Position numbers and translations under genes: made by a program. From an uncultured Lachnospiraceae bacterium (lineage in GTDB: Bacteria > Bacillota > Clostridia > Lachnospirales > Lachnospiraceae), in the NCBI GenBank assembly GCA_947177445.1, contig CAMWUL010000001.1:62001-126000 (forward strand): a stretch of 64,000 bases of DNA. Reading direction: 5' to 3'. A model generated the notes under the pieces. It had not been told where the DNA came from and did not search any database. It saw nothing but the letters and a program-made list of their open reading frames with translations. Positions 1-64,000 of the stretch are shown here, piece by piece. Positions within the stretch are counted from its first letter, which is position 1; each line of letters opens with the position of its first letter.

Positions 1-431
1 GACATCAGCATGGTTTCCACCACATCATCTTTATGATGCGCGTAGGCGATCTTATTACAGCCCAGACCTTTGACCGCTTGATTCAGAGCGCCTTTTCTCA
101 TTTTAGAGCACAGAGAGCAGGGATTTTCTTCCTGTCGGTCTTCAAAAATAATTTTTGCAATGTCTGTTTCTATAATAGTATATTCCACTTCCAGCTCTTT
201 ACAGAGGTCTTTAATCCGCTCTAAATTTAGATTTTTGAAACCTAAATCCACTGTTACGGCATGGATATCAAAGGAAGCGGGATAAAAGCGCTTCAGATGC
301 TTCAGTGCCCAGAGCAAAGTAAGACTATCCTTTCCTCCGGATATTCCGATTGCAATCTTGTCACCGTTTTCGATCATCCGATAGTCATCCGCCGCTTTAC
401 GTACATAACTTAATACCTGCTGAAGCTTCAT
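1..431 (-). CDS. TtcA/TilS-like PP-loop ATPase (tRNA thiolation family), 3' part cut by window edge
   Basis: Reverse translation MKLQQVLSYVRKAADDYRMIENGDKIAIGISGGKDSLTLLWALKHL... contains the PP-loop SGGKDS; continues with CSLCSKMRKGAL and GCNKIAYAHHKDD. Confidence 0.85.
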   Translation of the reverse strand, partial: MKLQQVLSYVRKAADDYRMIENGDKIAIGISGGKDSLTLLWALKHLKRFYPASFDIHAVTVDLGFKNLNLERIKDLCKELEVEYTIIETDIAKIIFEDRQEENPCSLCSKMRKGALNQAVKGLGCNKIAYAHHKDDVVETMLM

Positions 432-614
432 ATAAAAGTTCTCCTTTTTTCAGGAACGTAATTTTTTATCTTCTCAAAAAACTAAACCATCATTATTATA
501 AACATATTCTATAATTTTTGCAAAATAAACTCAATACAAAATAATATTTTTAGAGTGGGGGGACATACTGTTAATAGCAGTTTAAAGAAAAATATGTTAA
601 GGAGATATACAGCT

Positions 615-1220
615 ATGGCAGTAGAATTTACCAAAAGTGTGACAAAGGATAATTTGATGCGGGCTTTTGCAGGTGAAAGTCAGGCAAGAAATCGTTATAC
701 ATTTGCCGCTTCAAAAGCAAAAAAAGATAATCTGCATGTAATCAGCGCAATTTTCGCGTTTACTGCATCCCAGGAAAAGGAACATGCGGAAATTTTTTAT
801 AATCATCTGCAGGAAATGGCAGGCGATACAATATGGATCGATGGCGGTTATCCCATTGACATTTCCAATGATATGACAGAGCTTTTGAATATGGCTCAGC
901 ATAATGAATACGAAGAGCACGATACAGTATATAAAAGCTTTGGGGAAACTGCAAAAAAAGAAGGATTTGACCGTGTGGCTGCGTCATTTTTCCTAATTGC
1001 AGCTATCGAAAAAATTCATGGAGACCGCTTCGGCAGATATGCTCAGCTGCTCCGGGATGGAAAATTATTTGTATCTGATGTGGAGGAAGAGTGGATGTGC
1101 CTGAATTGCGGATATGTGTTCAAAGGGAAGAGTGCTCCCGCAATTTGTCCTGTATGTCAGCATGACAGAGGATATTTTATCCGTTTTGAATTGGCTCCTT
1201 TCGAAAGCCTGCGGGTATAA
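615..1220 (+). CDS. rbr: Rubrerythrin
   Basis: ATG at 615 after a GGAG-type RBS; ferritin-like ExxH motifs (EKEHAE) and C-terminal rubredoxin-like CLNCGYVFKGKSAPAICPVCQH. Confidence 0.93.
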   Translation: MAVEFTKSVTKDNLMRAFAGESQARNRYTFAASKAKKDNLHVISAIFAFTASQEKEHAEIFYNHLQEMAGDTIWIDGGYPIDISNDMTELLNMAQHNEYEEHDTVYKSFGETAKKEGFDRVAASFFLIAAIEKIHGDRFGRYAQLLRDGKLFVSDVEEEWMCLNCGYVFKGKSAPAICPVCQHDRGYFIRFELAPFESLRV

Positions 1221-1524
1221 GTCAAAATACTTTGTGGAAATGTTCACGGCCCATTTATGTGCTGCTATTTTGCAGGATGCTTTGCGGCAGAACAGTATTT
1301 TGGGCCGTGATCGGTTTCACAAAGTTATTTTTCAAGAATGCTTGTTATATTCAATCATTAAGAGTAAAATATATATTGTGATTATTTTCAGTAATGAATG
1401 CTGTAAGAAGGTACATAAAAGAGGAATACAAATGAATACACATTTAAAAGACACCTAAAGGCCCATTTCAGAAAAATATATAGGGCAGGGCACAAAAGAA
1501 AAATATTTGGGAAAGGAAACCATA

Positions 1525-2913
1525 ATGAAATTCAAACTAAACAACAAATACTTTAGACGTGGACTGACAGCGTTTCTTGTGATAGCAGCTGGCATTGTTT
1601 TTTACTATCTTATGTTTCACAGCTCGAATATCAAATCCAATGTGGGCAGAATTGTTGATATTCTGATGCCGGTGGTATGTGGGCTGGCAACAGCATACCT
1701 GCTGACACCTGTACTGAATTTTGTAGAAAAGAAATTATTGATACCTTTGTGTGGCTTGTGCAAAATAAAGGAGACCAAGAAGCGAGACTCCATTGTAAGA
1801 GGGATCGGAATACTGATTACAGCATTCTTGTTCGTTGAACTGATTTATCTGCTGATCGCAATGCTGGTGTCTCAGATTGTTCCCAGCGTTCAAAATATTA
1901 TATCAAATTATGATTCATATATTTCAAACTTTACTAAATGGTTGAACCAAACGCTGGAGGATAATCCGGATATCAATGATTATATAGTGAAAACCATTGA
2001 TAAGTATTCCGGCGAATTGGAAAAGTGGATTACGGAGCTTTTGCCCAATACAGCACTTTTAATAAAAACGGTTTCGCTCAGTGTTATCAGTGTCCTCAGA
2101 GGACTTTGGGATTTCATTATCGGTTTTGTCATTTCGATTTATGTGCTCGCCAGCAAGGAAAAATTTGCCGGTCAGGCCAAGAAAATGGCGTATGCCATAT
2201 TTGAACGGGATACGGCTAATTTGGTGATCCGTAATTTCCGATTTACACATAATACTTTTATTGGTTTCCTCGGCGGAAAAATTATCGATTCTATTATTAT
2301 TGGAATTTTGTGTTTTGCAGGAACCTCTATCATGCGTACACCTTATGCGGTATTGGTAAGCGTAGTGATTGGTGTGACAAATGTCATTCCTTTTTTCGGT
2401 CCCTATTTAGGAGCGATTCCCAGTGTCATACTGATTTTTATTGTCGATCCTGCGCATCCGCTCAACTGTGTTTATTTTGCAATTTTCATTTTGGCGTTAC
2501 AGCAGTTTGACGGAAATATTCTGGGTCCCAAGATTTTAGGAAGTTCAACCGGGTTAACAGGTTTTTGGGTTATATTTGCCATTACATTTTTTGGCGGGTT
2601 ATTTGGAGTTATAGGAATGATCATCGGGGTTCCGATCTTTGCTGTGATTTATGCGGCAGCCAAATCGATTATCAATACCCAGCTTCAGAAGAAGAGTATG
2701 CCTACGGAAACAAAAAGTTATGAAAATCTGGATTATATTGATGAAACAGGTTTTCATGAGCAGTCAAGCGAGAGTCCAAAGCAGCTGCATTTTTTGATTC
2801 ATAAAAGCATAAAATTTTCTGAGAAAGATTCTGAGACGAAGGATACATCAAAACCTGAAGCCGCAGTGCCGGATGAGCAAATACTGGAGAAAGGGCCAGA
2901 GAAAGAATCATAG
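1525..2913 (+). CDS. AI-2E family transporter (PF01594-type permease)
   Basis: Multi-TM protein; conserved NVIPFFGPYLGAIPSVI and QQFDGNILGPKILG motifs. Confidence 0.88.
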   Translation: MKFKLNNKYFRRGLTAFLVIAAGIVFYYLMFHSSNIKSNVGRIVDILMPVVCGLATAYLLTPVLNFVEKKLLIPLCGLCKIKETKKRDSIVRGIGILITAFLFVELIYLLIAMLVSQIVPSVQNIISNYDSYISNFTKWLNQTLEDNPDINDYIVKTIDKYSGELEKWITELLPNTALLIKTVSLSVISVLRGLWDFIIGFVISIYVLASKEKFAGQAKKMAYAIFERDTANLVIRNFRFTHNTFIGFLGGKIIDSIIIGILCFAGTSIMRTPYAVLVSVVIGVTNVIPFFGPYLGAIPSVILIFIVDPAHPLNCVYFAIFILALQQFDGNILGPKILGSSTGLTGFWVIFAITFFGGLFGVIGMIIGVPIFAVIYAAAKSIINTQLQKKSMPTETKSYENLDYIDETGFHEQSSESPKQLHFLIHKSIKFSEKDSETKDTSKPEAAVPDEQILEKGPEKES

Positions 2914-2960
2914 AAAGAACTAGAGAAAGAATCATAGAAAAAACTAGAGAAAGAGCAGGA
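2898..2960 (+). repeat. 24-bp tandem repeat, about 2.6 copies, spanning a stop codon
   Basis: agagaaagaatcatagaaagaact / agagaaagaatcatagaaaaaact / agagaaagagcagga. Confidence 0.8.
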
Positions 2961-2963
2961 AAA

Positions 2964-3425
2964 ATGAGGTTTTTAGTACAGAGAGTTAAAAAAGCAAGTG
3001 TAACTGCAGAAGATACAATTGTAGGTAAAATAGAAAAGGGATACCTGGTATTTGTAGGTGTCAGTCCCACAGATACCATGGCGATTGCTGATAAAATGGT
3101 AAAAAAACTGGTTGGACTGCGGATATTCGAAGACGAAGACGGAAAAACGAATCTGGATATGAGAGCGGTGAATGCCCAAATGCTTGTGATTTCTCAGTTT
3201 ACATTGTATGCAGATTGTAGAAAAGGAAATCGTCCTTCCTTTACGGATGCGGCGGCTCCTGCAGCAGCGGAGGAACTATATCAATACATACTTCAAAAGT
3301 GCAGACAGGAGATAGCAATAGTAGAAGAAGGAGTTTTTGGGGCAGATATGAAGGTTGATCTTATAAACGATGGTCCGTTTACCATAATTATGGATTCAGA
3401 TACCCTTTTTTCACCAAGAGGATGA
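2964..3425 (+). CDS. dtd: D-aminoacyl-tRNA deacylase
   Basis: MRFLVQRVKKASVTAEDTIVGKIEKGYLVFVGVS...LVISQFTLYADCRKGNRPSF...GPFTIIMDS; canonical DTD motifs. Confidence 0.95.
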   Translation: MRFLVQRVKKASVTAEDTIVGKIEKGYLVFVGVSPTDTMAIADKMVKKLVGLRIFEDEDGKTNLDMRAVNAQMLVISQFTLYADCRKGNRPSFTDAAAPAAAEELYQYILQKCRQEIAIVEEGVFGADMKVDLINDGPFTIIMDSDTLFSPRG

Positions 3426-3607
3426 AAGCAGATACCATACATATATTATGCATTTTTTTACATGATTTGACAGCCTAAAGTTTTTTATAAATACTTTTCT
3501 CTGACATCGTTATATGGTATGCTTAATCTGTACAAATAACTTAAGATACCCAAAAGGTTTACAAGAGCTTATACTTGCAGACAGAGGGGGAAAGTGGAGG
3601 GAAGATT

Positions 3608-5080
3608 ATGTTAAACTTACCAATTGCAGTAATCGTAGCAGCCGCCGTATTGATCCTTTTGCTTGTGATCTTTATGGCAGGATATGTGAAGGCATCTCCG
3701 GACACGGCAATTATTATTTCCGGATTGAGAAAAAATCCGAAGGTATTGATCGGGAAAGCAGGGGTTAAGATTCCTTTTTTGGAGAGAAAAGATGAATTGA
3801 ATCTGCAATTGATCCCTATTGATGTAAAAACATCCAATGCAGTTCCTACGGCAGACTACATAAATATCAATGTAGATGCCACTGTCAATGTGAAAATCAG
3901 CGACAATGAGGAGCGTCTGAAACTTGCCGCCCAGAATTTTCTTAATAAAAATGCCGAATATATCGGGCGTGTTGCCAGGGAAGTGCTGGAAGGCAATGTG
4001 CGTGAAATTGTAGGTAAAATGGCATTGGAAGAAATGGTTTCTGACCGGCAGAAGTTTGCTTTTCTTGTAAAAGAAAATGCCGAACCTGATCTGGCGGCGA
4101 TGGGGCTTGATATTATCAGCTTTAATGTACAAAATTTTGTAGATGGAAATGGGGTCATTGAAAATCTGGGTGTGGATAACATTGTGAAGATTCAGAAAAA
4201 TGCCGCTATTTCCCGTGCAGAAAGTGAAAAAGAAATTGCTAAAGCCCAGGCTAATGCAAAGCGGGAAGCAAATGAGGCTGAGGTCAATGCAGAATCGGAA
4301 ATCGCCAAGAAGCAAAATGAATTGGCGATCCGAAGGGCAGAGCTTAAGCGGGAAGCCGACGTGAAACAGGCTGAAGCTGACGCCGCATACCGTATTCAGG
4401 AAGAGGAACAAAGAAAGACAGTAGAAATTACAACTGCCAATGCCAATATTGCCAAGCAGGAGAAGGAAATTCTCTTAAAGCAGCGTGAAGCTGAGGTTAT
4501 GGAACAGGCGCTGGACGCTCAGGTTAAGAAAAAGGCTGAAGCTGACAGGTTTGCCAAGCAGCAGCAGGCAGATGCTGCTCTTTATGAGAGACAGCGCGAG
4601 GCTGAAGCCAAAAAATTTGAAACGGAAAAAGAAGCTGATGCCATGCGTGCTCAGGCTGAAGCCAAAAAGTTTACCATGGAGCAGGAAGCGGAAGGTATTC
4701 GAACCAGAGGACTGGCAGAGGCGGAAGCTATTCGGGCAAAGGCGATTGCAGAAGCTGAAGGTATTGAAAAAAAGGCCGAGGCTATGGCTAAGATGGGTGA
4801 AGCCGCCGTTCTTGAAATGTACTTTAAGGCTTTACCTGAAGTTGTTAAGAATGCTGCAGAGCCTCTTGCAAACGTTGATAAGATCACAATGTACGGCGAT
4901 GGAAATTCTTCAAAGCTTATGAAGGATGTTATGGGAACTGTTGTGCAGATTACGGATGGACTGAAGGAGTCAACCGGAGTTGATCTGCAGGCTGTATTGT
5001 CAGGATTCCTTGCCGGGAAGGTGGCGACTTCCTCCGGTGGAAAAAATAACACACCGGTCACACCGGTTGATGAAGAATAA
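3608..5080 (+). CDS. Flotillin / SPFH-domain protein
   Basis: N-terminal TM, SPFH domain, long Ala/Glu-rich coiled coil with EAEGIRTRGLAEAEAIRAKAIAEAEGIEKKAEAM. Confidence 0.92.
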   Translation: MLNLPIAVIVAAAVLILLLVIFMAGYVKASPDTAIIISGLRKNPKVLIGKAGVKIPFLERKDELNLQLIPIDVKTSNAVPTADYININVDATVNVKISDNEERLKLAAQNFLNKNAEYIGRVAREVLEGNVREIVGKMALEEMVSDRQKFAFLVKENAEPDLAAMGLDIISFNVQNFVDGNGVIENLGVDNIVKIQKNAAISRAESEKEIAKAQANAKREANEAEVNAESEIAKKQNELAIRRAELKREADVKQAEADAAYRIQEEEQRKTVEITTANANIAKQEKEILLKQREAEVMEQALDAQVKKKAEADRFAKQQQADAALYERQREAEAKKFETEKEADAMRAQAEAKKFTMEQEAEGIRTRGLAEAEAIRAKAIAEAEGIEKKAEAMAKMGEAAVLEMYFKALPEVVKNAAEPLANVDKITMYGDGNSSKLMKDVMGTVVQITDGLKESTGVDLQAVLSGFLAGKVATSSGGKNNTPVTPVDEE

Positions 5081-5150
5081 GAAAGAAAAGGAGTCTGTCG
5101 AAATGAACATGACTGTCTTTTAGAATTTTTCTTAATGTATGAAACGGAAT

Positions 5151-5223
5151 AATGGCCGGATTTCTGTTTGGGGCCGTCCTGTTTTGGTTGACAAGACGGT
5201 CCCTCGGCGGTTCCGGCCATTTT
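5151..5223 (+). terminator. Large stem-loop, terminator-like, downstream of flotillin
   Basis: aatggccgga...ttccggccatttt outer stem with internal gggccgtc...gacggtccc inner stem. Confidence 0.6.
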
Positions 5224-5292
5224 CTAAAGAAATATGTGATTCAATATGTTTCAGAAATATGATGTTCTGCCCAATTATTTTTCAATCCTGAT

Positions 5293-6360
5293 TTATTCAT
5301 TCCCATATATATTGACCTTGGCGGCTATTTGTCTGTGCTTTTCCTCGATTGCCGCATAATTTTTGGCGGTGGTGTTAATGTCTTCATGGCCCAGAACATC
5401 AGCCACGAGCCGAATGTCGCCGGTTTCCTGATACAAAGCTGTTCCGTAGGTACTGCGCAGCTTATGGGGCGTAATATGTTTTCCCGAAACGGATTCCTTG
5501 GCAAATTTTTTAACTACATTTTCGACTGCCTTGACACACATTCTTTGCTTTCTATTGGATATGAATAAAGCCTTTTCCTCAGAATGGTCACCTAAAAGCG
5601 GCGCACGCTCCAGTTCCATATAATCATTCAATGCCTGTGCCACCGTATCATTAAAATATAAGACGGACGACTTGCCTCCCTTTCTCACAATATATAGAGT
5701 TTTATCAATAAAATTAATATCATCTATATCCAGGCCGACACATTCGGAAACTCTGATGCCTGTATTCAGAAATAAGGTAATAAGGGCGGTATCTCTAAGC
5801 TGTGCCTTTTCGCAGAACTTTCTCTGTCTGGCAGATGCAATATTTGTTTTTTGCACTGTATTCAGCATGGTCCCGACTTCGGCGGCGTTCATGCGGATGA
5901 TATCATCTTTAGGTGCCTTTTTTCTTTTGGCGGCTCCAAGGGTTGGATTTGACTTCATATAGCCATGCAGACAGGCAAATTTGAAAAAACCGCGTAGGGG
6001 TGCCATGCGGCGTGCGATTCCCCGCTCGCCGTTCATGTGCTTTTCACCAGAATCGGTATAAGAAAGGTATTTTTGGTATTCATTAATATCCTCAAAGGTC
6101 AGGTGTTCCAAAAATTCCAGCGTTATATCCTTAACAAGCATATTTTTACAGGAGGGATTGCTCTCTAAAATGTATCGAAAAAAGGTATGTAAGTCATATG
6201 CATATGACAATACGGTACTGATTTGTGAATTTAATTCTTTTTCGTCCAGGTATGAAATGACATAGGTGGGAAGCGATGCTTCCAATTGCTTAAGCTTTTT
6301 CAGTTTCAATTGCTTTTGTTCCTTATAATAATCAGAATTTCTTCCCATATTCGTAACCAT
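5293..6360 (-). CDS. Tyrosine recombinase / site-specific integrase (XerC/D-like)
   Basis: Catalytic motifs TGIRVSE, HKLRSTYGTALYQETGDIRLVADVLGHEDINTT, NYA; start uncertain. Confidence 0.9.
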   Translation of the reverse strand: MVTNMGRNSDYYKEQKQLKLKKLKQLEASLPTYVISYLDEKELNSQISTVLSYAYDLHTFFRYILESNPSCKNMLVKDITLEFLEHLTFEDINEYQKYLSYTDSGEKHMNGERGIARRMAPLRGFFKFACLHGYMKSNPTLGAAKRKKAPKDDIIRMNAAEVGTMLNTVQKTNIASARQRKFCEKAQLRDTALITLFLNTGIRVSECVGLDIDDINFIDKTLYIVRKGGKSSVLYFNDTVAQALNDYMELERAPLLGDHSEEKALFISNRKQRMCVKAVENVVKKFAKESVSGKHITPHKLRSTYGTALYQETGDIRLVADVLGHEDINTTAKNYAAIEEKHRQIAAKVNIYGNE

Positions 6361-6388
6361 CCTTCCTTTTTTCACCTTTTTAGAATTG

Positions 6389-6898
6389 TCATGATATTGC
6401 CCATTCCATTTCAATACATTCCCATTCACCGATAGGCATTTTATAAATTTCAGTTTCTCCAGTAGATCGAAAACCAACTGACTCATAACAGTGCCTTGCG
6501 CAATCATTGTTAGAAAATACACCTAAGGTGATTTTTGAGGCATTTAATATATTTTTAGCGTAATCTATCGCCAGTTGCATCATTTTCTTACCATTTCCAT
6601 TTCCTCGTAGAATGGGATCAACAATGACAAAACCGATACGCACAACATAGCTATTTGCTTCATCTGGATATCTGATGCGCAAATGTCCCACGAGACTGCC
6701 TTCTTCATCAAATACGCTAAGCGGAATAAACTTATTGCATTTCATTTCAGATGCATAAAGCTCATTCATTTCATTGCCTGTAAGTGGAAATTTTCCAATA
6801 CAATTGGCAGACCATTGATATAAACTTTTTTCATCTTTAATCCAACTACATATAATGGAGGAATCCTCACTTTGATATTTTCTTAATTCCATAGGCAT
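6389..6898 (-). CDS. GNAT family N-acetyltransferase
   Basis: VRIGFVIVDPILRGNGNGKKMMQLAIDYAKNILNASKITLGVFSNNDCARHCYESVGF. Confidence 0.9.
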   Translation of the reverse strand: MPMELRKYQSEDSSIICSWIKDEKSLYQWSANCIGKFPLTGNEMNELYASEMKCNKFIPLSVFDEEGSLVGHLRIRYPDEANSYVVRIGFVIVDPILRGNGNGKKMMQLAIDYAKNILNASKITLGVFSNNDCARHCYESVGFRSTGETEIYKMPIGEWECIEMEWAIS

Positions 6899-6999
6899 AG
6901 GTTCGCTCTCCTTGTAAATTCTATATTATTTATTCCATAAATGCGGATTTATGGAATAAATTGATGTTAAACCTACTATACTACTCTATCGGGAAAAAT

Positions 7000-7609
7000 G
7001 CAATATTTTTTTGATAAGATACTATGTAGTTTATGAATTTTCTGATAGATGTCTGGTTAAGTAATTCAGAACCATGGAGAGAAAACTTGACAGAATCATT
7101 TTCTGAAGGGTCAGTGGAATTCTCCACATGGGCAGGGGGGTTCATTGTTACAATGAAATTGATGCAATTCAACGATGCACCCCTCTCACAAAAAAGCCGT
7201 TCATCCGCAGCCATTTCTTTCAGTTTATTCTCTTCCTGGTAGACCTCACGGATCATCAGGAGCGCTTTGGTCTCTGGAAGCGCCCTAGGTTCTTCGTCGC
7301 CCATGGCAGCAACGTCCTGTACAAAAAACGCTTCCGCAAAATACCGCCGGCAATGCATGAAGCATCCCGTTGTAAGGATGTTCCCACCGCTTTTTTTTTC
7401 AATACCCGGTAAGAAATATAGGCATCGCAGGTGATATAGCCAAGGAATTCCCGGAAGAAACAGCGCAAGTGGTCTATCCCCCGTGTTTCCTCATAGCAGA
7501 AGATGATAATAGGGGGGGACAGTCCGACAGTTCGCTGTTTACATGGACCCAGAAAAAAACTCTTATGGTCAGGGCCATACCCATCCTTGTTTACCTGGAT
7601 ATAGAACAC
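7000..7609 (-). pseudogene. Degraded IS66-like transposase fragment
   Basis: Two frames needed: RGIDHLRCFFREFLGYITCDAYISYRVLKK then MHCRRYFAEAFF...KALLMIREVYQEENKLKEMAADERL, reminiscent of IS66 TnpC; no intact ORF. Confidence 0.6.
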
Positions 7610-7897
7610 GCGGATGAAAAGATCCGCAGTCCCAGCACATGGGGGCTACTTCCGCTGGGACTGTTCTCGCTGCGGTGGAACATAGAGACCAACTACTATG
7701 AGACCAAAACCTTCTGGTCTTTATGTGACTACATGGTTCGTTCCATAAATGGGGATAGAATTTCAGGAGCTTATGCGCAAATGCGGTTATCTATAAAAAC
7801 TTGTAAAGTGCTGTTTTTATATCTGACCGCATTATTATTTGGTACTTACTATATAACTGAATCTCAAAATGGAATAAAATTTAGCTTCTCTTCATAA
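7590..7897 (+). pseudogene. Degraded DDE (IS4-like) transposase C-terminal fragment
   Basis: SLRWNIETNYYETKTFWSLCDYMVRS resembles the Y/R-W-x-IE..YYExK motif of DDE transposases; no complete ORF. Confidence 0.5.
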
Positions 7898-7977
7898 ACA
7901 CCTATCCGATAACCACAAATGTATATGGGGAAGAGTTAGTAAGAGTCACTCTGTGGAAAAATTTTGTGCCTATTAAA

Positions 7978-8949
7978 TTATGGATATAGGTACGGATTAA
8001 CCATGCCAAAATAGTAATCGTTATGCGTGGCTTCACTCATTCCAACTATTTGCAAGAATTCAACACCTGAAATATCAATTTCTATATGATGTAATTTTGA
8101 CTTTCTATTTATTGTAGCGGTTTTAAGTTGCTTATTATCACCATACACAATTATTTCATATTCTGTGGTTTGATCTGCTTCTTTAGGGAAGAAGATGTCA
8201 AACTCAAATTTCGAATATTTACATTCAACATTATACTCTTGTGCATATAAAATTGGATTATTACTTAAAAAAATAATTGTATTTACTTTGAAGACCTCTT
8301 CATATTCATTTCCATATGTGTCTTTCATGCTTGTTTCTTTTGAAAGACATCCTTTAGTAAACGGTTCTAAATCAAACAACGACACCGGCATCTGCTCTTC
8401 TGACTGTACATTCCCAATGAATAATCTGCTATTATTAGAAGAAACAGCCATATTATCAACTATATACTGAAGAAAACCTATTGAATAAAATGTCTCATTA
8501 TTTATAGTTGCAACTCTATCAACATGACCAGAATCAACACCATTGATTGTGAGAGAAATATTTTGAAAATCTACATTATACATCTGTGAAATTTGATTTT
8601 GTAATTGTTGTATTTCTTGGTCTGTCTCAGATGATAGTTCTGAAATTTTATCATTTGCCGCTTGTAGGTCTTCGTTGTATTTTACGTTTTCTCCAAGCAG
8701 GAAATTATTCTGATTTTGCAACTCATCATATTGATCTTGTAGATTTATGTAACTTTCAGCCAGAGACTTAACATCGTTAACTGTAATAGTATTTCCATCA
8801 CCAATAACATTGACATTGTCTCCTATAACCTCTTCAATCTGATTTTGAACAATATTTTGTTCATAGTCCCTACCTACATATACGCCTATAACAGCAGCAG
8901 TTATTGTAGCTCCTGCTCCTATTATTGCAGCTAATATTGTTTTATTCAT
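7978..8949 (-). CDS. Membrane-anchored coiled-coil protein of unknown function; C-terminal beta-rich (possibly NPCBM-like) domain
   Basis: N-terminal TM AAIIGAGATITAAVIGVYVG, 'IGDNVNVIGDGNTITVNDV' segment, coiled coil, then beta-rich FDIFFPKEADQTTEYEIIVYGDN...IEIDISGVEFLQIVG. Confidence 0.6.
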   Translation of the reverse strand: MNKTILAAIIGAGATITAAVIGVYVGRDYEQNIVQNQIEEVIGDNVNVIGDGNTITVNDVKSLAESYINLQDQYDELQNQNNFLLGENVKYNEDLQAANDKISELSSETDQEIQQLQNQISQMYNVDFQNISLTINGVDSGHVDRVATINNETFYSIGFLQYIVDNMAVSSNNSRLFIGNVQSEEQMPVSLFDLEPFTKGCLSKETSMKDTYGNEYEEVFKVNTIIFLSNNPILYAQEYNVECKYSKFEFDIFFPKEADQTTEYEIIVYGDNKQLKTATINRKSKLHHIEIDISGVEFLQIVGMSEATHNDYYFGMVNPYLYP

Positions 8950-9066
8950 TCCGTTCCTCCTATATTTTTATATGTTAAATACTCTAATACACTATCTCTA
9001 ATGTCTTCATCCGATTGTATATAAATTTTATCAGTAGCCTTTATAAATGTAGCTAGATACATGTAA
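8944..9066 (-). pseudogene. C-terminal remnant of an upstream gene overlapping the start of the 7978-8949 CDS
   Basis: Reverse translation ...MYLATFIKATDKIYIQSDEDIRDSVLEYLTYKNIGGTE* with stop overlapping the next ATG. Confidence 0.45.
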
Positions 9067-9271
9067 TTATGATGCGCACGGGAAAGAGTTCTTCCGGCGC
9101 GTTGCAATTTCGTCCGAATGCTCCGTCATCTGATGCCCGGGATACATTGGATTAAGTCCGTGCGTCGGTTCCCGCTCTCTTTTTCAATATAAATCCGTTA
9201 CCAGTTGAACATTCCCGGCCTGGTCCGGAATCTTCTCATAAGAAAAGGACTTGGTCATGACGAGCCAAGTG

Positions 9272-9952
9272 TCATCTAATCATCTTCAGCACCTTCTCTC
9301 TTTGTTCAGGGAATAACCAATAACCTTTCCAAATGCTGAAGGATTCTCTCCTTTGACAGCGCAGGATTTCTCTGGTATACCTGCCGTGAAAATTGATTCC
9401 CAAAGTGCATCTCCGGTGTCGCGTACCGCGCCACTCCCCATCCATATGTCCTGCCGAGCCTGTCCTTAAGGTACTCGAAATCCACTGTGGTGACATACCC
9501 CTGCATCTGCAGGCGTGCCATGGTACTGTCAAAGCCCTTACGCCCGTTTTTCCCGAATCCCCCAGCCGCTTCACTTCTTTTGAGAGCAGGCTGCCTTGTT
9601 TCTCAATGATTTCATAAACCATTTTATCCCGGTAAGAGGCCAGGCCATCCTTATACCTTGCATCAAAGTCATACCCGACCCTTCGGTAATTTGCAAAGTC
9701 AGGAAACCAGTCAGCGCTGATAAACCCTGCCTTTCCCCGGAAAAACTTTCCATATGCACAGTCTGTCTGCCGTATTGCAGGTCCCTTCCATTCCCACGGC
9801 CCGTCCACCCCGTCTGCAAACCACAGCTCCTGCGGAGTATGCTCATCCACGGAAAAACCCTCTATGTCATTGCGAAACAAAGAGAGGAACCCCAATTCCG
9901 AAATCCATTCCGCAAGCTCATGTATAGACCGAATCATCCTGCTTTCATTCAT
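9272..9952 (-). pseudogene. AlkZ/YcaQ-related (winged-helix glycosylase-like) protein, frameshifted
   Basis: Coherent protein MNESRMIRSIHELAEWISELGFLSLFRN...YEIIEKQGSLLSKEVKRL then shifts; C-terminal part MARLQMQGYVTTVDFEYLKDRLGRTYGWGVARYATPE read in another frame (9306-9521). Confidence 0.65.
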
Positions 9953-10077
9953 TTTCCGTTCCTCTTTAGAAAAATTCTCTCTCCGCGCTTCTGCCCGTCG
10001 ACATGCTGTCCACAGGCTGCAGGCTAAATCCCTGACACTTGACCGCCCTGCATCTTAAGCGTACATAATCTGCACCT

Positions 10078-11397
10078 TTAACTTTTTACCGTAAAAATCG
10101 GCTCCATCCGGGCCACAGGAGCGGCCATGCCATGCATCCTGTGCACCGCTATCACCCCGTCAATATCCTTATAGGCATAAGGAGCCTCTGCCCGGATGGA
10201 CTCTTCCCACTTTTTCAGGATATCCGCCCTGCCCTTCAGGTCGCTGCGTGCCGGATCGATGGGCGTTATGATATGGAACCTTTCCATGAATCTGCGGAAC
10301 TCTTCATCGTTCCCTTTGATGGCGTCCCCGCGGGATTTTTTCCGCCCGGCGCCGTGGCTGGCGCTCCAGAGCGCATCCGGATTCCCCAGTCCGCGGAGCA
10401 GGTAGCTTGAGCTGCCCATGGAACCGGGGATCATCACCGGCTCCCCGTAATACGCAAATTCCGTGCCCTCCATCTCCCCACAGCCCCCGGCACAGCAGGC
10501 ACCCTTCCGGTGGATATAGTAATCTTCGCCGGCAATCTCCTTTTTCCAGATATAGTTGTGGGGAGCGTCATAAAGCAGCTCCATCCCGCAGCCGCCCAGT
10601 ACATCCGTAAAGGCATCCTGGATCATAAAGCCCAGGAACAGGCGGTTGGCAAACCCGAAGTTGGCGGCATTCCCGGAAACTGACCAGAACCGCTTCCATG
10701 CGTCCTGCGCCGCGCCATTTTCCGGTATCGGATAGATCTTGTTCCCAGGATGGGGCAGTCCGGCAGGATAGATGTCCTGGCAGATCCTGCGGTTCAGCAG
10801 CCCGCTGTGGTGCCCGATGGTCAGCGACCCCGCATGGAGCATCACTACCACGGCCCCCTTTCTGATGTTCCAGGCATTGGCAGTCTGTCCGTCGTAAACC
10901 TCCGCAACCCGCTGTACCTCCACAAAATGGTTGCCGCCCCCTATCGTCCCGATCTGATCGTCATAAGTCAGCTGTTCGAAACTGCCAATGAAGTCTTTCA
11001 GTCCTTCCGTGTCGTCGGCCTTCAGGCTCCCCCGGAACACCGTCCGGTCCAACCACTTCTCCTGTACTTCTGGCTGATAGTACCGCCATAAGCCGTCCTT
11101 TCTGCCGTCGCGGTGGGTCTCCAGTATCCCTTCAAGGCCGTAGCGAAACAGTGCCTGGCGCTGTCTCCCGGTCATGGGAATCTGCCTGCCTCCCTCAAAA
11201 AAAATATGGCGGATCTTCTTTTTCAGTTCGGGAAGCCTTTCGCGGATCTGCTAATAGACCCCAAGCTTCTCCAGCGTTTCTTCCAGCCCTGTCATCCGAT
11301 GCAGCTCTTCGACTGCGCTTTTATCCGGCACAGAGCCTTCCGGCAGATAACAGGATATCGTGTCTCCCCTGTTTCCGTATCCTATTTTATGTACCAT
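10078..11397 (-). pseudogene. RtcB-like RNA ligase family gene with in-frame amber codon and apparent loss of N-terminal metal-site motifs
   Basis: GTIGGGNHFVEVQ, LHAGSLTIGHHSG, DAPHNYIWKK, HRKGACCAGG, PGSMGSSSYL, SHGAGRKKSR; upstream in-frame segment MVHKIGYGNRGD...LEKLGVY ends at TAG (11253-11251) in the same frame as the 10078-11175 ORF. Confidence 0.7.
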
Positions 11398-11479
11398 ATG
11401 TCTCCTTTGCAAAACAATACATTACAGCCCTGCTCCACCGGGGTGTGACCGGGGATTTGAACGCCGGCCCCGGCTGTTG

Positions 11480-12502
11480 TCAGGTCTGCTGGTGGTGCAT
11501 GGAGGCCACCCGGCACTCCGGGCATACCTCCACATAGCAGTTGCCCTCCATAAAGTCCAGCATCTCCCATGAAAGCTTGGCCACAAACTTCATGGGCCTG
11601 CCGCAATCGGGACATGGAGTGTACTCCCAGTCCTGGATCCAGAAGGGGAAACCTCCGATGGTGCTGATTTCGTCCCAGTCCGCCCCATAGAAAAGTGGGG
11701 CCGGCTCCCTGGCCAGCACATAGGGGTTGTCCCCCATCTGCTCCACATCCTTGTCCTCCATGGCCTCCTCACAGCCGCCCTCATAAGGGAAGATGGGGGT
11801 GCTGCCTCCGTCCAGGGTAAAGCGGGAGTAGGAGGGATTGGCCCAGGGAATGCAGCCAAGGCAGGCGGTGGCGGTGAAGATGCCGTCTATACCCAGGAAG
11901 CGCATGCGCTCGTCCCGGCCGTCCAGCACCAGGAAATCCGACAGCCTGCCGCCGCACTCCGGGCACCGGTCCTTTCGGGGGCGGAAAATATGGGCAGCGC
12001 CGTCCCGGGCCCGGTCCCCCTTGATGAGAGGATAACAGGTATCGAAATTCAACTGCCGCCGCTTCCCGGCTTTGTCAAAGGTCCAGCCGCCGCACTGGGC
12101 GTACACTGAAGGGTCAACATACAGCTTTTCCCGCCAGGGGCGTGGATGCTGCTCCAGCTCATGGAGGGTCTCCAGCGCCTTATCGTCCCCCTGCATGGCC
12201 AGGCAGCACATCAGATTTCCCGCTGTCATGGAATCCTCTGTCTCCAGCAGCCTGGCAATCAGGCCGTCCCGCACGTCCTCCGGGGCGTGGTAATAAATCT
12301 CGCTGGGACGGTACACTTCCTTCTCCAGGGCAGCCCGGGCCAGCTCCGGGGAGAATATGCCGTGGACATTGATGAGCCCTTTCAAATCGTCGTCCCACCA
12401 GTCATCCTTCAAACGTTCCACATGATCGATAAGATCCTCCAATTTTGCCTGAACCTGCTCCGGGGTCCAGTCCTTGGGCGGGATATATGTTGATTTTGCC
12501 AT
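11480..12502 (-). CDS. Uncharacterised cysteine-pair-containing protein (zinc-ribbon-like CPxCG motifs)
   Basis: 340-aa ORF from MAKSTYIPPKDW; contains CPECGGR, CPDCGRP and CPECR. Confidence 0.65.
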   Translation of the reverse strand: MAKSTYIPPKDWTPEQVQAKLEDLIDHVERLKDDWWDDDLKGLINVHGIFSPELARAALEKEVYRPSEIYYHAPEDVRDGLIARLLETEDSMTAGNLMCCLAMQGDDKALETLHELEQHPRPWREKLYVDPSVYAQCGGWTFDKAGKRRQLNFDTCYPLIKGDRARDGAAHIFRPRKDRCPECGGRLSDFLVLDGRDERMRFLGIDGIFTATACLGCIPWANPSYSRFTLDGGSTPIFPYEGGCEEAMEDKDVEQMGDNPYVLAREPAPLFYGADWDEISTIGGFPFWIQDWEYTPCPDCGRPMKFVAKLSWEMLDFMEGNCYVEVCPECRVASMHHQQT

Positions 12503-13387
12503 CCTTATCAGCTCCTTTTCCTTTATAGCATATAGATATAGGCATAGAGAGTCTTTGTTTGCTGCAATCTTCACAATTTCGGATTGCACTGTAACATACG
12601 CGTTATTGTACTGATTATAGCACGGCCTGTTTCAAATAGCAATGTGCGGTTAGGGCTGTTTAGGGCTGTTTCACGAAAGATTCAGATGTGATGTTATATA
12701 TCATCTGCCAATAAATTTTTCATGTATCTATCCCCCAAAAAGGGCATAAAATCCCCTTGTTAACTTACTTTGCGTTTTTTAGATGCCAATGTTCGATCTT
12801 TTAGTACTGGCTCAGTATCGGTCTGAAAATCATTTGAAGTCCGATTTCTAAATTGTCGCAGACATTATCAATGATATCCGGAATCCCCTCCTGCCTCTCC
12901 GGGTTTTCCATTTGAAGCAGCCGTGCGATATTATATGCACATTTACGCAGGACCGACATGGTGTTCTTCCCCAGTCTTATGGTACTCTTATCTTCTCCAA
13001 ATGTTTCATCCAGCACATAATGGAGACCGTTTTCGATTGCCCAATGCTTTCTTTTATAATCCAGCATCTCTTCTGCATCCAGCACTTTACTTGCTGCCAG
13101 CCCGAACCATTCTTCGTCATGGCCCATCCCTTCATCCCTTCCGCTCCCGCTGGCTTTGGCTGTTTCCTGCTCCCCTTTTCCAAAAATTCCTTAAGGCCTG
13201 GGGTCATGTCATTCCCAAGACCATCCTGTACCTGCATGATGCGCACCTGTCTTGCCCTCCCTACACTTGCTATATGGGGGCGGCCCTCCTGTATCCCTCC
13301 GGGATTGCTGTATGACTGGCTGGTTCTGTATTCATATCTCTCCCTGTTCTTTTCCATGGTTTTGACCTCGCTGTAGTCTTTGCCATA

Positions 13388-14047
13388 AGTCACCAACCCC
13401 CAGTTCAACTGGGGGTTTGGAATAGGCCCTATAAGGGCCAATACCTGCACGCCCGAAGGACGGGTGTCGCAAGCATCTGTTACCTACTGCCGCTCAAAAG
13501 CGGCTCCATCTTCTTCCTTCGACTCGTCATATTGTTCCCGGATATACTTTTTTATTGCGTCTTCCGTTACATTCCCTACTGTAGTAACATAGTATCCCCG
13601 AGCCCAAAAAGCCTTGTTCCACTTACTCTGCAATTCTGGATGTCTGTCAAAAATCATCAGGGCACTTTTCCCCTTCAGGTATCCCATAAACTCTGACACG
13701 CTCATTTTCGGCGGAATACTGACACACAGATGCACATGATCTATGCACACTGCTCCTTCTATTATCTCTACACTTTTATAATTGCAGAGTGTTTTTATAA
13801 TATCTCTTACATCGGCCCTTACCTGGCCATACAACTTCTTTTTCCTGTATTTTGGTATAAACACAATATGGTACTGGCATTTCCACGCAGTATGTGATAA
13901 GCTTTTCTTGTCCATTTGGACGCCTCCTATCTTCGAGTTTGGCTTGCGACACCATCCTCATTATACGATAGGAGGCTTTGTTATGCTATCCTCTACGCTC
14001 CTGCTTACTCAATTCTCCCCAGCATAGCTGGGGGATTAGCTTTTTCA
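13388..14047 (-). mobile_element. IS200-type (IS200/IS605 family, no TnpB) element
   Basis: TnpA ORF flanked by hairpins aacccccagttcaactgggggttt (13395-13418) and ctccccagcatagctgggggа-type (14015-14036); excising 13388-14047 restores transposase frame ...EGFQDK-YGKDYSEV... Confidence 0.85.
13484..13915 (-). CDS. tnpA: IS200/IS605 family transposase TnpA (Y1)
   Basis: KCQYHIVFIPKYRKK, IDHVHLCVSIPPKMSVSEFMGYLKGKSA, FWARGYYVTTVG; HUH (HVH) and Tyr motif. Confidence 0.95.
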   Translation of the reverse strand: MDKKSLSHTAWKCQYHIVFIPKYRKKKLYGQVRADVRDIIKTLCNYKSVEIIEGAVCIDHVHLCVSIPPKMSVSEFMGYLKGKSALMIFDRHPELQSKWNKAFWARGYYVTTVGNVTEDAIKKYIREQYDESKEEDGAAFERQ

Positions 14048-14732
14048 TTTATCCTGAAACCCTTCCGGATCCTTCTTTCTGTCTTCTGAAAGGCCTTCAA
14101 ACAGGCTCATTAATTCTGCATACAGCTCGGGACAGTTCTTTTTTACCTGAATGACAAACTCCCCGCCATTGTCATGTATTGCATTCATGATGTTTTCTGT
14201 TGCTCCAATCGCATCAGTTGTGATGGTGCTCCCTTCGATCTCCAGCAGTTCCACAAGCTCAGGAATCGCGGTCATTTCATTTGTTTTCTCCCGGATGACG
14301 AGCTGCCCAATCACCAGCCTGGACGCAGCATCCACCGCATTCAAAATATATGGTGTCTTTTCCCCTCTTACTTTGCGTGCTGCTGCCCGCAGCCCCTTCC
14401 CATCTATCGCGATGTGTATCCCTCTTGTATTAAAAATCTCCCCGATCCAGTTAGTGAGCGCAAGGGACACCATTTCCTCATCAACTGCGGCCAGCATTCT
14501 TGACATGGTTGATACCGATGGCACCCCGTTTGGAAAAGGCATATGTCTGCGAAGCTCCGCCAAATGCCTTTTGCTCCATCTGACAATACGGCGTAGCTTT
14601 GTCTTTCCTGCCAGCAGACCCATAATGATACAGACAAAGATTTCTGACAGTTCATGCGGCTTTGACCGGCTGCTTCTGGGATCGGGGACATCACGCAGCC
14701 AGTCAATCAATGGACGTGTACGGAAGAAAGCC

Positions 14733-15314
14733 CTAATCCACCTCCAGTTTCAGATCCAGCCTTTCCAGCAGCTTTTTCTGTTCTTCCGATATTTTGGAAA
14801 CCAGCTTTTTCCTGGAAACACTGACCATATATATAGAAGAAAGCTGCCTGAGTTCTTTAAAATCAACACCATACTCTTTCTTCATCCTTCTCTGGAGGGC
14901 AGTTTTCTGGGATCCCAGCTGAATATGGGGATCCAGCTGCTTTGGCACTTTCCGGATCTGGGGGATATAGGATTCCGGAGATTCCCGGACAATGATAAAA
15001 TCAAGCACTTTCTGCCAGTTTTTGCCCAGAGGTTCCTTCCATCCGGCAGGGCAGAGCACTTCCACGGATCTTGAGAACCCATACTCCTTCACAATAACCT
15101 CCGCATCATTTATAGGTATCTTTTTGGCTCCGCTTTTCTCAATCCCATCTGGTGTGATCTTTCCAATATAGGTATCTACAGGAACTGGATTTTTCTTTCC
15201 GCGGACACGTTTAGAAGAATGCTTATACAGGTAATAATTGTTTCCCACCTTTTTTACTGTGGTTCCTGTTGTTTTCTGTTTCTGCACCCAATCCGGATAT
15301 ACTCTTTCTGACAT
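14733..15314 (-). CDS. Accessory ORF inside the ISAs1-like element (193 aa), unknown function
   Basis: MSERVYPDWVQKQKTTGTTVKKVGNNYYLYKHSSKRVRGKKNPVPVDTYIGKIT resembles N-terminal segments of IS1634/IS1380-type DDE transposases; lies between TIR and transposase on same strand. Confidence 0.6.
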   Translation of the reverse strand: MSERVYPDWVQKQKTTGTTVKKVGNNYYLYKHSSKRVRGKKNPVPVDTYIGKITPDGIEKSGAKKIPINDAEVIVKEYGFSRSVEVLCPAGWKEPLGKNWQKVLDFIIVRESPESYIPQIRKVPKQLDPHIQLGSQKTALQRRMKKEYGVDFKELRQLSSIYMVSVSRKKLVSKISEEQKKLLERLDLKLEVD

Positions 15315-15723
15315 ATAACCGCTCCTTTCTGTATGAATATACTATACTCATTCTTCTGAATATATTATACTCTATATAAAAGAAAAAAGCCAGCTTTTTG
15401 GATTGTATGAGTACAAGTCCTAAACTGGCTTTTAATCAATGTTGTATTTAATTGTTTATTTCTTCATGAAACAGCCCTAATGTGCGGTCAGCGCCGGTAA
15501 AAAGCGCAATCTTAACCAAATCTTAATGGAATTGTGTGTGTGAGCGTGTTAATATAATAACAATTAGCATTTCGGTAAATGAACATTTGTATCCCCATTG
15601 TACCATTACCGGGGAAACGGCAGGGGCAAGGTTTGATGAATCCGCCACAGACATTACCATAAGAAGATGAGCAGAGGAAAAGACAGCTGATAAAAACCAG
15701 AAAGGAAACAAAGAGAGGGCGAT

Positions 15724-17478
15724 ATGGGCAGGAGAATAAAGCGGTATATGACATCAGCATTTTTTCTTATCACGCTGTCAGCTGTCTCAATGGACTGTCA
15801 TGCGTATTTTGGTGAAAATAAAGACTATTTTTTTACGGAGGAACAGCCTGAAAACCGGGGGCGGACACATTATCTTGAATTTGTCGGCAAAGAGACTTAT
15901 ACCGTGGAGCCTGGAGATACGCTTTGGAATATTGCGGAAGATTATTGGGGAAAGGGTACTTATTATCAGAGAATCCTGTCTGATAATAAGGATGTAGTAG
16001 ATGTACCGGAACATCTCATGCCGGGAATGGAGCTTGACTTAGAAAAAACCTTGTATTTGAATGTGGGGATTGAGGATTATATCAATGAGGAGCAGTTCGG
16101 ATTTGACCTTCTTGTGGAGGAAGATGCTTTTGAAATCGATCATTCCCTTGGTCTGAAAAATTATAGTTTGCCCTATTGTATTTATGCAAGTGTTCCTTAT
16201 GTAAATGATTTGGGGGAAGCGGATCCTTATGTGCACTGGGAGGAATTTAAGGAGGAGGTCAGCAGGTGCAGCAGGGAAATCTGCGACGACCTGGTGTCCG
16301 ATCTTTCTTTTGAAAGATATCAGGTAACTGGGCTCGGAAACTTATGCGGTTACAGCTTTACATTTGACGCGGGAGATACGGAATATATAATCATGGCATA
16401 CTTTTGCTATAACAAAACCACGAAAAGCGAAGCGTTTGCCCTGTGCGAAAAAAAGCGCTGCACAGAGACCGTTCTCGAGATGGTCCGGGGAAAAACCTGC
16501 TATGCGGCAGTACGTTTTCTGGATCCGAATACGTACCGTGAGAAGTTGCAGGATTACAGGGGGGCGGAGACGTGGAATTATCCTCAGCTTAGAAATCCCT
16601 TTGCAACTGCCATGTGGCAGCTTTATTCGGGGCCCCTTAAGCATGTGGAAGATTATCCGGAGGATTACTCGATTCTTTGGGAAGAACCGGAATTTGAAAA
16701 GCTGGTCAGGGCGGAATTGTCAAAGCTGTGGCAGCTTACGGAGGAAGAAAAACAGACTTTTGCGGAACGGGATGTGACAGCAGGCGACCTCGCCTTAATC
16801 GAAGAGATGGAGATTAACTACTATTCTATCGAGTATGATGGAAAAGAATATCTGCGTGTGCAGTTAAATGAAAGCGAGGATTACGGAACGAGCATAACGC
16901 ACTATTCGCAGGCGGAAGGACGGCTCATAGATACATTAGAGGATCTGAGGCACTTTCACGGACTGAAACGCCTGAAGATCCGTTTGTATGCCCCTGATAT
17001 CACAGATTTGTCCTGTCTTGAAAAACTGACCGGTTTAAAAGAATTGGATATGAATCTTTATTCTGCGGACACACAGGCAGAAAACCTCGATTTTTTGGGA
17101 AAACTGACTGATCTTCGTAAGCTGCGCATAGACGGACGGTTCGGGGAATGGAAATATGGAAATGACTATGGACATAATAAGTATTTTAAAAGCATAACAG
17201 ATCTGTCTATCCTCCGAAACTGCCCTCAGCTGACCTATCTTACATTGGCTGCAGGCAATTTGGAAGGCTATGATTTTTTGGAGGATCTGCCTGAGCTCTA
17301 CCAGATCTCTTTGTTCGGAACGAACGTCGGGGAAAATATAGAGTCGTTGCTTCCGAATGCCTGTTTCATTGAAATAAACAACGAATTGGTGCGGTTTGAG
17401 ACCGGAGAAGGATATGAACAGCAAAGCTCAACTTTAAAATTTGACCCGAAAACCGCAAAGGTTGTCGGGTCAAAATGA
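15724..17478 (+). CDS. Secreted LysM-domain protein with leucine-rich repeats
   Basis: Signal-like N-terminus; LysM YTVEPGDTLWNIAEDYWGKGTYYQRILSDNKD; C-terminal LRR-like LKRLKIRLYAPDITDLSCLEKLTGLKELDMNLYS...LDFLGKLTDLRKLRI. Confidence 0.85.
   Translation: MGRRIKRYMTSAFFLITLSAVSMDCHAYFGENKDYFFTEEQPENRGRTHYLEFVGKETYTVEPGDTLWNIAEDYWGKGTYYQRILSDNKDVVDVPEHLMPGMELDLEKTLYLNVGIEDYINEEQFGFDLLVEEDAFEIDHSLGLKNYSLPYCIYASVPYVNDLGEADPYVHWEEFKEEVSRCSREICDDLVSDLSFERYQVTGLGNLCGYSFTFDAGDTEYIIMAYFCYNKTTKSEAFALCEKKRCTETVLEMVRGKTCYAAVRFLDPNTYREKLQDYRGAETWNYPQLRNPFATAMWQLYSGPLKHVEDYPEDYSILWEEPEFEKLVRAELSKLWQLTEEEKQTFAERDVTAGDLALIEEMEINYYSIEYDGKEYLRVQLNESEDYGTSITHYSQAEGRLIDTLEDLRHFHGLKRLKIRLYAPDITDLSCLEKLTGLKELDMNLYSADTQAENLDFLGKLTDLRKLRIDGRFGEWKYGNDYGHNKYFKSITDLSILRNCPQLTYLTLAAGNLEGYDFLEDLPELYQISLFGTNVGENIESLLPNACFIEINNELVRFETGEGYEQQSSTLKFDPKTAKVVGSK
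17441..17474 (+). terminator. Stem-loop overlapping 3' end of the LysM/LRR CDS
   Basis: ttgacccgaaaacc gcaaa ggttgtcgggtcaa. Confidence 0.55.
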
Positions 17479-17490
17479 TATTATCTGTTG

Positions 17491-19290
17491 TTATTTCGTA
17501 AGTTCTTCCAATTCCTCTATTACTTGTCCGAATACATCCAGCGCGTCCTGGATAGGCTGAGCGCTGGTCAGGTCCACACCGGCGATTTTCAGCAGTTCTA
17601 CCGGAGGCATGGAGCAGCCGCCGGAAAGGAACTTCCTGTAGCGCTCTACGGCAGGCGCGCCCTCTTTCAGAATGTTGTGGGCCACGGCTACGGCAGCCGA
17701 GAAGGAGGTGGCATACTGGTACACATAGAAATTGTAGTAGAAATGAGGAATTCTCGCCCATTCCACGCCAATCTCCGGATCGGACACCATATCCGGCCCA
17801 TAATACTTGCAGTTCAGGTCATAATAGACCTTTGTCAGCGCTTCTGCCGTCAGACTCTGCCCCTCCTCAGCCATCCTGTTGGTGACCATCTCATATTCCG
17901 CAAACATGGTCTGGCGGTACACGGTTCCCTTGAAGCTGTCCAGATAATGATTCAGCAGGAAAGCCCGTTCCTTCTTATCCGTGGTGTGGGCCAGCAGATA
18001 TTCCATCAGCAGAATCTCGTTGCAGGTGGAAGCCACTTCTGCCACGAAAATCCGGTAACCGGCGTACATGGGCGGCTGGCCATGGTTGGAATGCCAGGTG
18101 TGCATGGAATGGCCCAGCTCATGGATCAGGGTGAACAGATTGTCCATATTGCCTGTATAGTTCAGCAGGATATAGGGATAGCTGTCATAGGATCCGGTGG
18201 AGTAGGCGCCGCTGCGCTTGCCCTTATTCTCGTACACGTCAATCCAGCGGTTGGCAAAGCCTTCTTGAACTACTTGTATATAATCTTCTCCCAGAGGAGC
18301 CAGGGCCTTCAGGACCGTCTCTTTGGCTTCGGCAAAAGGAATCTCCTTGGAAACGCCGGCGATAATGGGGGTGTAGATGTCGTACATATGCAGTTCGTCC
18401 ACACCCAGCAGGCGTTTGCGCAGGCGCACATAGCGGTGCATCTTGTCCAGGTTCTGATTGACTGTATCGATCAGGTTACGATACACCTGAGAAGAGACAT
18501 TCACTCTGTTTACGGCCGCCTCCAGGGTATTTTCATAATGGCGTGCCCGGGCCTTGAAGATCAGCTGCTTTATATGGCCGCTGTAAATGCTGGCCAGGGT
18601 GTGGGAATACTGCTTGTAAACGCTGTAAAACTTTTCAAAGGTCTCCCTGCGGACCCGGCGGTCTGCCGATTCCTCCAGAGGCACAAAACGCCCCTGGGTG
18701 ATCTGCACCATCTCGCCGTTTTCATCCTCCACCTGGGGAAACGTCAGATCCGCATTGTTGAAGATGGCGTAGGTCCGGTTGGGATTACTGCAGATTTCGG
18801 AGGCATCAGCCAGCAGTTTTTCCATTTCCTTGGACAAGGTATGGGGCTTGAGGCGCAGGGTATCCTCTAAATCGATTCGATACTCCTCCAGCTCAGGACA
18901 TTGGCGATAGTAGTCCTCCAGCCGGGCGGCCTCCAGCTCCAGAATCTCAGGGGTGATAAAGGAAATATCGCTCCCAATGCCGGCTGTAATGCTGCTGAAG
19001 CGCTGGTTCATCTCCTGATGGGTGTCGTTGCCTGTATCCTGATCGCTGAGGCAGGATACATATACGCCCAGATGGTGCAGTTTGCGGTACAGGGCCGTCT
19101 GCTGGCGCAGCGTGTCAAGGAGGCTCCGGGCGCTTTCGCATACATGTCCTTCCTGATCAGCCAGTTTTTTGCCCATCTCCCGGGCCTGTTTCAAGTCCTC
19201 TTCCCAGCTTTCACGGTCAGCATACATCTTGCTTAAATCCCAAGTGTCCTCCGGGGCCACCTGGTCTCTTGCGGGTAATGTTTTTGCCAT
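17491..19290 (-). CDS. pepF: Oligoendopeptidase F (M3 family)
   Basis: HEXXH motif LIHELGHSMHTWHSNHGQPPMYAGYRIFVAEVASTCNE; start MAKTLPARDQVAPEDTWDLSKMY. Confidence 0.95.
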   Translation of the reverse strand: MAKTLPARDQVAPEDTWDLSKMYADRESWEEDLKQAREMGKKLADQEGHVCESARSLLDTLRQQTALYRKLHHLGVYVSCLSDQDTGNDTHQEMNQRFSSITAGIGSDISFITPEILELEAARLEDYYRQCPELEEYRIDLEDTLRLKPHTLSKEMEKLLADASEICSNPNRTYAIFNNADLTFPQVEDENGEMVQITQGRFVPLEESADRRVRRETFEKFYSVYKQYSHTLASIYSGHIKQLIFKARARHYENTLEAAVNRVNVSSQVYRNLIDTVNQNLDKMHRYVRLRKRLLGVDELHMYDIYTPIIAGVSKEIPFAEAKETVLKALAPLGEDYIQVVQEGFANRWIDVYENKGKRSGAYSTGSYDSYPYILLNYTGNMDNLFTLIHELGHSMHTWHSNHGQPPMYAGYRIFVAEVASTCNEILLMEYLLAHTTDKKERAFLLNHYLDSFKGTVYRQTMFAEYEMVTNRMAEEGQSLTAEALTKVYYDLNCKYYGPDMVSDPEIGVEWARIPHFYYNFYVYQYATSFSAAVAVAHNILKEGAPAVERYRKFLSGGCSMPPVELLKIAGVDLTSAQPIQDALDVFGQVIEELEELTK

Positions 19291-19396
19291 GGCAATATCC
19301 TCTCTTCTATAGAATATTAAAAAAAGTTTTTCAGATATAGGATAACATACTTTGGCAGAATAAGCCATATTCTCCTGTGCATAGTTCTTTGCATAA

Positions 19397-21112
19397 TTAA
19401 GAATGTAAAGATATCACCCTGCAGGTCTTTTTATAACAGGCAATTCCATATTTGACAATATTTTTCATCCCGTTCTGCAGAAGGCGTGCGGTATATCCTT
19501 TTTCTTCAATCTGTGCCAGGGCGTCCCGGCATCCGGTCTCCAGATTTCCGTCATCCGGATATTTTATCTCGATTACAATACCAGTATCGCTTTCCTCGAT
19601 TTCTATCAGGATGTCGCTGAAGCCTTCTCCGGACTCCGCATTGGAACTGATGATCCAGTCCTCGCGGTGGCTCAGAAGACCCAGCAGTATGCCGTGGTAG
19701 AAATTCTCTTTCCTGTCTTTTCTGACGCCGGTATCACGGATGCTGATCGTCTTCTTCAGGTAATTGGTAAAGAGGATTTCAACAGTCCCTGCATCTGCCT
19801 GCTCAAATGCGGCGCAGAAAGCATCGAGCTTCGGAGTATCCCTGCGGGCTTCCTCCCGGAACCATTCATAGATCTGCTCTGCGAAGATTTCTCTGATCTC
19901 AAGGTTCGGTATCTTCAGCTGGAAGGTTCTGCCGTCAGAACTGCCGCACTGGGTCAGGTAGCCGGTGGTAAAGAGGATGCTCCAAAGATTGTCCATATCT
20001 TTATAAATGTCCCGGTAGGTGAGTTCCTGGTGGATTCTCTTGTTGATGGTTCCGCCGTTTATAAGGCATTCCAGTTCCCGTCTGGCCGCAGGGCCTGCCT
20101 TGGACAGAAATGTGCGGATGATGTCATTTCCGCTGGTATTGATCCAGAAAGCCCTGGGCGCCGCATACGGATCCGCGCGGAGCTTTGCGCAGTAATTAAT
20201 CACATCCCAGGGACAGTAGACATCCGTGTTTCCGAAGCGATACCCGTCGTACCATGTTTTGACCAGCTCATACTTGTCATCAAGGGAATAATAATGCAGC
20301 ATGTCCCTGACCTCAGTATCAGAAAAGCCGAAGTGTTCATCATATTCCACATCTGCAATAGACAGCACGCGGAGGTTGTTAATCCCGGTGAAAATACTCT
20401 CTTTTGCAATCCGCAGGCACCCGGTCAGCACTGCAAGGTGGAGGCTGCTGTTGCTCTTCAGAGCGCGGCTGAAAAGACTGCGGATTGAACTGACCATTTC
20501 CTCGTAATAACCGAAGTGCTGTGCCTTGTCTAAAGGGACGTCATACTCGTCTATCAGAATGATGGTTTTTTGATGAAAATGTTTTTGCAGAAGATTGGAC
20601 AAAGTCCACAGGCTGTCCATCAGGATTTCGTGAGACATTGTGAATCCCTGTCTGCCGGTCGAATCGATTGCGATCAGCTGATTATACCGGGCTTTTTCTT
20701 CCGCAGTAAGCCGGCTGCTTTCTTTCAGGAACTGAAAACGCATTGCCTCATTTCCTATGATTGACCGCAGCATGGAATATGCATGTTCATAGGTTCTGTC
20801 GCCGACATCCTTCAGGCTGATTGAGATGACGGGGTATTTCCCCATGTACTCATCGCAGAGGCTTTGCTCTTTTTGTATGGCGAGGCCGTCAAAAAGGCCG
20901 GCATCACATCCGTATTCGAAAAAATGTTTCAGCATGCTCATGTTGAGAGATTTTCCAAAACGTCTTGGGCGGGTAAAGAGATTTACTTCGCTCCAGTTGT
21001 CCAGTAATTCTTTGATCATCCCTGTCTTATCAACATAGTAAAACCCTTCTGTCCGGATTTTACTGAAATCATCAATGCCAATTGGCAATTTAACCATTTT
21101 ATTCAAATACAA
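19397..21112 (-). CDS. AAA-ATPase_like / PD-(D/E)XK nuclease family protein (copy A)
   Basis: LPIGIDDFSKIRTEGFYYVDKTGMI...LFTRPRRFGKSLNMSML, IILIDEYDVPLDKA; C-terminal SDILIEIEESDTGIVIEIKY (PD-(D/E)XK-like). Confidence 0.9.
   Translation of the reverse strand: MYLNKMVKLPIGIDDFSKIRTEGFYYVDKTGMIKELLDNWSEVNLFTRPRRFGKSLNMSMLKHFFEYGCDAGLFDGLAIQKEQSLCDEYMGKYPVISISLKDVGDRTYEHAYSMLRSIIGNEAMRFQFLKESSRLTAEEKARYNQLIAIDSTGRQGFTMSHEILMDSLWTLSNLLQKHFHQKTIILIDEYDVPLDKAQHFGYYEEMVSSIRSLFSRALKSNSSLHLAVLTGCLRIAKESIFTGINNLRVLSIADVEYDEHFGFSDTEVRDMLHYYSLDDKYELVKTWYDGYRFGNTDVYCPWDVINYCAKLRADPYAAPRAFWINTSGNDIIRTFLSKAGPAARRELECLINGGTINKRIHQELTYRDIYKDMDNLWSILFTTGYLTQCGSSDGRTFQLKIPNLEIREIFAEQIYEWFREEARRDTPKLDAFCAAFEQADAGTVEILFTNYLKKTISIRDTGVRKDRKENFYHGILLGLLSHREDWIISSNAESGEGFSDILIEIEESDTGIVIEIKYPDDGNLETGCRDALAQIEEKGYTARLLQNGMKNIVKYGIACYKKTCRVISLHS
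19425..20986. repeat. Direct repeat unit A of an apparently identical ~1562-bp segment (partner 21185-22746, offset 1760)
   Basis: ORF translations on both strands recur at a constant +1760 offset with identical proteins; nucleotide lines compared by eye match. Confidence 0.9.
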
Positions 21113-21159
21113 TATCTCCTTTCAAGAAACAGATTTTTCAATATATGGTTCAAGGCTTG

Positions 21160-22905
21160 TTACCTTTGAACAGTTATCTTACAAGTCTTTTTATAACAGG
21201 CAATTCCATATTTGACAATATTTTTCATCCCGTTCTGCAGAAGGCGTGCGGTATATCCTTTTTCTTCAATCTGTGCCAGGGCGTCCCGGCATCCGGTCTC
21301 CAGATTTCCGTCATCCGGATATTTTATCTCGATTACAATACCAGTATCGCTTTCCTCGATTTCTATCAGGATGTCGCTGAAGCCTTCTCCGGACTCCGCA
21401 TTGGAACTGATGATCCAGTCCTCGCGGTGGCTCAGAAGACCCAGCAGTATGCCGTGGTAGAAATTCTCTTTCCTGTCTTTTCTGACGCCGGTATCACGGA
21501 TGCTGATCGTCTTCTTCAGGTAATTGGTAAAGAGGATTTCAACAGTCCCTGCATCTGCCTGCTCAAATGCGGCGCAGAAAGCATCGAGCTTCGGAGTATC
21601 CCTGCGGGCTTCCTCCCGGAACCATTCATAGATCTGCTCTGCGAAGATTTCTCTGATCTCAAGGTTCGGTATCTTCAGCTGGAAGGTTCTGCCGTCAGAA
21701 CTGCCGCACTGGGTCAGGTAGCCGGTGGTAAAGAGGATGCTCCAAAGATTGTCCATATCTTTATAAATGTCCCGGTAGGTGAGTTCCTGGTGGATTCTCT
21801 TGTTGATGGTTCCGCCGTTTATAAGGCATTCCAGTTCCCGTCTGGCCGCAGGGCCTGCCTTGGACAGAAATGTGCGGATGATGTCATTTCCGCTGGTATT
21901 GATCCAGAAAGCCCTGGGCGCCGCATACGGATCCGCGCGGAGCTTTGCGCAGTAATTAATCACATCCCAGGGACAGTAGACATCCGTGTTTCCGAAGCGA
22001 TACCCGTCGTACCATGTTTTGACCAGCTCATACTTGTCATCAAGGGAATAATAATGCAGCATGTCCCTGACCTCAGTATCAGAAAAGCCGAAGTGTTCAT
22101 CATATTCCACATCTGCAATAGACAGCACGCGGAGGTTGTTAATCCCGGTGAAAATACTCTCTTTTGCAATCCGCAGGCACCCGGTCAGCACTGCAAGGTG
22201 GAGGCTGCTGTTGCTCTTCAGAGCGCGGCTGAAAAGACTGCGGATTGAACTGACCATTTCCTCGTAATAACCGAAGTGCTGTGCCTTGTCTAAAGGGACG
22301 TCATACTCGTCTATCAGAATGATGGTTTTTTGATGAAAATGTTTTTGCAGAAGATTGGACAAAGTCCACAGGCTGTCCATCAGGATTTCGTGAGACATTG
22401 TGAATCCCTGTCTGCCGGTCGAATCGATTGCGATCAGCTGATTATACCGGGCTTTTTCTTCCGCAGTAAGCCGGCTGCTTTCTTTCAGGAACTGAAAACG
22501 CATTGCCTCATTTCCTATGATTGACCGCAGCATGGAATATGCATGTTCATAGGTTCTGTCGCCGACATCCTTCAGGCTGATTGAGATGACGGGGTATTTC
22601 CCCATGTACTCATCGCAGAGGCTTTGCTCTTTTTGTATGGCGAGGCCGTCAAAAAGGCCGGCATCACATCCGTATTCGAAAAAATGTTTCAGCATGCTCA
22701 TGTTGAGAGATTTTCCAAAACGTCTTGGGCGGGTAAAGAGATTTACCTTTGCCCTGTTATTCAGAAGTTCACGGATGAGTCCTGTTTTATCAACATAATA
22801 GAATCCTTCTGTGCGGATTTCCTCAAAATCTTCAATGCCAATAGGCAGTTTTATATTTTTTTCCAATGTAAGCACTCTCCTTTCAGGGTAAGCCCTTTCC
22901 TGCAA
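21160..22905 (-). CDS. AAA-ATPase_like / PD-(D/E)XK nuclease family protein (copy B)
   Basis: Same domains as copy A; 520-aa core identical, termini different. Confidence 0.9.
   Translation of the reverse strand: MQERAYPERRVLTLEKNIKLPIGIEDFEEIRTEGFYYVDKTGLIRELLNNRAKVNLFTRPRRFGKSLNMSMLKHFFEYGCDAGLFDGLAIQKEQSLCDEYMGKYPVISISLKDVGDRTYEHAYSMLRSIIGNEAMRFQFLKESSRLTAEEKARYNQLIAIDSTGRQGFTMSHEILMDSLWTLSNLLQKHFHQKTIILIDEYDVPLDKAQHFGYYEEMVSSIRSLFSRALKSNSSLHLAVLTGCLRIAKESIFTGINNLRVLSIADVEYDEHFGFSDTEVRDMLHYYSLDDKYELVKTWYDGYRFGNTDVYCPWDVINYCAKLRADPYAAPRAFWINTSGNDIIRTFLSKAGPAARRELECLINGGTINKRIHQELTYRDIYKDMDNLWSILFTTGYLTQCGSSDGRTFQLKIPNLEIREIFAEQIYEWFREEARRDTPKLDAFCAAFEQADAGTVEILFTNYLKKTISIRDTGVRKDRKENFYHGILLGLLSHREDWIISSNAESGEGFSDILIEIEESDTGIVIEIKYPDDGNLETGCRDALAQIEEKGYTARLLQNGMKNIVKYGIACYKKTCKITVQR
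21185..22746. repeat. Direct repeat unit B of the ~1562-bp segment
   Basis: See 19425-20986. Confidence 0.9.
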
Positions 22906-23065
22906 AAGGACAATTGCCCTCCTGACTTAAGCATTGATGTAGCAGCGAAAACAACTGACTTTCATGTTTATATCCTACTATGCAAAGTGGGTTTTATCAA
23001 GCTGAAAAGTAAATCCTGCGGGCGCATTTTTTGTAACTTGGCGTCGAACTCCATTGACTATCATT

Positions 23066-23107
23066 GTCTAACGTGGTAGACTATATATGGAGTCTAACAG
23101 TGTAGAC
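23066..23107 (+). promoter_or_regulatory. Two 16-bp palindromic operators (BlaI/MecI-type) upstream of the BlaI-like gene
   Basis: GTCTAacgtggTAGAC (23066-23081) and GTCTAacagtgTAGAC (23092-23107), 10 bp apart; candidate -35 TTGACT at 23054 and -10 TAGACT at 23077. Confidence 0.8.
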
Positions 23108-23122
23108 AAGGAGGGACTGAGG

Positions 23123-23494
23123 ATGGAGATTCCGAAAATCCACGAAAGCGAATATCGTTTCTGTCTGATTATGTGGGAGCATGAGCCTGTAACTGCCGCC
23201 ATGCTTGTAAAGCTGTGTCAGGAGCAGCTGGGTTGGAAAAGGACAACTACATATACTGTCATCAAGCGCCTTGGGGAACGCGGGGTGCTGAAAAATGAGA
23301 ATGGCACAGTAACTTCCCTCGTTTCCAGGGACAAGGCACAGGCATACGAGATTGACGAACTGGTTGAGAAAAAGTTTCAGGGCTCGCTTCCTGCCTTTAT
23401 CGCTGCCTTCACAAAACGTCAGGATATGTCCGAGGCCGAGCTTGACGAAGTGCAGCATATGATTGACCGAATCAGGAAAGGAGGTCTGCAATGA
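23123..23494 (+). CDS. BlaI/MecI/CopY family transcriptional regulator
   Basis: IPKIHESEYRFCLIMWEHEPVTAAMLVKLCQEQLGWKRTTTYTVIKRLGERGVLKNE; AAGGAGG RBS before ATG 23123. Confidence 0.92.
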   Translation: MEIPKIHESEYRFCLIMWEHEPVTAAMLVKLCQEQLGWKRTTTYTVIKRLGERGVLKNENGTVTSLVSRDKAQAYEIDELVEKKFQGSLPAFIAAFTKRQDMSEAELDEVQHMIDRIRKGGLQ

Positions 23495-26208
23495 ACGAAA
23501 TCTTTTTGAAAATCGTCAACATGAGCATATCAGCAAGCTGGCTTGTCCTGGCTGTTCTGCTGCTCCGGTTCGTATTTAAGAAAGCGCCCAGGTGGATCAA
23601 TGTTCTGCTCTGGGGCATCGTAGCGGTGCGGCTGCTTTTCCCGTTCTCCATCGAGAGCGCGCTGAGCCTAATTCCCAGTGCAGAAACAATAAGCCCAAGT
23701 TTCATAACGGATAAAGAACCGTCCGTTCAGACAGGTATTCCCGCTCTCAATCGTGTTATCAATCCTGTGATCGGCGGTTCTCTTGCCCCCGCTCCGGGTG
23801 CCAGTGCCAATCCGCTTCAGATTTGGATAGCTGTTCTGGGTATGGTCTGGGTGATCGGCGCAGCTGCACTTCTCCTGTTTACTGCAGTCAGCTATTGGCG
23901 CCTGCGTCGCAGCGTCCGCGAAGCTGTCCTACTGCGGGATAACATCTTTCAGAGCGAAAATGTTGGCTCTCCCTTTGTGCTGGGTGTCATCAGGCCGAAA
24001 ATATATCTTCCTTATAGACTGGACGGGCAGGAGCTGGATCATGTGGTTGCCCATGAACAGGTCCACATTCGCCGCAGAGATCACTGGTGGAAACCCCTTG
24101 GCTTCCTCCTGCTGACAATTCATTGGTTCAATCCTCTGATGTGGCTGGCCTATGTACTGCTGTGCCGTGACATTGAACTTGCCTGTGATGAAAAAGTCAT
24201 AAAGGAGCTTGACAACGGGCAAAGGGCTGATTATACCCAGACACTTGTTGCCTGCAGTGTCAGCCGCTCCATGATAGCCGCCTGTCCTCTGGCCTTTGGC
24301 GAGGTTGGTGTAAAGGAACGCGTGAAGTCCGTGATGAGCTATAAGAAACCCGCTTTTCGGATCATCGTTGCGGCTGTCATTGCGTGTATGGTCGTTGCAG
24401 TCTGTTTTCTGACCAATCCGGTCCGCTTTCGGTTCGACGAAACAAGCCACACCATCGTTTCTGCCAGCTATTTCGATTTCAGAGCTGATGAGGATCCACC
24501 TGCTGCTGAAATGAATTCTGCACAGCTCAGTGAACTGAGCTCCCGGCTGGCGGAGGTAAAAAATACCAGGGGCAGCGATAAATATGCCGGATTAACGCCG
24601 GGATACCAAATCAGCGCTCTTCTGCAGGATGGCACATACATCCGGATCAGCGGGTACTCATTAGCTGATAAGGATATGGTGGATATTGAGTGGAACGGCG
24701 AACGGTATGTGGTAAATGACAGCGATTTCCGGGACTATTTGAGCCGGGTCTGCGAAGGCAAAGATATTCCTGCTTCTGGCGGCGCAGCAGCCGAAAAAAC
24801 ATATGTCTATGAAAACGAAGGCATCCTGGGCAGTTTTGCGATCACCCTCTATGAAGACGGATCCTTCACTTATTCTGAGGGAATTGCAAGCAGCTATATT
24901 GGAAGGGGCGCGTGGACACAAGATGGTGATACCATTACCCTTACCGACATCGAAACGGCCGGTTATACACGCATAAACCACTTCAGGATAGATGGTGAGG
25001 ATCTTGTGTTTCTTACAGAGGATTCCTCAAATTTCATCTATGTCAAGGTTCAGAATGGCGAACGTTTTATCTGTATCGGCGAGGCGCCCCGGCCTGACAG
25101 CGGCGCAGACGTTCCGGAGGAAATCCAGACAGGCAGAAAACTGACCCTTGACGATGTGATTGCCCTGTCAAAAAAGGGATATGATCTCTCCTGGGATGAT
25201 TTTGCGGAATATTCCTGTTATGAGACAGGCTCCGGCTTATATATCCGGGTGTACGAAATCAATGAATTATTTGAACTTTGGATTGGAGGCGGCAGCCCCG
25301 GCGGCACCCCGATGTATATTTATCTGGCTTTGGCTGATGACACCGACACAAGGATCGATATTCGTGACGGAGGCGTTGAGGAATTTATTTCAAAGGATCA
25401 TTCCCAAGTCCTGTTGGAGAAGGCAATTAACACTGCAATTCTTAGCAGCAATAAGCCCTCTGAGCCGGATGGGTTGTTCCGCTGTGCCAGCTTTGTTTTG
25501 CTGAAGACGGAGGAACTGTGCATCGACAGTGAACCTCCCACCCCCATGCAGGTGACTGTTTACGGCATTGCACTGTATCAGACTTATGGGTTTTCAGGGG
25601 ACACCTTCTACGATGCCGGCGGCAGTCATATTCCAACTGCCATCACCTTTGAAGTGGCAGATGGCGGATATGAGATGAAGGAGTATTGGATTCCACGTGA
25701 CGGCTCTTATTATGCACCGGATATTCGTGATAAGTTCCCCGACGATATTGAGGACGAAGCAATGAATACACAGAACTATATCCTCGCTCAGATTCAGGAC
25801 TGCTACGACCAGGCAATACGATATGGCGGCATTGATACGGACTCTGCCGTAGAGCATCTGTTTGAGGTGATCGAATCCTCTCCTGCGGCATCCTCCGTAC
25901 CTGCCGACTATATCAATGCGCATCCCATTGAGTACCGGGAATTGACCTTCTACGGAGGTTACACACTGCGGTACATATTCTCCAGGTTTTTGGAGGGCGG
26001 ACAGACCGGACTGCGCGGCCATCTGATGAGGGCTGTCTTAGACGAGCTTGCGCCGGAGGCTCAGCTTCGGCTTGATGCAGCAACCGGGCAGGAATATTTT
26101 GACCAGTGGAAAGCCGGTGCCATTCGGGTAAGCGAACAGCATGACATGGAATGGATCAGGGAGAACCAGCCTGCCATTTATCTTCTTCTCCAGATGATCA
26201 ATGAATAA
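23491..26208 (+). CDS. BlaR1-type M56 family metallopeptidase with long extracytoplasmic C-terminus
   Basis: VVAHEQVHIRRRDHWWKPLGFLLLTIHWFNPLMWLAYVLLCRDIELACDEKVI; 4-nt overlap with BlaI-like gene. Confidence 0.9.
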   Translation: MNEIFLKIVNMSISASWLVLAVLLLRFVFKKAPRWINVLLWGIVAVRLLFPFSIESALSLIPSAETISPSFITDKEPSVQTGIPALNRVINPVIGGSLAPAPGASANPLQIWIAVLGMVWVIGAAALLLFTAVSYWRLRRSVREAVLLRDNIFQSENVGSPFVLGVIRPKIYLPYRLDGQELDHVVAHEQVHIRRRDHWWKPLGFLLLTIHWFNPLMWLAYVLLCRDIELACDEKVIKELDNGQRADYTQTLVACSVSRSMIAACPLAFGEVGVKERVKSVMSYKKPAFRIIVAAVIACMVVAVCFLTNPVRFRFDETSHTIVSASYFDFRADEDPPAAEMNSAQLSELSSRLAEVKNTRGSDKYAGLTPGYQISALLQDGTYIRISGYSLADKDMVDIEWNGERYVVNDSDFRDYLSRVCEGKDIPASGGAAAEKTYVYENEGILGSFAITLYEDGSFTYSEGIASSYIGRGAWTQDGDTITLTDIETAGYTRINHFRIDGEDLVFLTEDSSNFIYVKVQNGERFICIGEAPRPDSGADVPEEIQTGRKLTLDDVIALSKKGYDLSWDDFAEYSCYETGSGLYIRVYEINELFELWIGGGSPGGTPMYIYLALADDTDTRIDIRDGGVEEFISKDHSQVLLEKAINTAILSSNKPSEPDGLFRCASFVLLKTEELCIDSEPPTPMQVTVYGIALYQTYGFSGDTFYDAGGSHIPTAITFEVADGGYEMKEYWIPRDGSYYAPDIRDKFPDDIEDEAMNTQNYILAQIQDCYDQAIRYGGIDTDSAVEHLFEVIESSPAASSVPADYINAHPIEYRELTFYGGYTLRYIFSRFLEGGQTGLRGHLMRAVLDELAPEAQLRLDAATGQEYFDQWKAGAIRVSEQHDMEWIRENQPAIYLLLQMINE

Positions 26209-26379
26209 CCGGCATATGAGATTCGCCTCATTTAGAAGTCGGAAAAATGCTGCAGCGGTTCAGGCCGGAGAACCCGGCCTGCTCCATCGCCGCGCAGACC
26301 TATTGATTGGATGCCCGGAAAAGCGTATAATGGTATCATGTTGGGATTCCAGGAATCAGAAAGAAAGGATAACAAAGTC

Positions 26380-27024
26380 ATGGAACATTATATTGTATAC
26401 TGGCCCCAGGATGTGGTGAACGCCCTGAAAAAAGCAAAGGACGAGGGACCAATCAAAGTCGTTTACGGAAGCATCCACAGCCGCATGCCCTCCATCGCAT
26501 CCGTCAGAAAAGGGGACATCATCTACCCTGTCAGCCTGATTAAAAATCAGTTCTACGTGATGGCGAGGCTGCCTGTGGAGCACAAAGAGCAGGCTTTCGA
26601 CTATTGCATGCGGGAGCTGGGCACACAGCACAGCGCACTGATCCCGGACGGCATTGTCATGGAGTGCAGGGATGCCGGCGGCGGGATCTACTATTGGACC
26701 AGTGACTGTGAAAGCTACCGTGACAGGGAATCCGTTCCGAAAGGAATGCAGATCATTTCCCTCAGCGAACAGGTGGAAAAGCCTCACCAGGCGCACCAGG
26801 AACCGTTTAACTGCTGCTCGAAACATGCCGCATGGGGAACCGGGGGATCCTCCATCTGCCCCAGGCCGCTTCCGGCGGAACTTGTGCCGGAGCTGAGGTT
26901 CGGGCCTAAGGGCAAGGAGCGTCCCCTTACGTTCCGCAGGGACGGCACAGTACTTCCCAGCAGCCTCACTTCCACACGCCGCATGACTGCAGAGACGGCT
27001 GAGATATTTGAGAGGCTTTTTTAA
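26380..27024 (+). CDS. Hypothetical protein
   Basis: ORF starting MEHYIVYWPQDVVNALKKAKDEGPIKVVYGSIHSRMPSIASVRKGDIIYPV; no family recognised with confidence. Confidence 0.55.
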   Translation: MEHYIVYWPQDVVNALKKAKDEGPIKVVYGSIHSRMPSIASVRKGDIIYPVSLIKNQFYVMARLPVEHKEQAFDYCMRELGTQHSALIPDGIVMECRDAGGGIYYWTSDCESYRDRESVPKGMQIISLSEQVEKPHQAHQEPFNCCSKHAAWGTGGSSICPRPLPAELVPELRFGPKGKERPLTFRRDGTVLPSSLTSTRRMTAETAEIFERLF

Positions 27025-27048
27025 CATAGCGTCTGCAGGCTTATACAC

Positions 27049-29511
27049 CTAAGAAAACCTTATCGTAATGCTGCTGTCTCCATACCTTTCAGAATGTACT
27101 GTTAAAACGGCATCACCAGCCATGCCGTTGCTCCTGACAATGGCAAGGGCCAGTCCCTGATAAGTAACTGTCTTTCCCTTCGTATAGTTTTCTTCTGTTG
27201 CAGGGCGGGCGGAGCCGAATGCCTGCAGGACGGCTTCTCCTGTAACCTCTGCCGTGACAGGCTCCTGTGCAAATGGGATTAGATTTCCCTCCTGATCCGT
27301 AACTGATACCTGCACAAAGACAAGGGTATCCGGCTGTGCCCCATGAAGCTCTGTCTCCGGCAGCAAACCGATTTTTGCCGCCTCGCCCGCTGTTGTAATC
27401 CTGTCTCTGGAAATCTCTTTCCCCTCCAGATAGCCCACGGCCTCCAGTGTTCCGGGCACATAGCTGCCTTCAAAGACAGCCTTGAAATGATGCCCCTTAC
27501 CTGCCGGCATTCTGCCCAGGCTCTCCCCGTTCTGTATCAGTTCCACCTCATCTCCTGCCGAATATACCTCAATCCTTACCGGGACTCCAACCTCCACGGG
27601 CCATGTGTAGCTGTGGGCGCTTTCCGTCCAGCTATAGCGATCCAGCAGCTCCACCTTTCCAAAGTTCTCTGGATTGTTCACTTCAATATGGGTCTCCATG
27701 GAACCCCATATGATCCTGCGATAGTAAAGCTGCGGTTTGGCAAATCCCAGCAGGTCAAACTCCCCTGTACCAGCCGTGCGCCAGGGATAGGGTGTCCTGT
27801 GCATCCCCTTTCCCGCTGCAGCTGCCTCCTCTGCAGTCACATACATCCGCTTTCCGATTCCTGCCTCTCCGATATAGTCGTGGCTGGTCCATTCAAAATC
27901 CCCAATCAAATAGGGATACTTTTCTACATCCGCCCAATAGCTTTCCATCTCCCGGGGCTTGCTTTCCGTGCAGCACACCACGCGGTTCGGAAAGAGCCGT
28001 CCTGCCTCCTCATAATGATAAGCCAGATAGTTATAGCCCACCACATCCCAGGGAGCAACAAAGCTCTCGGTATAATCATTCCAGATTTCACGGCCAAATT
28101 TACCGTCCAGATTGTTTAAGGCTCCGCCGTTTAACTGTGCCTCCTGCATCAAAGACGCCCAGAATTTTGCTGTATCGTCGTCATTAAGTCCGTTAAAGAA
28201 AGAACATAGAGCGCCGCCCACAAAGCGGGTATCGTCCATTCTGCGGACAAATTCCGCAAGCTTCCTGGAAGTCTCATAGCCTCCTGTCAGCCCTCCCTGT
28301 TCCGGCAGTTCGTTTCCGATAGACCAGATGGCAACACAGGGATGATTCCTGTCACGCTTCAAAAACGCCGCCAGCTCCTGCTGCCATTCCGCCTCAAAAT
28401 GTCTGGTAAAATCAAAATAATTCTTAGACATGTTCCAGGTGTCAAATGCTTCGTCTATGACCAGAAGCCCCAGTTCATCGCAGGCATCCAGCATATCCTG
28501 TGAGACCGGATTGTGCGCAAACCGAAGGGCATTATAGCCATTGTCCTTGTGCAGCTTTGCCTTGCGGTATTCGCTGTCCTTGAAGGAAGCAGCGCCGAGA
28601 ATCCCATTGTCATGGTGGATACAGCCTCCCTTCAGTTTAAGCTGTCTGCCGTTTAGCCGAAATCCGTATTTTGCTTCTATGCTAATCGTGCGGATACCAA
28701 AGGAGACCGCCGCTTCATCCAGAATTGGGCATTCCTGTGATGCAGCGGGTCTTGCACCTGTAAGCCGGGCCGTAATCTCATACAGATTGGGAGAATCTAT
28801 GTCCCAGATTGCCGCATGTTCCACACATACCATGGTTCTCGCCGTTCTGGTTTCCCCGGCCGGAAGAAATATCTTTACTGCACCGTCTGCTGCCTGCTCA
28901 CATTCCGCTTTTTTTTGAAAGGATACCGCCACCCAATAGGAAACATCCTCCGCCGTGTGATTTTCCACCTCTGTCTCCACAATCACAAAGGCATCTCCGT
29001 TCACCATATGGGAGGTATGGGCATAGATACCGTCGTGGGCAATATGAACCTTGGGAGCCGTCAGCAGATGGACATGACGATAAATTCCCGCTCCCGAATA
29101 CCAGCGGCTGTCAGGCTGTGCCTCATTGCTGACCACCACTGCCAGCCGGTTTTTCTGCCCCACCTTTATCTGCTTTGTCAGATCCACCGTAAAAGGGGTA
29201 TAGCCATAATGGTGCATTCCCATTACATGACCGTTTAATATAACCTTTACCGCTCCAAATACACCGTCGAAGGAAACCAGTACCCTTCTTTCCTTCCACT
29301 CCTGTGGCGCGTCAAAATATTTCGTGTAGGTTGCCGTGCCGCCGTCAAAGAACCCCGTGCCGGCACCGTTTTCAGATTGCGGATTTACATCCTTTTCAAT
29401 CATGAAATCATGTGGAAGATTGATCCGTCTTGTCTCCGCAGGCATTCCCGGTATATTGGAGGGCTCCCCCCATTTAAATTCCCATCCAAGATCAAAATTT
29501 TGTCCTATCAT
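27049..29511 (-). CDS. Glycoside hydrolase family 2 protein
   Basis: WEFKWGEPSN..., INLPHDFMIEKDV, GCIHHDNGILGAASFKDSEYRKAKLHKDNGYNALRFAHNP, WSIGNELPEQG. Confidence 0.93.
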   Translation of the reverse strand: MIGQNFDLGWEFKWGEPSNIPGMPAETRRINLPHDFMIEKDVNPQSENGAGTGFFDGGTATYTKYFDAPQEWKERRVLVSFDGVFGAVKVILNGHVMGMHHYGYTPFTVDLTKQIKVGQKNRLAVVVSNEAQPDSRWYSGAGIYRHVHLLTAPKVHIAHDGIYAHTSHMVNGDAFVIVETEVENHTAEDVSYWVAVSFQKKAECEQAADGAVKIFLPAGETRTARTMVCVEHAAIWDIDSPNLYEITARLTGARPAASQECPILDEAAVSFGIRTISIEAKYGFRLNGRQLKLKGGCIHHDNGILGAASFKDSEYRKAKLHKDNGYNALRFAHNPVSQDMLDACDELGLLVIDEAFDTWNMSKNYFDFTRHFEAEWQQELAAFLKRDRNHPCVAIWSIGNELPEQGGLTGGYETSRKLAEFVRRMDDTRFVGGALCSFFNGLNDDDTAKFWASLMQEAQLNGGALNNLDGKFGREIWNDYTESFVAPWDVVGYNYLAYHYEEAGRLFPNRVVCCTESKPREMESYWADVEKYPYLIGDFEWTSHDYIGEAGIGKRMYVTAEEAAAAGKGMHRTPYPWRTAGTGEFDLLGFAKPQLYYRRIIWGSMETHIEVNNPENFGKVELLDRYSWTESAHSYTWPVEVGVPVRIEVYSAGDEVELIQNGESLGRMPAGKGHHFKAVFEGSYVPGTLEAVGYLEGKEISRDRITTAGEAAKIGLLPETELHGAQPDTLVFVQVSVTDQEGNLIPFAQEPVTAEVTGEAVLQAFGSARPATEENYTKGKTVTYQGLALAIVRSNGMAGDAVLTVHSERYGDSSITIRFS

Positions 29512-29566
29512 CCTTATGTCTCCTAGTACAGATTCGTTTCCATCCCTATATTATCCATTTTGACTA

Positions 29567-30884
29567 TCATCCATCTTGCTTATTCACATCACATATCCGT
29601 CCTGTCCCACCCATTTTTAGTATCTGAGCCACTATCGCACAGACTATCTGTGACAGGCATGTGCTCCACCAGACACCCGCCATACCTGTAAAACGCGGCA
29701 GCACCAGCAGAAATAGAAACAGCAGTATCGGCTCCCCGTAAACCAGAGCATAGGAGAACAGGTTCTTTTCCGTTGCATAAAACCCTGAAGTCGTCACCCT
29801 TGTAAAAGAGAGAAAAAGAATACCCAGCAGAAACACGGGAAGAACATTTCCGGCTTCAACCAGTACATCTTCCGAAGCCCCGAACAGCTTCCCGATATAA
29901 TACCGGCCCAGGAAAAGAATCCCTGCACTGGCACATGCCAAAGCCCCGGCAAAACCATAGGCCAGGCGGCGGACACTGCGAAATTCCCCTGCTGCCCCTT
30001 CCCCATAGCATCTGCTCATCAACGGCTGGCTCCCATCCCCCACTCCCTGCAAAAGCATATGGACAATTGTCACCGCATAGACAATACAGGAATAGCAGGC
30101 AACTGCCCGTTCACCCCCCATAGGAAATGGTACTGCGGTTCATAAGGATGACCGCTAAATTCGGCGTCAGCGTCAGGCCAAACGGGGCAAGGCCAACCTT
30201 TACAATGCGCTTGAAAATGCTGCTTGCCTTAGGGATATGAAAACCAAGCACCGGCAATCTCCTGGCCAGCAGATATATCAATCCGACGGTCATGGTGACC
30301 CCCTGGCCGATTATGGTAGCTGCCGCTGCTCCCGATACCCCCCATTCCAAAATCCATACAAATACATAGTCAAGCACTATATTCGTCAGAAATCCCGCTG
30401 TCATAGATGCCATTGCAAAAGCAGCTCCATGATAATTACGAATCAGCGGAACAATGCCTGTGGAAAAAACCTGGAATACCGCGCCCAGAACAATAATGCG
30501 CAGATATCTCTCACCAAGGACAAGAATCTGCCCTTCTGCCCCCAAAAGCCCAAGAACCGGCTTCAGCGCTATGTACATCACCGCAGTCACCACTACACTG
30601 GCAATCAACAGGAAACTGCCCGTTGCCTTTGCATACAGCTCCGCCTCCTCATTATCTCCGGCCGCAATTGAAATCGAATAAATGACTGCGCCTCCCATAC
30701 CGATACCGGTGCCGATTGCCTGCATCAGCGCAACAACAGGATAAGCGATATTGATCGTGGACAGCCCGATATCTCCTATGCTGTTTCCGATAAAGAAGCC
30801 GTCCACTATGGCATAAATCCCTGACAAGGCAAAGGCCAGAACGGAAGGTATTACAGAAGAAAAAAATGCTCTTTTGTTATTCAT
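29567..30884 (-). pseudogene. MATE family efflux transporter split by a frameshift
   Basis: N-part MNNKRAFFSSVIPSVLAFALSGIYAIVDGFFIGNSIGD...NRSTISYGG; C-part GGERAVACYSCIVYAVTIVHMLLQGVGDGSQPLMS; junction at C6 tract 30114-30119. Confidence 0.85.
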
Positions 30885-30932
30885 TTTCCCTTTGCCTCTC
30901 CTTGGCGAAGCTTCTCAGCTCTTTAAGTGTCA

Positions 30933-32420
30933 TTATTTGGCTGCTTCTATTGCCGCTTTCTTTTTGTCCGCAATATCCTTTTGTATTTCGACCATCCGCT
31001 CCCTGTCCAGCGAATAATTCTTCATGCTGAGGATTGTGCAGATCCAACCGATAATCGGAGCGCCGCACCACAGCAGCACTGTCATCACGCGCACTCCTGT
31101 CGTCAGGGGATCTCCCTGCTGCGGTGCAGTGGTGGTATAGCCAATGATCCCGATCAGCGCAGTGGTGATGGTTGCTCCGAATGCAGATATGAACTTATCA
31201 ATAAAGCTATAGGTTCCGGACACGGTCGCAGGCATATATTTCCCCGAACGATACAACTCGTAGTCGATGACATCCATTCTCATTGCGGTTGTGGCTGTCG
31301 AAACCACCATCTTTGTGGCACTGTTTCCAAAGGTAAACAGGAAGAAAATTGCCGTGGGTACCACCGCCACTGTAATACTCGTCGTGTCGGATACCAAAAG
31401 GAACAGTGCAAACAGCGCATTAAAGGCAATACAGACCCAGGTCCAGATCACCATCGTCTTCTTGTTTCCCTGCTTTCCGGCCAGCTTTGCACCTACAATG
31501 GCAAAAATGATGGACGGAAGCATTGCAATCGTAGAGATAATGGTGGAGATCGACAGATTCCCGATCATAATTCCATACAGCATTGTCGAGACAACGGCGG
31601 CCCCGCCGATGGTCTGTGTCAGTTTATCCGAACAGGCGGCTACCATGTATCTCTGTAATTCCTTATTGTCCTTAATCAGGGACCACATATCTTTAAAGGA
31701 GGTTTTCTGTTCTGCCTTCTTTTCTGCCGAAACGCCCACAAAGTTTTCCGGTTTATCAAAAGCCGCAATACCCGCACAGGCGGCCAGGTAATAGACCAAC
31801 GCAAAGGCAACGACAATCAGGTTCAGTTCAGACAAAAACGGCATTGTAATTACATTATCATATTTTGGAAGCACCGCAAGCATAGTAATCATTGAAATAA
31901 TCATAGGAGTCAGGTAAGAAAAAATCGTTGACCATACGCTTAACATGGGCCTCTGCTTCGGGTCATTGGTCATGACCGGACCGACCATGGCACCCGAGAT
32001 GCCGGACAGCGTATATCCCACAATATATACCATATAACACACAACAAAGAAAATTAATCCCGAAACACCGCTTAAATGTCCCGCTCCCCAGGTACACATG
32101 GCAGTGGTTGCCAGCGCCATTACCGCCCATCCTGCCAGCATGAAAATACGTATCTTGCCAAATCTGGTATTTACCCTCTCAATAATAAAGGCACAGACCG
32201 GATCCGTAACACCGTCAAAAACGCGGGAAGCCGTCATAACGATACCTGTCACAGCAACCAGAATCCCATAGCCGCTGTTCCCGATATATGTTGCGTAGCT
32301 CATCAGCACATAAAAGCACATTGGTGCGGCAGTGCTCAACTGCGACAGTATGATCTGCCACAGCTTCGCCCGTTTGTAAACCACGCCATCCTGCTCGGAA
32401 GTAGAAATTTTTTTGCCCAT
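30933..32420 (-). CDS. GPH family glycoside/pentoside/hexuronide:cation symporter (MFS)
   Basis: GVVYKRAKLWQIILSQLSTAAPMCFYVLMSYATYIGNSGYGI...VFDGVTDPVCAFIIERVNTRFGKIRIFMLAGW. Confidence 0.9.
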   Translation of the reverse strand: MGKKISTSEQDGVVYKRAKLWQIILSQLSTAAPMCFYVLMSYATYIGNSGYGILVAVTGIVMTASRVFDGVTDPVCAFIIERVNTRFGKIRIFMLAGWAVMALATTAMCTWGAGHLSGVSGLIFFVVCYMVYIVGYTLSGISGAMVGPVMTNDPKQRPMLSVWSTIFSYLTPMIISMITMLAVLPKYDNVITMPFLSELNLIVVAFALVYYLAACAGIAAFDKPENFVGVSAEKKAEQKTSFKDMWSLIKDNKELQRYMVAACSDKLTQTIGGAAVVSTMLYGIMIGNLSISTIISTIAMLPSIIFAIVGAKLAGKQGNKKTMVIWTWVCIAFNALFALFLLVSDTTSITVAVVPTAIFFLFTFGNSATKMVVSTATTAMRMDVIDYELYRSGKYMPATVSGTYSFIDKFISAFGATITTALIGIIGYTTTAPQQGDPLTTGVRVMTVLLWCGAPIIGWICTILSMKNYSLDRERMVEIQKDIADKKKAAIEAAK

Positions 32421-32694
32421 CTGAAATGTCCTCCTTATGTTGTATTTTCATTTAATGCCATGTTCAGTTCACATTCCGTTTTGTAATGACTCTTATTGGA
32501 CTACAACTGCTCATTAACTGCATTTTATCAGAAACAGAGAATAGATGTTAGAACAAAAATGTCTGAAATAGAATTTTTTTTGTCCTCTTCTTAAATCTTT
32601 ATGTTTTAAATATTTTAATAAACTTTCCAATCTATATGTCCCTGTGTTAGAATTTATCTGGTAAAGATAGAATTTTTTTGAACAAGGTGATTTT

Positions 32695-33894
32695 ATGAAT
32701 GTATCGATATTTGTTTCCCTGATTCGCAGCCTGCTGAAAGCCAATGTGCTCTGCATAGAGGAAGACAAAGGCAATCTGCGCCTTTTTGAGGAAAAATTCT
32801 GTTTCCACGAATCCCTGCAGCCCATGTTCACAGTCAATGCTTTATCTTATCTGATGGACTCTGCACAGGATAACACTTATTATGAAATCGTGGATATCCT
32901 CAATGTATGCCTGCTTTTTTTCCGGTTCTCCGGTCAGACTTTCTTTATCGGCCCTTATGTCAAAACAGAATATAATGAGAAAAAAATGCAGGAAATCCTT
33001 GCAAAAAACAGAATCCCTGCCTCCTACGCAACCTCTCTGAAGCTCTATTTTACCGCATTTCCGCTGCTCAGTTCTTACCATATGCAGGATACGGTTTCTG
33101 CCTGCATAAATGCATTCAGTGCGTCTCCTATTGATCTTTCCTATCGCAGGCTGCAGGGTTTCCATGAAACATTTGATTCCGCTCCCTTATTTCAAGCTGA
33201 ATCTGTAGACTACAGTGAGCTGTATCGTAAATATGATGCCGAGAATCACTTCCTGAAAATGATTGAAACCGGCAATGTGGAGAAAATGCTGACGGCCTAT
33301 GCTGAGATCAGTATGCTGTCCTCCTCCGACAAGCAGCCTTATCTCACCAGTATCTACCAAAATCCTTTGTCCGGTCTCTCCATTGTCCGCGCACTGGCAC
33401 GAAAGGCCGCTGAGTCCAGCGGCTTATCCGTCATTACCATTGATGAAATCACACAAAAAGCGATACAGCTCATGACATCCTCTCTGAATTATCGAGAACA
33501 GGTAGAGATTACACGTAATATGCTTTTGGAATTAACACAGGCCGTGCGCAGTCATCTTCTTCACAAAGGAAATTATTCCGCACCCATCAACAGGGTAATA
33601 GAATACCTCTCCTTCCATTTCAGCCAGGAAATTCCGCTGTCATATCTGTCCGATATGGCCCACTTTTCCGACTCTCATCTGTCAAAAGTCTTTAAGAAAG
33701 AGACGGGAACCACCATATCAGAATACATTGCCCGGCTCCGCTGCCAGCATGCCGCCCAACTGTTAAAAGATACCGATTTGTCCGTTCAGGAAATCAGCAA
33801 TTATGTCGGATACCCTGACAATAATTATTTTGTGAAAGTATTCAAAAAGCAGTATGGTATTACCCCTACTGCTTTCCGCTCCAAACATTCCTGA
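32695..33894 (+). CDS. AraC family transcriptional regulator
   Basis: C-terminal double HTH: INRVIEYLSFHFSQEIPLSYLSDMAHFSDSHLSKVFKKETGTTISEYIARLRCQHAAQLLKDTDLSVQEISNYVGYPDNNYFVKVFKKQYGITPTAFR. Confidence 0.95.
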   Translation: MNVSIFVSLIRSLLKANVLCIEEDKGNLRLFEEKFCFHESLQPMFTVNALSYLMDSAQDNTYYEIVDILNVCLLFFRFSGQTFFIGPYVKTEYNEKKMQEILAKNRIPASYATSLKLYFTAFPLLSSYHMQDTVSACINAFSASPIDLSYRRLQGFHETFDSAPLFQAESVDYSELYRKYDAENHFLKMIETGNVEKMLTAYAEISMLSSSDKQPYLTSIYQNPLSGLSIVRALARKAAESSGLSVITIDEITQKAIQLMTSSLNYREQVEITRNMLLELTQAVRSHLLHKGNYSAPINRVIEYLSFHFSQEIPLSYLSDMAHFSDSHLSKVFKKETGTTISEYIARLRCQHAAQLLKDTDLSVQEISNYVGYPDNNYFVKVFKKQYGITPTAFRSKHS

Positions 33895-33921
33895 ATTGCC
33901 GGTCTGCAGGCATGCTGCCTT

Positions 33922-35674
33922 TTACCGCATCGGCAATATCACACAGGATTTTTGTTTTCCCCCATAATACACTGTCTGATTTGCAATCTTCGACTTAGTT
34001 GCACCTGACCAGCATTCCACAGTGTTTGGGTGAACGTGGTATGCCGGATGATTGGACGAGGAAATGTCTATACGTATTTTCGAACCCTTCTTCACTCTCC
34101 ACGTAACATCCAGCATGGTCAGCATTAGCTTTACGATGCTTCCCGGAATATAATCTGCATAGGAGTCCTCGTCAAGATACCGGATGTCCGTAATATCGTT
34201 TCTGATATTGATTGTGTCGCCGTTTTCAAACACCTCGCTTACCGTCACGGAAAAAGCGGTTGCCTCTGCGTCAGATGAAACATAAAGTTCCGCCCTGATC
34301 GCTCCTGCTATATCGATATCCTCTTCCATTACACCTGATATGAAATAAAGTTCATCACTTCTGCTGCCAATCGCTCTCTGTTTTCTCGGACCTCCATAAT
34401 TCTGAACCGAACCGTCACCCAAAATATTTCCCCATAGATTTTCCGGGCAGTCTTCCGGATCATATACGTAGCTTATACTGCCTGCTTCTCCCACCTCACT
34501 GGACAATGTACCATTTGCTGCCAGATAAAATATCTTCTCCGAAGATGCGGTAATATCACCTTCATAGGACACATATGCTTCCCCGCCGATATTATAAGCT
34601 TCCACCACACCCAGCTTGTGAGGATACTTCATGCCCCTTAGCGTATAGTCAAACCACTCCATTTCGGATGAAGAAAAGGTCATCATTGCTGTTCGGATAA
34701 GAAATTTCCCCATTACACTGCCCGCCGTGATTCCATGGTCCGATCAGAAATCTGCTCTTCTTTTTAATTTCCTCCGGCATCCTCCTGTAGGCTTCTATTT
34801 CAGGTCTTAAGAAAATATCATTCCAGCCGCCCTCTAAGAGAATTGGCACGCAGGCTTCTTCTGCCGTCCTATAAAAATCACCCCAGAAACCCTTTGCCCA
34901 ATAATCATCTGTCTGCCTGGTGTTTACAGTCCAATTGGTGTACCAATTTACATGTTCACCGATAAAATGTTCACCAATCTGATCCTGTGGACGGTATGTC
35001 AGGCACTCCTTCAACTGTTCTCTCGCCGGTGCTGCCTTGAAACGGTTTTTACCCATCATCTGTGTCACCCACACAGACCAGATTTCCTGACGGAACATCC
35101 CTCTTCTCCAGAAGGTATCATAGGGCGTAGGACCATACACTTGGATAAATAAGGATTTAAGTGCCGGGTGATGCGAATTCGCAACTGCCCATTGCACATG
35201 TCCCAGGTAAGACCCGCCAAAACATCCGATATTACCGTCACACCACTCCTGCGCTGCAATCCAGTCAAGAACATCCTTTCCGTCCTGTATCTCATGCTCA
35301 AAAGGCAGCCACTCGCCTTCCGAAGTCTGACTCCCACGCACCTCGACAAGGAGTGTGGCATAACCGTATTTTGCAAATATCGGAAGGATGCCCTCATAAA
35401 CAAATGAGTTGGACACATACGGATTCCTTACCAATATCACAGGATACGCCTTCTTCTCATTCGGCTTTGTCAGAAAGGCCGACAGTTTTATGCCGTCCGG
35501 CATCTGAATCTTTATCCGTGTTGATTTTACTTTCTTATACTCCAGGGGACGGAGACTGGGCGCCGCCATCGCACCCAGCTTCCCCATAGACGTCGTCAGG
35601 ATCTTCTTTATGATCGGATTCTTGAGGTTCAGCCTGCTCATATCGAACCCTTTTTCTTCTTGCTTTTTACCCAT
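33922..35674 (-). pseudogene. CocE/NonD family hydrolase (X-Pro dipeptidyl-peptidase-like) split by a frameshift
   Basis: N-part with GYATLLVEVRGSQTSEG, GNIGCFGGSYLGHVQW ends ...SYPNSNDDLFFIRNGVV; C-part TFSSSEMEWFDYTLRGMKYP... in a different frame from about 34680. Confidence 0.85.
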
Positions 35675-35690
35675 TTTAATGTCCTTTCTC

Positions 35691-38127
35691 TTATAGTACC
35701 ATTACTTCTGTCACCGAATCTGCAAACCCTTCCGCAGAGGCGATAATTTTAACATCTCCTACCCCATTTGGCCTGATAACCGCTAGTGCGGTTCCATCAT
35801 ACAACGTCCTGATATCATCACAGATGTCTTCCTGCGGACATGGGTCATCGTTGGCAAACCCAGCCAGCTCGGCCGAACCTTCCACCATAATTTTCACACG
35901 GGACTTATCCTGAATATAGACAATTCCCTCTGCATCCGCAACACTTACATTTACAAAAATGAAATCATTCTTTTCGAGAGAAACCCTGTCGCTTTCCGCC
36001 TCAGCTGTCAGCTTTCTTTCCCCTGACGCAGACCTTATCTCATAAGATTCACAAGCAATACCACCACGATAATTTACAGCCTTTAATTCGCCCGGTTCGT
36101 AAGTAAAATCATAAAGTACAATCAACTTATTTTCCGCGGTGACGGCCTTTCTTCCCAAAGATACTCCATTTAAGAAAAGCTCCACTTCCTCTGCATCGGA
36201 ATATACCTCCGCCTTGATCGGTTTGCCTTCAAATCCTTCATAACTGTAACTGGAAACCGTATCCCCAAAGCTCCACGGAGAAAGGATTTCACGGTCATGA
36301 TAATGCTCCGGACGATACACAGCGATAAACGGTTTCGTTCTGTTGCCAATCACTATCTCATGATAATAAGCACATGTTCTCTTATTTCCCGTAATGGTAA
36401 ACTCCCCCACCTGGGAATTCAGCGCCGGGAACGGCAGTCCCATCCCATACTCCAGGGGCGGCGCTTCGTATTTTACCAGACCCGTGGACGGCTCTCCCAT
36501 GTAGTCCCACCCAGTCCAGCAGAAATCTCCGATCACATTGGGAAGCTTCTCAACCAGCTTCCAGTTCTTATAAATGGAGGGCACAAATGTTTCCGTTCCG
36601 CACATGATTCGGTTTGGATAGGCAACAGTGTCACTCTCGTATCTGGAATCCATGTAATTATATCCAGCAATGTCAATCACCGAACATGACTCCTCTATCA
36701 GCTGTCCTACCACTGGCAGGGTCATAATCGCACTCATGGCATCGCCAAGCCCGCTCATCATGCTGTTGATGGCTTCCTGACCTTCGGCCTGTGATCCTGC
36801 CTGAGCCTCGGTCCCTTTCATAGCAGACTCTGCTGCCATCTGTTCAATAATACCCATCACACTTACCATGCCATTAATAGCATTAATAATATATCTATGC
36901 GGATCTAAACGCCTTATCTCCTCAACAATCTCCCGTCCCTGAATCGAACCGTTGGGTGAACCAGTATCGGCGATCTCATTTCCAATCGAATACATCGGCA
37001 CAGACGGATGATTGTACGCCATGTCGATAACAGCAGCCACATCATCTCGCCAGCTGTACTTAAAGTTCAGGGTATTATCAAAAGGAACCTTACTGTGTCC
37101 CCAGTTATCAAAAAACTCGTCCATCACCAGCATACCATATTTATCGCAGGCACGAAGCAGTGCATCGCTGGGCGGATTATGGGCTGTACGAAGCGCGTTA
37201 AAGCCATTCTCCTTCAGTTTCCTTATCTTTCTTTCCTCTATATTTTCAGTGGAAACAGATCCGGCAGGTCCATTATCATGATGTGCGGCACACCCTTTCA
37301 GCTTAATGGGCATCCCGTTCATAACAAGCCCTTCCTTGGGATTCAGACGGAAAGTACGGATGCCAAAATCTGCCTCCGCTATGTCCGCCACCGGACCATC
37401 TATGTATTCTCCGGTTTCTGTAAAATGTCCCTCCCCCAGTACTGTCGCAGTCATATGATACAAGTTGGGCGCATCCAGATTCCAAAGCTTCGGCTCGGAC
37501 ACATACATTTTGATGCTGGCGGCTGCGCTCTCACCGCGCAATATTGTCAACGGGGCGATTCCCGCCGCAGCCACATTACCATCCTGATCCGTAATCTCTG
37601 TTTTAACCTTCACCGTGGTCTTTCCAAGGATTGATGCATTTCTAATCCGGACTGCGGCGTGTACCTCCGCAATAGAGGAAGTCACATCCGGCGTGGTAAT
37701 TTTTAACCCATTCGGTTCCACATAGGTTTCTCCGCCGATAAGCATCCACACATCCCTGTAAAATCCATGCCCCATCCACTCCCACAGTTCCCCCGCCTGC
37801 GCCGGCGGCTGTCCCATTGCGATCTCCACCATATAAGGGAAAACCAGGTAGAATGCCGGGTATATGGTATTCGACTCACAGATGCGTCCGCAAAGTTCTG
37901 CAAAGACATCGGAATCCATACCGGTATCCGGGCACTCCCGAAACCGCTCCACCAGTTCCCGGATAGCAGGCTCCGCACCGATCTCTTCTGCCTGTCTCCA
38001 TCCGCTCCCTGCTGCAGCCAGTCAGCAAGGACAGAACCAGCAATACAGCCACAGCCGCAGTTTTGCATCCTCCGGGCTTCTGTTTCCATTTCCTGGAAAG
38101 CGCCTTTTCCTTTTTCACCCGATCCAC
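35691..38127 (-). pseudogene. GH2 protein lacking its normal N-terminus, fused to remnant of an unrelated (lipoprotein-like) gene
   Basis: GH2 part begins GFYRDVWMLIGGETYVEPNGL; preceding ERFRECPDTGMDSDVFAELCGRICESNTIYPAFYLVFPYMVEIA...WEWMGH is not GH2-like; upstream frame has MDRVKKEKALSRKWKQKPGGCKTAAVAVLLVLSLLTGC. Confidence 0.75.
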
Positions 38128-38203
38128 TTCCTCCGGCCCTATTTCTACAGATTACTCTCCAAAATAATATTTTGGTTCCTCCTCAGGTTTCAGGGTCTCC
38201 TAA

Positions 38204-39430
38204 TCAGAAATATTCCGGATTCATAAAAAGCGCCACCAGACAGGCAATCTCCCCTTCTGAATCCAGCCCCCAGTAGCCGCTGTAGATGCCGTCTCCCATG
38301 CCGCTGGAAAACAGGACCGTCCTTAAGCCGCTCCCCGGCAGCTCCCACTCCAGAAAGCTCCCGCCCTGGTTCTGGAATTCCGGATTCGCTTCATAACTTT
38401 TCCGGAAAAGGGCAGCGAAATAATCCGTATACTTGTTTTTACCCGGATTCTCCCTTGTCCATTTCTCAAAAAACAGCCGGTTCTCCTCCGAGGCCTTCCC
38501 GTCCGCAATACAGGCAAGCCCCGTATCCACGCCGAAAAAGGTAAAGACACCCGGCTTTCCCAAATCTTCTGTTTTCTTTCCCTTTGACATGGCAATCTCA
38601 TAGCGGACAGCCTCCTTACGACTGAGGGGAATCCTTGCTGCGGCAATCCTGAGGCCTGCAATCCGTGAGAGACAGACCGACAGTTCCACCGGATAGCTTC
38701 CGGCCGGAATCCTCCTGTCCAGGACGGTTTCATATTGACTGCCCAGATAAGCGATTGGATCCGCCAGAACCACCTCTCCTGTGGGGAAATCCGCTTCTCC
38801 TGCCCGGACTACCTTGATTTTAGGACTTTCTGTAAAAAGATTCCGGAAAAGCTCTGTCGGGTATGTTTTCTGGTTGAGGAATTTCAGGTTCTTCTCAAAG
38901 GCAATCTGGGCCGGATGCTTCACCGGCTCCCGGATTTCCTTTCCTGTTTTTGTGTCCACGAAGTATTTCCCCGTTTTGTCACAGCAAAATTCCAGATCGC
39001 TGCCCACAGGCATATAGAATACATTCACCACAGTGGGCTCTATGTTGGCCAGGGTATTGAAATCCACAATCGCCATGTTTTTCGCGTCATCCACGTATTC
39101 CTGACTGTCCCTGTCTCCGAATGCCACCCACCCGTTGCCATGTTCGCTCTCCTGGCGGAACAGCCATTTCAGCTTTGAGGTGCCGTTCAGAATGGACTTT
39201 GTGACGATGGTTCCTCCGGCTCCCCGGATGTATACCTTCATTTCCTTTTGTTCCTGTTTACCTTCTGACTGTATCGTCTCCGGTTGCTTTTCTTCAGACG
39301 GTTTCTTTTCTGGCTGTATCGCCTCTGGCTGCCTTTCTGCCGCCTGTTTTTCCTTCAGAAGTTTTTCTGTTTTTTGTTCTGATTTACTTTGAGTTGATTT
39401 GTCTTCTTTCTTTTTACCGAATAATCCCAT
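38204..39430 (-). CDS. DUF2185 + DUF4241 domain protein
   Basis: Charged Q/K/E linker; middle GGTIVTKSILNGTSKLKWLFRQESEHGNGWVAFGDRDSQEYVDDAKNMAIVDFNTLANIEP (DUF2185-like); C-term VVLADPIAYLG...GVDTGLACIAD...GSFLEWELPGSGLRTVLFSSGMGDGIYSGYWGLDSEGEIACLVALF (DUF4241-like). Confidence 0.75.
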   Translation of the reverse strand: MGLFGKKKEDKSTQSKSEQKTEKLLKEKQAAERQPEAIQPEKKPSEEKQPETIQSEGKQEQKEMKVYIRGAGGTIVTKSILNGTSKLKWLFRQESEHGNGWVAFGDRDSQEYVDDAKNMAIVDFNTLANIEPTVVNVFYMPVGSDLEFCCDKTGKYFVDTKTGKEIREPVKHPAQIAFEKNLKFLNQKTYPTELFRNLFTESPKIKVVRAGEADFPTGEVVLADPIAYLGSQYETVLDRRIPAGSYPVELSVCLSRIAGLRIAAARIPLSRKEAVRYEIAMSKGKKTEDLGKPGVFTFFGVDTGLACIADGKASEENRLFFEKWTRENPGKNKYTDYFAALFRKSYEANPEFQNQGGSFLEWELPGSGLRTVLFSSGMGDGIYSGYWGLDSEGEIACLVALFMNPEYF

Positions 39431-39496
39431 ATGCTTTACTCCTCCTTAAAAAATCTGCGCTTTCTCCCGCGAGTGCAGTAAAATATCTTCTTTCCT

Positions 39497-40375
39497 TCAG
39501 CACAATTTCCCGGCTAATTTCTCCAGCTCTCCTTTTGTCATGGGCGGAATCAGGATATGGTCCGCATCAAACTGCCTGACGCCATATCCTCTCAGTTCCT
39601 CAATAAAGCGCTCATATGGGAACATTCCCTCCATCACACGCTGCTCCCTATAAAGCACAAACTGGACAAAACCTTCCGTTATCTTAAGCTCACTCAGATT
39701 CAGGAACCCGTCGGCACGGACAGGGAAAATGCTTTCGCATTCTTCTGTCAAAGCATAAAAAGCTCCGATTTCTTTTGTATCATTCTTCTGCAGAAGTCTC
39801 GGCTTTGCATAATAAACATCAAGTGCCTGGAGTTTGTGCAGGGTCTGCTCGAAATCTGAAAGGTCCGTACATATCTCCCAGGCAGACACTTTATCCTCCG
39901 TCAGCGTATATGGCCACCGTGCCAGGGTAAGGATATGGCTCTTAAACTCCTTATTCCCGCAAAACCGGTTCAGCGACTCCCTGCTGAACTCAGCAAAATT
40001 TCCGATCCACTGTTCCAGCTCCCTGCCGGTGAAACTCCTTTCCTCTTCAACGCAGTACATCTCTGCCCTGCCCAGGCGCCTCTCCATCTCTCCGGCAAGC
40101 CTTGCAAAATCTGTGATCTCCGCTTCGGTTGTCGGGATATTATAGCTCAACTCATAGTATCCTTCCCCTGCTTTGCTGCCATCGAAAAATATCCCCCGTC
40201 CTATTCGTTCAGGATTATAAAAAACAGCGGTGCCCCGAACCTGCTCGTTCTCCTGCAGGATATAAAAATCATTATCGGAACCGTAGCTGAGGCCGCAAGT
40301 GCGCGCCAGTGACGGGATATCAAGGACCGTCTTCCCGAATAATTTCTTTTGTCTGATCTGCAAAGTAAATGCCAT
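39497..40375 (-). CDS. DUF4299-like family protein
   Basis: MAFTLQIRQKKLFGKTVLDIPSLARTCGLSYGSDNDFYIL... Confidence 0.6.
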   Translation of the reverse strand: MAFTLQIRQKKLFGKTVLDIPSLARTCGLSYGSDNDFYILQENEQVRGTAVFYNPERIGRGIFFDGSKAGEGYYELSYNIPTTEAEITDFARLAGEMERRLGRAEMYCVEEERSFTGRELEQWIGNFAEFSRESLNRFCGNKEFKSHILTLARWPYTLTEDKVSAWEICTDLSDFEQTLHKLQALDVYYAKPRLLQKNDTKEIGAFYALTEECESIFPVRADGFLNLSELKITEGFVQFVLYREQRVMEGMFPYERFIEELRGYGVRQFDADHILIPPMTKGELEKLAGKLC

Positions 40376-40396
40376 AACAAAGTCCCCCTGCTTTAT

Positions 40397-40522
40397 TCCC
40401 GCGAGCAATGAGGAAAATAGCCATGCTTGCATGGCTATTTGACGAATGCCGCGAGGGTCAATACCCCGCCCCTTGGGGCGTTTCAATTTCCATGCCCCGC
40501 TGCCTGCGGCGGGGTGATTGAC
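40397..40522. repeat. Compound palindromic intergenic element (REP/ERIC-like)
   Basis: AAATAGCCATG cttg CATGGCTATTT (40415-40440) followed by GTCAATACCCCGCC...GGCGGGGTGATTGAC imperfect palindrome (40457-40522). Confidence 0.65.
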
Positions 40523-41769
40523 TTCAGAATATATGCCGCTGCCTTTTGTATATAATTTAAAGCAAGCTCTTCCTGTTCACTACTTCTGCGCAGCATTTCA
40601 ATTATATGACTTCTTTTCTCTTTCAGAGAGTCTTTGGGAAATGAATCACGCTGGTGAGCAATCGCTGCTATTTCCGTTGCAGAGGCTATAATGTCATTAT
40701 ATTGATTTATTGCTAAAGTCATTAATTCCTTATCTATACCGGGAATTATGTTTATGCATAGTTCAAAAAATTGTTTCGTTCTTAATTTATTCTCATAATG
40801 AATAAACGCATGCGGAAAAACACATTCGATTTGATCCGCATTTCTTTGGTTTTCTTCTCTTAAAAGATTACACCAGTTTCGGTAAATAACCACACCGAAG
40901 CCCTGCATTTTATCTTCTCCGCAATGTTCGTTATTTGATAACAGTGTCATCCCTCTGAGGAGCGCATTAACACACGCCTTTTCCAACGGCATTTTTTCAT
41001 TTGAAGGTTTTAAAATCATCATATCGCAGTCAACCTTGTACCAACCGGCATATTGATTAAGCTGATCAAAATTTATCCTCGCGTTTTTTTGGTCATCTCC
41101 TTCTAAAAAACCCAATCCTTTTAAAGTCTGTCCATGGTCGGAAAAACCGACAGCAAGAATAGTATCTATATACTCTTTAGGGATAATGATGACAGGATAA
41201 CCATGTTCAATTTGTCTGCGGGCGAGAGCAATAAATTCATTTTCTGAATAATCTGCTTTTGAATGTATCTCATAATCCAAACCATATATTAAAAAGCTGT
41301 CATGAATACATTTATCGGGCGAATAGGAATATCCAAAACATATATTCGCAAGCGCCGACTGCAAAATATATTCTTCATCATCATTTATCTGACGGCCTTT
41401 TATGTCCTTGCGCTGCTCCAATCCAAAAAACAATTTTACCGCAGTTAAAAGAGAAGCGGATGAGATGCTTTTAGGCCATTCGGGACCTGAATAATCAGCT
41501 ACAGGAATTCGGGGTTTAACAAGGAATTCATAATCAAAGTCCATATTGCGCAAAACACATGCCGACGGATCAAGAATCCTATCTACAGAACAATTAAAAA
41601 GTCTGGATATTTCACAAAGCAATGGTACCTCGGGTACTGCTTTTCCGTTCTCCCATTTGCTGACCGCCTGAGGTGAAACCTTTAATTGCTCTGCGAGCTG
41701 TTCTTGAGTGTAGTTGCGCCCAATACGCAGATGTGCAATTTGCTCCCCCATTTTTTTGACATCAAACAT
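40483..41769 (-). CDS. XRE family regulator with large C-terminal (BtrH/C39-peptidase-like) domain
   Basis: HTH GEQIAHLRIGRNYTQEQLAEQLKVSPQAVSKWENGKAVPEVPLLCEISRLFN; long C-terminal region with FLIYGLDYEIHSKADYSENEFIALARRQIEHGYPVIIIPKEY. Confidence 0.85.
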   Translation of the reverse strand: MFDVKKMGEQIAHLRIGRNYTQEQLAEQLKVSPQAVSKWENGKAVPEVPLLCEISRLFNCSVDRILDPSACVLRNMDFDYEFLVKPRIPVADYSGPEWPKSISSASLLTAVKLFFGLEQRKDIKGRQINDDEEYILQSALANICFGYSYSPDKCIHDSFLIYGLDYEIHSKADYSENEFIALARRQIEHGYPVIIIPKEYIDTILAVGFSDHGQTLKGLGFLEGDDQKNARINFDQLNQYAGWYKVDCDMMILKPSNEKMPLEKACVNALLRGMTLLSNNEHCGEDKMQGFGVVIYRNWCNLLREENQRNADQIECVFPHAFIHYENKLRTKQFFELCINIIPGIDKELMTLAINQYNDIIASATEIAAIAHQRDSFPKDSLKEKRSHIIEMLRRSSEQEELALNYIQKAAAYILKSITPPQAAGHGN

Positions 41770-41899
41770 ATTTCTCTTCTCCTTTGGTCTTATAATAAGT
41801 TATATGCTTCGATAATATTATAGCGGTTGTATAATGTAATGTCCATATATGAAAGGTTGTTCTTTAAGACAAAACTCAACTCACAGTTGAAAGACAGTC

Positions 41900-44800
41900 T
41901 CACACCAATATCCTTATATTTCTGTCTCCTGTTTTTTCAGCAAATCTCCCGCAGTCCACGTACCACTTCAGGGCATTGGCCAAAAGCTCTGTCCTGTCCC
42001 TTCTGTCCATTCCCTTTGCCCATACCAGCAAGGGCGCATGAGGAAGGTATGCTTCGTCCTGTGGGCTTTCGCCGCTTTCCGCCGGTTCAACCGTTCCGGC
42101 ATCTTCATCCGCCGTGTCCTCGAACTCTATGTCACCCTTTTCCTCGATTTCCTGTATTGCGCCGCAAATATAATCTTGATGAATACCGGTAAAAGTCAGT
42201 GCTCCACCCTTTTCCCAGTCAAGACCCACCACAATTGCATTCACCCATGGAGGCAGCTCCATTTTCAGCATCTCGTCCATCCACCGGGCGAATTCCGTCC
42301 ACATCCCGTATCCGCCAAACAGGGTGAATCTGTCGGCGGCAGTATCCTTTAAGCTATGCATGGACTGTCGTATATCCTCTTCTGTATAGCAGTATTCCAG
42401 TCTGTGGTCAAACCTGGATACGGTAAGGCACCCTTCATAGGCCACAGCTTCCGTCACACCCTCGCCTTCCCATTCCTGTCGTAAAAACTCTTCCAGCAGT
42501 TGAACCAGGCTGTCTGCCCGGTGCATCCTGACAGTCCCATATGCATAAAATTTTCCGCTCTCGCCCTGATAGACGAACATGGGACCGTAATCAGAACGAG
42601 GCGAGTATTTGAAGCCCCATCCAAAGCGGCCAACCAGGACCTTGGGCTCCTTTATCTTCGTATTGGAAGAAGCCATCAAGAAATCTCTGCTTCTTACATG
42701 TGCCGTGGAATGAGCCTTCAAATCAAAGCCAAAGGGCGCATGTACACCGTAAAATACCCTGTCGTGGCGCTTTTCCTTTTTTGCTCCGTAACGAAGCACG
42801 CAGTATCCCTCCATGTTTTCAGAATAGCCCATTGCCTCAAGGATTTTTGCTGCTTTTTGTGCTGTGTCCATGCCCTCCAGGGAATATACGGCGCGTACCA
42901 GAGGCTTTGGCTGCCGCAGATTATGCAAAGCTTTCAGGGCAGCCGCTCTTCTGCCCTCAGGCGTATCCGTGCCGGCAGCCGGAAGCCTGCTGTCTTCACA
43001 GGACAGGTTGTCTTCCTTCCAGGTATATGCTTCATATTTTCTCCAGCCAAGTTCCGCACTGCGGAATATAATGTCCTGCCAGCCGTAATCCATCTGCCGC
43101 CAGATACTCGCCCCTGTTTCCGATACTACTGCACGGAAACAGAACCGTTCCTGTTCGCTGTAAAGCACCACAGGATTGTGCCGTTTTGGATCTGTACAGG
43201 TCATTTTTTCAGCTTCAGTACAGGCATCAGGAATGTGGTCATTGTCGGCGGCCAGCAGTCTGGCAATCGTGGGAATGATAAAAGGATGCACAGGAATTCG
43301 TTTCAGCCAGACTTCTATCAGTGCCTGAGCAGCGCTTCTGTCAGAATCTTCAATGGCAGTGACAGCCAGAAGGAAGAAAAACTCCTCGGTTTTTTTCAGG
43401 TTGTCCGCATATTCCTGTAACTGTGAAAATGCCAGAACGGGCGCAGCTGCCTGCACCCCATCCACAAAATACAGGCAATAATGATAATGGAATTCTACCC
43501 TGAGCGTCCTGTTTCCGGGCATGGGGCATACAATAGCCACAGGAAACGGTATCTCTTCGGTATCTTCGTCAAAGCCCAGGAAACGCCTCTGCCACGCCCG
43601 GGACGGCGCATAAATATAATTTATGTAGGCAGGAAGATAGCATTGGCCGTCCATCACATAAATGTAATCTCTCTCCCAGCTTCCTCTGATTTTTGCATGG
43701 CGGAAACCGAATCCGCGCATGAGAAAATACTGCCAGAAATCAGGGCTGTCCCCGATATCCTCCGGATCAGTGGAAGCCATGAGGATTTCATAGCGGTAAT
43801 CCAGCTCCTGACACATTTTCTCCGTGGACAGGGATCTCAGCAGGCTCTCTGTCAGTTCTGTTCTTTCAGGCTCCGGAAAGTCTCCCTCTGCCAGGTGCCC
43901 AATCAGTGTCTCCGCCAGAGTCCGGGGCATCACAATCCTTTTGGAGGCGCTGTAGATCCGTTCAAACAGGCCCTTTTCCCCCTTTAGCTGCTCCCATTCC
44001 GGAAGAGCAAAAAAGGCTTTTGCCCGTTCCCTGATTTCCGGTGTTTCTCCATAGATAAATTTGTCGTAATTGTTCTGGTTGTCGTTGATGATGGCAGAAT
44101 AGATTCTGTAGAGCTTTGTGATGCGCTGTTCCGTTCCGTCCTCTCCGAACAGAATCTCCTCCGCCTGGGGAAGCTGGCGCAGAACTTCCTCTTTTAAAGC
44201 ACTGTAAAGTCCTCTGGTGCTGCTGCGTTCCAGCTCTTTGAAGCTCAGTTTTTTATAAAAGAACAGCAGAACCTCTTCAGGCAGCTGCTCGTCCCTGAGC
44301 CATTGGACATAAAGCTTTACCACACATTCGCTGCGGGCTTCATAGCTTCCGCTTCCGATCTGCTTGCCGTTGCGCTCATAGAGGTAGAAGGGCTGGCAGA
44401 CTCCAAGGATATGCTGCCAGATCTCTTTCTCCCCATCTGTCAGGCGTCCGTCCCTGCTCATCTCCTTCATGGTCAGGTAGTCGGAAAAGGCATTGTGGCG
44501 CACCTTAATGGCAGGCTGCCGCAGAATGCGGTTGGTCATGGATTTCAGATCGCATTCCCGGCCCTGCATATTGAAGATTTCGGCGGCATATCTTCTGCCG
44601 GGAAAGGTGTTTTCCACGGAAACCTTATACCATTCCTTCGGATATTTCAGGCCGTCAAAATATTCCTCTCCGGCAAAATGAGGGATAAATGCGTATGCGA
44701 CAGCCAGCTCCTGCAGAAGTCCCATAGGAAGATTGTCGCTGGGACAGAGCGTCTGCTTTGAAAGGTAGGTAAACAAGCCTTTTCCGAATTCTTCCGAAAA

Positions 44801-45235
44801 CTGCTCTTTCAGAAAGACCTCAGAAAGGAAAAAACGTTTCCATGTATCAGCCTGCTTTGCCAGTTTGGGATTTTCAAAAAGGGCGATGAAATCGTGGAGA
44901 GCGCCCGCTTCCATGCTTTTCTTTATGGCTTGCTCCGCCGCCTGGTCAAGGAGCTTCAGCAGGGAGGCTTTAGTTTCTCTTTGTATTTTTCTGCTGATGT
45001 CATCGCTGTCCTTAAATTCCTTTATTGCATTTTCTGGAAACACCGTTTCATATTTCGTCTCTTGCTCTGTTCTCATCCCATAGTCCAGGGCTGTCTTATA
45101 CGCCTGATTCAGCGCCGCAAAATACTCCGGCTCCTCCTCCGGATGATGGAGTCTTGATTGTGCTGCAAAGGCTTTTCTTATAGCTTTTTTATCGTCGGTT
45201 GGATCTATTCCCAACAAACTCCATATATCGTTCAT
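41900..45235 (-). CDS. Large J-domain protein (DjlB/DjlC-like N-terminus), ~1111 aa
   Basis: N-terminal NDIWSLLGIDPTDDKKAIRKAFAAQSRLHHPEEEPEYFAALNQAYKTALDYG; 'HPE' in place of HPD. Confidence 0.85.
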   Translation of the reverse strand: MNDIWSLLGIDPTDDKKAIRKAFAAQSRLHHPEEEPEYFAALNQAYKTALDYGMRTEQETKYETVFPENAIKEFKDSDDISRKIQRETKASLLKLLDQAAEQAIKKSMEAGALHDFIALFENPKLAKQADTWKRFFLSEVFLKEQFSEEFGKGLFTYLSKQTLCPSDNLPMGLLQELAVAYAFIPHFAGEEYFDGLKYPKEWYKVSVENTFPGRRYAAEIFNMQGRECDLKSMTNRILRQPAIKVRHNAFSDYLTMKEMSRDGRLTDGEKEIWQHILGVCQPFYLYERNGKQIGSGSYEARSECVVKLYVQWLRDEQLPEEVLLFFYKKLSFKELERSSTRGLYSALKEEVLRQLPQAEEILFGEDGTEQRITKLYRIYSAIINDNQNNYDKFIYGETPEIRERAKAFFALPEWEQLKGEKGLFERIYSASKRIVMPRTLAETLIGHLAEGDFPEPERTELTESLLRSLSTEKMCQELDYRYEILMASTDPEDIGDSPDFWQYFLMRGFGFRHAKIRGSWERDYIYVMDGQCYLPAYINYIYAPSRAWQRRFLGFDEDTEEIPFPVAIVCPMPGNRTLRVEFHYHYCLYFVDGVQAAAPVLAFSQLQEYADNLKKTEEFFFLLAVTAIEDSDRSAAQALIEVWLKRIPVHPFIIPTIARLLAADNDHIPDACTEAEKMTCTDPKRHNPVVLYSEQERFCFRAVVSETGASIWRQMDYGWQDIIFRSAELGWRKYEAYTWKEDNLSCEDSRLPAAGTDTPEGRRAAALKALHNLRQPKPLVRAVYSLEGMDTAQKAAKILEAMGYSENMEGYCVLRYGAKKEKRHDRVFYGVHAPFGFDLKAHSTAHVRSRDFLMASSNTKIKEPKVLVGRFGWGFKYSPRSDYGPMFVYQGESGKFYAYGTVRMHRADSLVQLLEEFLRQEWEGEGVTEAVAYEGCLTVSRFDHRLEYCYTEEDIRQSMHSLKDTAADRFTLFGGYGMWTEFARWMDEMLKMELPPWVNAIVVGLDWEKGGALTFTGIHQDYICGAIQEIEEKGDIEFEDTADEDAGTVEPAESGESPQDEAYLPHAPLLVWAKGMDRRDRTELLANALKWYVDCGRFAEKTGDRNIRILV

Positions 45236-45270
45236 TGTTCTATCCTTTCCTTCATATCGCGTCAAATTCT

Positions 45271-47061
45271 TCAAATGAATTCTTCTGACTCCTCACCGAA
45301 TTCATCAGACTCTTCCTCAAAATCATCAAGTTCCTCACCGAATCCAACCTTTAATTCTCCGTCAAACAGAAGCTCCTCCTGCATATCCATGGCCTGCTGC
45401 AGCTGAGTCATCCACATTCTTCCCAGCTTTTCCGCATTTTTGACCTCTTTCTTTCTGCCGCTGCTTAGTCCCGCCAGGATCCTGCCGGTCATGGAAGCAA
45501 TCATCTCCCGCTTATGTCCGGTGCTTTTTTCATAATAATCCAGAAAAAAGGCAAGCATTTTCTGGTTCTCCGGCTGCTGGATAGGCGGCAGCATGATTTT
45601 CTCCATTTCCCGGGTATACCGTTCCAGTTCTGCCTCGCTGAGAGTCTGGTTTGCCAGCAGAATCTGTCTGCGTTCTCCCATTTCGTTCTCTGCCATCACA
45701 TGGAGGATTCCGTTGATGTCATAGGTGAACTGCACGTCCACCCAGGCCTGCCCCGCAGGTTTCAAAGCCACTTCTATGGTAAGCTCTCCCAGAAGCACGT
45801 CATCGTCCACATAATATTCTTCACCCTGATAAATCTGGATCCTGATTTCCTTCTGATAATCACCCACCGTCACAAACCGTTCCCTGTGGGAGGCGGGCAG
45901 GGTGGTATTGCGTTCGATCATGGGACTTAAGATGTTTTTGTCCCGGTTGGCTCTGTTGTTAACACCGATGCCCAGTGTGAAGGGACATACATCTGTCAGC
46001 AGCATATCCCTTATTTCTTCCCTGCGCTGTCTGATGCCGGCATAAACTCCGGCACCGCAGGCAACCACGCGGTCCGTCTCTCCCAGGACAATGGGATCCT
46101 TTCCCAAAAGCTCCCTGAGAAAGCGTTTTACTACACCCAGCTTCGAAGAGCCGCCCACCATGATCAGGTCGTCTATTCCGGACACTTTGGAGCCGGCGTC
46201 CTCCAGGATATGCACAAAAAGCTGCTTTATCTTTCCGAACAGGGGCATGCAGATTTCAAAAAGCCGCTCCTCATTCAACAGGACCCGGCAGACCCTTCCG
46301 CCTGTCTCAAGCTCCATTGTCACCTCTTCCCTTTCTGCCAGGGCGCATTTGGAGACCTCTGAGAGCTTTCTTAATTTCGCCTGATCCTCCTTTGTCAGTT
46401 CTTCTGGCTTTAGTCCGTTTTCCCGGCAGAAATATTCCGAAACTGCCTGGTCGATATCATCTCCGCCCAGATGGTTGTCCCCCGCCACGGCGATAATTTC
46501 TATCACATTGTCAAAGCATTCCACATAGGACAAATCCAGAGTGCCCCCTCCAAAGTCAAAAACCAGCAGGGTTCTGTCCTCTTCTCCGTATTCCATCCGA
46601 TAGGCCAAAGCCGCCGCAGAGGGCTCATTGATGAGGCGGTCCACCTTAAGTCCTGCAATCTGGGCCGCTTTCTTGGTATCGCTGCGCTGTTTATCATTGA
46701 AATAAGCAGGAACCGTTATGACCGCCTCTTCAATCTCTTCCTTCAGAAAGAATTCCGCGTTTCTCTTGATCTGCTCCAGCACCATAGCCGAAAGCTCCAT
46801 AGGTGAATAGGCTTTTCCTCCCAGATGATATTCCTTTTCCGTGCCCATGAAACGCTTGAACGAGGCCGCCGTGTCTTCAGGATAGAGGATCAGCCGCTCT
46901 TTTGCCGCCGCCCCTGCCAGAAATCCTTCTCCCTCCACATATCCCACCACACTGGGCAGCAGAAAGCGCTCACCCTCCATGGGAATCAAATGTACCGTTC
47001 CATCCTTCCAATATGCTCCAAGACTGTTTGTCGTCCCCAGATCAATTCCTATGACAGCCAT
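45271..47061 (-). CDS. Hsp70 family protein, HscC-like
   Basis: MAVIGIDLGTTNSLGAYWKDGTVHLIP...ITVPAYFNDKQRSDTKKAAQIAGLKVDRLINEPSAAALAYRM...LIMVGGSSKLGVVKRFL; short C-terminus. Confidence 0.93.
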   Translation of the reverse strand: MAVIGIDLGTTNSLGAYWKDGTVHLIPMEGERFLLPSVVGYVEGEGFLAGAAAKERLILYPEDTAASFKRFMGTEKEYHLGGKAYSPMELSAMVLEQIKRNAEFFLKEEIEEAVITVPAYFNDKQRSDTKKAAQIAGLKVDRLINEPSAAALAYRMEYGEEDRTLLVFDFGGGTLDLSYVECFDNVIEIIAVAGDNHLGGDDIDQAVSEYFCRENGLKPEELTKEDQAKLRKLSEVSKCALAEREEVTMELETGGRVCRVLLNEERLFEICMPLFGKIKQLFVHILEDAGSKVSGIDDLIMVGGSSKLGVVKRFLRELLGKDPIVLGETDRVVACGAGVYAGIRQRREEIRDMLLTDVCPFTLGIGVNNRANRDKNILSPMIERNTTLPASHRERFVTVGDYQKEIRIQIYQGEEYYVDDDVLLGELTIEVALKPAGQAWVDVQFTYDINGILHVMAENEMGERRQILLANQTLSEAELERYTREMEKIMLPPIQQPENQKMLAFFLDYYEKSTGHKREMIASMTGRILAGLSSGRKKEVKNAEKLGRMWMTQLQQAMDMQEELLFDGELKVGFGEELDDFEEESDEFGEESEEFI

Positions 47062-47115
47062 AATTTTCCTCCGTTTTTGCAGCCGCAGTGAACAGCCTGC
47101 CCTGTCATCATGTTT

Positions 47116-47841
47116 CTATATCCAAATACCTGCCGCAGCACAGGGAACTTTGTTGTCGTGCACTGCTGTCAGAAAAATTTTCCCGTCGAAAATCCTTTTA
47201 TAAACATGTATGGATTCGCCTTCAAAACATTGATCTAAAAAATGAAGCTCAAACTCCTCAATCTGAAATTCTTCAAAAAATTTACTGTCAAAGGCATTTA
47301 AAAATAAATCCACATATTTTAAATTTGTCATATGCCCTGTCTTATCCAAATCCGTATACCTGACCTGATGGGTATAAATATATTCCATTCCATCTAAATC
47401 TACCGGCAATTTTTGGAATTCCTGCATACCAGACTGAATGCTTTCTGCTATATCCGCAGGAAAATCAATCTCTTTCAGACGAACCAGCCTCTTTTTGGAA
47501 AGATGATAGAGACAGCTCTCCACACAGCCGCGTGCACATTCTTCCCCATCTTTGGAAATCAGCAGATTCTGGTGGATTACTGCGGATGATTTTCCCTCCG
47601 GAATCCATGTTTCCATATTCAATTCCCCTGTGAATTTAATCTTGCGGCTTATGTGCATCCTATACTTTGTGTACATCCAGACAATCCCGTATTCTTCTGG
47701 CAGGGTATCGTTTCCTTTTTGAATATTATGCATGTAATGGGTTGCCATGTCTTGAAAATAATTCATATATCCCCGCAGTCCCACCTGGCCATCCCTGTCA
47801 GCATCCCTGAATTGCGGAAGATAATTCTTTCTAAATATCAT
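47116..47841 (-). CDS. Acyl-ACP thioesterase family protein
   Basis: LRGYMNYFQDMATHYMHNIQKG...EYGIVWMYTKYRMHISRKIKFTGELNMETWIPEGKSSAVIHQNLLI...YTHQVRYTDLDKTGHMTNLKYVDLFLNAF. Confidence 0.9.
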   Translation of the reverse strand: MIFRKNYLPQFRDADRDGQVGLRGYMNYFQDMATHYMHNIQKGNDTLPEEYGIVWMYTKYRMHISRKIKFTGELNMETWIPEGKSSAVIHQNLLISKDGEECARGCVESCLYHLSKKRLVRLKEIDFPADIAESIQSGMQEFQKLPVDLDGMEYIYTHQVRYTDLDKTGHMTNLKYVDLFLNAFDSKFFEEFQIEEFELHFLDQCFEGESIHVYKRIFDGKIFLTAVHDNKVPCAAAGIWI

Positions 47842-47921
47842 CCAAGTACCTCCTGTAATTTCTTTTTATTCTCTTCTCCGGTTGTCCATAACACAGCATC
47901 GACAACTGTTGGCACACCCTC

Positions 47922-48485
47922 TTATGCAGGGCTGTTGGTACTTTCTGAAAAGAAATATGCCGCCATCTGGGCCCTGGAGCTGAAGGGTTCTGTTTCCAGA
48001 AGCTGACGGACTTCTTCTCTGGAATAAAACTTTGCCTCGATGGATTCATTGGCGGAGGAATGATCCTCAAAGCTTCCCTCCACTTCCACAAAGGCAATAT
48101 AGGTGGTGGTATCCGAAAAAGCCACTGCCGCAAAGGAAGGGGGGAGGATCTTTTTGATCCGGGAAATATGAAGCCCGGTTTCTTCGTAAAGCTCTCTGGC
48201 GATACATTCCTCCACCGTTTCCTCCGGTTCGATCATTCCGGCGCACAAATTATAGACAGATTGGTTGACGCCCATGCGGAATTCGTGCAGGAGCAGCAGT
48301 TTATCGCCATGGGTGGCTACAATGGATACACCGCTGGGCTTAGCGCCCAGGTCGTCGGCACTTTTCAGTTCTCTTCTGCTTACAATCTCATACTTTTTTT
48401 CCCGCCCGATTTTATTCAGATAGGTAATTTCATAGTTTTTAAGATATTTTCCGTCCTTTACCTTTTCAAATTTAATCAGCTTCAT
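47922..48485 (-). CDS. NUDIX hydrolase
   Basis: Nudix box GMIEPEETVEECIARELYEETGL. Confidence 0.93.
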   Translation of the reverse strand: MKLIKFEKVKDGKYLKNYEITYLNKIGREKKYEIVSRRELKSADDLGAKPSGVSIVATHGDKLLLLHEFRMGVNQSVYNLCAGMIEPEETVEECIARELYEETGLHISRIKKILPPSFAAVAFSDTTTYIAFVEVEGSFEDHSSANESIEAKFYSREEVRQLLETEPFSSRAQMAAYFFSESTNSPA

Positions 48486-49767
48486 GATAAATCCTCCCTA
48501 ATTGCTCATGCAGTGGTTTTGTCCCTTTTTTTCGGGTGATTTCCATCAGGCCAAGAGGGGTTATATCCACTACGGTTGTTTTCACCCGATCTGCCTTGAC
48601 AAGCTCCCGCATATATTCTAACAGCCTTTGACGATGCCGGCTGTCTGACATATTGATAAAGTCTATAATAATGATACCGGACAGGTTCCGCAGTCGAAGC
48701 TGCAGGGCTATCTCACCGGCGGCTTCCAGGTTAATGCGGCTCCAGGTCTCCTCCGCATCCTTTTGTATGCTGTTCTTTCCGGAGTTCACATCGATCACCG
48801 TCAGAGCTTCCGTGGGCTGGATGATGATATAGGCGCCTGATTTGAGCCATACATGAGAGGAAAACGCTTCCTGAAGCCTGCTGTCAAGGGAATAGAGGGT
48901 GGACAGACTTAAAGCTTCCTGATACAGACGGCATATTTTTTCGGGAAAATGCACGGAGCAATAGTCCAGGATTCTGGGATAGAGCTGTGCCTGGTCAGTG
49001 ATGATTTCCTGATATTCCTCCGGCGCCGCCAATGAGTCAAACACTGTCGTCCAGGTCTCCGGCGCCTCCGCGATGCAGCTGAAGCAGCAGCGATGGTCTG
49101 CGTTATGCAATAAATGACAAAAATCTGCAAAGAGAGCCCTAAAGGACTCCATAAGTGCACTTTCGTCCAGCTCGGAGGCACGTGTGCGGATGATGGCGCC
49201 GATGGGATGGACATCTTGAATCAGCTGAAGGGAATCCTCCGACAATATTTTATGCTTTGTAAGACAGTGGACAATGGCATCCCTTTGCTTTTTGTCAAGC
49301 TTGGATGAGAAGCACAACCTGGGCGTTCCCAGGGAAAGAACCACATAATCATTGGACAGCGAAACTTCGGCGGTGATACATGCCTGCTTTGTTTTCTGGG
49401 CGTCCCTCTCCACCTGTACCAGCAGCTCATCGCCCTCCAAAAGCCTGCCATTGGAGGTTCTGTTCAGCAAATAAGGAGCAGAAGCCTTTTTCAGAGGCAG
49501 AAAACAGAGTTCCTTATCTGCAATTTCCACAAAGCAGGCATCCAGATTTTTGACAATTTTTTTGACCTTGCCGATATAAATGGCGCCAATACGGCTGGGC
49601 CTGTGGGAAAAAAAGCTGGCGGCCCGCAAACGGTTATCCCGTATTAGCAGGGCGCAGGGACTTTCTTTGTATTTTGTAAACAATAATTTCCCGGAAACGG
49701 TATTCCGAAGGCTCCTGTCATTTTCGTTCAGAGTGACACTATGTCTGGGAGCAATATTTCGACTCAT
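48472..49767 (-). CDS. Ribonuclease E/G family protein
   Basis: IGAIYIGKVKKIVKNLDACFVEI, TVIDVNSGKNSIQKDAEETWSRINLEAAGEIALQLRLRNLSGIIIIDFINM. Confidence 0.92.
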   Translation of the reverse strand: MSRNIAPRHSVTLNENDRSLRNTVSGKLLFTKYKESPCALLIRDNRLRAASFFSHRPSRIGAIYIGKVKKIVKNLDACFVEIADKELCFLPLKKASAPYLLNRTSNGRLLEGDELLVQVERDAQKTKQACITAEVSLSNDYVVLSLGTPRLCFSSKLDKKQRDAIVHCLTKHKILSEDSLQLIQDVHPIGAIIRTRASELDESALMESFRALFADFCHLLHNADHRCCFSCIAEAPETWTTVFDSLAAPEEYQEIITDQAQLYPRILDYCSVHFPEKICRLYQEALSLSTLYSLDSRLQEAFSSHVWLKSGAYIIIQPTEALTVIDVNSGKNSIQKDAEETWSRINLEAAGEIALQLRLRNLSGIIIIDFINMSDSRHRQRLLEYMRELVKADRVKTTVVDITPLGLMEITRKKGTKPLHEQLGRIYHEAD

Positions 49768-49809
49768 GATCCGTTCTCCTGTAAGTTCTTTAAATCCATA
49801 TCGATATAG

Positions 49810-50538
49810 TCAGCTCTGGCAGCACATGTCTTCCAGCGATATCAGCCGGGAGGATTCCGCCCGGGTATAAATTTCCTCTCTTGTAATCAGCAGGGCGTTC
49901 TCCTGCAGTACTTCCCCGCAATGAGCCAAAAAGGCCTCCATGATTTGAATCGGTTTAATATTTCCCGCGCTGGATGCGTCTGCCAGTATATGGAACGAAG
50001 GCGTTTCACATCCCCCGCCGCCAGAGCAGGTAAATTCATATATGCCCGGCTTCAGGTCCAGCTCCCGCGCTCCCTTTTTGGTCTGCTTCGTATAAAGAAT
50101 ATGATCCCTGGAGAGAAAATCAGGAATGAAAGCGGATAAATCCGCTGTCGGTGCCCTTCCTTCCCGAAAACGAACCGTATAGGAGGCCGCAGCTACGCTG
50201 GCCATGGCATTTTCCGCATGATCAGGCAGCAGCCCTGTAAAAATAATCTCTATACCAGGCACACTTGCAGCGTTCAGACGCTTCCGGACATCTTCACAGG
50301 AGGTAATGGAATGTATTTCGATATCCATATACTCGCCGTTGCTGGTAATCCCCACTCCCAGGGGAGCGGCAAAGGTCATGATCTGGTGGGGGCTGAAGCC
50401 CCCTGTATATGCCACATCGATTCCGGCCCGGCGGATTGCTTTCTGAAAAAAACGCATGACATCCAGATGGCCGATAAAGCGCACGGGGCCATATTTTTTA
50501 AATTTAACGCGCAGTCTCAACACAAATTCCTCCTCCAA
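49810..50538 (-). CDS. TIGR03936/DUF2344 radical-SAM-associated protein
   Basis: LRVKFKKYGPVRFIGHLDVMRFFQKAIRRAGIDVAYTGGFSPHQIMTFAAPLGVGITSNGEYMDIEI. Confidence 0.93.
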   Translation of the reverse strand: MEEEFVLRLRVKFKKYGPVRFIGHLDVMRFFQKAIRRAGIDVAYTGGFSPHQIMTFAAPLGVGITSNGEYMDIEIHSITSCEDVRKRLNAASVPGIEIIFTGLLPDHAENAMASVAAASYTVRFREGRAPTADLSAFIPDFLSRDHILYTKQTKKGARELDLKPGIYEFTCSGGGGCETPSFHILADASSAGNIKPIQIMEAFLAHCGEVLQENALLITREEIYTRAESSRLISLEDMCCQS

Positions 50539-52378
50539 ACCGGGCGGCGCCGCAGCCCTGGCATTTTACTTTACAATTTTCAGATATTTCCTCCCGCTGT
50601 GCCTTCGCCCACTCCCGCTTCAGAAATTCCTTTGTGACACCGCAGTCGATAAAATCCCAGGGGAGAATTTCTTCTGTAGATCTCTCCCTGTGAGTGTAAA
50701 AGTCCGCAGATAATCCGCATTCCTCCAGAGTCTTCAGCCATCTGTCATGGTCATAATATTCACCCCAGGCCTCATAAAAGCCGCCCTTCTCATAAACCCT
50801 GCGGATGACCCGGCCCAATCGGCGGTCTCCTCTGGCCAGGACACCTTCCATCACACTGGCATCCGCCTCATGCCAGTTGTATTTGATGCTTTTCTGATTC
50901 AGCTGCTCGGAGATGGCTTTTCTGGTGAGATAGGCCTTATCTATAAACTGCTCTCTGGTACACTGCCCGGCCCATTGGAACGGCGTAAAGGGCTTGGGAA
51001 CGAAAAAGGAGGTGCTTGCCACGATCTGCACTCTTCCATTAACCCGTTTTTCCTTGGGAACAGTCTCAAAAAAGGCGGCGGCAATCTTGTTGGCCAGATC
51101 TGCAATTCCTCTGATATCCTCTTCTGTCTCGGTGGGCAGACCCAGCATAAAGTAAAGCTTAACCCTGGTCCATCCTCCCTCAAAGGCCATTGTTGACCCT
51201 CGTATGATATCCTCCTCGGTCAGCCCCTTATTGATTACATTGCGCAGCCGTTGGCTGCCGGCCTCCGGCGCAAAGGTCAGACTTGATTTTTTGATATCCT
51301 GTACCTTGCTCATGACATCCAGAGAAAAGGCATCGATCCGCAGGGAGGGCAGGGAAATATTCACATGCTGTGTGCCGCATTTCTCAATCAGAAAGTCGAT
51401 GAGCTCCGGCAGCCGGGAATAATCACTGGAGCTGAGAGAGCTGAGGGAGATCTCCTCATGGCCTGTATTCTTCAGCATTTCCAACGCATATTTTTTCAGA
51501 GTTTCCACATCTCTCTCTCGCACGGGCCGGTAAATCTGCCCGGCCTGACAGAAACGGCAGCCGCGGATACATCCCCGCTGGATCTCCAGGACCACTCTGT
51601 CCTGAGTCGCTTTAATAAAAGGAACAACAGGCTTTAATGGGTAATAGGTATCGGTGACATCCATCTGAATCTCTTTTCTGATGATGGCGGGAATTCCTTC
51701 TTCCACAGGCAGAAAGCTTTTGATGGTGCCGTCCTCATGATAGGCAGTTTCATAAAATCGGGGAGCATATATGCCGGGAAGCTTACCTGCACGGCGCAGA
51801 AATTCCACGCGCGAAAGCCCTGATGCCCTGCATTCCTTATAAAGAGTCAAAAGTCTTTCATACTGGGTTTCGCCTTCCCCGATATAAAACAGATCAAAAA
51901 AATCTGCCAGAGGCTCCGGATTATATACACAGGGGCCGCCGCCGATTACGATAGGGCAATCTTCTCCCCGTTCCAAAGCATTGAGAGGAATCTGGGATAG
52001 ATCCAGGATCTGCAGGACATTGGTATAGCACATTTCATATTGGAGGGTAATTCCCAGGAAGTCAAAATCCTTTACAGGATCCTGAGATTCCAGCGCAAAC
52101 AAAGGAATGTGTTCTTTTCGCATAATGGCATCCAGATCCAGCCAGGGAGAATAAACCCGCTCGCACCATACATCCTCCATGGAGTTAAACATATCATAAA
52201 GGATCTGGATCCCCAGATGGGACATTCCGATTTCATAGACATCCGGAAAGCACATGGCAAAACGGATCTTTACCTTGGACTTATCCTTTGTTACCGAATT
52301 GATTTCGTGCCCGATATAACGTTCCGGTTTTTCTATTTTTAGTAAAATATCATCTGACAGTGCTAATTTTTGATTCAT
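50504..52378 (-). CDS. TIGR03960 family B12-binding radical SAM protein
   Basis: KPERYIGHEINSVTKD...EIGMSHLGIQILYDMFN; radical SAM EIQRGCIRGCRFCQAGQIYRPVRERD. Confidence 0.95.
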   Translation of the reverse strand: MNQKLALSDDILLKIEKPERYIGHEINSVTKDKSKVKIRFAMCFPDVYEIGMSHLGIQILYDMFNSMEDVWCERVYSPWLDLDAIMRKEHIPLFALESQDPVKDFDFLGITLQYEMCYTNVLQILDLSQIPLNALERGEDCPIVIGGGPCVYNPEPLADFFDLFYIGEGETQYERLLTLYKECRASGLSRVEFLRRAGKLPGIYAPRFYETAYHEDGTIKSFLPVEEGIPAIIRKEIQMDVTDTYYPLKPVVPFIKATQDRVVLEIQRGCIRGCRFCQAGQIYRPVRERDVETLKKYALEMLKNTGHEEISLSSLSSSDYSRLPELIDFLIEKCGTQHVNISLPSLRIDAFSLDVMSKVQDIKKSSLTFAPEAGSQRLRNVINKGLTEEDIIRGSTMAFEGGWTRVKLYFMLGLPTETEEDIRGIADLANKIAAAFFETVPKEKRVNGRVQIVASTSFFVPKPFTPFQWAGQCTREQFIDKAYLTRKAISEQLNQKSIKYNWHEADASVMEGVLARGDRRLGRVIRRVYEKGGFYEAWGEYYDHDRWLKTLEECGLSADFYTHRERSTEEILPWDFIDCGVTKEFLKREWAKAQREEISENCKVKCQGCGAARFGGGICVETAR

Positions 52379-52383
52379 ATGTG

Positions 52384-53712
52384 TTATATACCTTTCTTGG
52401 AGGCACCGGTTTCCATAGATTTTTCTGCGGCGGTACTTCGGGAATAGCCGGCAGTTTTTACAGCCTCACGCATTTTTCTCACATCGGACCGGGTCATCTC
52501 TGTCTGCGAATAACGGGCCTGTTCATAGAGACAGGCCATGCCCTTCGTCTCTAATATTCGTTCCCACTCTCTAGCGGTAAAAAAGCGATAACCACCAGGA
52601 TGGCCTTCTGTAAAAAACGGTCCGGACTGCAAAAGCTTTTTTCGATAGAGCCTTCGAATCTGGGCGGAAGGAGTCAGAAAGCCTGAAGGTGCCGTCCTTT
52701 TTGCGGACCGGGTTTTGGTTCTGTCACATTTCTCCCTGACCTCGGAAACGCCTGTATCCATGTCCACAGTCTGTCTGCGGATTTGCCAGAAAAAGTGTTT
52801 CCGGATAAAACGGATCAGCTGGAGTACCAGCCGAAGGATACAATATGCACACAGGCAGATCAGAGCCGCCACAGCCGCCTTTTCCAGAACCTCCCAGAGC
52901 CAGAAGGGCTCACCTTCTGCCGCGTCAAGAGGCACCATATCCGAAAATGGCGGCGGGGCCGCCGACTCTATGGGCTGCATTTCCGGCTCCGGCTGGTCAT
53001 TTCGGAAAAGAGAAAAGAAAAAACGCAAAATGCCTGTTATCATTTTTTTAATCAGACCGGCTATGGCCTCCAGTCTGGACAGGTTTGTAAAAAGCGTCAG
53101 GATTACGGTGCAAAACAGGGTGTACCCCAGCACAAGCCCAATTCCTGAAGAAAACATTTCCTTTGCAGGCACAAAGCCGGCGCTTCCCGCATTGAGAGAT
53201 AAAAATGTCAGATACTGCTGCAGATAATATATGATAAAATATAATCCAAAGCATCCTGCCAGAGCAAATAAATAAAACGCATCCCAGCCGGGGGCATTCT
53301 GCTGATGCAGCAACAGCATGGAAAGCAGGGAAATGCCCAAGGACATGAAGGGATGCATCAAAGGGGTAACGGGAATGTCCTTGATTCTCAGGGCAAAGGA
53401 ATGGATCATATAATATATTCCGCAGACAATGCAGATCACGCGGTTTACAGACCCCTGAGCCGGCACCGCCATAGAAAGGGATACCGCCGCCGCATGAGAC
53501 AGCGCAAAAAGCGGAAAACGGCTGATTTTCGCCCGCAGAATATAAAAGACTACAGGAAAAAGGCCGCATACCACCCACATCGGAAGATCCGGCTGAAGAA
53601 CTGAGGTATAGCTGGACGTTAATCCCATTATGGTCAGCGCCAGAGGAAAAAGAATCCAATGATTCAGCTGCTGTGTAAGCAATTCACTTATAAGCTCTAT
53701 TTTCTCTTTCAT
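52384..53712 (-). CDS. Multi-TM membrane protein of the MoxR/DUF58 cluster (DUF4129-like C-terminal part)
   Basis: Multiple TM segments, then QIRRLYRKKLLQSGPFFTEGHPGGYRFFTAREWERIL; location next to DUF58 and MoxR genes. Confidence 0.65.
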   Translation of the reverse strand: MKEKIELISELLTQQLNHWILFPLALTIMGLTSSYTSVLQPDLPMWVVCGLFPVVFYILRAKISRFPLFALSHAAAVSLSMAVPAQGSVNRVICIVCGIYYMIHSFALRIKDIPVTPLMHPFMSLGISLLSMLLLHQQNAPGWDAFYLFALAGCFGLYFIIYYLQQYLTFLSLNAGSAGFVPAKEMFSSGIGLVLGYTLFCTVILTLFTNLSRLEAIAGLIKKMITGILRFFFSLFRNDQPEPEMQPIESAAPPPFSDMVPLDAAEGEPFWLWEVLEKAAVAALICLCAYCILRLVLQLIRFIRKHFFWQIRRQTVDMDTGVSEVREKCDRTKTRSAKRTAPSGFLTPSAQIRRLYRKKLLQSGPFFTEGHPGGYRFFTAREWERILETKGMACLYEQARYSQTEMTRSDVRKMREAVKTAGYSRSTAAEKSMETGASKKGI

Positions 53713-53736
53713 TTTCTGCTTTCAATAATCCTTAAT

Positions 53737-54861
53737 TTATACGTGAAAATGAATCAGACGGATACGGTCTGCCAGGGATGGCGGGAGCCAGGGATCCTTG
53801 CTTCCCTGAACCGGATAGATCCAGACAAAAGTATTTCCCGCCTCCTGGTATTTTTCCAGAAGTCCTGTAAAATCATCGTATTGATTTGGAGACACAAAAC
53901 AGGTCAGCGTATCCCGGGAACCTGAAAAAAGGTCTTCTTCAAAAGTCTTCACAAAATCAGCCACAGGCTTTTCCAGGTCGATTCTGGCCAGTGCCCTGCA
54001 TACGGCGTCCAGCTGGCCTTCTCCGGCTCTGGAGGCCACGGATACCGGTTTATCCGTAAACAAATCCATTCCGTTTCCCCGGCACGACACCTGTATGCCC
54101 TGACTCAGAAAGGCGGCGCACAGACCGGCGGCAATGCGCAGGGACATTTCCACGCTTTCTTCCTTTTTCAGCACATTATCATCCTGTATATTCAAAAAAA
54201 TCCTGACACTTTTCAAGGCCGTGAAATTTTTTTGGTTTACCATCAATCCGCCTGTTTTTGCGCTGGCTTTCCAGTTGATGCTGCGCATTTGATCATAGGG
54301 CTGATATTCCCGGATTCCCCTGTATTCAAAGGGATCCTCCAGCAAATGCCGTCTGGCCAGAACCTCTCCGTTGAGCCAGGTAAAGGTTTTTCGAAGCTCG
54401 CTGCTGTCGTAGGGCCGCGGGTAGACATAGATACTGGTCTGCAGGGACTGTTCGGCAGTCAGCTGAGCCGTAAAAAACAGGTCAGAGGACACCAGACCAG
54501 CATGGTCAATGGTATAATAGCCTCTCCGCCCGCCGGTAAATGTCAGAGTCCGGGTAACTTTCTCTCCCCCGCCCACCCGGAAAATGTCATTGCGGTAAAA
54601 CTGATCCGTGGTTCGGGAACCCCTGGCATCCTGGAAAATCAAATGGCGGTCAGTCCGGAATTTAACCTTCAGCATAGGAAGCGGAAGCTGTTTTTTATTG
54701 ATTAATATTTCCTTCAGTTCGCCCTGCTCTCCCTCCATTATGTGATCCTGGACGAACTGTACCTGGACGGTTAAATGTCTCAGCCAGAACCTCTGATAAA
54801 GAATGCGCTGGAGCAGGAACAAAACGGAAAAAGTAAGCCCGATTACCAAAAGCCGGATCAT
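53737..54861 (-). CDS. DUF58 domain protein
   Basis: DPFEYRGIREYQPYDQMRSINWKASAKTGGLMVNQKN. Confidence 0.92.
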   Translation of the reverse strand: MIRLLVIGLTFSVLFLLQRILYQRFWLRHLTVQVQFVQDHIMEGEQGELKEILINKKQLPLPMLKVKFRTDRHLIFQDARGSRTTDQFYRNDIFRVGGGEKVTRTLTFTGGRRGYYTIDHAGLVSSDLFFTAQLTAEQSLQTSIYVYPRPYDSSELRKTFTWLNGEVLARRHLLEDPFEYRGIREYQPYDQMRSINWKASAKTGGLMVNQKNFTALKSVRIFLNIQDDNVLKKEESVEMSLRIAAGLCAAFLSQGIQVSCRGNGMDLFTDKPVSVASRAGEGQLDAVCRALARIDLEKPVADFVKTFEEDLFSGSRDTLTCFVSPNQYDDFTGLLEKYQEAGNTFVWIYPVQGSKDPWLPPSLADRIRLIHFHV

Positions 54862-55808
54862 AACGTAAAATCCTCTGTGGGAACAGGCAGCGTATCCAGA
54901 ATCCCCTGGATCAGCATTTTTGCACTGCCGGAACCGCCGGCGCCGTAGCCCAGCACAAGCCTGTGGGCCAAAACGGGAACGGCCAATGCTTTCATATCGT
55001 CCGGGATGACATAGCTTCGGCCATCCAGCCATGCATAAGCCTTGGCACACCGCAGCAAAGCAAGACTTCCCCTGGGGGAAACGCCCATGACCACCTGTTC
55101 ACCTGTTCTGGAAGCGGCGGCTATGTCTACAATATAACCACGGATACACGGATGGACAAAAACCTTTTCCGCTTCATTCGCTGCCGCTTCCAGTTCATCC
55201 AGGGTTAAAACACTGCTCAGGTCTGAGAGGGGATCCTTATCCATATACCGATCCAGAATGGATATCTCTTCTTCTCTGGAGGGCAGTCCCATGGAAAGCT
55301 TCATCATAAAGCGATCCAGCTGGGCCTCGGGAAGCGGAAAGGTTCCGGCGGTTTCCACCGGATTTTGAGTGGCAATTACAAAAAACGGAGAAGCGAGAGG
55401 ATATGTTTCGCCGTCTATGGTAACCTGGTGCTCCTCCATACACTCCAAAAGTCCCGCCTGGGTCCTGGGAGTGGCCCGATTGATCTCGTCTGCCAACAGA
55501 ATATTGGTAAAAACCGGTCCTGGGCGCAGCACAAACTCGTTTTTCTGCCGGTCAAAAATATTCAGTCCGGTGATATCGCTGGGAAGCAGATCCGGCGTAA
55601 ACTGAATTCGGGCGAAATCTCCGGCAATGGTTTTTGCCAGCGTCTTGGCAAGCTTTGTTTTTCCGGTGCCGGGCAGATCCTCCAGCAGCACATGCCCCTT
55701 TGCCAGTAATGCGGTAAAGAGAAGCCTGGCGGTCTGCTCCTTGCCCACGATCACCTGTCCGATCTGATTCAGAATCCGTTCTCCCAGCATTTTTCCATCG
55801 ATTTCCAT
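54858..55808 (-). CDS. MoxR family AAA ATPase
   Basis: IVGKEQTARLLFTALLAKGHVLLEDLPGTGKTKLAKTLA...RIQFTPDLLPSDITGLNIFD...LADEINRATPRTQAGLLECMEEHQVTIDG. Confidence 0.96.
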   Translation of the reverse strand: MEIDGKMLGERILNQIGQVIVGKEQTARLLFTALLAKGHVLLEDLPGTGKTKLAKTLAKTIAGDFARIQFTPDLLPSDITGLNIFDRQKNEFVLRPGPVFTNILLADEINRATPRTQAGLLECMEEHQVTIDGETYPLASPFFVIATQNPVETAGTFPLPEAQLDRFMMKLSMGLPSREEEISILDRYMDKDPLSDLSSVLTLDELEAAANEAEKVFVHPCIRGYIVDIAAASRTGEQVVMGVSPRGSLALLRCAKAYAWLDGRSYVIPDDMKALAVPVLAHRLVLGYGAGGSGSAKMLIQGILDTLPVPTEDFTL

Positions 55809-55993
55809 AATGATCTCCTGTTTTGCGGCGCTCCATTCGTTTTACTTAAAAGTGCAGATGAAAATCTGCTTTATGCAAGTATACCATAATAAACCAATCC
55901 GTGCAATTTTGGAGGAGGTTTTTCTATATGCAAGTACTAATTCTTTTTTTTTTGAATATTCTGTAATAAGCTTTTCGCAGCCGGAGGTTAAGA

Positions 55994-56347
55994 ATGAGCA
56001 ATGTTTCCACGGAACAGAAGCTGCGGCTGGTACAGCAGGTTCGAAGCAGATACAGCGAAGATCAGCTTGACCTGACAAACAGGGAACGGATCCTCTATGG
56101 CAGGAGCAGCTTTCGAAGTGCGGAGGGACCCTGGGCGGAGCAATATCCGTATCCTGAGGATGCGCCAAGGCCCTCCTTGTTCAAAATCAGGCTTTTACTG
56201 GCCCTTGTGCTCTTTGGTGCCGTGATCGCCATGGATACCAGCGGAATCAATGTGGCAGGGATCACGGCAGAAACGATTTTTGAGGCTATTTCTGTTGATT
56301 ATGAGGACACCATCGATCAGTGGATCGATGCGGCAGGCGGCTTATAG
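55994..56347 (+). CDS. Small single-TM hypothetical protein
   Basis: 117-aa ORF with RBS-like ggaggt upstream and one hydrophobic segment LFKIRLLLALVLFGAVIAM. Confidence 0.65.
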   Translation: MSNVSTEQKLRLVQQVRSRYSEDQLDLTNRERILYGRSSFRSAEGPWAEQYPYPEDAPRPSLFKIRLLLALVLFGAVIAMDTSGINVAGITAETIFEAISVDYEDTIDQWIDAAGGL

Positions 56348-59300
56348 CTCTCCCATTAGAAAGCGGCAGGCGTTCATCAGGGTGTCAGGGGTCTTCCCTG
56401 CAATGAAATAGAAATCCAGCTGTTCCTCTCCTTCCGTATGAAGGTAAGTGCCGTAGGAAGGAAGGTCACAGCTGATGACCGGATTTTCTGAGGCTGTTAA
56501 AATGCCGAAGCCCTGGTCGGAGAACAAAAAGGGAAGCCCATCCTCATGGGAAATATACCGTGCCGTCTGGCGCAGAGGAAGCATCTGTTGATCTTTAGGT
56601 CCCAGGGCAAAAACCTGTTCCTTTTTTACATATTCCAAAAAGAGCCAATATTGTGATCCTCCTTTCGGGAAAGCTTCCGCCTGCCTGCATTCCCGTTTCC
56701 GCTCTGCCAGCAATGGCTTTTTGTCTCTGGTCAGGTAGCGTATGGCGCCTGTATTTTTTTCCGCCTGAAGGATCAGCTCTTCTGTGGAAAGCGTGACCAT
56801 ACCGCCGGTATCCTGATAGGTCCAGAAACGCTCAAGCCGGCGGGTCCGGATCCGCGGATGAGTGATATCCAGAATTTTGCCTCCCTTGGCAAAGGTCACC
56901 CGGATGATTCCGCTCCCGATAGGGCTTAGGCGCAGGACGCCGTACCGGCTCTGCAGGTACAGGCCGTCCGCCTGCTTTATGACCCAGCGCACAGAAAGAT
57001 CTGCTTTTGCGTGCCCTAACGGACGCAGCTTTTCTGTGGGGGGAAGATCGCCAAAGCGGGGAATATCCTGAGAAGCATTTTGACGCTTAACAGGAGCAGA
57101 TGCCTGACCGGAAAGCCTCCGGGGAATCTGCGGGGAACCGGAAGAAATGGCTTCTGGAGCGGCACTCCGCCGTGGATCTGGAGCGGCGGCAATCGCAGTC
57201 TTGGCGTCCTGCCGTGGACCAGCGGCAGTAATCGTGGGTCTGACTTTTTCCCGGGTGCCTGGCTGCGCTGCGGCTGATCGAACGCCTGGCCGGTTCTTTG
57301 CGGAGGCAATGGACAGTCTGGGAGAGGCCGGCGCGGACTCGGCAGAAGGCAGAGGAAGCTTAAGAGCAGGCTTTTTATTTTCCGGTACCGGGTCCGCGAT
57401 CAGACCGGTAAGGTTCCCTGTATGAAGCACACACAATTCATGCAGCGCCCGGGTTGCCGCTACATAGAGCAGGCGTGCATGCCCGTCGTCCACAGGATAC
57501 TCCTCCCGGGAGGGATCCAGGATTAATACCGCGTCAAATTCCAGACCCTTTGTGTATTCCACGGGAAGCACCATGATGCCGCTTCCAAATTCTGTTTTTT
57601 CCAGATCCTCCTCCAGAGTTTCCGGGCTGTTCTTCAGGGTGATGTGTTTTTCAAGCGCTTCTGCCGCCTGAAGCGCACTGTCCCGGCTGCGGCAGACTAC
57701 CGCTATGGTAGGAAGGCTCCTCTCCTGCCAGTCCCGGCAGATTTCGGCAGCCCTGGCCCAGAGCGCTTCGGATTGGGAGGATACCAGCTTCACAGGGCTT
57801 CCGTGACGTATGATGGGCTCCACCGGATAGGTGACAAAGTCTCCATGATGCAAAATATTTGTGGCAAAGTCAGAGATTTCCACCGTATTGCGGTAGCTCT
57901 TTTTCAAAATGCCAAAGCTGTCCATTTCATCTGCCAGAAACAGTGCTTTCAGCGCTTCCCAGTCGTTCAGTCCAACACCGAAGCGAATATTCTGGGACAC
58001 GTCACCCATGATGGTATAGGTGCATCCGGTGACACAGAAATGCAGACAATCATAAACCATCATTCCAAAATCCTGGGCTTCGTCTATAACCATGTGATGC
58101 GCTTCGCTGATCACCTCGGTCTCCTTTGTTCTTTTGTAGATATAGGCCAGTGCCGCCAGGTCGTAGACATCAAATTCGTCTCCCGGAGGATCCACCGGAT
58201 ATCCTTCGTCTGCCTGCCTTCGCAGAAAGGTATCATACAGGACATAGGTAGACTGCTTCCAGATATTGCTTCCGTATCTGTTTCGGTAAGCCTTTAAAAT
58301 GGCTTTTTTTTCGGCATCCGTATATTTTATCCCTTTCCCGGAAAATTCGTCTTTGACCTTTATGTGCAGGCGCTCGTTCAGCATATTGATTTTACTCTGA
58401 ATAGAAATTTTGGGATTTTGCATCACATACCGCCGGACAGCCTGTCCGTCTGCCAGCAGTATCAGCTTCTCCGGGTCCGTTTCCTGTCCGTTTGTCTGGT
58501 CAAATACGCCTGTCTGTCCGTTCTGAATGCCTTCCACAAACTGGCGGGGATTCAGATAGATGGATTCCATGAAAATCGTGCGCTGCTCCAGGTCGTCGCA
58601 AAAACGCTTTAAAGCCTGGAACCATGTGCCGCTTCCCTTAATCCGTCCGGCTGCTTCCTGATCCGCTTTTCGGATCCGGTATTTTTTTGGATCCCAGTCC
58701 TCATAAAGCAGACGGACAAAAAGCTGTTCCATGGTCATCTGCCGGACACCGTACACGTCCAGATCCGGAAGCACGCCGGTGATATAGTTCAGCAGGATCC
58801 GGTTGCTTCCCACGATATAAAAGTCCTCCGGGCGAAAGCGGTCCGGGTAATTGTACAGAATATAGGAGATCCGGTGCATGGCCACCGTGGTTTTTCCGGA
58901 ACCGGCTACTCCCTGGACAATCACATTATGATAGGGAGACCTGCGGATGATCTCATTCTGTTCCTTCTGAATCGTGGCCACGATCTCTCCCAGCACCGCC
59001 TGTTTGCTGCGCGCCAGATACTTGGTCAGCAGATCGTCGTTGGAAATCACTTCACTGTCAAAATAGTCCAGCAGCTTTCCCTGCTCGATCTCATAAGTGC
59101 GTTTCAGCTGCAGATCGATATTCAGCGGTTTGCCGTCCGGGGCCGGATAACTGCACTGGCCCAGACCGTTTTCATAATAGGCGTTGGCCACCGGCGCACG
59201 CCAGTCTATGACTGTCTGATGAGTTGTGTCCCTGGAGATGCCTCCCCTGCCGATATAGAGCGATTCATCCTTGTCCAGGGCCTCATCGTGGAAGCAGATC

Positions 59301-59575
59301 CTTCCGAAATAAGGCTTGTTCTGCGCCTTTTCATTTCGTTCCAATGCTCTTTTCATATGGTCGTGCAAGGTGATGGTGTTGGTCAGAATCGTGTACACCT
59401 CGGCGTCATTATCGTGATAATGCTCCAGCATTTCATCGATATCAGCCTTCATTTCCCGAACCTGTCGGCCAAAGCTTTCCATGTTGGCATGGATTACAGC
59501 AAGTGTCTCTTTCAGGTGCTTCTCCTCGTCCTGGCGGGAGGTTCCCTGAACGTGCTTTTCCTTCTCCGGTTTCAT
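56342..59575 (-). CDS. HelD-type UvrD/SF1 helicase with a C-terminal GH31 N-terminal-domain-like extension
   Basis: VIDWRAPVANAYYE, NVIVQGVAGSGKTTVAMHRISYILYNYPDRFRPEDFYIVGSNRILLNYI (HelD); C-terminal SRYGVLRLSPIGSGIIRVTFAKGGK...YWLFLEYVKKEQVFALGPKDQQMLPLRQTARYISHEDGLPFLFSDQGFGILTASENPVISCDLPS...LDFYFIAGKTPDTLMNACRFLMG. Confidence 0.88.
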   Translation of the reverse strand: MKPEKEKHVQGTSRQDEEKHLKETLAVIHANMESFGRQVREMKADIDEMLEHYHDNDAEVYTILTNTITLHDHMKRALERNEKAQNKPYFGRICFHDEALDKDESLYIGRGGISRDTTHQTVIDWRAPVANAYYENGLGQCSYPAPDGKPLNIDLQLKRTYEIEQGKLLDYFDSEVISNDDLLTKYLARSKQAVLGEIVATIQKEQNEIIRRSPYHNVIVQGVAGSGKTTVAMHRISYILYNYPDRFRPEDFYIVGSNRILLNYITGVLPDLDVYGVRQMTMEQLFVRLLYEDWDPKKYRIRKADQEAAGRIKGSGTWFQALKRFCDDLEQRTIFMESIYLNPRQFVEGIQNGQTGVFDQTNGQETDPEKLILLADGQAVRRYVMQNPKISIQSKINMLNERLHIKVKDEFSGKGIKYTDAEKKAILKAYRNRYGSNIWKQSTYVLYDTFLRRQADEGYPVDPPGDEFDVYDLAALAYIYKRTKETEVISEAHHMVIDEAQDFGMMVYDCLHFCVTGCTYTIMGDVSQNIRFGVGLNDWEALKALFLADEMDSFGILKKSYRNTVEISDFATNILHHGDFVTYPVEPIIRHGSPVKLVSSQSEALWARAAEICRDWQERSLPTIAVVCRSRDSALQAAEALEKHITLKNSPETLEEDLEKTEFGSGIMVLPVEYTKGLEFDAVLILDPSREEYPVDDGHARLLYVAATRALHELCVLHTGNLTGLIADPVPENKKPALKLPLPSAESAPASPRLSIASAKNRPGVRSAAAQPGTREKVRPTITAAGPRQDAKTAIAAAPDPRRSAAPEAISSGSPQIPRRLSGQASAPVKRQNASQDIPRFGDLPPTEKLRPLGHAKADLSVRWVIKQADGLYLQSRYGVLRLSPIGSGIIRVTFAKGGKILDITHPRIRTRRLERFWTYQDTGGMVTLSTEELILQAEKNTGAIRYLTRDKKPLLAERKRECRQAEAFPKGGSQYWLFLEYVKKEQVFALGPKDQQMLPLRQTARYISHEDGLPFLFSDQGFGILTASENPVISCDLPSYGTYLHTEGEEQLDFYFIAGKTPDTLMNACRFLMGEL

Positions 59576-59682
59576 TTGATGCTCCTTTCCTGGGTTTACT
59601 GATACCTCATAATAGTAACGTAAATTTTAAAAAAATACTAGACTTTTCTTTTGGTTTCTGATATGATGAATAATGAAGTGTG

Positions 59683-59721
59683 CAGAAAAAAAGTGTGACC
59701 TGTCGGGTCACACTTTTTTCT
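59683..59721 (-). terminator. Rho-independent terminator (bidirectional shape) downstream of the his operon
   Basis: cagaaaaaaagtgtgacc tgtc gggtcacacttttttctg. Confidence 0.88.
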
Positions 59722-59751
59722 GATAAAGTCACGAGTCTGCGAAGCAAATTG

Positions 59752-61038
59752 CTATCGATCTGCCAGTTCTCTGGTAACTTCCTCCCAGCTGATGTCCTTT
59801 TCCGCCATAAGAACCATCATATGATATAGAAAGTCGCTGATCTCATATTTTACTTCATTTGCACCGGGATTTTTGGCGGCAATCACAATTTCCGTGGCCT
59901 CCTCTCCCAGCTTTTTCAGTATCTTGTCAAGTCCCTTGTCAAAGAGATAATTGGTATAGGATCCCTCCTTAGGGTGCTGCTTCCGGTCTCTGATCACATC
60001 CAGCACCTGGGAAAACACCTGCAGAGGATTATCGGTTTCCTCATAATCCTTTTTCGTGATTTCGTGGAAGAAACAGCTCCTTTCACCTGTGTGGCAGGCC
60101 GCGCCGATCTGGGATACCTTCGCCAGGATCGTATCCATATCGCAGTCGGCCGTAAGACCTTTCACATATTGGAAATGGCCGCTGGTGGCGCCCTTTTGCC
60201 AAAGCTCGTTCCGGCTTCGGCTGTAGTAGGTCATTCTGCCGGTGAGAAGCGTCTGCTCATAGGCCTCTTCATTCATATAGGCCACCATCAAAACCTCCCG
60301 GGTCCGATAGTCCTGTACCACCACAGGCACCAGCCCGTCGTTGTTTTTCTTAAAATCCTGCCACCCATATGCGGCCTCAAGGGTTTCCACCATAATCCCG
60401 TTTTCCCTGCACAGATTCTTCAGTGCCAGAATATCCCGGCAGTTGTCGTTGATGGTATTTCCCGTGACTCCGCACACATGCTCGTGGGCAAATATTTCCA
60501 TAAGCTTGTTCAGGGCAATCTGATTGATCTGAACATAAAAGGGCAGACCGGTTGCGCTTTCCGTTTCCCTGATCTGATGAGGATTCATCAGAAGCAGGCA
60601 GGAAACGTATTGATCCAGAAGCTCCCGGTTTTCGTCCAGCACCCCGGGATCGTTGTAGGAGGCCAGAATCCGGTTCCTGCCAAACTTCAGGGATACGGTT
60701 TCGGTCAGGGCAATATTGCTCTCCTTCTCATAGTCCAGTACGGCCCGCCTGCAGCCTGCGTACAGCAGTTTTTTTACGTCCTCCATACGTTGTATGTTTC
60801 CGGCGCCCGTCACATCCATCTGTGCCATGGCGCAGATTTCCTTCAAAAGATCCAGCGCAGCTTCATGCTCTTCGTCCCCCTGGGACATATCAAATACGAT
60901 CAGTTCATCCACATTGTTTTCATTGTAGAGCTGCACCAGGCGCAGCGGGTCCGTTTCCACCACGCTGGTATCCGAAAGGCCCTTTACCGCATGGCCCCGG
61001 TATAAATAAATGCAGGATACGAATTTTTTTACTATCAT
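59752..61038 (-). CDS. hisI: HisIE (PR-AMP cyclohydrolase / PR-ATP pyrophosphatase) with N-terminal HisA/HisF-like domain
   Basis: [58 protein letters not shown]-term [16 protein letters not shown]...[14 protein letters not shown]-term [49 protein letters not shown]. Confidence 0.93.
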
Positions 61039-61064
61039 ATGTAAACTCCCTTGCGTTTTTGCCT

Positions 61065-61658
61065 TTAAAGACTTCCTTTGGTGCTCAATACATCCTTGAT
61101 CCGGGGGTCGAAGCCGGAAGCCGTATCCAAAGCTTTGGCAAAGGCCTTGAACATGGCTTCTATCATATGGTGGGTATTGATGCCGTCCAGCAGACGGAGG
61201 TGCAGGTTCATCGCCGCGTTGCAGGATACCCCGTAGAAAAACTCCCGTACCAGCTCTGTATCCAGATCTCCCACCCTTCCGGACGGGAAGGAACAGTCAA
61301 AATTCAGCCAGGGTCTTCCGCCCAGATCCACAGCGCACAGTACCAGCGCATCGTCCATGGGAAGAATCGCAGAGCCATATCTGCGTATTCCCCTCTTATC
61401 TCCCAGGGCCTGAGACAACGCCTGGCCAATTACGATGCCTGTATCCTCCACCGTGTGGTGTCCGTCCACATGCAGATCCCCCTCCGCGCGGCAGCATAAA
61501 TCAAAAAGACCATGTCTGGCAAAGCCCTCAAGCATGTGATCAAAAAATCCGATGCCGGTGGAAATATCCGCCGCCCCGGAACCGTCCAGATTCAGGGTGA
61601 CGGCTATATGAGTTTCCCGGGTGCTTCGTTCCACCGATGCAATTCTCTTTTCTTCCAT
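61065..61658 (-). CDS. hisB: Imidazoleglycerol-phosphate dehydratase
   Basis: [41 protein letters not shown]...[17 protein letters not shown]. Confidence 0.97.
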
Positions 61659-61666
61659 GAATTAAT

Positions 61667-62965
61667 TTACCTCTCTCCCTCAAAGCGAATCCGAATGCTG
61701 TCCGCGTGGGCAGTCAGCCCTTCGCTTTCGGCAAAAAGCTCGATATCCCGGTGCACCTTTTCCAGCGCCTCTCTGGAGTAGGAAATAATGCTTGTTTTCT
61801 TTATAAAATCATCTACGCTCAGCGGTGAAAAAAACCTGGCCGTGCCGTTGGTGGGCAGAATGTGATTGGGGCCCGCAAAGTAATCGCCCAGCGGCTCCGA
61901 AGCGTAAGGTCCCATAAATATGGCGCCGGCGTTTCTGATCCGGGTCATGACCTCAAAGGGATTGGCCGTAAGAATCTCCAGGTGCTCGGAAGCGATCTCG
62001 TTTACCGTATCCACGGCATCCTCCATGCTTTCCGCCAGCAGAATGTATCCGTAGCGCTTCAGGGATTCTTCAATGATGGCCTTTCTGGGCTGCTGTGCGG
62101 TAAACTGGTCCACCCGGCAAGAAACCTCCTCGGCGAGTTTTTCGGAGGTGGTAATCAGGATGGCGCTGGCCAGCTCGTCGTGCTCCGCCTGAGACAACAG
62201 ATCTGCCGCCACATACCCGGGATCCGCCGTATGGTCGGCCAGCACCAGGATTTCGCTGGGACCGGCAATGGAATCGATGCTCACATACCCATAGACGGCT
62301 TTTTTGGCCAATGCCACAAAAATATTTCCCGGACCTGTGATCTTATCCACCCTGGGAATCGACTCCGTGCCAAAGGCCAGGGCCGCAACGGCCTGGGCTC
62401 CGCCTGCCCGATAGATCCTGTCTGCTCCCGCCAGGTCTGCCGCCACAAGGGTTCCGGGATTGATTTTTCCGTCGGCTCCGGGAGGCGTGACCATGATCAG
62501 CTCCCTTACGCCTGCCACTTTTGCGGGAATGGCGTTCATCAGCACACTGGAAGGGTATGCGGCTTTTCCGCCCGGCACATAGATGCCTGCCCGTGCGATG
62601 GGGGTGATCTTTATTCCCAGAATGGAGCCGTCCTCCTTGGTATCGAACCAGCTGTTCCGAAGCTGTTTTTGATGAAAATGTTTGATATTCTCCGCCGATT
62701 CCCGGATCACCCGGACAAGCTCCGGATCCATACTGTCATAGGCTTCCCGAATCTCCTGGTCTGTAACCCGGATATTTTGAGCATTCAGCTCAAACCGGTC
62801 AAATTTTTTCGTGTATTCAAACAGCGCACTATCCCCGTTTGCTTTAATGTTTTCTATAATTTCCCGGACTGTGGCTTCATATTGGGAATAATGGCCGGGA
62901 CTTCTCTGCAGAAGGTCATTCATTATGAGGCGCCTGGTCTCCCCGGTAAGCTTTACGATTCTCAT
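61667..62965 (-). CDS. hisD: Histidinol dehydrogenase
   Basis: AGIYVPGGKAAYPSSVLMNAIPAKVAGV...SIAGPSEILVLAD...LSQAEHDELASAILIT...GPNHILPTNGTARF. Confidence 0.97.
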   Translation of the reverse strand: MRIVKLTGETRRLIMNDLLQRSPGHYSQYEATVREIIENIKANGDSALFEYTKKFDRFELNAQNIRVTDQEIREAYDSMDPELVRVIRESAENIKHFHQKQLRNSWFDTKEDGSILGIKITPIARAGIYVPGGKAAYPSSVLMNAIPAKVAGVRELIMVTPPGADGKINPGTLVAADLAGADRIYRAGGAQAVAALAFGTESIPRVDKITGPGNIFVALAKKAVYGYVSIDSIAGPSEILVLADHTADPGYVAADLLSQAEHDELASAILITTSEKLAEEVSCRVDQFTAQQPRKAIIEESLKRYGYILLAESMEDAVDTVNEIASEHLEILTANPFEVMTRIRNAGAIFMGPYASEPLGDYFAGPNHILPTNGTARFFSPLSVDDFIKKTSIISYSREALEKVHRDIELFAESEGLTAHADSIRIRFEGER

Positions 62966-63624
62966 TGCTGTTCTCCTCCTTCCAGTCGGCTGCGGATCTG
63001 TTCCGCCAGCTTTTTAATACGTGCGACCTCCATCTGCATGCTTACGGGATTGACGATCATTCTGGCAGACAGAGGACATATTTCCTCCAATACCTGCAGC
63101 CCGTTTTCCTGCAGAGTGGACCCGGTCTCCACGATATCCACAATCACGTCCGACAGCTCCACCAAAGGCCCCAGCTCCACGGAGCCGTTCAGTTTTATGA
63201 TGTCCACTGTCTGGCATTTTTTGTCATGAAAGTAATCTCTTGCAATATTGGGGTATTTGCTTGCCACCCGGATCCTCTCGCGATGGCGTAAAAGCTCTTT
63301 TGCAGATTCCGGGCCGCAGACACACATTCTGCACTTTCCGAAGCCCAGATCCAGCACCTCGTGGACATTCCGATTTTCCTCCAGAATGGTATCCCTTCCC
63401 ACAACCCCGATATCTGCCGCCCCATACTCCACATAGGTGGGAACGTCGGGTCCCTTGGCCAGGAAAAAACGCATTTTCAGGGACTCGTTTACGAAAATCA
63501 GACGCCGGGACTTCTTATCCTTCATCTCCTCGCATCCAATCCCTATCTGCTCAAAAAGCTCCAGGGTTTTGTCGGCCAGACGTCCTTTTGCCAGCGCAAG
63601 GGTCAGATAACGCTCTTCACTCAT
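62962..63624 (-). CDS. hisG: ATP phosphoribosyltransferase
   Basis: LTLALAKGRLADKTLELFEQIGI...GAADIGVVGRDTILE...IVDIVETGSTLQENGL. Confidence 0.97.
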   Translation of the reverse strand: MSEERYLTLALAKGRLADKTLELFEQIGIGCEEMKDKKSRRLIFVNESLKMRFFLAKGPDVPTYVEYGAADIGVVGRDTILEENRNVHEVLDLGFGKCRMCVCGPESAKELLRHRERIRVASKYPNIARDYFHDKKCQTVDIIKLNGSVELGPLVELSDVIVDIVETGSTLQENGLQVLEEICPLSARMIVNPVSMQMEVARIKKLAEQIRSRLEGGEQQ

Positions 63625-64000
63625 AAATCGGCCCCTCCTTTTCCTCTGCTGTCAAAATCACCGGGATGCCCTGGGAACGCAGGCTCCTGGCCCGGGCCAG
63701 AACATCGGCGTAAGTGTCCGGCGTAAAGGTCAGCTTTTGGGCCCTGGGCGGAATGGAAATCTCCACTCTTTGTCTGGACAGGGCCTCCAGAATATTGTCG
63801 ATCACCAGGGCAAAGCCCACCGCCGGGGCCTCCTTGCCGAACCGGCACAGCAGCCGGTCATACCTGCCGCCCTTTACCACGGCGTCTCCCACACCATAGG
63901 TGTAGGCCCGAAACACCATGCCGGTATAGTACCTGTATTTACTCAGCATCCCCAGATCAAAGGAGATGTAATCCGCCACACCGTATAATTCAAGCACCTG
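63617..64000 (-). CDS. hisZ: ATP phosphoribosyltransferase regulatory subunit, partial (window edge)
   Basis: MLELYGVADYISFDLGMLSKYRYYTGMVFRAYTYGVGDAVVKGGRYDRLLCRFG; overlaps hisG start. Confidence 0.9.
   Translation of the reverse strand, partial: QVLELYGVADYISFDLGMLSKYRYYTGMVFRAYTYGVGDAVVKGGRYDRLLCRFGKEAPAVGFALVIDNILEALSRQRVEISIPPRAQKLTFTPDTYADVLARARSLRSQGIPVILTAEEKEGPIYE

Follow-up and report, generated by a model that had tools for sequence, protein, structure and literature searches.

The window analysed here, a stretch of 64,000 nucleotides from contig CAMWUL010000001.1 of an uncultured Lachnospiraceae bacterium, carries on its minus strand a continuous open reading frame (59575..56342, with an ATG start) for a fused HelD protein of 1077 aa. 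The assignment of this fused helD gene (56342..59575) draws on the ORF and its translation, a HelD match, a structure model and intact fused orthologues. Upstream of it, positions 59752-63624 of the same strand hold genes that by sequence belong to histidine biosynthesis (hisI/E-like, hisB, hisD and hisG), and at its other end a plus-strand ORF of 117 aa (55994-56347), likely including a membrane segment, runs convergently with helD, the last 6 bases of which it overlaps. In 18 of the compared loci a relative of this small ORF was found nearby, nearly always in the same convergent place. The his genes and a MoxR/DUF58 cluster flank fused helD in a subset of relatives only, and across the loci compared no operon partner is conserved throughout the fused clade and no carbohydrate genes stand out beside the fused gene.

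Architecture of the fused protein

HelD is an RNA-polymerase-recycling motor, which frees stalled RNA polymerase from DNA. Structural work has described how it opens RNA polymerase by driving two arms into its channels (PMC7749167). In the protein examined here, the motor occupies residues 1-735 (57371..59575, minus strand). The NCBIfam model HelD_BACSU (NF041464) matches it with E=4e-94 and 316 bits, short of the model's equivalog cut-off of 419 bits; the motor is a member of the HelD family, but the model does not call it an equivalog of B. subtilis HelD. A phmmer comparison with 6wvk_H, which is HelD in its complex with B. subtilis RNA polymerase, gave E=2e-65, and the top seven Foldseek matches of the whole predicted chain are all HelD chains. 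The order of the motor, named by analogy with PMC7749167, is an N-terminal secondary-channel arm (in the predicted structure two long helices, residues 14-52 and 58-84), the ATPase halves, a clamp-arm insertion and a head, and the likeness to HelD in sequence and fold extends across its whole length, arm insertions included. The SF1 ATPase motifs are intact and conserved through the HelD alignment, comprising a Walker A sequence GVAGSGKTT that is nearly invariant among aligned HelDs (residues 222-230; 58886..58912), an invariant Walker B or motif II sequence DEAQD (residues 498-502; 58070..58084) and the motif VI region VAATRALH (residues 705-712; 57440..57463), all on the minus strand. As such, sequence and fold together point to a putative RNA polymerase recycling HelD. 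Its best family and fold match is the B. subtilis type (class I; PDB 6wvk, 6zca), with which it has the arms and the intact ATPase motifs in common, although B. subtilis HelD (774 aa) possesses neither the linker nor the GH31 N-terminal domain of the fused protein. The class II proteins of Actinobacteria (HelD_MYCSM, HelR) belong to the same RNA-polymerase-recycling superfamily, but the HelD_MYCSM model scores this motor lower (128 bits, against a cut-off of 1051).

The motor is followed by a disordered linker rich in Ala, Pro, Ser and Arg (residues 736-840; 57056..57370, minus strand), recognisable by its low pLDDT and varying in both sequence and length between species. Next come the motif FGDLPPTEKLRPLGH (FGxxPxxxxLxPxGH; residues 841-855, 57011..57055, minus strand), present in fused proteins only and absent from GH31 (98 fused proteins compared with 33 GH31 domains), and a beta-sandwich of the GH31 N-terminal, galactose-mutarotase-like type (residues 856-1077; 56345..57010, minus strand), which has no catalytic barrel and is identified by homology and fold matches. 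With the window's C-terminal domain alone, Pfam Gal_mutarotas_2 (PF13802) remained sub-threshold at 19.5 against 27 bits; 18 of 34 relatives of the domain match the same model at E<=0.01, and a profile built from the 34 finds solved GH31 enzymes, the best being BoGH31A at E=5e-15. Furthermore, a true GH31 enzyme of 839 aa encoded in the same genome matches the domain with E=3e-13. AlphaFold, supplied with the relatives, modelled the domain at pLDDT 93.4 and pTM 0.91, and among the Foldseek matches of this model the best 50 listed are all GH31-type glycosidases, including MeXyl31 (5zn6; E=4e-11, TMq 0.72), YicI and FjDex31A. Homology and predicted fold thus both indicate a GH31 N-terminal beta-sandwich. 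However, the 1077 residues contain no catalytic (beta/alpha)8 barrel with a nucleophile Asp, so that the protein does not qualify as a GH31 glycosidase; the chain ends just short of the point at which the barrel begins in the GH31 enzyme of the same genome (LLPRWAYGY). The relationship to the GH31 N-terminal domains (PF13802; BoGH31A, YicI, MeXyl31 5zn6) is therefore one of fold, detectable homology and the same junction at the chain end, from which the fused domain departs in being barrel-less and basic, in the loss of the N-loop-side motifs and of the TxDG insert, and in the new FGxxPxxxxLxPxGH.

The whole-chain AlphaFold model folds both motor and domain, with residues 737-835 below pLDDT 50 and an overall pTM of 0.66, and its Foldseek matches run from HelD chains (6wvk_H, 1e-37) through UvrD/PcrA-type helicases to GH31. 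The analysis confirms that the ORF joins a HelD motor (9-735), a basic linker predicted to be disordered (737-835) and, at 841-1077, a beta-sandwich of the GH31 N-terminal type. The initial annotation, made from the sequence alone, had read the residues up to about 750 as a HelD-like helicase, followed by a long low-complexity linker and some 220 residues of GH31 N-terminal sandwich, and this division was borne out by the NCBIfam and 6wvk_H matches, the predicted disorder and the modelled fold, as was its remark that no barrel follows. The structure prediction it had proposed for the C-terminus did recover the GH31 N-terminal fold, and the search it had proposed for orthologues with the same C-terminal extension returned 103 intact fused ORFs, only three loci being disrupted in or beside the linker. 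Its suggestion of a repurposed domain showing no decay likewise holds, given a continuous ORF here and a single continuous ORF in related genomes.

The HelD class survey (PMC8655204), in the part of its text consulted, describes proteins of about 670-870 aa, and a text search of the survey found no C-terminal extension and no mention of glyco- terms. Searches of the open-access literature found no relevant paper joining HelD with galactose mutarotase, or Gal_mutarotas_2 with a helicase, and for HelD together with Lachnospiraceae the same survey (PMC8655204) was the only relevant paper; none of the open-access papers searched reported a HelD that has captured the N-terminal domain of a GH31 enzyme.

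Distribution and origin of the fusion

The fusion is present in 20 of the 37 genomes of the window's genus that were searched (in one of these, G036, the motor is on a different contig from the domain); in nine others the sole HelD is a shorter one that belongs to a different branch. Among 397 evenly sampled Lachnospiraceae genomes, 67 have a HelD match at E<=1e-60, and the fusion occurs in about 33 genomes from 26 genera, a count that excludes matches in GH31-sized ORFs and includes two cases cut by contig ends. A class-wide sample of 391 genomes yielded no fusion beyond the window's own gene, the remaining matches lying in GH31-sized ORFs of roughly 400-860 aa; matches on plasmids proved to be haloarchaeal TIM-barrel proteins. 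Tail length past the motor separates the 132 non-redundant HelD ORFs into 103 with at least 314 aa, 24 with at most 17 aa and five in between, and of these five, three are interrupted by a stop or frameshift within the linker or adjacent to it and two sit at a contig or locus end. All 103 intact fused ORFs come from Lachnospiraceae or from loosely labelled gut MAGs, in a collection that was seeded with eight closer rows and is consequently biased towards the Acetatifactor-like branch; Acetatifactor muris DSM 23669 (L094) itself carries a fused helD. One genome (G418, contigs C47 and C21) encodes both an unfused HelD-type ORF (732 aa) and a fused one (1023 aa), so the two forms can coexist. A divergent fused helD also lies beside ABC-transporter genes in GenBank MT836747.1 (L237, 982-4215), a human faecal entry named 'Bacteriophage sp.' that looks like bacterial sequence mislabelled as phage.

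A tree of the motor only places all 63 sampled fused proteins in a single clade (SH-aLRT 98), which contains no unfused row and to which unfused Lachnospiraceae HelDs are sister lines; this tree was quick and has some long branches, and it and the domain tree are midpoint-rooted. The domain tree likewise sets one fused clade against GH31 with support of 100/99. The unfused sister lines share at most about 62% identity with the fused motor over a matched part and extend no more than 17 aa beyond the motif VI region, with neither linker nor sandwich. A single gain in Lachnospiraceae, with no loss seen, fits both trees; several fusions or repeated losses are needed on neither for the sampled rows.

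The same evidence disposes of the possibility, effectively refuted in our judgement, that annotation or assembly merely joined two genes by an indel: in L077, L102 and L135, the three loci noted above, a stop or frameshift does interrupt the fused gene at the linker or close to it, the domain frame continuing intact downstream, but 103 non-redundant intact orthologous ORFs, one of them in the Acetatifactor muris DSM 23669 genome, a single clade of fused proteins and the selection that acts on the domain as read in the fused frame all stand against it.

Selection and sequence change in the captured domain

Among 22 close pairs, omega (estimated by the Nei-Gojobori method, some pairs having few changes) is mostly 0.02-0.3 for the domain, near that of the motor, and 0.16-0.95 for the linker, where it exceeds the values of motor and domain in nearly all pairs. 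Linker length ranges from 86 to 270 aa in the 98 fused proteins, with a median of 128. These data show a domain under purifying selection and a linker that is a drifting tether between two constrained domains.

Residues were compared between 98 fused domains and 33 GH31 N-terminal domains. The motifs GLGQxEEG and QxN, conserved in 88-100% of the GH31 set, are mostly lost from the fused one, and a stretch of about 33 residues containing TxDG is lost from it entirely. In GH31 enzymes the N-loop forms part of the active-site pocket, as with Asp303 at the +1 subsite of glucosidase II (PMC4742823), and the alignment suggests that GLGQxEEG and QxN likely belong to this loop. Since the motifs that adjoin the active site in GH31 are lost, the hint of sugar binding in the initial annotation finds no support. 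The fused domains have in turn gained FGxxPxxxxLxPxGH, of which G854 and H855 occur in 98 of 98 fused domains and in none of the 33 from GH31, together with W864, A1005, S1009, C1036 and P1039. The new FGxxPxxxxLxPxGH segment may lie over the face that is occupied by the barrel in GH31 enzymes. Basic positions were gained as well, namely R863 (99 versus 6%), K984 (98 versus 9%) and R1006 (87 versus 15%). The fused domains are basic overall (median pI 8.9, net charge +5), whereas GH31 N-terminal domains are acidic (about 5.3; 16 of the 17 measured have a pI of 4.6-6.7 and one of 8.6, with 15 below 6), and the motors of the fused proteins are themselves acidic (pI about 5.5). This shift in charge may represent one event on one branch, and would then count as one observation rather than 98.

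Possible roles of the tethered sandwich

The retained sandwich probably does a new job in the descendant genes. At a little less than an even chance, we tentatively favour exaptation of the domain as a tether gripping RNA polymerase or nucleic acid over a role as a sugar sensor. A Lachnospiraceae HelD acquired the N-terminal sandwich of a GH31 glycosidase once; the sandwich ends where the catalytic barrel would follow and is attached to the C-terminus of the motor through a long disordered linker. The data above show this architecture, its single origin, its retention and the selection on it, whereas the function proposed next is inferred. The motor would use the known HelD mechanism, in which both arms enter RNA polymerase and open it, and the basic sandwich, on a leash of approximately 100-270 residues, may bind RNA polymerase or nearby DNA or RNA, which could strengthen the hold of HelD on stalled complexes or retain the released material. 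We thus envisage a sandwich that no longer handles sugar and acts as a tethered docking module, a preference based on the basic domain, its gained basic positions, the lost GH31 motifs, the single retained clade and the purifying selection. In B. subtilis the delta subunit acts with HelD (PMC8655204), and no match to delta was found in any of the 37 genomes searched, two control genomes being positive. The helper of HelD known from B. subtilis is thus missing, leaving room for another; however, unfused genomes lack delta just as fused ones do, and replacement of delta as the specific cause of the fusion is not supported. Two further points weigh against docking onto RNA polymerase or nucleic acid, namely that relatives with an unfused HelD do without the domain and that the altered charge could instead help the domain to dock onto the acidic motor.

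Such self-docking is a serious rival, if in our estimate an unlikely one. The basic sandwich would fold onto the acidic motor and form a lid, autoinhibitory or stabilising, that comes off on RNA polymerase; the opposed pI values (about 5.5 for the motor, about 8.9 for the domain), the long flexible linker and the co-inheritance of both parts on one clade would allow this. A linker so long and so variable (86-270 aa) is nevertheless unnecessary for an intramolecular lid, and, judged by its pTM of 0.66, the whole-chain model does not indicate one rigid body.

We regard as improbable a sensor role in which the sandwich would bind a sugar or a sugar phosphate and adjust HelD to the supply of carbon. 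The fold does derive from a carbohydrate enzyme, and true GH31 enzymes of that kind are also encoded by the gut bacteria that host the fusion; but the active-site-side motifs, likely forming the N-loop, have been lost and no conserved carbohydrate gene lies near fused helD, which make this role less likely, and in GH31 the sandwich supplies few contacts, most of the pocket being made by the barrel that is absent here (PMC4742823). A reading in which RNA-polymerase recycling is gated by a carbohydrate metabolite that the sandwich still binds seems about as improbable; if true, it would couple sugar status directly to the turnover of transcription complexes in gut Lachnospiraceae. Equally hard to credit is a neutral passenger or mere stabiliser, harmless or an aid to folding: unfused HelDs do exist within the family, but no loss is seen on the sampled fused clade, purifying selection on the domain is near that on the motor, and new invariant residues such as G854, H855 and C1036 have arisen.

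For annotation, the case is a warning that a GH31-type domain match in a helicase does not denote an enzyme. HelD, whose arms are structurally well described, here receives an additional tethered module that can be neatly deleted, which makes its effect on recycling directly measurable. More broadly, the fusion shows cleanly how a transcription factor has recruited the accessory domain of an enzyme, by one gain in one bacterial family, after which the domain was retained, lost its old active-site-side motifs and had its charge reversed.
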